A stretch of DNA of 27,380 nucleotides, taken from the IMG/VR virus record IMGVR_UViG_3300032217_000691, positions 1-27,380 of that record. One strand, 5' to 3'. The position numbers and the translations under genes are program-made. The stretch is from a virus. Positions 1 to 27,380 of the stretch are shown piece after piece (position 1 is the stretch's first letter; every line of letters starts with the position of its first letter). The notes under the pieces were generated by a model. The model was not told where the DNA came from. It ran no database searches and saw nothing but the letters and a program-made list of their open reading frames with translations.

Positions 1-1793
1 AGATAATCTTCTAAGAAGTTCTGTGCTCCTATTTCACGACAGATATTGTTATAAGTTTCTACATCTCTTACATTATCAAAGTTCTCTAGGAAGTAATCTA
101 CATCAAAGGTCATACCATTAGTCTGTACACCATACTCAAATGCTGTTTTAAAGATACCTAAGTATGCTTTTTTACCATGAGCTATTGTATGGAATGATTC
201 ATTAATTACTGGTATATCTCTAGGATCAATTAAAATATCAAATGTAACATAAAACAAACGTTTAAAACCATGTTCTTTAGCATGTTTAAATCCATTAAAT
301 ACATTAGTTAATACAGCCAGAGACTGATTACCATTATGTAATTGATTGATATTAACTTCAGCATCATATTCAGCTGGTCTATTATAGAATAAAGTGTAAT
401 AAGAATGAGTAGTCATTGGATTATGTTTGTCATAAACATAATAGTCTACCATTTTTTGAAGCTCTTGATCAACAGGATAGTGACTTACAAGTATAATCTT
501 TCTGCCTAAAGGCTTTAAAGATTCTATACACTGTCTTGTAAGTTCAGCACGTCTTTTTAAATTAGGATAGGTTCCTACAACAATTACCTCTTCATCTATC
601 TTATCAAAGTTTAAAGCATTTATCATATTGGTAGTATCACTACTTACATCTCCAGTTAAATAAACTACATCTTCATATTCATCATACTTGTTACAATAAA
701 CATCAAGGTTGTACATCATTTTAATAACATCATATTCCAAAGCTTCTTTAATAGCAATTGGGTTTAATTCTTTGTTACCTCTATTACCTTTAGATGGGAA
801 TAGGAATATATCACAGGCTGCTACAAAGTCTGATACATCAGAACGCTCTCCCCACAAAACACAATTATCAGGTTTGTTGTTCATTAATGGTTCCCAATAA
901 GATCTAAAATTGTCAGCTTGATTACCTAGAAAGTGAAACTTAATCTTATAGTCTGTAAGCTTCTTAGCCATTTCAAATGCATAAGCTTGATTTTTTCTTT
1001 CTGTAAATAATCCTACAATCACTACATGTTTATAGTCATGTTCAAGTCCTATCTTTTCACGTAATGCATGTTGGTCTCTTGATTTATGATTTACAGGATA
1101 CTCAATCACCTCAAAAGGAATAGTACTATCAATATATTTAAATGAGTTATAAGCACTTACAAAAATATACTTATCAGGAAAATACTTCTTAGTCTTAGGA
1201 TTAAATGAACTATCATGTGTAGTTTCTATAATCTTATATTTTCTGTCAGACTTATATAGTTTATCAGCTACAGCAGAATCCATAAAGAACTCAGGAAACT
1301 CTTCTACACTCACTACATCAGGATGGAATGTATCTATGATTTTAAATAACTCATGCTTATCTTCATGTAATGTATGGAAGTTATTAGCATCTAATGCATC
1401 AAGTATTTTATTTCTTTGTATATTAAATACTAAAGCTAATATAGCATACTCTACAAGTTTCACTTCAAAGGTGTCCTTTATAAGTTCTACTTTATTAAGT
1501 GTAACTTGTGGTAAACCGCCTGTGCTTAAATGAGGTACGATTATTAATATTTTCTTTTTGCCATTATGTACATAGTCATTCATGTCATAATTCTTTTCAA
1601 AAAATGGCATGTTTACAGAAGCTTCTTTAAAACTCTTTTCTACAAAAGAATTATCTTTAAAGTACTGAGGTTGTTTAGATAACACAGTAATCTTTTCTGA
1701 ATATACATGATAAAGATTTTCAATGTGGGCATTGACTAATGATAGGTCTTCAAACTTATCATATTGTTTTAAATTAAGACAAATTGGTTTCAT
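1..1793 (-). CDS. Two-domain glycosyltransferase (GT-B plus second GT-like domain), 3' end cut by window
   Basis: An open frame runs from an ATG at 1793 off the left edge, giving 597 visible residues. Residues about 80-95 (KKILIIVPHLSTGGLPQV) are the N-terminal Rossmann strand and Gly-rich loop of GT4-type GT-B enzymes. Near residue 250 comes a VVIVGLFTERKNQ-like strand, and near 335-355 the segment FPSKGNRG followed by ELNPIAIKEALEYD matches the donor-binding E-x7-E region. From about residue 400 a second domain begins (VVGTYPNLKRRAELTRQCIESL, then ILVSHYPV), like GT-A-type domains found in other phage and bacterial glycosyltransferases. It likely modifies virion or host-surface glycans; substrate unknown. 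It is the last gene of the operon with the cupin and FkbM genes, ten bases after the cupin stop. The GT assignment is firm, the domain split is inferred. Confidence 0.8.
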   Translation of the reverse strand, partial: MKPICLNLKQYDKFEDLSLVNAHIENLYHVYSEKITVLSKQPQYFKDNSFVEKSFKEASVNMPFFEKNYDMNDYVHNGKKKILIIVPHLSTGGLPQVTLNKVELIKDTFEVKLVEYAILALVFNIQRNKILDALDANNFHTLHEDKHELFKIIDTFHPDVVSVEEFPEFFMDSAVADKLYKSDRKYKIIETTHDSSFNPKTKKYFPDKYIFVSAYNSFKYIDSTIPFEVIEYPVNHKSRDQHALREKIGLEHDYKHVVIVGLFTERKNQAYAFEMAKKLTDYKIKFHFLGNQADNFRSYWEPLMNNKPDNCVLWGERSDVSDFVAACDIFLFPSKGNRGNKELNPIAIKEALEYDVIKMMYNLDVYCNKYDEYEDVVYLTGDVSSDTTNMINALNFDKIDEEVIVVGTYPNLKRRAELTRQCIESLKPLGRKIILVSHYPVDQELQKMVDYYVYDKHNPMTTHSYYTLFYNRPAEYDAEVNINQLHNGNQSLAVLTNVFNGFKHAKEHGFKRLFYVTFDILIDPRDIPVINESFHTIAHGKKAYLGIFKTAFEYGVQTNGMTFDVDYFLENFDNVRDVETYNNICREIGAQNFLEDY

Positions 1794-1802
1794 GTGATTT
1801 AT

Positions 1803-2174
1803 TTATTTTTGACTGTCTCCTTTCCATACACGATATGAATCAGAATCAGAATGAGTTGTTGATACTTCAAATATAGTACCTTCTGTAATTGCTTCTAGTT
1901 GATGAGGCTGTCCTGGTCTCTGTCTAACAATATCTCCTACATGAAGATGCTGTTCATGTACTTCAGCTGTCTCAGTATCAATCCATCTATATAAGAATTC
2001 ACCTTTATCTACATACCAGGTTTCATCTTTGATCATATGATAATGCATACTAAACTTACATCCTTGTTTAAAGATTAAAAGTTTACCACAATACTTATCA
2101 TTATTTTCAATGATTAATTCTTCTCCCCAACCTTTAGGCACTTTACAGCCTTCACATACTATTGGTTTTTCCAT
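1803..2174 (-). CDS. Small cupin protein, sugar isomerase/epimerase-like
   Basis: This 123-residue protein is a single-domain cupin. The metal site is visible as HYH (His44, His46), Glu51 in KDETWYV, and His91 in RPGQPHQLEA, the usual H-x-H, E, H pattern. The segment FEVSTTHSDSDSYRV near the C terminus is typical of cupins related to mannose-6-phosphate isomerase type II and of those attached to sugar-acid synthases. Such proteins bind or isomerise phosphorylated or nucleotide-linked sugars. Its position between an FkbM methyltransferase and a glycosyltransferase, three bases after the former's stop, supports a role in making the sugar the operon uses. The exact substrate cannot be read from sequence. 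Confidence 0.75.
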   Translation of the reverse strand: MEKPIVCEGCKVPKGWGEELIIENNDKYCGKLLIFKQGCKFSMHYHMIKDETWYVDKGEFLYRWIDTETAEVHEQHLHVGDIVRQRPGQPHQLEAITEGTIFEVSTTHSDSDSYRVWKGDSQK

Positions 2175-2176
2175 AT

Positions 2177-2818
2177 TTATTTTTTTAGTAAAAAGTCAAA
2201 AGTTCTTTTTTCAGAATCTAATAATTGATATCCTAAATCATATAAATATTTAGTGGCTGGACCTGTAAAATCTTCCAACCATATCATAGGACTATCTTTA
2301 ATTAATAGATTTCTCATACCTTCAAATGCAGATAGTTCATGCTCTTCTATATCAATCTTAATAAACTTAACTGGTTCTGATAAAGTTAATGCATCTAAAG
2401 CCATTACTAAGTTAGTATTATGTCCACTAGCAGAAAGTCTTACACCTCCATTATTATTTTCAGGACCATCTGTAAAATGTACTATTGAAGTACAACTACC
2501 TACACCTATATTAAATGCATGAATGTTTTTATAAGCTAATGTATTCTTACGTAAAAGCTCAAAATTACCAGGATGAAGTTCAAAAGCCCAGATATTTAGA
2601 TTAGGAAAAGCTTGATTAAACTGAAGAGTGTGACTACCTATATTGGCTCCAATATCAAACATTAATCCTTCAGAGGGAAAATAATGCTTCCATTTATTAA
2701 ATATGTCAGATTCCCAAAAATCATTACGATTAACCATATCATCTGAAATATATTCAGGACCACCATGAACAAGCATTGGTACCCCTTTTACATTCAAAAG
2801 CCTAGGTTCATTTGTCAT
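2177..2818 (-). CDS. FkbM-family SAM-dependent methyltransferase
   Basis: The 213-residue protein from the ATG at 2818 has SAM motif I as MFDIGANIGSHTL (about residues 53-65) and the acidic ribose-binding strand AFELHP (78-83). Later, KFIKIDIEEHELSAFEGM matches the FkbM motif that follows a conserved KIDIEGxE. FkbM enzymes O-methylate sugars or polyketides; here methylation of a virion or surface glycan is likely. A longer frame begins at 2863 (adds MLVFDLFLSFVEIIN), but the likely -7 promoter element lies at 2833-2840 inside that extension, so 2818 is preferred. It is the first gene of the leftward operon and would have a very short leader. Confidence 0.8.
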   Translation of the reverse strand: MTNEPRLLNVKGVPMLVHGGPEYISDDMVNRNDFWESDIFNKWKHYFPSEGLMFDIGANIGSHTLQFNQAFPNLNIWAFELHPGNFELLRKNTLAYKNIHAFNIGVGSCTSIVHFTDGPENNNGGVRLSASGHNTNLVMALDALTLSEPVKFIKIDIEEHELSAFEGMRNLLIKDSPMIWLEDFTGPATKYLYDLGYQLLDSEKRTFDFLLKK

Positions 2819-2832
2819 ATTAATTATTTCTA

Positions 2833-2864
2833 CAAAGCTAAGAAATAAATCAAATACTAACAAA
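2833..2864 (-). promoter_or_regulatory. Bacteroidota-type promoter, leftward
   Basis: On the minus strand TTTG (2861-2864), 20 bases, then TAGCTTTG (2833-2840) match the Bacteroidota -33/-7 pattern (TTTG, about 19, TAnnTTTG). It sits just upstream of the FkbM ATG at 2818, so the leader would be about ten bases. The rightward promoter at 2915 has the same boxes and the same spacing. Confidence 0.65.
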
Positions 2865-2914
2865 AAATACTTAATATATATTTTTAAATTTAATATATAA
2901 CTTGAAAAAAAAGA

Positions 2915-2946
2915 TTTGGTAATTTCAATTGTTTTACATAGCTTTG
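2915..2946 (+). promoter_or_regulatory. Bacteroidota-type promoter, rightward, for the lysis/virion operon
   Basis: TTTG (2915-2918), 20 bases, TAGCTTTG (2939-2946). It is identical in both boxes and in spacing to the divergent leftward promoter 50 bases away. Transcription would start near 2950, giving a leader of roughly 95 bases before the ATG at 3047 that holds two hairpins. Confidence 0.65.
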
Positions 2947-2972
2947 CTAGGAATTTTATAATAACCTACATA

Positions 2973-2986
2973 AGGTCTTGTGACCT
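2973..2986 (+). other. Small leader hairpin
   Basis: AGGTC (2973-2977), loop TTGT, GACCT (2982-2986): a perfect 5-bp stem with a 4-base loop in the predicted 5' leader of the rightward operon. Confidence 0.4.
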
Positions 2987-2992
2987 AATTAT

Positions 2993-3019
2993 ATACACTC
3001 TTTTCTAGGGTGTATTTTT
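2993..3019 (+). terminator. Terminator-like hairpin in the leader of the rightward operon
   Basis: ATACACTC (2993-3000) pairs with GGGTGTAT (3008-3015) as 8 bp with one G-T pair and a 7-base loop, followed directly by five T (3015-3019). It lies downstream of the 2915 promoter and upstream of the first gene at 3047. It could be an attenuator for that operon or end a very short RNA. The stem is modest, so termination may be partial. Confidence 0.45.
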
Positions 3020-3046
3020 GTTAATACAATGCAATATTTAATGTAA

Positions 3047-3343
3047 ATGGCAACTCAATTTGAAAAGTTTAAACTATGGGTATTTCCTAGTTTGGTATCT
3101 ATTTTAGGTCTAATGATCTGGAGTATAGTTACTGAAATTAGAAGTGATATGAAGTTTCTAATGAACCAATATCCTGCGGATCATATAAGAATTGATAATC
3201 TAGAAAGAGTTGTGTATGGTAAATCTACAGCTCAGACAGATAATAAACCAAATAAGGATTCTATTCCTCCATATAGACAGGAACCAGTTGCTGTAATTCC
3301 TGATAATAGAAATTTAAAACACTTAGCTAAAAAGAAAGCATAA
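3047..3343 (+). CDS. Small membrane-anchored protein, possible holin or lysis accessory
   Basis: The 98-residue protein has one clear membrane segment (about residues 10-27, LWVFPSLVSILGLMIWSIV), then a polar, Pro/Lys-rich C-terminal half ending LAKKKA. It is first in the plus-strand operon and shares a TAATG stop-start overlap with the next gene. Two more membrane proteins and a lysozyme follow, so a role in the lysis cassette is inferred. I do not recognise a family. No Shine-Dalgarno sequence precedes the ATG. Confidence 0.6.
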   Translation: MATQFEKFKLWVFPSLVSILGLMIWSIVTEIRSDMKFLMNQYPADHIRIDNLERVVYGKSTAQTDNKPNKDSIPPYRQEPVAVIPDNRNLKHLAKKKA

Positions 3344-3549
3344 TGAAATTTGGTATAAACGAATATTGGAAACCTACACCTAAGAGTGTTAGAAAAGCTG
3401 CAGATGCTGTAGTATCTGCTTGTACATTTGCTGGTGGTATGACTACGTTAAATGGTCATCCTATCATGGGAACAATCATCTTTGTCACTGGCTTTTTAGC
3501 CAAAATCCTATCTAATTTCTTCTCTGAAACCCCTAATGAAACCATCTAA
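3343..3549 (+). CDS. Small membrane protein, holin candidate
   Basis: The 68-residue protein has two weakly hydrophobic stretches, about residues 19-35 (AADAVVSACTFAGGM) and 42-62 (MGTIIFVTGFLAKILSNFF), separated by a short turn. This size and two-helix layout, just before a spanin candidate and a lysozyme, fit a class II-like holin, which forms holes in the inner membrane so the endolysin can reach the cell wall. The gene overlaps its upstream neighbour by TAATG and the downstream gene by 14 bases. The holin assignment rests on context and topology only. Confidence 0.55.
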   Translation: MKFGINEYWKPTPKSVRKAADAVVSACTFAGGMTTLNGHPIMGTIIFVTGFLAKILSNFFSETPNETI

Positions 3550-4141
3550 CCTATATATTCTTATTCTTGGACTAGTTATAGTCATTCTATTACAAAGAAC
3601 TGGCTGTACATATCTACCTAAGAATCCTTCTGTACTTAAGACTGATACAGTTATAAACGAGGTGACTATACATGATACTATTACTAGTAAGCCCATCTTA
3701 TTAAAAGCTAAGAAGGACACAATCTGGAGAGATAGTATTCAATATAAGCCAGATACAAGCTATGCTGGGCTATTGAAACAATATAATTCTCTAGAGGATA
3801 AATATTTTACAGAGCACATCTTCAAGACAGACTATAAGTTAGGCACCTATGGGACCGCTTCTGTCTATGACACTATTGTGGCTAACATGATTACAGGCAA
3901 TTCATTCAATTTTAATGTCACAATTCCTGAAAAAACTGTGACAATAACCAAACCTGCTCCTGCTATTAGACAGTTTTATGTAGGGGGGGGCCTATTTGGT
4001 AATCAGCTAAATCCTATACATTCTGCAAATGTAGGTCTCTTGTATAAGGACAGACAAGATAGAATATATAATATTACAGTTGGCTATAACGGTCAGCTTA
4101 TCTATGGATTCTCAACCTATTGGAAAATTAAACTTAGATGA
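3536..4141 (+). CDS. Membrane-anchored envelope protein, spanin candidate
   Basis: The 201-residue protein starts with a hydrophobic segment (residues 6-20, LYILILGLVIVILLQ) followed by RTGC, which resembles a poor lipobox (Cys24, but Arg at -3). The middle is Thr/Asp/Lys-rich and beta-prone. The last 55 residues alternate hydrophobic and polar residues and end YWKIKLR, like an outer-membrane-interacting beta segment. Placed between a holin candidate and the lysozyme, whose ATG overlaps its stop (ATGA), it is a reasonable spanin-type protein for disrupting the outer membrane in a Gram-negative host. A run of eight G (3983-3990) lies in the coding frame. No family was recognised. Confidence 0.5.
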   Translation: MKPSNLYILILGLVIVILLQRTGCTYLPKNPSVLKTDTVINEVTIHDTITSKPILLKAKKDTIWRDSIQYKPDTSYAGLLKQYNSLEDKYFTEHIFKTDYKLGTYGTASVYDTIVANMITGNSFNFNVTIPEKTVTITKPAPAIRQFYVGGGLFGNQLNPIHSANVGLLYKDRQDRIYNITVGYNGQLIYGFSTYWKIKLR

Positions 4142-4611
4142 TACAGATTAACGATGATTGCATCAATTTAATTAAGAGCTTTGAAGGATTTGCAAGTAAT
4201 GCATATCATGACTCCATAGATCCTGCTGGTGTAGATACTATTGGTCATGGCACCATTGTATATCCTCCAACATATATGAATGGTAAAAGAGTACAAGTAG
4301 GTGATCCTATGATAAATAGTATAAAAGCTTTTGAATTTCTCAAATGGGAAGTTGAATTAAAAACAGCTGGTGTAGATTTATTAATTAGAGATGACCTTAA
4401 TATTAATCAGTTTGGAGCACTAGTAAGCTTTGCTTATAATTTAGGCTTAGGAGCTTTAAAAGGCTCTACATTACGTAAGAAGGTGAATATCAATCCTTTA
4501 GATCCTACTATTAGAGAAGAGTTTATGAAATGGGACATGGCTAATGGAGCTCATATCAAAGGACTTGCTAAAAGAAGAAAAGCAGAAGCAGACTTATACT
4601 TTAAAAAATAA
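4138..4611 (+). CDS. GH24 (T4-type) lysozyme endolysin
   Basis: The 157-residue protein hydrolyses the beta-1,4 link between N-acetylmuramic acid and N-acetylglucosamine in peptidoglycan. The catalytic triad of T4-type lysozymes is visible: Glu16 in IKSFEGF, Asp25 in AYHDS, Thr34 in DTIGHGT. The second half has the usual NQFGALVSFAYNLGLGAL helix region (NxxQxxALxSFxxNxG type) and a KWDMANGAHIKGLAKRRKAE ending typical of the family. Length is normal for a single-domain GH24 enzyme. No signal peptide is present, so release through a holin is expected. It overlaps the preceding gene by ATGA. Confidence 0.92.
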   Translation: MIQINDDCINLIKSFEGFASNAYHDSIDPAGVDTIGHGTIVYPPTYMNGKRVQVGDPMINSIKAFEFLKWEVELKTAGVDLLIRDDLNINQFGALVSFAYNLGLGALKGSTLRKKVNINPLDPTIREEFMKWDMANGAHIKGLAKRRKAEADLYFKK

Positions 4612-4616
4612 CCAAT

Positions 4617-4745
4617 ATGGCAAAAGGTAAAGCAGCTGGAGACAGCAGAAAGGTATCCTTTGGAAGAAGAAAAGGTGGAAAAGCTCAGAAATTCAAAGGT
4701 CCTAAAGACAAAGCTACAAAACCTTATAACAGACAGGGACGATAA
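4617..4745 (+). CDS. Very small basic Lys/Gly-rich protein
   Basis: ATG at 4617 opens a 42-residue frame ending TAA at 4745. It begins MAKGKAAGDSRKVSFGRRKG and ends KPYNRQGR, with roughly one third Lys and Arg and almost no hydrophobic residues. It starts five bases after the lysozyme stop, with the same A/T-rich spacing as its neighbours. Composition resembles the run of basic proteins at 9306-12161, suggesting a DNA- or virion-associated role. No known family is recognised. Confidence 0.6.
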   Translation: MAKGKAAGDSRKVSFGRRKGGKAQKFKGPKDKATKPYNRQGR

Positions 4746-4750
4746 TCAAT

Positions 4751-4773
4751 TTGATTAGAGTTGTTCTAATCAA
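4751..4773 (+). terminator. Perfect 9-bp hairpin, probable terminator at the end of the lysis cassette
   Basis: TTGATTAGA (4751-4759), loop GTTGT, TCTAATCAA (4765-4773), then TTTAATTAT. The stem is perfect but A/T-rich and the T tract is interrupted, so termination may be weak. It lies six bases after the stop of the 4617 gene and just before a new promoter. Confidence 0.5.
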
Positions 4774-4800
4774 TTTAATTATACCAATTTAGACTAGCTC

Positions 4801-4831
4801 ATTGTATATGTTAACAAAACACATATCTTTG
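4801..4831 (+). promoter_or_regulatory. Bacteroidota-type promoter before the fibre genes
   Basis: ATTG (4801-4804), 19 bases, TATCTTTG (4824-4831) matches the TTG/TAnnTTTG pattern. It ends 18 bases before the ATG at 4850 and follows the hairpin at 4751, consistent with a transcript boundary. Confidence 0.55.
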
Positions 4832-4849
4832 GGCATTAACTTTTTTATT

Positions 4850-5383
4850 ATGGCAATACCAAGTAGACAGATAGGCTGGGGAACAGAAGAAAACCTTCTT
4901 TGGGAAATTTCTAAGCAATTGGAAGCTCTTTTAGGAGTGACATATAAAGCTGGCACTATACAAGTTCCATCAAGTAATATTGTAACAGCTACATTAGCTA
5001 CTAACCAAACTATTGGTGCTTCTGATGTAACAATTAACTATACATCTGTTGATGATCCTCAAGGATGGTTTGATAACTCTACACATAAATTTACTCCTAC
5101 TATTGCAGGATATTATAACATCTCTTATAGTGTGTTATGGGGCACTGGTACTGTAACTACAGGACAACAAATGAATACTCAAATTCATCTTAATGACTCA
5201 GGATTATATATTAGTCAGTCAGTAGTAAATACTAGTATACCATTTACACAATCTGGTAGTAATATAGTTTATCTAAATGGTACCACTGATTATATCACTA
5301 TTACAGGATATTCATCTTCTGCTAGTGGTAGTCAAATAGTTCAGGCTGGAGGAGGTACATTGTTTAACGCTTCTTTAATTTAA
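4850..5383 (+). CDS. Fibre or appendage protein: RQIGW N-terminal module plus C1q-like beta-sandwich
   Basis: The start is set at 4850 rather than 4802 because the promoter -7 box (4824-4831) lies between them and MAIPSRQIGW matches the start of the next gene. The 177-residue protein has an N-terminal helix module (RQIGW ... LLWEISKQLEALL, residues 6-29), probably for attachment to the particle. Then comes a beta-rich domain with FDNSTHKFTPTIAGYYNISY, the hallmark of C1q/TNF-like jelly-roll heads, which trimerise. It ends GGGTLFNASLI. A tail or head decoration that touches the host surface is likely. Family recognition of the C1q-like fold is by motif only. Confidence 0.65.
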   Translation: MAIPSRQIGWGTEENLLWEISKQLEALLGVTYKAGTIQVPSSNIVTATLATNQTIGASDVTINYTSVDDPQGWFDNSTHKFTPTIAGYYNISYSVLWGTGTVTTGQQMNTQIHLNDSGLYISQSVVNTSIPFTQSGSNIVYLNGTTDYITITGYSSSASGSQIVQAGGGTLFNASLI

Positions 5384-5389
5384 TATAAA

Positions 5390-5533
5390 ATGGCAATACC
5401 TTCTCAACAAATAGGATGGAGTCAAAGAGCTAAATTACTGTGGTATATAGCTAAACAGTTAGAACAATTAACTGGTATTATGGGTAAAAATATTCCTGCA
5501 ACTACCACAACAACAACTACCGCTACTCCATAA
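5390..5533 (+). CDS. Short paralogue of the RQIGW module without head domain
   Basis: ATG at 5390 opens a 47-residue frame (MAIPSQQIGWSQRAKLLWYI ... KQLEQLTGIMGK) ending in a seven-Thr run and ATP before TAA at 5533. Its first 28 residues align without gaps to those of the upstream fibre protein (AIPS-QIGW, LLW-I-KQLE-L). It has the module alone, followed by a Thr tail. It could be a capping or scaffold version of the attachment module, or a decayed duplicate. The A/T-rich leader ending ATAAAA is intact, so it is probably translated. Confidence 0.6.
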   Translation: MAIPSQQIGWSQRAKLLWYIAKQLEQLTGIMGKNIPATTTTTTTATP

Positions 5534-5557
5534 GTATTATAAACCAACAAACTACAT

Positions 5558-6571
5558 ATGAAGGATTTGAAATTTATCTGTGCTCAGCCAGATGATACCT
5601 ATTACACATGGCAGGTACATTTATGGCTAGAAAGTTTAAAAAACATTGGTCATTCTGATAAAGCTATTGTACTTGTGTACACACCTAGTTTTAGAGAAAA
5701 AAGTGATAAGTGGCAGAAAATAGCAGATTTATATCCAGAAGCACAGTTTGCTTACTACAAAGACTCAGGAGATGTTAGTCAACAGTTAGGAACTTATATT
5801 CCTGTTCTACGTCCATATGTCTTAATGAAATACTTTCAGGAGCATCCTGAGATGACTTCAAAAGCTGTATTCTATTGTGATTGTGATATTCTATTTACAG
5901 ATAAATTTAATATAGATGCTTATATCGATGATGAAATTAATTATCTATCTGATACTAACAGTTATATCAATGCTTCATATTTTGATAGTAAGATTAAAGA
6001 CGTTCTGCCAGAAAAGCTGGAAGAATATAAAACTAGAGATATTTTAGCAGAGCTTACAAGCTTGATAGGTATCAATAGACAAATAGCAGAAGCTAACAAT
6101 GAACATTCAGGAGGAGCACAATACTTCTTAAAGAATGTAGATGCTAACTTCTGGTACAAGGTTATGAATGATTGCATTATCATTCGTAAATATCTTCAAC
6201 ACATAAATAAGCAATTCTTTGCTAATGAGGATAAAGGATTTCAAAGCTGGTGTGCAGATATGTGGGCTGTGTTATGGAACCTTTGGTTGAAAGATCATGA
6301 AACTAAAAACATTCCTGAAATGGAATTCTCTTGGGCATCTGATCCAATTGAGAAAGTAGAAAAACTTGGATTATTTCATAATGCTGGTATAATAAGTAGA
6401 GATATGGGATATCCTGCTTTCTATAAAGGAATATACCACACAGGTAAAGATCCTTTTAAAGATACACATTTAGATGTTGTGTATACTGATGAACAATCTA
6501 AACAACATGGTACACATTACTATGTTACAAAAATGTTTGAATTAAAACAAAAATATAACCTAAACTATTAA
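5558..6571 (+). CDS. GT-A-fold glycosyltransferase-like protein
   Basis: The 337-residue protein has a GT-A layout. Residues 1-45 form the first nucleotide-binding strand and helix (KFICAQPDDTYYTWQVHLWL, then AIVLVYTP). Residues about 104-112 (VFYCDCDILF) give the DxD metal-binding motif. Further on come HSGGAQYF and an acidic segment with WASDP, then FHNAG and YHTGKDPF near the C terminus. This pattern is like hydroxyproline/serine galactosyl- or arabinosyltransferase-type enzymes, but the donor and acceptor are unknown. It is the only enzyme among fibre genes, so it may glycosylate virion proteins. No signal peptide. Confidence 0.7.
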   Translation: MKDLKFICAQPDDTYYTWQVHLWLESLKNIGHSDKAIVLVYTPSFREKSDKWQKIADLYPEAQFAYYKDSGDVSQQLGTYIPVLRPYVLMKYFQEHPEMTSKAVFYCDCDILFTDKFNIDAYIDDEINYLSDTNSYINASYFDSKIKDVLPEKLEEYKTRDILAELTSLIGINRQIAEANNEHSGGAQYFLKNVDANFWYKVMNDCIIIRKYLQHINKQFFANEDKGFQSWCADMWAVLWNLWLKDHETKNIPEMEFSWASDPIEKVEKLGLFHNAGIISRDMGYPAFYKGIYHTGKDPFKDTHLDVVYTDEQSKQHGTHYYVTKMFELKQKYNLNY

Positions 6572-6589
6572 CCTAATTAAATTAAAATT

Positions 6590-7021
6590 ATGGGAAATCT
6601 AAGAGATCTTAAAGCATTTGTTCGCTACGATGGTAGTGGAAGAGTAGTTGCAGGTAGTCTTATCTTCAGAAAGAAGAAGCCTACTGTTGGAAACTTTCAA
6701 CAAATACAAGCATTTAAATGCTGTAACATGGACCAAGTACAAATTACAGTTGCTATCCAATCATCATTTCCAATTTCAAGTGTAGACATTGTACTATTTG
6801 GTCAAACTGGTGACAACCTTTATATGTTTGATTACACTGCTGCAAGTGCTGCTGATATTTATGAATTAGCTGCTGTATTAAATGCACACTCTAGTCAATT
6901 TGGATGGTTCAGTGTAGATTCTGCTGGTGTTGCATTATTACTACAACCAAATTCTGCAACTGCTGCATTCTTTGTTGCATCTGGTGCTACATCAATTGGT
7001 GCTGCTGCATTCAATGACTAA
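6590..7021 (+). CDS. Virion-associated protein with shared N-terminal module
   Basis: The 143-residue protein starts MGNLRDLKAFVRYDGSGRVV and continues AGSLIFRKKKPTVGNFQQIQ. This module reappears at the start of the carbonic-anhydrase-like protein at 8330 (LKPYARFNTNGHIVPGTLNL). The remainder is beta- and Ala/Ser-rich (VDIVLFGQTGDNLYMFDYTA, later AAVLNAHSSQFGWFSVDSAG) with no catalytic motif. An abundant structural or decoration protein is plausible from composition. The ATG follows AATTAAAATT, the A/T-rich leader typical of this genome. Confidence 0.6.
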   Translation: MGNLRDLKAFVRYDGSGRVVAGSLIFRKKKPTVGNFQQIQAFKCCNMDQVQITVAIQSSFPISSVDIVLFGQTGDNLYMFDYTAASAADIYELAAVLNAHSSQFGWFSVDSAGVALLLQPNSATAAFFVASGATSIGAAAFND

Positions 7022-7034
7022 TAAAATTTATAAA

Positions 7035-7298
7035 ATGATAGATATAGCAAAAATTAAAGAACATAGTGCTAGAATAAAAGCAATAATTTCAGGTAAACCT
7101 TATGAGGCTCCTGTAGCTCCTGTAGAACCTGTTGTGGTTCCAGAAGTTCCAGAAGTTCAACCTGAGCCTGAAGTAGTTCATGTACAACCTGAAGTTCAAG
7201 CTGAACCAGCGGTAGTTGAAGAAACACCAGTAATTCAAGTAGAACCTGAAGTAGTTCAATCCGAACCTGCTCAAGAATATCCTTTAAACCAAGACTAA
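7035..7298 (+). CDS. Pro/Glu/Val-rich repeat protein
   Basis: The start is placed at 7035 (MIDIAKIKEHSARIKAIISG) because the longer frame from 6927 overlaps the preceding gene by 95 bases and is Leu/His-rich there. The 87-residue protein has a short helical, basic N terminus (1-22), then a low-complexity acidic tail of P-E-V, P-x-P and E-P-V units to the end. Such tails are extended and flexible, and often act as linkers or surface spikes. Its stop overlaps the start of the next gene (TAATG), so the two are translated together. No family recognised. Confidence 0.6.
   Translation: MIDIAKIKEHSARIKAIISGKPYEAPVAPVEPVVVPEVPEVQPEPEVVHVQPEVQAEPAVVEETPVIQVEPEVVQSEPAQEYPLNQD
7089..7283 (+). repeat. 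Imperfect short repeats encoding P-E-V units
   Basis: Within the 7035 gene, units such as CCTGAAGTAGTTCA (near 7168 and 7245) and GTTCAACCTGAGCC-like stretches recur with small changes, encoding the P-E-V-V and V-Q-P-E motifs. The array could expand or contract by slippage. Confidence 0.5.
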
Positions 7299-7720
7299 TG
7301 GCAACATCACTATTTCCAAGTGAGATGATGGAAAATGCAATGGGAAGTGCTCTTACACCAGAAACAATTGCTGGTAAATTGTCCTTTTTTTATGAGCAAC
7401 TACATCTATTACATTGGCAAACAAAATCATTTGCTGAGCATGAAGCTTTAGGCAAAATATATGACAAGGTAGGAGATTTTCAAGATGAGATTGTTGAAAA
7501 AATAATGGGATATAAAGGAACAAGAGTTAAAGCGTACAAAATTGATGTACTTAAAGACTATTCTCCTGGAGCTCCTATGCAAGTGGTAGATGATCTTGTA
7601 AAATTTTCTAAGCAATTAGAAGAGTATGGAGAGGCTAATAATATGCCTGATATTGAAAATGTAGCTCAAAGTTTATCTGGAGAGGCTGCTCAAACTAAAT
7701 ATCGTTTAACCTTGTCTTAA
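7298..7720 (+). CDS. Dps/ferritin-like helical protein (DUF5856-like)
   Basis: The 140-residue protein is mainly helical. Residues 30-70 read FFYEQLHLLHWQTKSFAEHE ... DFQDEIVEKIMG, which parallels the Dps pattern HW-x-x-KG-x-x-F-x-x-LHE ... D-x-x-AER. His39, His48, Asp63 and Glu67 occupy positions resembling the inter-subunit ferroxidase ligands of Dps; the four-residue Asp-Glu spacing is the same. I recall similar phage proteins as DUF5856, but this is from memory. It may bind DNA or iron, or be a small virion protein of the same fold. It overlaps both neighbours (TAATG upstream, shared TAATG downstream). Confidence 0.6.
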   Translation: MATSLFPSEMMENAMGSALTPETIAGKLSFFYEQLHLLHWQTKSFAEHEALGKIYDKVGDFQDEIVEKIMGYKGTRVKAYKIDVLKDYSPGAPMQVVDDLVKFSKQLEEYGEANNMPDIENVAQSLSGEAAQTKYRLTLS

Positions 7721-8007
7721 TGCAAATAAGCAAAAAATTCTTTCCTGAGGTGATGCAAGATAATGAAATAGCTTATTTTGCTCATCTTGAAGGAGTTATA
7801 AGCTCAGTAGATGAGCTTTCTATATTGGAAATAACTAAGAACCCTAACTCCTATCATTTTAGATTGGCTGCTTCGGTTCCTAGATATAATGAAATGTTAT
7901 TAGAAGAGATATTAAAACTCCACAATATATTTCAAATCAAGCTAGATTTGTCCAAAAGCATAAAAGCTTCTGCAACAATTGTTTTTGAAATAAATTTGGG
8001 AGATTAA
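7720..8007 (+). CDS. Hypothetical protein, 95 residues
   Basis: No family recognised. The protein starts MQISKKFFPEVMQDNEIAYF, has no Cys, no membrane segment and alternating strand and helix (SYHFRLAASVPRY, then LLEEILKLHNIF, then ASATIVFEINLGD). It shares a TAATG overlap with the ferritin-like gene, so the two are probably co-translated. The -33 box of a promoter (7995-7998) lies within its last codons, which makes it the last gene before a new transcript start. Confidence 0.55.
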   Translation: MQISKKFFPEVMQDNEIAYFAHLEGVISSVDELSILEITKNPNSYHFRLAASVPRYNEMLLEEILKLHNIFQIKLDLSKSIKASATIVFEINLGD

Positions 8008-8025
8008 ATAATATTTGTATATTTG
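7995..8025 (+). promoter_or_regulatory. Bacteroidota-type promoter before the 8043 operon
   Basis: TTTG (7995-7998), exactly 19 bases, TATATTTG (8018-8025). This is the best match in the window to the Bacteroidota consensus TTTG-N19-TAnnTTTG. It ends 17 bases before the ATG at 8043 and would drive that gene, the carbonic-anhydrase-like gene and probably the basic-protein run. Confidence 0.72.
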
Positions 8026-8042
8026 TACCTAAAATTAAAATT

Positions 8043-8330
8043 ATGGCAGCAGAAATTAAACAAATGTTTAACAAAGAAGAAACTAAAGTAGAGTCTAAAC
8101 CAGAATTTAATCCAGCTAAGAAATACACTTGGTCTAAGGATGCTGAGTTTACAATAAGTGGCAGTGAATTTGGTCTTATATTAAATGCATTACGTGGTGT
8201 AATTAGTACACAAGAAGCTCAAGCATTGTTCTTAGCTAATGAAGCTGTAGGAGCAATTGAGAATGTTCTTGGTAATGCAGTGGAAAGTGGATTAGTTAAA
8301 GAAATAGTAGATAATAAAGCAAGTTTATAA
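8043..8330 (+). CDS. Hypothetical phage protein, 95 residues
   Basis: The protein has a charged N terminus (MAAEIKQMFNKEETKVESKP), a short strand segment (YTWSKDAEFTISGSEF) and a helical C-terminal half (FGLILNALRGVISTQEAQAL, then a helix to VDNKASL). No catalytic motif or membrane segment is visible and I do not recognise a family. It is the first gene behind the strong host-type promoter at 7995, and its stop overlaps the start of the carbonic-anhydrase-like gene (TAATG). That suggests high expression and joint translation with that gene. Confidence 0.6.
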   Translation: MAAEIKQMFNKEETKVESKPEFNPAKKYTWSKDAEFTISGSEFGLILNALRGVISTQEAQALFLANEAVGAIENVLGNAVESGLVKEIVDNKASL

Positions 8331-9313
8331 TGGCAACAACAACAAGTTCAAATATACCTTTAAAACCTTATGCAAGGTTTAATACTAATGGTCATATAGT
8401 TCCAGGCACTCTTAATTTATATAGAAATGCTCCTACCACTGGTATTTGGAAAGAAATGCAACCTATAGAGTATTTTAATAAAACTACTAAGCATTATAGT
8501 AATGTAATTAATACAACGTATCCAAATGCTTTATTAGCTAATAGTGTTGCTTATAGTTTAGTAAGTTTTCTTGATACTTTAGGAGCTGATGCATATAATA
8601 CTGTTTTAAATTCTACAGTTTGTTCAGATGATGTTAATGCTTCTGAGTTTTCTAATATATTTAATATAGGTCAAAATCCTCCAGCATTAAACAACTACCT
8701 TGGACCATTTATGGGTGGTGGACTTGCTGGATATCCTCATACAGGTATATTAGGAGCACAAGCTTGGCAAAGTCACACTACATCAGATGATAATACAAAT
8801 GGACCTTTGTTATTAATTAACATGCCTCACATAGGAATTACACAACAAGTTGATCTTGTTGCAGCTAATGATAATGTAGGTAGAATGTTAAGAAGAGGTA
8901 AGAGTTCTGCAACAGCTGATAATACATGTGGAGCTGTAGCAACAGCTATTAGTGATGCAATTACATTAAATGGTGTTGCACCAGTGGCTACAAATGCTCC
9001 TTTTGTAAACAACTATCAAAGATATCAACTTGCATTGATTGTTTATGCTTCTTATGCTTATTATAACACTCACACATATTCAGAGAATATGATTCAAGCT
9101 ACAGAACTTATAAGAGTTGCAAGTTATAACATCTTACATGATACAATTATTCCTGCATTAGGATCTATAAACAATTTATATTTATTCAGTGGTACATTCA
9201 TTAATGCTGATGATGGTTATTCTGCATTTATTGATATTAATTCATTAGAAGTGAGAGTTGGAACAAGTTGGACATCTCTTACAACAGACTTTTTAAATTT
9301 TGTAAATGGCTAG
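8330..9313 (+). CDS. Virion-module protein with LCIB-type beta-carbonic anhydrase domain
   Basis: The 327-residue protein has residues 8-48 similar to the start of the 6590 protein (LKPYARF..NGHIVPGTL, then PTTGIWKEMQP), a probable particle-attachment module. Residues about 85-210 match, in order, the motifs I know from LCIB-family carbonic anhydrases: VCSDDV (Cys98, Asp100), LGPFMGGGLAGYPHTGILGA then SHTT, LLLINMPHIGI (His167), VGRMLRRGK, and NTCGAVATAI (Cys200). Cys98, His167 and Cys200 would bind zinc, with Asp100 and Arg188 or Arg189 as the Asp-Arg pair. Such enzymes interconvert CO2 and bicarbonate. A helical C-terminal part (about 225-327) follows. The gene overlaps the next one by eight bases. 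The motif order is striking, but activity is inferred. Confidence 0.6.
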   Translation: MATTTSSNIPLKPYARFNTNGHIVPGTLNLYRNAPTTGIWKEMQPIEYFNKTTKHYSNVINTTYPNALLANSVAYSLVSFLDTLGADAYNTVLNSTVCSDDVNASEFSNIFNIGQNPPALNNYLGPFMGGGLAGYPHTGILGAQAWQSHTTSDDNTNGPLLLINMPHIGITQQVDLVAANDNVGRMLRRGKSSATADNTCGAVATAISDAITLNGVAPVATNAPFVNNYQRYQLALIVYASYAYYNTHTYSENMIQATELIRVASYNILHDTIIPALGSINNLYLFSGTFINADDGYSAFIDINSLEVRVGTSWTSLTTDFLNFVNG

Positions 9314-9719
9314 TATTAAGAAACCTGGTCCGTGGAATCCACAGAAAGCTACAGCTTATGTAGGGAAAGGTGTTCTTAAGAATGGTGGAGGTATAACTCC
9401 TGTTCCTAATGGTCATCTTATTAAAAAAGATGGTACATCATTAAAAAGTGGTGGTAAAGTAAAAGTTAGTGCAGGTGGTGAAAAGCATGTTATATATAAG
9501 AAAACAAGTCCTACAGGTCTTGGTAAAGGCAAAAAGGGTGATATTATGGTGAATCATCCTACTACTGATAAAGGTAAATGGGACACAATAGATCTTACTA
9601 AAATAGCTAAAGCTAAAACAGTTGCACAAGGTGTAGCTGCTACAAAGAAATGGCATAAAGATAATCCTAATTATGGCAACAACAGCAAAAAGCCCAGCGT
9701 GGCAAAGAAAAGAAGGTAA
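9306..9719 (+). CDS. Basic Lys/Gly-rich virion-associated protein
   Basis: The 137-residue protein is rich in Lys, Gly and Thr. It starts MASIKKPGPWNPQKATAYVG, contains LKSGGKVKVSAGGEKHVIYK and ends in a basic tail SKKPSVAKKRR. A predicted beta-rich middle (HLIKKDGTSLKSGGK) is followed by a short helix (DLTKIAKAKTVAQGVAATKK). The K-S-G-G motif recurs in the basic proteins at 9938, 11149 and 11572. No enzyme signature is seen. DNA or RNA binding, or packing within the head, is plausible. It overlaps genes on both sides (8 and 47 bases). Confidence 0.6.
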   Translation: MASIKKPGPWNPQKATAYVGKGVLKNGGGITPVPNGHLIKKDGTSLKSGGKVKVSAGGEKHVIYKKTSPTGLGKGKKGDIMVNHPTTDKGKWDTIDLTKIAKAKTVAQGVAATKKWHKDNPNYGNNSKKPSVAKKRR

Positions 9720-9936
9720 AAATCCTTCAGGTGGTTTAAATGCTAAAGGTAGAGCATCTTATAATAGAGCTAACCCTGGCAAACCTGGATTAAAAGCTCC
9801 ACAACCTGAGGGAGGTTCTAGAAAGAAATCATTCTGTGCTAGAATGAGTGGCATGAAAAAGAAGCTTACAAGCTCTAAAACTGCCAACGATCCTAACAGC
9901 AGAATTAATAAATCACTTCGTAAATGGAAATGTTAA
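9673..9936 (+). CDS. DUF6321-type small basic phage protein
   Basis: The 87-residue protein reads SPAWQRKEGKNPSGGLNAKG near the start, then RASYNRANPGKPGLKAPQPE, SRKKSFCARMSGM and a terminal SLRKWKC. This string of motifs is the conserved core that I recall as DUF6321, present in many marine and freshwater tailed phages; its function is unknown. It starts inside the 3' end of the upstream gene (47-base overlap in another frame). Two Cys, in SFCARM and the C-terminal KWKC, are part of the family pattern. Confidence 0.75.
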   Translation: MATTAKSPAWQRKEGKNPSGGLNAKGRASYNRANPGKPGLKAPQPEGGSRKKSFCARMSGMKKKLTSSKTANDPNSRINKSLRKWKC

Positions 9937-9937
9937 T

Positions 9938-10381
9938 ATGGCAACATTAAAGAAAACAGTAGTTAAAAAAGCTACTAAAAAAGCTCAGTATGGTAGTTAT
10001 CTTGAACAAGATAATAAAACAGGTAAGTATACTAGAACAACTAAATCTAACACACCTGAAGGTCCTAGATACTATCAATATACTCATCCTATTGAGAGCA
10101 CTACACAAATGTTAAATGATGCACGTGCTAGAGCTAACTCTGCTGATTCTACAAAAGCTAAAGATATTGATCCTTATATTTTAAAAAAGCTTGCTAATCA
10201 AAAAAATGGTGGGAAAGTGACTAAAAAACCTATGAAGTCTGGTGGTATGATTAAACGTGCTGACGGTCATTATTCTAAAAGAGGATTGTGGGACAACATC
10301 AGAGCTAATAAAGGTTCTGGAAAGAAACCAACACCTCAAATGTTAAAACAAGAGAAGAAGATAAAAGCTAAAAGTAAATAA
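9938..10381 (+). CDS. Basic phage protein with KRGLWDNIRANKGSGKKPT motif
   Basis: The 147-residue protein begins with a Lys-rich segment (TLKKTVVKKATKKAQYGSYL), has a Tyr- and Arg-containing middle (EGPRYYQYTHPIESTTQML), then the basic linker KNGGKVTKKPMKSGGMIKRA. It ends with KRGLWDNIRANKGSGKKPT and a basic helix to the C terminus. I have seen closely similar C-terminal motifs in many uncultured tailed phages, without known function. The MKSGG string is shared with three neighbours. It follows the DUF6321 gene by a single base. Confidence 0.6.
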   Translation: MATLKKTVVKKATKKAQYGSYLEQDNKTGKYTRTTKSNTPEGPRYYQYTHPIESTTQMLNDARARANSADSTKAKDIDPYILKKLANQKNGGKVTKKPMKSGGMIKRADGHYSKRGLWDNIRANKGSGKKPTPQMLKQEKKIKAKSK

Positions 10382-10397
10382 ACCAATATAAACCAAC

Positions 10398-10946
10398 ATG
10401 AACCAACTACAAGAAATATATCAAGAGAAATGTAGTATTCCTTCTGATATAAATGAACATCTTCCTACTATAAAAAAGTATGCAGAAGAGTGTGATCACA
10501 TCACAGAAATGGGTGTTAGATGGGTTGTATCCACATATGCATTTATGATGGGTAAACCAAAAAAAATGATATCTTATGACATTGAACCAGTAGAAAAATG
10601 GGGAACTGGAAAAGATTTTCTTGTTAAATTAGCTAAAGATAATGGAGTAGAGTTTGAATTCCATATTGCTGATACATTAAATCTTAATATAGAAGAAACA
10701 GATTTATTATTTTTAGATACAGCTCATACTTATAAACAAGTTAAAGGTGAATTAGCATTACATGCTGATAAATCAAGAAAGTATATCATGTTTCATGATA
10801 CTACATCTTTTGAGTTTGGTGGATTTGATGGTGATACTATAGGTATCTGGCCTGCAATAGAAGAATTTTTAGAGGTTAATCCACAATGGATTATTCATGA
10901 AAGATTTACTAATAATAATGGTTTAACAATTTTAAAAAGAAAATAA
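10398..10946 (+). CDS. Class I SAM-dependent methyltransferase-like protein
   Basis: The 182-residue protein has an HITEMGVRWVVSTYAF strand-helix at residues about 35-50 where SAM motif I lies. Its glycine pattern is weaker than classical DxGxGxG (E-M-G-V-R). Then follow KKMISYDIEP (motif II acidic residue), FEFHIADTLNL, and TDLLFLDTAHTYKQVKGEL, the motif IV strand of Methyltransf_24-type enzymes. Near the C terminus are MFHDTTSFEFGG and GIWPAIEEFL. The layout resembles methyltransferases associated with cell-surface sugar synthesis. It sits alone among basic structural proteins and overlaps the next gene (TAATG). Confidence 0.65.
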   Translation: MNQLQEIYQEKCSIPSDINEHLPTIKKYAEECDHITEMGVRWVVSTYAFMMGKPKKMISYDIEPVEKWGTGKDFLVKLAKDNGVEFEFHIADTLNLNIEETDLLFLDTAHTYKQVKGELALHADKSRKYIMFHDTTSFEFGGFDGDTIGIWPAIEEFLEVNPQWIIHERFTNNNGLTILKRK

Positions 10947-11146
10947 TGGCAACAGCTAAAAAACAAAGCAGTGGTAGTCTTTCAGGATTGAAAGCTTCTA
11001 ACAAACGTGTAGGTCCTGTAGATCCTAAAGGAGCTTGGACTAAAGTTCAAACTAAAACTTTAGCACATGCTAAGGGTAAGGCTAAACTTACAGTAGACAA
11101 AGAATTAGGTGCTACAAAAATGAAAAGTAAAGCTAAAAAGAAATAA
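10946..11146 (+). CDS. Small Lys-rich protein
   Basis: The 66-residue protein starts MATAKKQSSGSLSGLKASNK and ends KMKSKAKKK, with about a third Lys and no acidic or hydrophobic core except short segments such as LGATKMKS. It is probably disordered and nucleic-acid binding. It starts within the stop of the methyltransferase gene (TAATG) and ends three bases before the next ATG. No family recognised. Confidence 0.55.
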   Translation: MATAKKQSSGSLSGLKASNKRVGPVDPKGAWTKVQTKTLAHAKGKAKLTVDKELGATKMKSKAKKK

Positions 11147-11148
11147 TC

Positions 11149-11547
11149 ATGGCAACAGTAAGTAAAACAAGAAAGTACCAAACTGGTGGTGATCTTCCTA
11201 AAGGATACGTGAGAACAGAAATGGGTAGATTAATAAAAAAAGTTGATCAAGATAAATGGGAAGCTGGTATGGCTGATGCATTAGATCAACAAGCTGGTAA
11301 AGGTAAATATGCTCCTAAAAAGAATGAGGCTATTAATAATAAACCTCTTAAAGAAGGAAAACCAAACAGTGATAGTAAACCTAAAGGTATGAAAAGTGGT
11401 GGTAAGGTAAAAAACTGGATACAAGGTGCTGTTAATCCTAAGCATAAAGGTTATTGCACACCTATGACTAAAGCTACATGCACTCCTAAGAGAAAAGCAT
11501 TAGCTAAGACATTCAAAGCAATGGGTAAAGCTAGAAAAGGTAAATAA
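11149..11547 (+). CDS. Basic phage protein with conserved Cys-containing C terminus
   Basis: The 132-residue protein has an N-terminal basic segment (VSKTRKYQTGGDLPKGYVRT), a short helix around EMGRLIKKVDQDKWEAGMAD, then a MKSGGKVKNWIQGAV linker. It ends with NPKHKGYCTPMTKATCTPKR and a basic helix (KALAKTFKAMGKARKGK). The Cys pair in GYCTPMTKATCTP and the NWIQGAVNPKHKG string look like a conserved phage motif that I recall without a function. It may contact DNA or the portal/head. The ATG lies two bases after the upstream stop. Confidence 0.6.
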   Translation: MATVSKTRKYQTGGDLPKGYVRTEMGRLIKKVDQDKWEAGMADALDQQAGKGKYAPKKNEAINNKPLKEGKPNSDSKPKGMKSGGKVKNWIQGAVNPKHKGYCTPMTKATCTPKRKALAKTFKAMGKARKGK

Positions 11548-11571
11548 TTTAACAATTTAAAATCAAATAAA

Positions 11572-11955
11572 ATGGGACTAGGAATTAAAAGATCACCTCT
11601 TGTACAAAAATTAGAAGATAAAGACTTTCAAAAGAAAGCTATTTCTAAAGTTGAATCAATGAAACCAGTTATGAAATCTGGTGGTAAAATGAAAAAAGCT
11701 GCAAATGGTAAATCATTTCCTGATTTAAATCATGATGGTAAAATCACTAAGGCTGATATTTTAAAAGGTCGTGGTGTTATTGCTAAGAGTGGCATGAAAA
11801 TGGCTAAACAAGCTGCTACAGCAATTGCTATGAAGAAAGCAGGTATTGCACCTAAGAAGAAAATGCAATACGGTGGTTCAGCTGCTTCTATGGCACCTAC
11901 AATGAAGAAAGGCGGTATGATGAAAAAAGGTGGCATGATGAAAAAAGGCTGCTAA
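11572..11955 (+). CDS. Basic protein with a dockerin/EF-hand-type calcium loop
   Basis: The 127-residue protein contains SFPDLNHDGKITKADILKGR. DLNHDGKITKAD is a complete 12-residue EF-hand/dockerin loop (Asp1, Asn3, Asp5, Gly6, Ile8, Asp12), so calcium binding is likely. It also has MKSGGKMKKA upstream of the loop. The last 20 residues repeat M-K-K-G-G-M three times, ending in Cys. Similar FPDLN-DG motifs occur in other uncultured phages. The gene has a 24-base A/T-rich gap before it, and its stop overlaps the next start (TAATG). Role unknown, probably in the particle. Confidence 0.65.
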   Translation: MGLGIKRSPLVQKLEDKDFQKKAISKVESMKPVMKSGGKMKKAANGKSFPDLNHDGKITKADILKGRGVIAKSGMKMAKQAATAIAMKKAGIAPKKKMQYGGSAASMAPTMKKGGMMKKGGMMKKGC

Positions 11956-12161
11956 TGAAATCAAGTAAAGTTACTAGCAAACAAGCAAAGTCAACAAAAC
12001 CAATGACTGCAGGTAAAGCTAAAGGATCAGGTAAACCAAGACCAGCTCCTAAGGTAGCTCCACCTAAACCAATCAACGGTAATTACATGAAAGAAGCTGA
12101 CGTAATTCAAAAAAGAAGGAGCCCTATGGCTCCAATGACTGGTAAGAAGTTATCAAAATAG
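11955..12161 (+). CDS. Small basic Pro/Lys-rich protein, last gene of the plus-strand run
   Basis: The 68-residue protein starts MKSSKVTSKQAKSTKPMTAG, has a Pro-rich middle (KPRPAPKVAPPKPINGNYMK) and ends RRSPMAPMTGKKLSK. It is disordered in appearance and strongly basic. Its ATG overlaps the stop of the EF-hand gene, so it depends on coupled translation. It is the last gene before the untranslated stretch and terminator at 12323. No family recognised. Confidence 0.55.
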   Translation: MKSSKVTSKQAKSTKPMTAGKAKGSGKPRPAPKVAPPKPINGNYMKEADVIQKRRSPMAPMTGKKLSK

Positions 12162-12322
12162 TTATCTCCTCCTGCAATTAAAAACTGCACGCTTAGGTTG
12201 TGGCAACTCAGTCTAGAATGAGTCCCTTAAAGGAGAATGTTTTAAACAGTACTCATCTGCATACCGTAAGATCTGCTCTTGAGTCAAATCCCCCCTATAG
12301 TCTCAGTATTATAGGTCTAAAG
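12162..12322 (+). other. Untranslated, G+C-richer stretch with hairpins (3' UTR or small RNA candidate)
   Basis: This stretch is visibly richer in G+C than its surroundings and carries three small hairpins: GGTTG/CAACT (12196-12208), ACTCA/TGAGT (12206-12223, competing with the first) and CCTATA/TATAGG (12294-12315). There is also a run of six C (12290-12295). A 45-codon frame from ATG 12218 reads straight through the terminator and is probably chance. I tested for tRNA cloverleafs on both strands and could not fit one. It may be a structured 3' end or a separate small RNA. Confidence 0.4.
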
Positions 12323-12348
12323 AAAAAGCCCCTATTTGGGGCTTTTTT
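12323..12348. terminator. Bidirectional rho-independent terminator
   Basis: AAAAAGCCCC (12323-12332), loop TATTT, GGGGCTTTTTT (12338-12348). The 10-bp stem has a T run on both strands, so it can stop both the plus-strand virion operon and the minus-strand operon. The stop codon of the minus-strand glycosyltransferase (12332-12334) lies in the stem-loop. Confidence 0.92.
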
Positions 12349-13060
12349 CATTTAGAAGGGTGTGTAAATAATTCATAAAAGGTTTATGTCTTATATAATG
12401 ATGTGTTACATTTTTACATAAAAAGGTAACATCCTCTTCTGTAAAACTGTTTATCATCTTAGGTACATAGCTGTCTCCTTCTTTCCAAAGGTCATTAAAA
12501 TGTTTCTGGAATGGAAACCAACCATTTAGATTTATCTGACATAACAAGTCTCCCATCATATATTTATTACTGATTTTTATCTTGTTATCCTGAAGCCATT
12601 TACCCATAGAAACATCTTCAAATCCATATCCCTGCACTTTCATCTCACCACATTTCTTTATAAGCTCTGGAGATATAAAATAACTACAACCTCCTGATGG
12701 ATAATCTAGCTCTAAGTCTTTTTGAAAGGCTCCTTTCATACTATATCCATACAGTTTAGTCTTCTCTAAATAGGGTAGGATAGATTCAAAAAGCTTGATA
12801 TTTAAAATAGCATCATCATCTATGAAGACTAACCAATCATATTCATCAAACTGGTCAGTTGTTCTAACTAGATTAATGAAGTTAACTGTCTTCTCTTCAT
12901 TGCTATTATAATCATCATGTTTACTACCTGATATCTCAGGATATTTTCCTGTAAGCTTATCTGTAAGACATACATAATCAAGAGTAGATAACCATGTATT
13001 AACACAGTTATCCACTCTATTAGTATGCTTATGACTAGTTTTTAGTATAATCTTGTACAT
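12332..13060 (-). CDS. Fringe/beta-1,3-galactosyltransferase-like glycosyltransferase
   Basis: The 242-residue protein is read from ATG 13060; two earlier codons with a TTG start at 13066 are less likely because the ATG overlaps the upstream stop (TAATG). The motif WLVFIDDDAIL (about residues 78-88) is the DDD metal and donor site of Fringe/GT31-type enzymes. YPSGGCSYFISPELIKKCG and GYGFEDVSMGKWLQD are the acceptor-side motifs of that group (S/A-G-G-A-G-Y and EDV-x-G). These enzymes add galactose or GlcNAc to glycans. It is the last gene before the shared terminator. A host-surface or virion glycan target is inferred. Confidence 0.75.
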   Translation of the reverse strand: MYKIILKTSHKHTNRVDNCVNTWLSTLDYVCLTDKLTGKYPEISGSKHDDYNSNEEKTVNFINLVRTTDQFDEYDWLVFIDDDAILNIKLFESILPYLEKTKLYGYSMKGAFQKDLELDYPSGGCSYFISPELIKKCGEMKVQGYGFEDVSMGKWLQDNKIKISNKYMMGDLLCQINLNGWFPFQKHFNDLWKEGDSYVPKMINSFTEEDVTFLCKNVTHHYIRHKPFMNYLHTLLNEKSPK

Positions 13061-13341
13061 TACCAAATCATTATAACATCAAATATAGATACTAATAATA
13101 CTTGCTCATCATCTGATAAGTTAATTAATGGAGCTTTTGCTAAAACAGCTGGATCTGCTAATACCACATCTCCTGCTTTTATGTTTGATACAATATCTCC
13201 TACTGTATGCACTGTTAACTTAGAGAACTTTTTAATCATTTCTCTTTGTAATGCTTCTTTTGTATTTTCATCTACAACAATCTTACTTTCCTCATCTTGT
13301 AAAGGCATTTGTAAGTAAATTCTGTTTCCTAATAGTTTCAT
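13060..13341 (-). CDS. GroES-like co-chaperonin candidate
   Basis: The 93-residue protein matches GroES in length and outline: an N-terminal MKLLGNRIYLQMP strand, a mobile-loop region, VGDIVSNIKAGDVVLADPAV in the middle, and a C-terminal EQVLLVSIFDVIMIW strand, corresponding to the GroES G-D-x-V-L ... E-Y-L-I-L ... D-I-L-A-I ending. If correct, it would cap the host GroEL ring to help fold phage proteins, as gp31 does in T4. No GroEL gene is in the window. Similarity is moderate, so a different small beta-barrel is possible. It overlaps the glycosyltransferase by TAATG. Confidence 0.55.
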   Translation of the reverse strand: MKLLGNRIYLQMPLQDEESKIVVDENTKEALQREMIKKFSKLTVHTVGDIVSNIKAGDVVLADPAVLAKAPLINLSDDEQVLLVSIFDVIMIW

Positions 13342-13342
13342 A

Positions 13343-13606
13343 TTATTTATTTAAATTGTGAAATCTTGTTACATCTTCATCAAACAAATTGATTTCTGTT
13401 TGAAATGTGTTACGTTCCCTTTTGGAACCAACCACTTTACCATTCTTAACATCAGGTACTTGTTCTGCACGCTCATGGACATCATCCAATAAGATTACTA
13501 CCTTGTTGTCTTCCATTTGTACAGATCTAATTACTTTGTTTAGGTTAAAGCTATCTGTGTAGACTTTGTCATCCTCTGTCTTTCTTGTGTAAAAGAATAA
13601 ACTCAT
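13343..13606 (-). CDS. Hypothetical protein, 87 residues
   Basis: The protein begins MSLFFYTRKTEDDKVYTDSF and continues VIRSVQMEDNKVVILLDDVH, a beta-strand-rich and charged pattern without Cys or a membrane segment. It ends FDEDVTRFHNLNK. No family or catalytic motif recognised. It sits between the GroES-like gene (one base apart) and an 88-residue helical gene (one base apart), in a tightly packed operon. Confidence 0.55.
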   Translation of the reverse strand: MSLFFYTRKTEDDKVYTDSFNLNKVIRSVQMEDNKVVILLDDVHERAEQVPDVKNGKVVGSKRERNTFQTEINLFDEDVTRFHNLNK

Positions 13607-13607
13607 G

Positions 13608-13874
13608 TTATATATGATTTTGTTTGTTTAATAATGTTAATCTTTGGATTACTACACTTTCGTATGTTTCCATTGCTTCTAATTGCTCCTCTAATAAATT
13701 TTGATGTTCTTGTGTAAGACCTCTATAAGCAGAATTCAGTGTAATAAATAGTTTTAACATTTCAATACGCTCTGCTAGTTCTGCTCTTTCTTCTAGTAAT
13801 CTTTCATGAAAGGTAGACTCTTTTAGTTTTTCTTCTAATAAAACATCTCCTTCGTATCCTGTTGCTGCACTCAT
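13608..13874 (-). CDS. Small helical phage protein
   Basis: The 88-residue protein is almost all helix: FHERLLEERAELAERIEMLK, then ITLNSAYRGLTQEHQNLLEE, then a last helix AMETYESVVIQRLTLLNKQ. The sequence order E-R-x-E-L-x-x-R-I-x-x-L ... L-x-x-E-x-x-L-L-x-x-Q-L-x-A-M-x-x-Y is a pattern I recall from many phage genomes with no assigned function, perhaps a coiled-coil regulator. Its ATG overlaps the stop of the upstream gene (ATGA). Confidence 0.6.
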   Translation of the reverse strand: MSAATGYEGDVLLEEKLKESTFHERLLEERAELAERIEMLKLFITLNSAYRGLTQEHQNLLEEQLEAMETYESVVIQRLTLLNKQNHI

Positions 13875-14347
13875 TGTTTTGGTTTTATTTGTTTAAAAAA
13901 TTCATTGCTTAAATGTTGCATCTCATATGTATACACTTCTTCTGTATCATTATTTAAAGGAACATCAGCCCAATGCATAATATTAATTGTAGCATGTAAA
14001 AGCTCATGATTAATTATTGATAAATCATTTGTATCAGGTAACCATATAATAGGACTTTTACCATTTACTGTACCAAATGTAACACCTCTAGCATCAAAAT
14101 CTTCATATTTTATTGTAGAGTCTAAGTTTTCTTGTACGTACTTGGTAGCAAATGCTACGTCTTCTGTAATAAGAACTTTTACATCTAAATCAAATGTATC
14201 TCCTTCAAGGGTAATTACTTGGTATCTAGTAGTTAAATCAGGATTTTTATCTACTATCATAATTACAAGTAATACAGTAACTGCACCAACACCAAAAAAG
14301 ATTAAGAACAGCTTAATGAATTCTTTGAGTTCTTTAAATAATTTCAT
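13871..14347 (-). CDS. Membrane-anchored HExxH metallopeptidase-like protein
   Basis: The 158-residue protein has an N-terminal membrane segment (residues about 12-32, KLFLIFFGVGAVTVLLVIMI), a beta-rich middle, and SIINHELLHATINIMHW at 110-126. HELLH (His114, Glu115, His118) is a zinc peptidase active site, and EEVYTYEMQHL (136-146) supplies a downstream Glu as third ligand. Phage proteins with HELxHA followed by a TEE-x-x-x-Y segment are common; the substrate is unknown. The anchor suggests action at the inner membrane. Alternatively the first segment is an uncleaved signal. It overlaps both neighbours (ATGA and 14 bases). Confidence 0.65.
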   Translation of the reverse strand: MKLFKELKEFIKLFLIFFGVGAVTVLLVIMIVDKNPDLTTRYQVITLEGDTFDLDVKVLITEDVAFATKYVQENLDSTIKYEDFDARGVTFGTVNGKSPIIWLPDTNDLSIINHELLHATINIMHWADVPLNNDTEEVYTYEMQHLSNEFFKQIKPKQ

Positions 14348-14714
14348 ACTTTTTCTTTAGATATTCACGTCTTTTATTAACTTCTTCATATCTATACATG
14401 TTGTTCTCAACATTAGAATGTTCATCTAATGTCAAAAGTATAATATTTTCCTCATCAAACCTAGCTTGAGGGTATTTTTCTTTTGGTAATATGTGATGGA
14501 AGAATATTGATAAAGGTTCAGATCCTAAATATTCACCACTTTCTTCAGAATAGTGGTGCTTTTTCTTCCAAATTTGTAAGAAAATGTCTTGTAATTCGGA
14601 CGTTTGTCGAGTTACCTCTTCTTTTTTTACAAGATTGAATCCTTTTCTAGGCTTATGAATAAAGCAATATTCTCCCTCACAATTTTTACCACAGGTTTTG
14701 CACTTGGCCTTCAC
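14334..14714 (-). CDS. HNH/NinG-like phage protein with N-terminal zinc-finger cysteines
   Basis: The 126-residue protein begins with KCKTCGKNCEGEYCFIHKP, a Cys-rich zinc knuckle (Cys5, Cys8, Cys13, Cys17, His20). The rest matches the NinG/Rap-like HNH pattern: FLQIWKKKHHYSEESGEYLG, FFHHILPKEKYP, ENIILLTLDEHSNVE, and an RREYLKKKYEI ending. Such proteins bind or cut branched DNA in recombination. The start codon is GTG at 14714, overlapping the dUTPase stop (TAGTG), so translation is probably coupled. Catalytic status is not proven. Confidence 0.7.
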   Translation of the reverse strand: MKAKCKTCGKNCEGEYCFIHKPRKGFNLVKKEEVTRQTSELQDIFLQIWKKKHHYSEESGEYLGSEPLSIFFHHILPKEKYPQARFDEENIILLTLDEHSNVENNMYRYEEVNKRREYLKKKYEII

Positions 14715-15175
14715 TACTTCAAACCAGTTGAACCAAATCCAGCTTCCCCTCTATCAGATTGCTCTAATTCAGGGACAACATCAAATGATATAGGTAATAC
14801 TTCTTCAAAATATATCTGAGCTACACGATCTCCTACACCATAAGGAAATGATGTAGTTCCTGTAACACCTCCTGATAATACAGGAAGTTGTGTAAATATA
14901 GCCATCCATTCACCACGATAATCGCTATCAATTACACCATAAGAGTTATTCAATACCCAAAAGTATTTAGTTAAATTACTTCTAGGTACAATTATACCCT
15001 TATATCCTCTAGGTATTTCAGTCTTGAATCCAAGACCTACAGTCACTTTACCATCATTAGATACAGTAATACTATGTGCATATACATCATAACAAGCTGC
15101 ATTCGCAGTGCCCTTGATGGGCATGCGTGCATCTTCTGTTGTCTTTTGTAGTTTAATCTTCAATGGTTGATTCAT
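14714..15175 (-). CDS. dut: dUTP diphosphatase (trimeric dUTPase)
   Basis: The five motifs of trimeric dUTPases are present in order: NAACYDVYA (motif 1), PRSNL (2), GVIDSDYRGEWMA (3, with the catalytic Asp and uracil-contacting Tyr), VGDRVAQIYF (4) and RGEAGFGSTGL (5, C-terminal nucleotide-closing arm). It cuts dUTP to dUMP and diphosphate, lowering uracil incorporation and feeding dTMP synthesis. The start is MNQPLKIKL at 15175 rather than 15199, which reduces overlap with recA to 23 bases. Normal length (153 residues). It works with the UDG-like protein at 25719 in uracil control. Confidence 0.95.
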   Translation of the reverse strand: MNQPLKIKLQKTTEDARMPIKGTANAACYDVYAHSITVSNDGKVTVGLGFKTEIPRGYKGIIVPRSNLTKYFWVLNNSYGVIDSDYRGEWMAIFTQLPVLSGGVTGTTSFPYGVGDRVAQIYFEEVLPISFDVVPELEQSDRGEAGFGSTGLK

Positions 15176-16196
15176 CTTCTTCGATTTTAGGTTTTTCAAT
15201 TTTGTTTATCTTTGCAATAATTTGTTCTCTAATGTTATTATAGAAATCTTCATTGTCAGTTAACATATCTTTAAACTTATCAAGATCATATTTAGTTTCT
15301 CCAATAGTCATGGTTTTACCCCACTTCTTACCAATTCCATAGTCATTAATAAGTTGTAGCACTTCACCAATTTTATCGATACCCACACCATAAACTATCT
15401 CAAAGTTAGATAGCATATATGGAGGAGACATTTTATTCTTAATAGCTTTCACCTTGGTAATATTACCATAAGCTTGGTCCCCTTCTTTTGCTAATGATTT
15501 ACTCACCTCAATTCTAACATCTGTATAGAATTTCAATGCATGACCACCTTGAGTTGTAGTTGGATTGCCAAACATCATACCTATCTTCTCACGATATTGA
15601 GAAATTACAATAACACAAACATTATGTTGTGATAGGGCACCTTTTAATTTTGGATATGCATTACTATTTAATAATGCTTTCTTACCAATTGAGCTATCAC
15701 CAACATCACCATCTAATACCTTCTTAGGAATCAATGAGCTATCTGAATCTATGATGACAAGATCAATTGTTCCTGTCTCAATCATTTCCATAGCAACTTG
15801 AAAACCTTCTTCACCGCAAGATGGTTGTGCAATCAACATCTTAGTTGTGTCCACACCAATTGCTTCAAAATACTTTTTATCCACTGCATGCTCGCCATCT
15901 ATATACAATACAGTTCCTCCTGCCTTTTGACATTCAGCAACAGCGTGACCACAGATTGTAGATTTACCTGAACCTTCCCATCCCATAAGTTCATACATCT
16001 TACCTTTAACAAATCCACCTGTGCCCAATGTAATGTGATCGAATGCAATACTTCCAGTGCTGATGATATCATAATGACCATCTGTTTTGGAATCTAATGT
16101 TAATACTGTACCTACACCATAAGTTTTATTTAACTTGTCTAGTGCCTCTTGAAATTTAGAGGATACCTCTACTTCTTGAGATTTTGCTTTTGCCAT
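15153..16196 (-). CDS. recA: RecA-family recombinase
   Basis: The 347-residue protein has a RecA ATPase core: Walker A as GWEGSGKST (72-80), the IDGEHAVD segment with catalytic Glu, Walker B as IDLVIIDSDSSL, and the L2 DNA-binding region IGMMFGNPTTTQGGHALKFY. The order and spacing match bacterial RecA more than T4 UvsX. It would form filaments on single-stranded DNA for recombination-dependent replication and repair. The C terminus is acidic (IEEDESTIED), as in RecA. The gene starts a transcription unit with a host-type -7 element 22 bases before its ATG and a terminator upstream, and it overlaps dut. Confidence 0.95.
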   Translation of the reverse strand: MAKAKSQEVEVSSKFQEALDKLNKTYGVGTVLTLDSKTDGHYDIISTGSIAFDHITLGTGGFVKGKMYELMGWEGSGKSTICGHAVAECQKAGGTVLYIDGEHAVDKKYFEAIGVDTTKMLIAQPSCGEEGFQVAMEMIETGTIDLVIIDSDSSLIPKKVLDGDVGDSSIGKKALLNSNAYPKLKGALSQHNVCVIVISQYREKIGMMFGNPTTTQGGHALKFYTDVRIEVSKSLAKEGDQAYGNITKVKAIKNKMSPPYMLSNFEIVYGVGIDKIGEVLQLINDYGIGKKWGKTMTIGETKYDLDKFKDMLTDNEDFYNNIREQIIAKINKIEKPKIEEDESTIED

Positions 16197-16217
16197 ATTT
16201 AATTATTTTTGTGTATA

Positions 16218-16225
16218 CAAATATA
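16218..16225 (-). promoter_or_regulatory. Probable -7 element of a promoter for recA
   Basis: TATATTTG on the minus strand (16218-16225) is a full match to TAnnTTTG, 22 bases before the recA ATG. No good -33 box is found at 19-20 bases upstream, so activity may be weak or need an activator. Confidence 0.5.
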
Positions 16226-16258
16226 CGATATTGTGGTTGATTTTCCATGATTTATTGC

Positions 16259-16292
16259 AAAAAAAACCCCTAGATTTTTTACGATCTAGGGG
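16259..16292 (-). terminator. Rho-independent terminator after ribonucleotide reductase
   Basis: On the minus strand CCCCTAGAT (16292-16284) pairs with ATCTAGGGG (16275-16267), a perfect 9-bp stem with an 8-base loop, followed by eight T (16266-16259). It separates the reductase transcript from the recA unit. The next promoter (16218) starts just after it. The 59 bases between it and the reductase stop (16293-16351) contain nothing recognisable. Confidence 0.95.
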
Positions 16293-16351
16293 ACACAATT
16301 AATGAACATGGAACCAAAAACACAACACAATATTACTAATATTTTTTTAAT

Positions 16352-18283
16352 TTACGAAATTTCACATGCACCTCCTGCACATGCTGCTACTTGAGAGAAT
16401 TCAACATTGTCATCCATTTCTAAAACTTTTGTTAAGTCTATGGATTTCAACGTTTTAACTTTCTCATTATATTGTTCTTCTGTAATGTCTTCAAATGGAG
16501 CTTGTTTGTAACTACCGCCAAAATATGGTAACACAGATAAGCCATTATAAACTTCTCTATTATCCCACATCCATTGACCTACTACTTCCCACTCATTTAA
16601 GAAACCATCATCAACTTGAGTAAATCTACTACCTTTACCATCACTCATATCAACTGATATGTATTTTTTATCTTGATTGATAGATATAGTAGCTGATACA
16701 TTATGAGTATTATCTCCATTTATATGTCCAGGTTTAATCCATTCTTGAGAAAATCTCTTAACACGTTCTAACGTATCAATTGGTGATTCTGTTCTCATGA
16801 TAGATCCTTCTGGAGCTTTCACAGGGATACGAACACACAATGTATCTTTTGGACGAAGAACATCATCTTCACATAACTCAGGATGATTGATTTCCAAGTA
16901 CATAGCTAAATCCTCAGACTTATTGAATCTCATCGTTCTAAGGTAGTATGGAGCATGCCAAGCATGAATACCACTAGCTGTACCCAAAACAAGAGAAGTA
17001 GTCCCAGAAGGCTTAATACACGTAATACGAGCTGCTTCGTTGATTCCTGTCTTCTCAGTGATTAGCGTGTTTACAACTCTAGCTGTATTTGCTGCTATTT
17101 CAAAGTTATATTTAAGGATTTCTCCTGAACCTATACCAGTCATACCAATTCCTAATAATGCATCCTTTGCTGTAGTCTTAGACCAGATAGGACGTAAGTA
17201 ATGAAAGTCAAAGAATCCTGCTTGTAATGTACCAAAGAATGCAGCGGTTGCCACTCTATCGTTAAGATCTTCTTGAGACTCAACATCTGATACATTCACT
17301 TCACATAGATTACAGAACTGAAAAGGACGTAATCCAATCTCACAGCAAGGATTAGTTCCCCAATCTTTGTTATTTGTCCAATAGATACCAGGCTCACCAG
17401 AACCAGAAGCTTCAATTCTCTTCCAAAGAGATTTGAATTCTTCTTCTCCTACAGATCCTCTCTCTAGAACAGCTGAGTTATTACTTCTACCTCTTTGTTC
17501 ATTTAACTCCCACCAGTTACCATACTTACAGGTAATCATTTCTTCATCATCATGGCTGAATAAGCTAATCATTGCTGATCTTCTGATTCCACCTGCTAAT
17601 ACAGAATTAGCTATATGACACATAATATCATGGCATTCTAATGGAGATAGTTTACTACCGTCTTCTTTTCTTTCCATAATAGCGTCAATATGAGCTAAAC
17701 ATATCTTAAGTGGTTCAGGACCAGGAGCTTTACCTCCAGCTGTAACTAATCTAGCTCCTTTATGACGGATGGCTCTAAAATCAAATTTAGGCTTTTGTCC
17801 ACCTTCAAAATAGAACTTCATTAACATCTTAACTGAATCAGCCCAACCCATAATAGAATCTTCAATAAGATAAGTTCTTTGCTTATAGTTATCTTGTTTC
17901 TTAATAGCTGGTAACTGCTCAATATGATGCTTCTGTACAGAAAACCCTACACCTGAACCTCCTAGCAATAGAAACATAGTCTCACTGAAACTATATAAAC
18001 TATCTACTGGTAAAAAAGCACAGTTATAACCTCTTGCATTATTCACTTCCATAGCAGGACCTGCAAACTGCATAGCTCTCATGGATGGTAATACCTTCTT
18101 TTCCCTGATAAACTTGCTACTTTCTACAATTGCTTTCTCTAAGCTAGGATATTTCTTAATCATCATAGTTTGATATCTATCAACTATCTCTTCCCAGGTC
18201 TCTCTTCTTTTCAGTTTTGAATTGTATTTAGCATATTTACTAAATACAGTTATTTGACTTAATGCGTCTAATCCTAAATCCAT
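16352..18283 (-). CDS. nrdJ: Class II (adenosylcobalamin-dependent) ribonucleoside-triphosphate reductase
   Basis: The 643-residue protein matches monomeric RTPR-type class II reductases. The N-terminal part has LPSMRAMQFAGPA, NCAFLPVDS (reducing Cys88), and MFLLLGGSGVGFSVQ. The active site NPCCEIGLRPFQFC gives the radical-type Cys313, Glu315 (N-x-C-x-E) and Cys324, eleven residues on, as in RTPR. PSGTTSLVLG forms the phosphate loop. The C-terminal ACAGGACEIS ends in a redox Cys pair (635, 640). It reduces NTPs to dNTPs using B12 and a thioredoxin-like donor, without oxygen. It is about 100 residues shorter than the Lactobacillus enzyme. It is first in its transcription unit. Confidence 0.92.
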   Translation of the reverse strand: MDLGLDALSQITVFSKYAKYNSKLKRRETWEEIVDRYQTMMIKKYPSLEKAIVESSKFIREKKVLPSMRAMQFAGPAMEVNNARGYNCAFLPVDSLYSFSETMFLLLGGSGVGFSVQKHHIEQLPAIKKQDNYKQRTYLIEDSIMGWADSVKMLMKFYFEGGQKPKFDFRAIRHKGARLVTAGGKAPGPEPLKICLAHIDAIMERKEDGSKLSPLECHDIMCHIANSVLAGGIRRSAMISLFSHDDEEMITCKYGNWWELNEQRGRSNNSAVLERGSVGEEEFKSLWKRIEASGSGEPGIYWTNNKDWGTNPCCEIGLRPFQFCNLCEVNVSDVESQEDLNDRVATAAFFGTLQAGFFDFHYLRPIWSKTTAKDALLGIGMTGIGSGEILKYNFEIAANTARVVNTLITEKTGINEAARITCIKPSGTTSLVLGTASGIHAWHAPYYLRTMRFNKSEDLAMYLEINHPELCEDDVLRPKDTLCVRIPVKAPEGSIMRTESPIDTLERVKRFSQEWIKPGHINGDNTHNVSATISINQDKKYISVDMSDGKGSRFTQVDDGFLNEWEVVGQWMWDNREVYNGLSVLPYFGGSYKQAPFEDITEEQYNEKVKTLKSIDLTKVLEMDDNVEFSQVAACAGGACEIS

Positions 18284-18311
18284 ATTTGTTGTGTTTTATT
18301 GGTTAAATAAT

Positions 18312-18351
18312 GAAGGGTTGCGAATATACAACAGCCCTTCATACAAACCAA
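18312..18351 (-). promoter_or_regulatory. Promoter of the reductase gene with an inverted repeat around the -7 box
   Basis: On the minus strand TTGG (18351-18348), 19 bases, TATATTCG (18328-18321) resembles the -33/-7 pattern with one mismatch in the -7. An inverted repeat, GAAGGG-TTG (18312-18320) and CAA-CAG-CCCTTC (18329-18340), brackets exactly the eight-base -7 element. It may be an operator for a repressor, or a weak terminator for the upstream genes overlapping the promoter. Confidence 0.5.
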
Positions 18352-18366
18352 GAGATTTTTAAAATT

Positions 18367-18627
18367 CTAACTAACTAATTGTCTTATTAATTGACCAAGT
18401 TCTGCGTTGTTTGAATGATCTCTAACTAATCTAGTTATTTCCTTGTTTAAAGTCATTAATTTCTCTAAATACAAACTAGCGTCCATTAGTTCTTCCTGTA
18501 AATGCTTCATATAGTTATCATGATTGTTCTTTTCCAGGGTGGTACCATACTTATTGATACCAATCTCACTCCTTTGTGCATACTTTTCAATAACTTGTAA
18601 GACTATTTTGTCTGATTCTGTTGTCAT
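18367..18627 (-). CDS. Small MazG-like candidate protein
   Basis: The 86-residue protein has two helices. KYAQRSEIGINKYGTTLEKN is followed by MKHLQEELMDASLYLEKLM, where the E-E-x-x-D-A pattern is typical of the metal-binding helix of MazG/dUTPase-superfamily nucleotide pyrophosphohydrolases. Only one such helix is clear, so it may be a half-size all-alpha NTP pyrophosphatase working as an oligomer. Neighbouring the ribonucleotide reductase fits a nucleotide-pool role. It overlaps the upstream gene by ATGA. Confidence 0.5.
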   Translation of the reverse strand: MTTESDKIVLQVIEKYAQRSEIGINKYGTTLEKNNHDNYMKHLQEELMDASLYLEKLMTLNKEITRLVRDHSNNAELGQLIRQLVS

Positions 18628-18989
18628 AATTTCTCATTTAATATATCAAATGCTACTTTAATTGCTTCTAATTCAGCTTCTTTTCTAGTTATATAATCAT
18701 TACTTTCTACTTTACCTCCATCAAAAGAATATCTAAAACAGTTATTCTCAATATCTACACTTATTTGAATATATATTTTGTGAATATCAAATACATCAAA
18801 GAATGTTCTAGGAGATGCTGTTAGCATAACTGCAACTGTATCATTATCAATACCTTGTTCTCTAACAAAGTCTTTAAAGTTTTCAGGTAGATTATTATCA
18901 TTTAATGACTCTAACATGTGAGATAAATAGAATTGTTTTATAACAACTGCTGCTTTATCATAGGTTTCCAATAGCTCTTGTGCTTGCAT
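18624..18989 (-). CDS. Hypothetical protein, 121 residues
   Basis: No family recognised. The N-terminal half is helical (AQELLETYDKAAVVIKQFYL), then beta strands (FDIHKIYIQISVDIENNCFR) and a C-terminal helix (TRKEAELEAIKVAFDILNEK). The C-terminal T-R-x-E-A-E-x-E-A-I pattern after a short aromatic strand is common in small phage proteins. It overlaps the gene on each side (ATGA downstream, 32 bases upstream). Confidence 0.55.
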   Translation of the reverse strand: MQAQELLETYDKAAVVIKQFYLSHMLESLNDNNLPENFKDFVREQGIDNDTVAVMLTASPRTFFDVFDIHKIYIQISVDIENNCFRYSFDGGKVESNDYITRKEAELEAIKVAFDILNEKL

Positions 18990-19212
18990 CTTTTTCTTTT
19001 TTATAGTTATTTAATCTTGTTCCTTTTAATCTTTCTGCATTTTCGTACCACCAGTCTCTCTCAAAACTGTGTTCCTCTATGTCATTATATGAATTAGCTT
19101 CTAATTCATTAAATATCAATGAGTTTCTAGTTGCTTCCATTTGTGAGAAAAGAATCACCTTTTCTTCACCATATAGCTCTATGAGCTTGTCTGATATGTC
19201 TTTATTAAACAT
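18958..19212 (-). CDS. Hypothetical protein, 84 residues
   Basis: The start is set at 19212 (MFNKDISDKLIELYGEEKVI) instead of 19230 to reduce overlap with the upstream gene to eight bases. The protein is acidic and helical, with a cluster of aromatic residues in SFERDWWYENAERLKG and a polar tail. No known motif, Cys or membrane segment. It overlaps the downstream gene by 32 bases, so the reading frames share DNA in different frames. Confidence 0.5.
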   Translation of the reverse strand: MFNKDISDKLIELYGEEKVILFSQMEATRNSLIFNELEANSYNDIEEHSFERDWWYENAERLKGTRLNNYKKEKDASTRAIGNL

Positions 19213-19756
19213 GTTTTTTAATTTTATCAAGGTTTAGAGTTTCATCTTCTTCTATAAATCCGCCCCATACTTCCATAGTTTCATCAAATTCAACAGCTAG
19301 CTTATCTTCCCAAAACTGTTTTAAATCTTCAGTCTTGTTAAATATTCTAAACTGCAGAGAAATTTCATCTTTCATTAATCCATTTCTCTTTAATTTGACA
19401 ACTTTAGGAAATATTGCTTGGAAAGCAGGAGAAGTTTTGGAATATTTACCCTTTTTTATAAGAGCAATATCTGCATCAAGTTTTGAATTTAGCATATAAA
19501 CAACTACAACATATCCATCTTCATAATCATAATCATCTATGATGGATTTTGTTCGTTCATATTCTACATCCAAGAAATCTTTGAATTTTTCTAAACTTTG
19601 AGGTTTAAATAATAAATAAATACAACTTTCATATTGTACTTCTTTTCTTGCATCCTTTATATAACCATTAATATATCCATTGTCCACAAGCTTTTCTTTT
19701 CCAATACTAAGCGTGGGAACAATGAATATACTGGTTATGGTTTTTTTTATTTCCAT
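19205..19756 (-). CDS. Conserved phage hypothetical protein, 183 residues
   Basis: Start MEIKKTITSIFIVPTLSIGK, then a strand-rich core: SCIYLLFKPQSL, DYDYEDGYVVVVYMLNSKLD, IALIKKGKYSKTSPAFQAIF, KDEISLQFRIFNKTEDLKQF. I recall homologues in several aquatic tailed phages but no function. The YSKTS-AFQ-FPKVV and DEISLQ-RIFNKT segments look most conserved. The stop of the nuclease gene overlaps its ATG by TAATG, so it is co-translated with it, which may hint at a replication or recombination role. Confidence 0.55.
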   Translation of the reverse strand: MEIKKTITSIFIVPTLSIGKEKLVDNGYINGYIKDARKEVQYESCIYLLFKPQSLEKFKDFLDVEYERTKSIIDDYDYEDGYVVVVYMLNSKLDADIALIKKGKYSKTSPAFQAIFPKVVKLKRNGLMKDEISLQFRIFNKTEDLKQFWEDKLAVEFDETMEVWGGFIEEDETLNLDKIKKHV

Positions 19757-20799
19757 TAACCTAATTTAACTACACCGTTATTAATATAATTTTCTCTAGA
19801 GATGTTCCATTTGTCATTCTCAATAGCCCATTGAAGGTCTTCTATTAAAGAAGCAACACCTGGATATTCTCTTCCTTTATATGTAAATCCATTCATTGCG
19901 TCTTGCATATTAATATCAGACATTGCATAAACTAATGGAGAACTATAGTTTGTACTGTCACATACAATGAACTTAGGATAAAGAATAGTATAATCTCCAT
20001 AACCATGTTCACTAGCCCAAGACTCTGCAGCTTTGTGATATAAGAATCCTTGAATGTACGCTCTACGATATAAGTAATACTCATCATAAAAGTTCTCTAC
20101 AGACCAAGTACATTTTAAATCATACACTTGTACTGTTTTCTCATTATGATCTACAATCATTTTATCCATCATAGATTTAAACATGTGACCAAATACATCA
20201 TATCCTTCTACTTGTAATTGATTATATACTGAGTATTGTGAACTATTAAGTAAATTTACAATTTCTGCAGTGAATATATTAGTCTTTAATTCTGTAACAA
20301 TCTTATTAGCATTATCTACATCCTGGGTAGTAACAACTGTTAAACCTTTGCTTCTAACCTCACGGATCTCTTTGTAATAGATTTCTGCATCAGAACCAAT
20401 AAACTTACCTAATACAGCATCAATTTTAATCTTGAAACCTGAATCAACATATGCATCTTTACATAAGTCTTCAAAAGTTCTAGTTAAAATACCATCTTCA
20501 TTTGTAGCTGCAGCTGTATGCTTATATAATGCTTCAACAAACTTAAGCATTAATTCTGTAGGTGCAGATGTAATAACTGACATGTGAAACTTTGCATCAA
20601 ATAAATGGTCTTCCATTAATAGAGTTTCTACTAATCTACCCATTACTGATGCTTTACTATCCTCATCTTCTACCTTCTCATTAAGTATATACTTACTGTA
20701 ATACTTCTTTCTATTTGTAGAAAACTCTTTCAAACTTGAAGAGCTATCCATAATTACTGCTCTATACTGAGCTTCTGTTTTAACTGTTCCTTTGATCAT
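19756..20799 (-). CDS. PD-(D/E)XK (RecB-like) nuclease
   Basis: Read from MIKGTVKT at 20799 the protein has 347 residues; a longer frame from 20835 would overlap the upstream gene by 56 bases. Early residues contain SSSSLKEF and YILNEK, followed by GRLVETLLM, whose Glu58 fits the first active-site acid. Asp212 (SMMDKMIVDH) and then VYDLKCTW (Asp227, Lys229) form the PD-(D/E)XK core, with YRRAYIQGFLYHKA as the Q/Y-rich motif IV helix. This resembles exodeoxyribonuclease VIII-like and phage exonucleases that process DNA ends for RecA. Substrate polarity is unknown. Start choice is uncertain. Confidence 0.75.
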   Translation of the reverse strand: MIKGTVKTEAQYRAVIMDSSSSLKEFSTNRKKYYSKYILNEKVEDEDSKASVMGRLVETLLMEDHLFDAKFHMSVITSAPTELMLKFVEALYKHTAAATNEDGILTRTFEDLCKDAYVDSGFKIKIDAVLGKFIGSDAEIYYKEIREVRSKGLTVVTTQDVDNANKIVTELKTNIFTAEIVNLLNSSQYSVYNQLQVEGYDVFGHMFKSMMDKMIVDHNEKTVQVYDLKCTWSVENFYDEYYLYRRAYIQGFLYHKAAESWASEHGYGDYTILYPKFIVCDSTNYSSPLVYAMSDINMQDAMNGFTYKGREYPGVASLIEDLQWAIENDKWNISRENYINNGVVKLG

Positions 20800-21040
20800 C
20801 TTGTTGTTGTTTAAAATCATTAATAATTCGGTCACTCATTGCTCTAATTTCTATAGGCACTTGTTTAAACCACCATCTCACTTCCATTTCATACTCACGT
20901 CCTTGGTCATCAAGTCCTCTAGGATTGATAAGCCAGAACATGTATGTTTTATCATTATATTCAACAGATCCTTCATACCATATTTCTGTAAATGATGGTT
21001 TTCTATTAATAGATACTGTTATTTGTTTTTCTTCACTCAT
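20780..21040 (-). CDS. Hypothetical protein, 86 residues
   Basis: The protein has a beta-rich N-terminal half (KQITVSINRKPSFTEIWYEG, then YNDKTYMFWLINPRG), a Trp-rich strand MEVRWWFKQVP, and a C-terminal helix RAMSDRIINDFKQQQ. No catalytic motif is visible. Its ATG overlaps the stop of the HNH gene (ATGA) and its end overlaps the nuclease start, placing it in a nuclease cluster. Function not known. Confidence 0.55.
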   Translation of the reverse strand: MSEEKQITVSINRKPSFTEIWYEGSVEYNDKTYMFWLINPRGLDDQGREYEMEVRWWFKQVPIEIRAMSDRIINDFKQQQDDQRNS

Positions 21041-21441
21041 TTCTTTTCTAATTTAGTTTTTGCATCGTGACATGTCTTGCATAATACCTGTAAGTTATCT
21101 TGTTCACAGAATAATCTATTAACAAATCCTGGTAGGTCATCAGCACAGTTCAATGAACCTGCTCCTACAATATGATCAACGTTAATTAGCTTCTCTGCAA
21201 ACCATTGTTTACATGCATTACATTTGTATTCAAACTTCTGTCTTTTATTAGGGCCCTTATATGCTCTACGAGCTTTCATTTTACATTCTGAAATAGGTTT
21301 CCACCATCTAGACTTCTGTCTGAGTGCACTTCTAATAAAACTCCAAAAAGCAGATTCAGTCATACTACCAGCATTTCTCACTTTAGGTGATTTAGCTCTA
21401 GGTATCTTTGCTCTTCTTTTTGTAGCGTTTTTCTTTATCAT
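21037..21441 (-). CDS. HNH endonuclease
   Basis: The 134-residue protein has a strongly basic N terminus (MIKKNATKRRAKIPRAKSPK). It then has CNACKQWF (Cys74, Cys77), NVDHIVGAGS (Asp89, His90), EQDNLQVLC (Asn116) and CKTCHDAKTK (Cys121, Cys124, His125). That is a ββα-metal HNH motif held by a zinc from the four Cys. It could cut DNA as a homing or free-standing nuclease, or act in packaging. No intron or flanking split gene is seen, so homing is only one option. It follows a hairpin at 21458. Confidence 0.85.
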   Translation of the reverse strand: MIKKNATKRRAKIPRAKSPKVRNAGSMTESAFWSFIRSALRQKSRWWKPISECKMKARRAYKGPNKRQKFEYKCNACKQWFAEKLINVDHIVGAGSLNCADDLPGFVNRLFCEQDNLQVLCKTCHDAKTKLEKK

Positions 21442-21453
21442 ATATTAAATTTA

Positions 21454-21480
21454 ATAGCCCAGGGATTTCTCCCTGGGACT
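21454..21480 (-). other. Strong hairpin between the rIIB-like and HNH genes
   Basis: CCCAGGG (21458-21464) and CCCTGGG (21471-21477) form a 7-bp stem with a 6-base loop, extended by TAG/CTA with one bulged base. It is followed, on the transcribed strand, by CTATTAAATTTAATAT, not a T run. It may be an RNA-processing site, a weak terminator or a block to ribosomes between two genes. Confidence 0.55.
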
Positions 21481-21486
21481 ACAAAT

Positions 21487-22980
21487 TTAATCAATTGTAA
21501 CGATTCTTCCTGAAATTTCTTCTTTAATTTCATCAAGACTCTTAACAATTGTATATACTTCTACAGCTGATAAAGCAGGTAAGTTGAAATCGTACTTCTT
21601 AGCTTCTGCTGTGAATCCTTCCTTAGCTTTCTCAACTAAGTTATCTAATTCACGTACAGCATAAGACTCATCTAACTCAAGAGTATCAAAGTCTAAATCA
21701 TGTAAGATTTCTGTTGCTTCTTCACGAGCTACAGTCATAATTGGCAAATACTCATAACATCTACCCTTAGACTCACCAATACCTACAACTTTCATTGGAT
21801 TAATAAGTACGATAACACTCGTATCTCCACAACCTACATAATGAATCTCATCACTAGTAAAGTGTAAACCTTCAGCACCACAATCATCAGTATTCCATCT
21901 GCACTTAGCTGGGTCCATGTTTACAGCTCTACCAATACGAATGTCAAATGTTCTTGTATGAGCATCTGTGAATCTATTCTCTGATCTATTAGGCAAATCT
22001 AGATACAATTCAGTTAAGTTACCAATCTCTTCACCATGAGGTACTGGCACATTAGATTCATAATTACCTTCACCATCACACTCTGAACAATCACAACTAT
22101 CTTCCCATCCATCACCATAATCACCTTCAGGAATAGATCCTGTACCATCACAATACTCACATGTCTCTGTTGAAATAGTATATAATGCATCTTTGTGAAC
22201 CATCTTATACTCACCATTCTCTAAGAAAATAGTATAGTCATTTGGACTTTTCTTCCAAACAGCTTTCACTTTGTTATAAGCATTACTTACAAAGTGTACA
22301 AGCTCATTAGATCCGTGGAGTGTAACCACATTACGTAATGCTACAAAGAAGCCCTGCTTAGTAATACCAAATGCATTCTTTTTCAAGAAATTAAATAGCT
22401 TATCAGCTACTTCAGCTCTTGGATTCAAGCAACACCACATAAAGAATCTTTGTAAAGCAAGAAATTCATCATTATCTGTACCAAAGTTTCTACCTATCAC
22501 TTCTAAGAATTCTTCTACTAATAATGGAGGAAGACTTCTACTGATACCCTTTAAATAAAGACTACCATTTTTCATCTCAAACTCTTTTAATGTAGCTAAA
22601 TACTCAGCACCTCTTTGAACAGCTTTAGCCTTTTCATATTCAGCTTCAGCTTTTCTTCTTTGGTCTTTTACTTCCTGTGTACTTACAAGATCAAATAGAC
22701 AAGCTTCTGTTTTACAATCTCTAGCAGCATTAAAATCTTCTGATGTTGCTGGAGATTTGGTAATGATATTACCATCATTCATTACAATAGTCAATGTATC
22801 ATTAACCATTTTAATATTCATATATGGCTTACTGGAAGGAGACCATGTACCAGGAAGACCAGAAGAGGGGATTTGCCCCTCTTCATTATCTAATTGATCA
22901 AACGCTTGTTCAATCTTGTTTTCTACTACTTTCTCAATTGTGCGTTCAATAGCACTTTTAAACCATTTTAGACTTAGCAT
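21487..22980 (-). CDS. rIIB: rIIB-like protein with CxxCxGxG zinc-finger insert
   Basis: The 497-residue protein lies directly after a GHKL ATPase (rIIA-like) as in T4 rIIA-rIIB. Residues about 150-220 (LPPLLVEEFLEVIGRNFGTD through FGITKQGFFVALRNV) and the C-terminal region about 330-435 (AGLHF-like GAEGLHFTSDEI, then CGDTSVIVLINPMKVVGIG and GRCYEYLPI) follow the rIIB pattern. Between them residues 274-305 contain CEYCDGTG and CSECDGEG, DnaJ-type CxxCxGxG zinc motifs. T4 rIIB is about 312 residues, so this one is enlarged. In T4 the pair affects lysis timing and escape from exclusion. A 12-A run precedes its ATG. Confidence 0.65.
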   Translation of the reverse strand: MLSLKWFKSAIERTIEKVVENKIEQAFDQLDNEEGQIPSSGLPGTWSPSSKPYMNIKMVNDTLTIVMNDGNIITKSPATSEDFNAARDCKTEACLFDLVSTQEVKDQRRKAEAEYEKAKAVQRGAEYLATLKEFEMKNGSLYLKGISRSLPPLLVEEFLEVIGRNFGTDNDEFLALQRFFMWCCLNPRAEVADKLFNFLKKNAFGITKQGFFVALRNVVTLHGSNELVHFVSNAYNKVKAVWKKSPNDYTIFLENGEYKMVHKDALYTISTETCEYCDGTGSIPEGDYGDGWEDSCDCSECDGEGNYESNVPVPHGEEIGNLTELYLDLPNRSENRFTDAHTRTFDIRIGRAVNMDPAKCRWNTDDCGAEGLHFTSDEIHYVGCGDTSVIVLINPMKVVGIGESKGRCYEYLPIMTVAREEATEILHDLDFDTLELDESYAVRELDNLVEKAKEGFTAEAKKYDFNLPALSAVEVYTIVKSLDEIKEEISGRIVTID

Positions 22981-22991
22981 GTTTTTTTTTT

Positions 22992-25346
22992 TTAAATTGT
23001 TTGTAATTCATTAATTGTTTCTACGGTTAATTCCTGCTCTAATGGAGCATCTTCTGTTAATTTTAGAGTGTAGTGCTCTAAGTTAACTCTATGTTTGTGA
23101 TACTTAAATAGATCTGTAAGAGCCTGAATTATGGGCTCACCTTCTTTATATGTGTAATGCATTAATCCTAGCATTTGATTTAGGAAAGGTAATTTTTCAA
23201 ATACCTCATTTACTTGCTTATAGATTGTATATGTCTCTTGATCAAATAAGTTGTTCTCTTTAGCATATTCTACAATAATTTCTTTTGTAGTTCTATCTGC
23301 ATGAGGTTTGCTATTATTTCTATCATAGTTATTTAAAATGATCAACTTATCAGCAAGATCAGTAGATACAGTTTTGACTATATTAATTCTATCAAATGTA
23401 TATTTTTTATCTTTAACAAGTTGTTCTACCAATATCTCTGTTGCCATTGTTTTAAATGGTCTGTTTTTACCTTCCATAAATTTATCAATTGTTATCCAGT
23501 TATGTAATTCAGCTTTCTGTAAGTTGTCATAAGTTGCTTGTGCAACAATAACAAGATTAACTTGTTTCTCAAAGACGGACCATAAATTGTCCAATCTCTT
23601 CTTATCAGCTTCTTTAGCATAAACATGTAACTTAGATACTTTATGAATGTCCTCCATCTTAAATGTAGTAGGCACAAACTTAGCATATTGATCAGTCAGA
23701 TTCATCTCTGTCTTGGTACCAACCTTACCAGAGAATTCACCTTTCATTCTGACTTTTTTAACACCACCAACTGTAACAGGCTTAGCTAGAATTTTCATTC
23801 TTTTAGCTTTCTGAGCAGCTGTCCATGTTTCAGGGATATCAATAGCATCACAATTAATAAAATCTTTAGAATAAAGACTTACTACATGTTGTAGTTCTGT
23901 AATAAGCTGTCTCCACTGAGACTTAGGATATTTCTCTAATTTTAGCAAAGACCAGTATGTATGATAATCAATTTGATTACCACTTCTAAGTTTAAAAGGT
24001 TTATCTTTTTTAACAAAATAAAAAGTGTTATTATTATCTCCTAATTTACTTCTCAAATAATCCTGCTTAGTTTTAGTAAGTCTATCTTCAAATACATATA
24101 CACCACCAAAAGCATAACCACCTATATCTTGAGGTCTTAAGTTAGTAGTCCAATAATTCTTAGCATTACTGTATCTACCATGATTATATCTATATTTTAC
24201 TTGATATTCACCTAAGAAGTAATCTTTACCTTGTTCAGCTAGTCTCTTAAGATCTAATAACTGTACACCTTCTAGTTTGGGTTGTTTCTCAACAGTAGTA
24301 GCAAGTTTAAGCAATTCTGTTATTTCTACTCTATCTTTACTTCCTATAATAGAACCATCAATATATTTATTGTGACTACTATAGAATTCGAAAATAGAAT
24401 TAATATCAGCTTTATCTGTAATGGATTCATTATATTTATCCATAAAGACATTAGCCACTATAGCTATCTTATCAAGAATAGTCTTCTTAGCTTCCTGTGT
24501 ATATCTGATAGCCTCTCTATTAGGAGTTGGGAATAAACCATCACTAAGACTAAATCTTAAAGCTATCTTCATACGTATTCTTTCAATACCAAGCTTTTCC
24601 CAGTCAATAGGATAACTAACATTATCTAGACATAAATGCATGTCATTATTAACAGCAAGACTAGAATACTGATAATGTTCAGCTCTATGGATTGTAAAGT
24701 TGTTATCAACAGCATAACCAATGCTTGGATCTACATCAAAATATACACTTTCAAAATAAGCTAATTGTTCTTTAATCTTCTGAGTGAAGTTATATCTATC
24801 ATAATAATCCACTGGAACAATCACTTTAACACCATTTGGTTCTGTGGTTGCTTTCTCATATAAAAGATCGATACTATTTGTATCCTCTCCTTCATACATC
24901 ATATATTTACGTTCCATACCATCTTTTCTAGCCACAAAATAGAAGCTAGAACTATAGGCTAATGGAGCTTTGAACCCTAAGCCCATCATACCTAATTCTG
25001 TATTACTGTTACGCTTGGTTGATTTACCATATTTGCTGATAATGTTTACTACATCATCTGCATCTAAACCAATACCAAAATCTTCAACAGCAAATTCATA
25101 TGTATCTGCCTGTGTATTTCTCTTAAAAGAAACAATGATAGGCTTGTCACTCCCAACTCTTCTATGACTATCCAATGCATTAGATGCACATTCTCTGATA
25201 GTAGAGCCTATTGAATCTGAATATAGATTCTTACTTAACATCTGCATCAAAACCTGAGCAGAATCTAAGTCTAGTGACATTTTCACAGTTTCCTGTGATT
25301 CTCCTTCTTGGAGAATGTGTGATTCGGTTTGTTTTTCTAAAATCAT
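22992..25346 (-). CDS. rIIA: rIIA-like GHKL ATPase
   Basis: The 784-residue protein has the GHKL (Hsp90/histidine kinase/MutL) ATP site in its N-terminal 130 residues. STIRECASNALDSHRR is the N box (Glu52, Asn56, Asp59), VEDFGIGLDADD is the G1 box (Asp89, Gly91, Gly93), and GMMGLGFKAPLAY is the G2 box. The long C-terminal part has no obvious domain. Size is close to T4 rIIA (725 residues), and it precedes the rIIB-like gene. In T4 the rIIA protein is membrane-associated and protects from Rex exclusion. The gene starts two bases after the stop of its upstream neighbour. Confidence 0.8.
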   Translation of the reverse strand: MILEKQTESHILQEGESQETVKMSLDLDSAQVLMQMLSKNLYSDSIGSTIRECASNALDSHRRVGSDKPIIVSFKRNTQADTYEFAVEDFGIGLDADDVVNIISKYGKSTKRNSNTELGMMGLGFKAPLAYSSSFYFVARKDGMERKYMMYEGEDTNSIDLLYEKATTEPNGVKVIVPVDYYDRYNFTQKIKEQLAYFESVYFDVDPSIGYAVDNNFTIHRAEHYQYSSLAVNNDMHLCLDNVSYPIDWEKLGIERIRMKIALRFSLSDGLFPTPNREAIRYTQEAKKTILDKIAIVANVFMDKYNESITDKADINSIFEFYSSHNKYIDGSIIGSKDRVEITELLKLATTVEKQPKLEGVQLLDLKRLAEQGKDYFLGEYQVKYRYNHGRYSNAKNYWTTNLRPQDIGGYAFGGVYVFEDRLTKTKQDYLRSKLGDNNNTFYFVKKDKPFKLRSGNQIDYHTYWSLLKLEKYPKSQWRQLITELQHVVSLYSKDFINCDAIDIPETWTAAQKAKRMKILAKPVTVGGVKKVRMKGEFSGKVGTKTEMNLTDQYAKFVPTTFKMEDIHKVSKLHVYAKEADKKRLDNLWSVFEKQVNLVIVAQATYDNLQKAELHNWITIDKFMEGKNRPFKTMATEILVEQLVKDKKYTFDRINIVKTVSTDLADKLIILNNYDRNNSKPHADRTTKEIIVEYAKENNLFDQETYTIYKQVNEVFEKLPFLNQMLGLMHYTYKEGEPIIQALTDLFKYHKHRVNLEHYTLKLTEDAPLEQELTVETINELQTI

Positions 25347-25348
25347 GA

Positions 25349-25708
25349 TTAGTAGTTTACTGTAATGTTAAATTGTTCTAGTATTTCTTTTGCTTTAATT
25401 ATTTGTTCTATTGTTTGTTGATCTGTAATGTTCTCTCTGTTCAATTTAAGAATTCTAGTATCTCTTGGTGAATTAACATAAGACTTCCAAAGCTTATTAA
25501 TTTTCCAAGGTCCTTCTTTTTCAATACCGTGGTTTTTTACTCTTTCTTCATAATACTCTTTAGCACTTATTATAGAACCAGGATAATAGTATTGAAACGT
25601 ACCACCTCTTCCTTGTCCAAAATAAATACCAATAGTAAAATCATTACTGTTGCTAATTGCTACTAAATCTCCTCTGTGGATATCTCCACCTTGTTTAACT
25701 GTATACAT
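25349..25708 (-). CDS. Hypothetical protein, 119 residues
   Basis: The start is set at 25708 (MYTVKQGGDIHRGDLVAISN) because a longer frame from 25756 would overlap the UDG gene, which ends at 25719. The protein is beta-rich in its first half (IGIYFGQGRGGTFQYYYPGS) and helical at the end (QTIEQIIKAKEILEQFNI). The small-barrel-like N terminus, V-K-x-G-D-x-V/L-A-I, suggests an SH3-like or PIN-like fold, but this is only a guess. No catalytic residues were recognised. It lies between UDG and rIIA. Confidence 0.55.
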   Translation of the reverse strand: MYTVKQGGDIHRGDLVAISNSNDFTIGIYFGQGRGGTFQYYYPGSIISAKEYYEERVKNHGIEKEGPWKINKLWKSYVNSPRDTRILKLNRENITDQQTIEQIIKAKEILEQFNITVNY

Positions 25709-25718
25709 AATTGTGTTT

Positions 25719-26438
25719 TTAAAATGGTGCCCATTCTTGCAACCATTGGATTTCAAAATTGTTGTTGTCTTTTAATATTTTATTCACCTTACCAAATACT
25801 CCTTCAGTGTTCCACTCTGAGTTCTTGTAACTAGCAGAAGCTGGATGACTTACAGTGAATGAATAGCTAAATGGTGGTGCATATTTTTGATACTTAGCTG
25901 CATCTTTACCTAAACAGATTACTGGTACCCCTGTTGTACTTAATATCTCTTCAAAGACATATTTAGTAAATGGTTCCCATAAAGCAATATGTGAGCCTGC
26001 TTTATTAATCTCTGTAGTTAGAGCAGCGTTTAGCATAAGTACACCCTGATGAGCTAAATAGTTTAAGTCTGCAGTTTTATTATACTTTAGATTTAATCCA
26101 GCATATAGCTCTCTTTCTAATCCTCCATAGAACTGTTCAAGCGATGGTTGTAATATTCCTGTTGTAGAGCAGCTCATTAATAGACCGTCTGCCACTGGTT
26201 CACCATTTTTTAAACTATGATAAGGACACATGCCTAACATAACCACTTTAACTTCGTCTAGTGGTGTTTCCATAAAGCATCTGTAGACATTAGAAGAAAG
26301 AGGAGCAATTTGCTTGCCCCTCTGACTTTCTGCTTTGAGATATTTATAGATGTTATCACATGCCTCACTTTCAATAAATGGTTGCATTTTTACATGCCAT
26401 GATTCATGAAAATTTTCTTTAAATTTCTCCCAATTCAT
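25719..26438 (-). CDS. ung: Uracil-DNA glycosylase family 1 fold with altered catalytic motif
   Basis: The 239-residue protein has the UNG family 1 layout. VVMLGMCPYHSLKNGEPVAD (residues 65-84) is motif A, where the normal GQDPYH is GMCPYH: the catalytic Asp is Cys71. Other parts match: ILQPSLEQFY, GVLMLNAALTTE (Asn137), ALWEPFTKYV, VICLGKDAAKY, and the Leu-loop motif as VSHPASAS (His198, normal HPSPLS). Normal UNG removes uracil from DNA. With Asp replaced, it may be inactive, slow, or have different specificity, or bind uracil-DNA without cutting. The codon is TGT at 26226-26228. It follows the DUF932 gene by one base. Confidence 0.85.
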   Translation of the reverse strand: MNWEKFKENFHESWHVKMQPFIESEACDNIYKYLKAESQRGKQIAPLSSNVYRCFMETPLDEVKVVMLGMCPYHSLKNGEPVADGLLMSCSTTGILQPSLEQFYGGLERELYAGLNLKYNKTADLNYLAHQGVLMLNAALTTEINKAGSHIALWEPFTKYVFEEILSTTGVPVICLGKDAAKYQKYAPPFSYSFTVSHPASASYKNSEWNTEGVFGKVNKILKDNNNFEIQWLQEWAPF

Positions 26439-26439
26439 A

Positions 26440-27207
26440 TTAAAATATTGATATTTGACTAAACATTGTTTCTTGTATTTCTATAGATTCTGGTTTAGGA
26501 ATATAATCATTAAAGAATTTATGTGCATGAATATGATTCTCCATCCATAAACTAGGATGTAATTCTTTCATAGCAAATGTTGTATAGTTATACAATTCCC
26601 ATAGACTATTCTTAGCACCATAATCATGTGTAGGATTAGTTAACTCTTTAGTAATAATGTTTAATTGTGTAGAACATATAAATTGTTCTTCAATCATCAT
26701 TCTACCAATAAGCTCAGCTTTTGTACGCTTAGTGATTTCTATCTGCTTCATAGCTTCTCTTTGATCTTGCATGGTTTTAAATGAATCCCCTGCTGATTTG
26801 ATATAGTCTGTGATAGCACCTGGTGTAAAATCCTGAATATCACCTTTATGTCTTTTCTTGAATGCACCAAAGTCACCTGATACACAACCATTAGAACAAA
26901 CTAATATACGTGTACCAATAGCAAACTTTAAACTCATGCTTCTGTTATAGCTATTTTGCCAGCCAATTTGTAATTGCATCTCACTGTCTGCAACATTGCT
27001 AATAGAGAATCTACCATTAGCAATCTGACCATCTTTAGCAGATGAATAAGTTTCTTTGTCTAATTTGAAACCAGCTGCTTCAATACCATTTAATGTCAAG
27101 TCAATTAATTGACTGTGAGCAATTGGTTTGTATGTTCTTGTTTGTGCAGGAACTAATGCACTTGTAATAAGTCCCTTTGTAGTATTGTAAGTCTTTGTAC
27201 TTTCCAT
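26440..27207 (-). CDS. DUF932-family phage/plasmid protein
   Basis: The 255-residue protein shows the DUF932 pattern: TYKPIAHSQLIDLTLNGIEA, FSISNVADSEMQLQIGWQNS, SMSLKFAIGTRILVCSNGCV (the conserved C-S-N-G-C pair), and later EITKRTKAELIGRMMIEEQF and NYTTFAMKEL. DUF932 proteins are common on phages and plasmids, often near single-strand-binding and recombination genes. A DNA-related role is likely but not known. Its ATG overlaps the stop of the partial gene upstream (TAATG). Confidence 0.75.
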   Translation of the reverse strand: MESTKTYNTTKGLITSALVPAQTRTYKPIAHSQLIDLTLNGIEAAGFKLDKETYSSAKDGQIANGRFSISNVADSEMQLQIGWQNSYNRSMSLKFAIGTRILVCSNGCVSGDFGAFKKRHKGDIQDFTPGAITDYIKSAGDSFKTMQDQREAMKQIEITKRTKAELIGRMMIEEQFICSTQLNIITKELTNPTHDYGAKNSLWELYNYTTFAMKELHPSLWMENHIHAHKFFNDYIPKPESIEIQETMFSQISIF

Positions 27208-27380
27208 TACATTAAATTTTTGGTTTTTAAATAATCTTCAATAGCTTGTAATCCATGAGCTTTAGCTAAATCAGCCCAATCTTTAATCCCTTCTGATAAA
27301 TACTGACGTGGAACGTTAATATAATCAAAATCAAACAACTTGGTAATCTGTTGTGAGTTAGCCACACCTGTAACATCTGA
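27207..27380 (-). CDS. C-terminal end of an unidentified protein, 5' end cut by window
   Basis: Fifty-seven residues are visible, from SDVTGVANSQQITKLFDFDY to a TAA that overlaps the DUF932 start codon (TAATG). The segment has a NVPRQYLSEGIKDWADLAKA helix and ends EDYLKTKNLM. No family was recognised. The start lies beyond 27380, so its size is unknown. The overlap indicates co-translation with the DUF932 gene. Confidence 0.55.
   Translation of the reverse strand, partial: SDVTGVANSQQITKLFDFDYINVPRQYLSEGIKDWADLAKAHGLQAIEDYLKTKNLM

Follow-up and report, generated by a model that had tools for sequence, protein, structure and literature searches.

Some phages probably carry an algal-type (LCIB) carbonic anhydrase on or in the virus particle

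The LCIB family (PF18599) is known from algal carbon concentration. Of its described members, PtLCIB4 of Phaeodactylum tricornutum (5b5y) and PtLCIB3 seem to be constitutively active (PMC9614477), whereas the Chlamydomonas proteins CrLCIB and CrLCIC (5k5w and 5b5x), chloroplast proteins of the carbon-concentrating system, have the beta-carbonic anhydrase fold and show no activity as purified, for which the disordered residues His162/161 and Arg194/193 are perhaps responsible (PMC5876011). In viruses, carbonic anhydrases have been reported among the auxiliary genes of giant viruses (PMC13037468); publications on a phage LCIB protein were not found in the open-access literature. On the phage side, Cellulophaga phage phi17:2 and Leptolyngbya phage Lbo-JY46 (Crassvirales) possess a TerL, portal, MCP and following virion structural protein homologous to those of the crAss-like carriers described below, and a search of these two genomes for an LCIB gene found none.

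The gene studied here lies in the window, i.e. the whole analysed stretch of 27,380 nt from IMG/VR virus record IMGVR_UViG_3300032217_000691. It is an intact ORF, from ATG to stop, whose ends overlap both the preceding ORF (8043–8330) and the next one (9306–9719), so the arrangement is operon-like. The following features are referred to below.

8330–9313, + strand: LCIB-type beta-carbonic anhydrase gene, 327 aa (PF18599 match, overlapping ORFs)
8351–8479, + strand: N-terminal module, residues 8–50, presumed particle anchor (common to the 6590 protein and to non-LCIB proteins)
8486–9304, + strand: LCIB_C_CA catalytic domain, about residues 53–325 (PF18599, E 4e-18; PtLCIB4 overlay, Z 26.4)
8621–8623, + strand: Cys98, predicted zinc ligand (PtLCIB4 C46; 58/58 relatives)
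8627–8629, + strand: Asp100, predicted Asp of the Asp-Arg pair (PtLCIB4 D48; 58/58 relatives)
8774–8776, + strand: His149, equivalent of PtLCIB4 H88 (58/58 relatives; mapped via the H88A entry)
8828–8830, + strand: His167, predicted zinc ligand (PtLCIB4 H102; 58/58 relatives)
8891–8893, + strand: Arg188, predicted Arg of the Asp-Arg pair (PtLCIB4 R116; 58/58 relatives, five codons)
8927–8929, + strand: Cys200, predicted zinc ligand (PtLCIB4 C126; 58/58 relatives)
6590–7021, + strand: second protein of the window with the N-terminal module of the LCIB protein and a different C-terminal part (BLASTP, profile)
4802–5383, + strand: weakly C1q-like protein encoded in the LCIB cluster, candidate fibre tip (PF00386 at E 0.0026, short of the curated cut-off)

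Of 32 window genes examined, none is preceded by a Shine-Dalgarno-like motif within 20 bases, and the leaders are A/T-rich. Scarce Shine-Dalgarno motifs fit Bacteroidota, and other groups also use few; the leader pattern is thus consistent with a Bacteroidota host for the window phage and no proof of one.

The initial annotation had read the protein as an LCIB carbonic anhydrase, and this interpretation is supported. All the motifs it had named are found at the given positions, i.e. C98-S-D100, GGGLAG...TGILG...SH149, MPHIGI (H167), VGRMLRRGK (R188) and TCGAV (C200), and since residues 72–309 match profile positions 6–222 of 223 of PF18599 (LCIB_C_CA) at E 4e-18, with 66 bits against a curated cut-off of 25, they are not a product of chance. 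PtLCIB4 was recovered at E 2e-5 even by single-sequence phmmer, while a profile built from 24 phage relatives reached 6kfs (7.5e-24), PtLCIB4 (2.6e-23), 9vzj (1.9e-20), CrLCIC (3.5e-7) and CrLCIB (3.7e-6). Within viral resources, a PHROGs search with the window protein gave no match beyond one at chance level (E 0.25), and Foldseek with the predicted model returned nothing from the BFVD viral structure library at E ≤ 0.001.

The predicted fold, modelled as a monomer, likewise superposes on the LCIB structures across almost the whole domain. The first AlphaFold2 model, of the full protein with 24 sequences, had a mean pLDDT of 76 with residues 91–136 poorly predicted, and aligned with PtLCIB4 at Z 20.0; this stretch was largely cured by an alignment of 58 sequences for the core (residues 50–327; pLDDT 89.8, pTM 0.89). 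The core model overlays PtLCIB4 at Z 26.4 and 2.4 Å over 235 of 241 residues, followed by 6kfs (Z 25.8), CrLCIB (Z 21.3) and CrLCIC (Z 20.9). The likeness to PtLCIB4 comprises fold and all known catalytic residues, at about 22% identity between the algal and the window protein. Classical beta-carbonic anhydrases (E. coli Can, H. influenzae, plant and fungal enzymes) have a related fold core (Z 10.5–12.4, about 160 residues), but are only 8–15% identical to the window protein and show no match at the sequence level.

For the active site, PtLCIB4 numbering was anchored by two mutant entries, S47R and H88A, whose spacing in the alignments is the expected 41 residues, and catalytic roles were assigned from published work (PMC5876011), these mutant entries and general background. 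The alignment maps C98 to C46, S99 to S47, D100 to D48, H149 to H88, H167 to H102, R188 to R116 and C200 to C126. Except for S99 (54 Ser, 4 Ala), all of these are invariant in the 58 non-redundant phage relatives, although the codons differ: R188 is encoded by five of them and each His by both. The catalytic residues came out alike in an earlier set of 55 relatives, whose lowest pairwise identity was 31%. Two residues can be added to the account in the initial annotation: the catalytic arginine is likely to be R188 of the RRG motif, and H149 is, by its alignment with PtLCIB4 H88, a further catalytic histidine. Going by motif order, H149 and R188 would be the equivalents of His162/161 and Arg194/193 of CrLCIB/LCIC. 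As judged from sequence, the window protein and its relatives keep every catalytic residue known to us, and this invariance supports a working enzyme. Values of dN/dS against relatives (0.24–0.66) are mild evidence only, dS being poorly corrected at this base composition.

The phage proteins also have features of their own. Compared with PtLCIB4 they add an N-terminal module and have CSDD in place of CSDE, and near the C terminus they possess an invariant FIN.D stretch that the solved relatives lack. Y56 (8495–8497), D101 (8630–8632), N292 (9203–9205) and D294 (9209–9211) are invariant in 58/58 relatives and do not belong to the catalytic residues known for LCIB proteins; the solved LCIB proteins differ at D101 and in the FIN.D stretch.

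Three scans of IMG/VR yielded 86 distinct loci with LCIB relatives (counted as distinct by their first 600 nt), on contigs of up to 272 kb. Neither INPHARED phage records nor PLSDB plasmids nor GTDB contigs gave a relative by tblastn or pattern scan, the patterns reaching close relatives only, and no isolated carrier phage was present among the isolated-phage records searched. Contamination with cellular DNA was considered and ruled out, as contigs of the relatives also carry portal, TerL or MCP genes. In an IQ-TREE phylogeny of the phage proteins and three solved LCIB-family sequences, the phage proteins stand apart from the solved sequences with support 100/100. The label ‘T4-like MCP’ requires at least three changes on this tree, which indicates that the LCIB gene has moved between phage lineages. 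Within a known enzyme family, the phage LCIB proteins form a new branch that is specific to phages and occupies a new setting; they apparently represent a widespread and so far undescribed bacterial-virus family of algal-type carbonic anhydrases.

The MCP was found in 29 of the 86 loci within the sequence stretch at hand, by a search with two models; many of the remaining loci are cut short or have an MCP outside the reach of these models. In 27 of the 29, comprising crAss-like and T4-like carriers, the LCIB gene is found on the strand of the major capsid gene, 0.1–8 kb downstream of it. The crAss-like carriers show the order TerL, portal, 425-aa protein, MCP, 330-aa protein, LCIB, virion structural protein and tail/neck genes; in terms of phi17:2, LCIB is inserted where the equivalents of gp65 (as judged by position) and gp64 meet. 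In the T4-like carriers, LCIB follows the phrog_138 major head protein after about 100 nt (L101 type) or 1.1–1.5 kb (L057/L059 type). The portal of the window's own group is crAss-like (phrog_6547, E 1e-99 in G001), but LCIB is found outside the capsid block there (in G001 the portal is at 29 kb and LCIB at 95 kb). It clusters in this group with genes for a phage lysozyme, the weakly C1q-like protein, module-sharing proteins and a Dps-like protein. The Dps-like protein of the window is encoded at 7298–7720 (PHROG starvation-inducible regulator, E 2e-14; PF19174, DUF5856). At 9673–9936, after LCIB, lies the gene for a Lys-rich DUF6321 protein (PF19846, E 5e-20), relatives of which are found beside LCIB in most crAss-like carriers.

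While the LCIB domain is constant, the part preceding it has been exchanged, with at least five unrelated N-terminal types among the relatives. The window type (residues 8–50, ‘LKPYARF..G.IVPGSL’) is indeed common to the LCIB protein and the protein at 6590, as had been noted from the sequence (BLASTP E 5e-9 over residues 11–65; profile of the module E 1.3e-11), and heads many proteins of related phages, where it is followed by poly-Thr stretches or other domains. In other lineages (L021, L023, L025, L027, L098, L131 and L132) a different N-terminal type is common to LCIB and to non-LCIB ORFs of the same locus, and in L091 and L092 the LCIB domain lies within a protein of 776–779 aa. Three ORFs (L010:1283–2524, L009:211–831 and L002:3607–4089) consist of the window-type module, a long poly-Thr stretch and variable domains, and resemble hypervariable displayed stalks.

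A place on the particle is well supported, if indirectly, by the adjacency to capsid genes in two lineages and by exchangeable modules that are common to other proteins. As a moderately probable explanation, we favour that the gene encodes an LCIB-type beta-carbonic anhydrase which is competent in catalysis, belongs to the late virion proteins, is attached by its module, and alters CO2, bicarbonate or pH at the host. Specifically, the C-terminal domain would take the LCIB fold with zinc held by Cys98, His167 and Cys200, the Asp100-Arg188 pair would control access to the zinc-bound water, His149 would complete the pocket, and the active site would interconvert CO2 and bicarbonate. The N-terminal module would fix the enzyme to the particle, with the head or neck as the probable site in several lineages, and the unrelated modules of other phages would have the same attachment role; while the phage attaches or enters, the particle-bound enzyme may then shift CO2, bicarbonate or pH locally at the host. 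The family, the predicted fold, the invariant catalytic residues, the modular build and the location near capsid genes in two lineages were observed here; from them we infer zinc binding, activity, presence and place in the virion, display as opposed to packaging, and a benefit to infection. Two observations speak against a virion carbonic anhydrase, namely the distance of the LCIB gene from the capsid block in the window's group (G001) and the inactivity of some LCIB-fold proteins, i.e. CrLCIB/LCIC, as purified (PMC5876011).

The first alternative concerns whether the CO2-converting enzyme that some phages probably possess sits on the virus particle or inside it. An active beta-carbonic anhydrase could be packaged in the head, with the N-terminal parts as packaging tags, and be ejected with the DNA to act early inside the host. 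A gene that lies between MCP and neck could encode head contents just as well as a surface protein, and small Lys-rich/DUF6321-like ORFs adjoin LCIB in the crAss-like carriers; however, the window-type module also heads proteins with poly-Thr and variable domains, which look more like displayed fibres. Packaging is unlikely in our view, and the enzyme is probably displayed on the virion surface.

Alternatively, the protein might act outside the particle, as an auxiliary metabolic enzyme that provides bicarbonate or CO2 for biosynthesis in the infected cell. Both the invariant catalytic residues and the precedent in giant viruses (PMC13037468) agree with such a role. Nevertheless, two lineages that are not related both have the gene inside their structural block, and modules that are common to other proteins and swapped between phages would have no reason in a soluble enzyme, which makes this role quite unlikely.

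Receptor-binding proteins are built as a constant C-terminal domain with exchangeable N-terminal modules. That the zinc-containing LCIB fold is reused to bind a host or capsid partner without catalysis is very unlikely: the LCIB architecture matches this build and certain LCIB-fold proteins are inactive as purified (PMC5876011), but D100, H149 and R188 are not zinc ligands and yet are invariant in 58/58 relatives, and a tip that binds the host should diversify, whereas the LCIB domain is the conserved part.

Returning to the displayed enzyme, a wider proposal is possible and more tentative, i.e. that an active virion carbonic anhydrase on exchangeable anchors occurs in several large-phage lineages and has been passed between crAss-like and T4-like phages as an aid to adsorption or entry. 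The virion enzymes known to us break down polymers (cell walls, capsules, proteins) or act on nucleic acids. If our reading is true, a particle-borne carbonic anhydrase would let a phage influence its surroundings in a new manner, with an enzyme that works on a dissolved gas and a pH buffer instead of a polymer and controls CO2, bicarbonate or pH, either at the cell surface or inside the freshly infected cell. The LCIB family would thereby gain a second biological setting.

Further gene arrangements were seen around LCIB in the large phages. Tandem pairs of diverged LCIB genes occur at L097:9770–11808 and L089:9599–11662, as well as in L035, L093, L096 and L099; the first gene of a pair is extended at the N terminus and the second hardly at all, and the aligned copies keep the catalytic residues. 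In addition, a 129-kb phage contig encodes a subtilase (L131:10017–11972; Peptidase_S8, E 1e-30) directly after two module-sharing genes, the first of which is LCIB.
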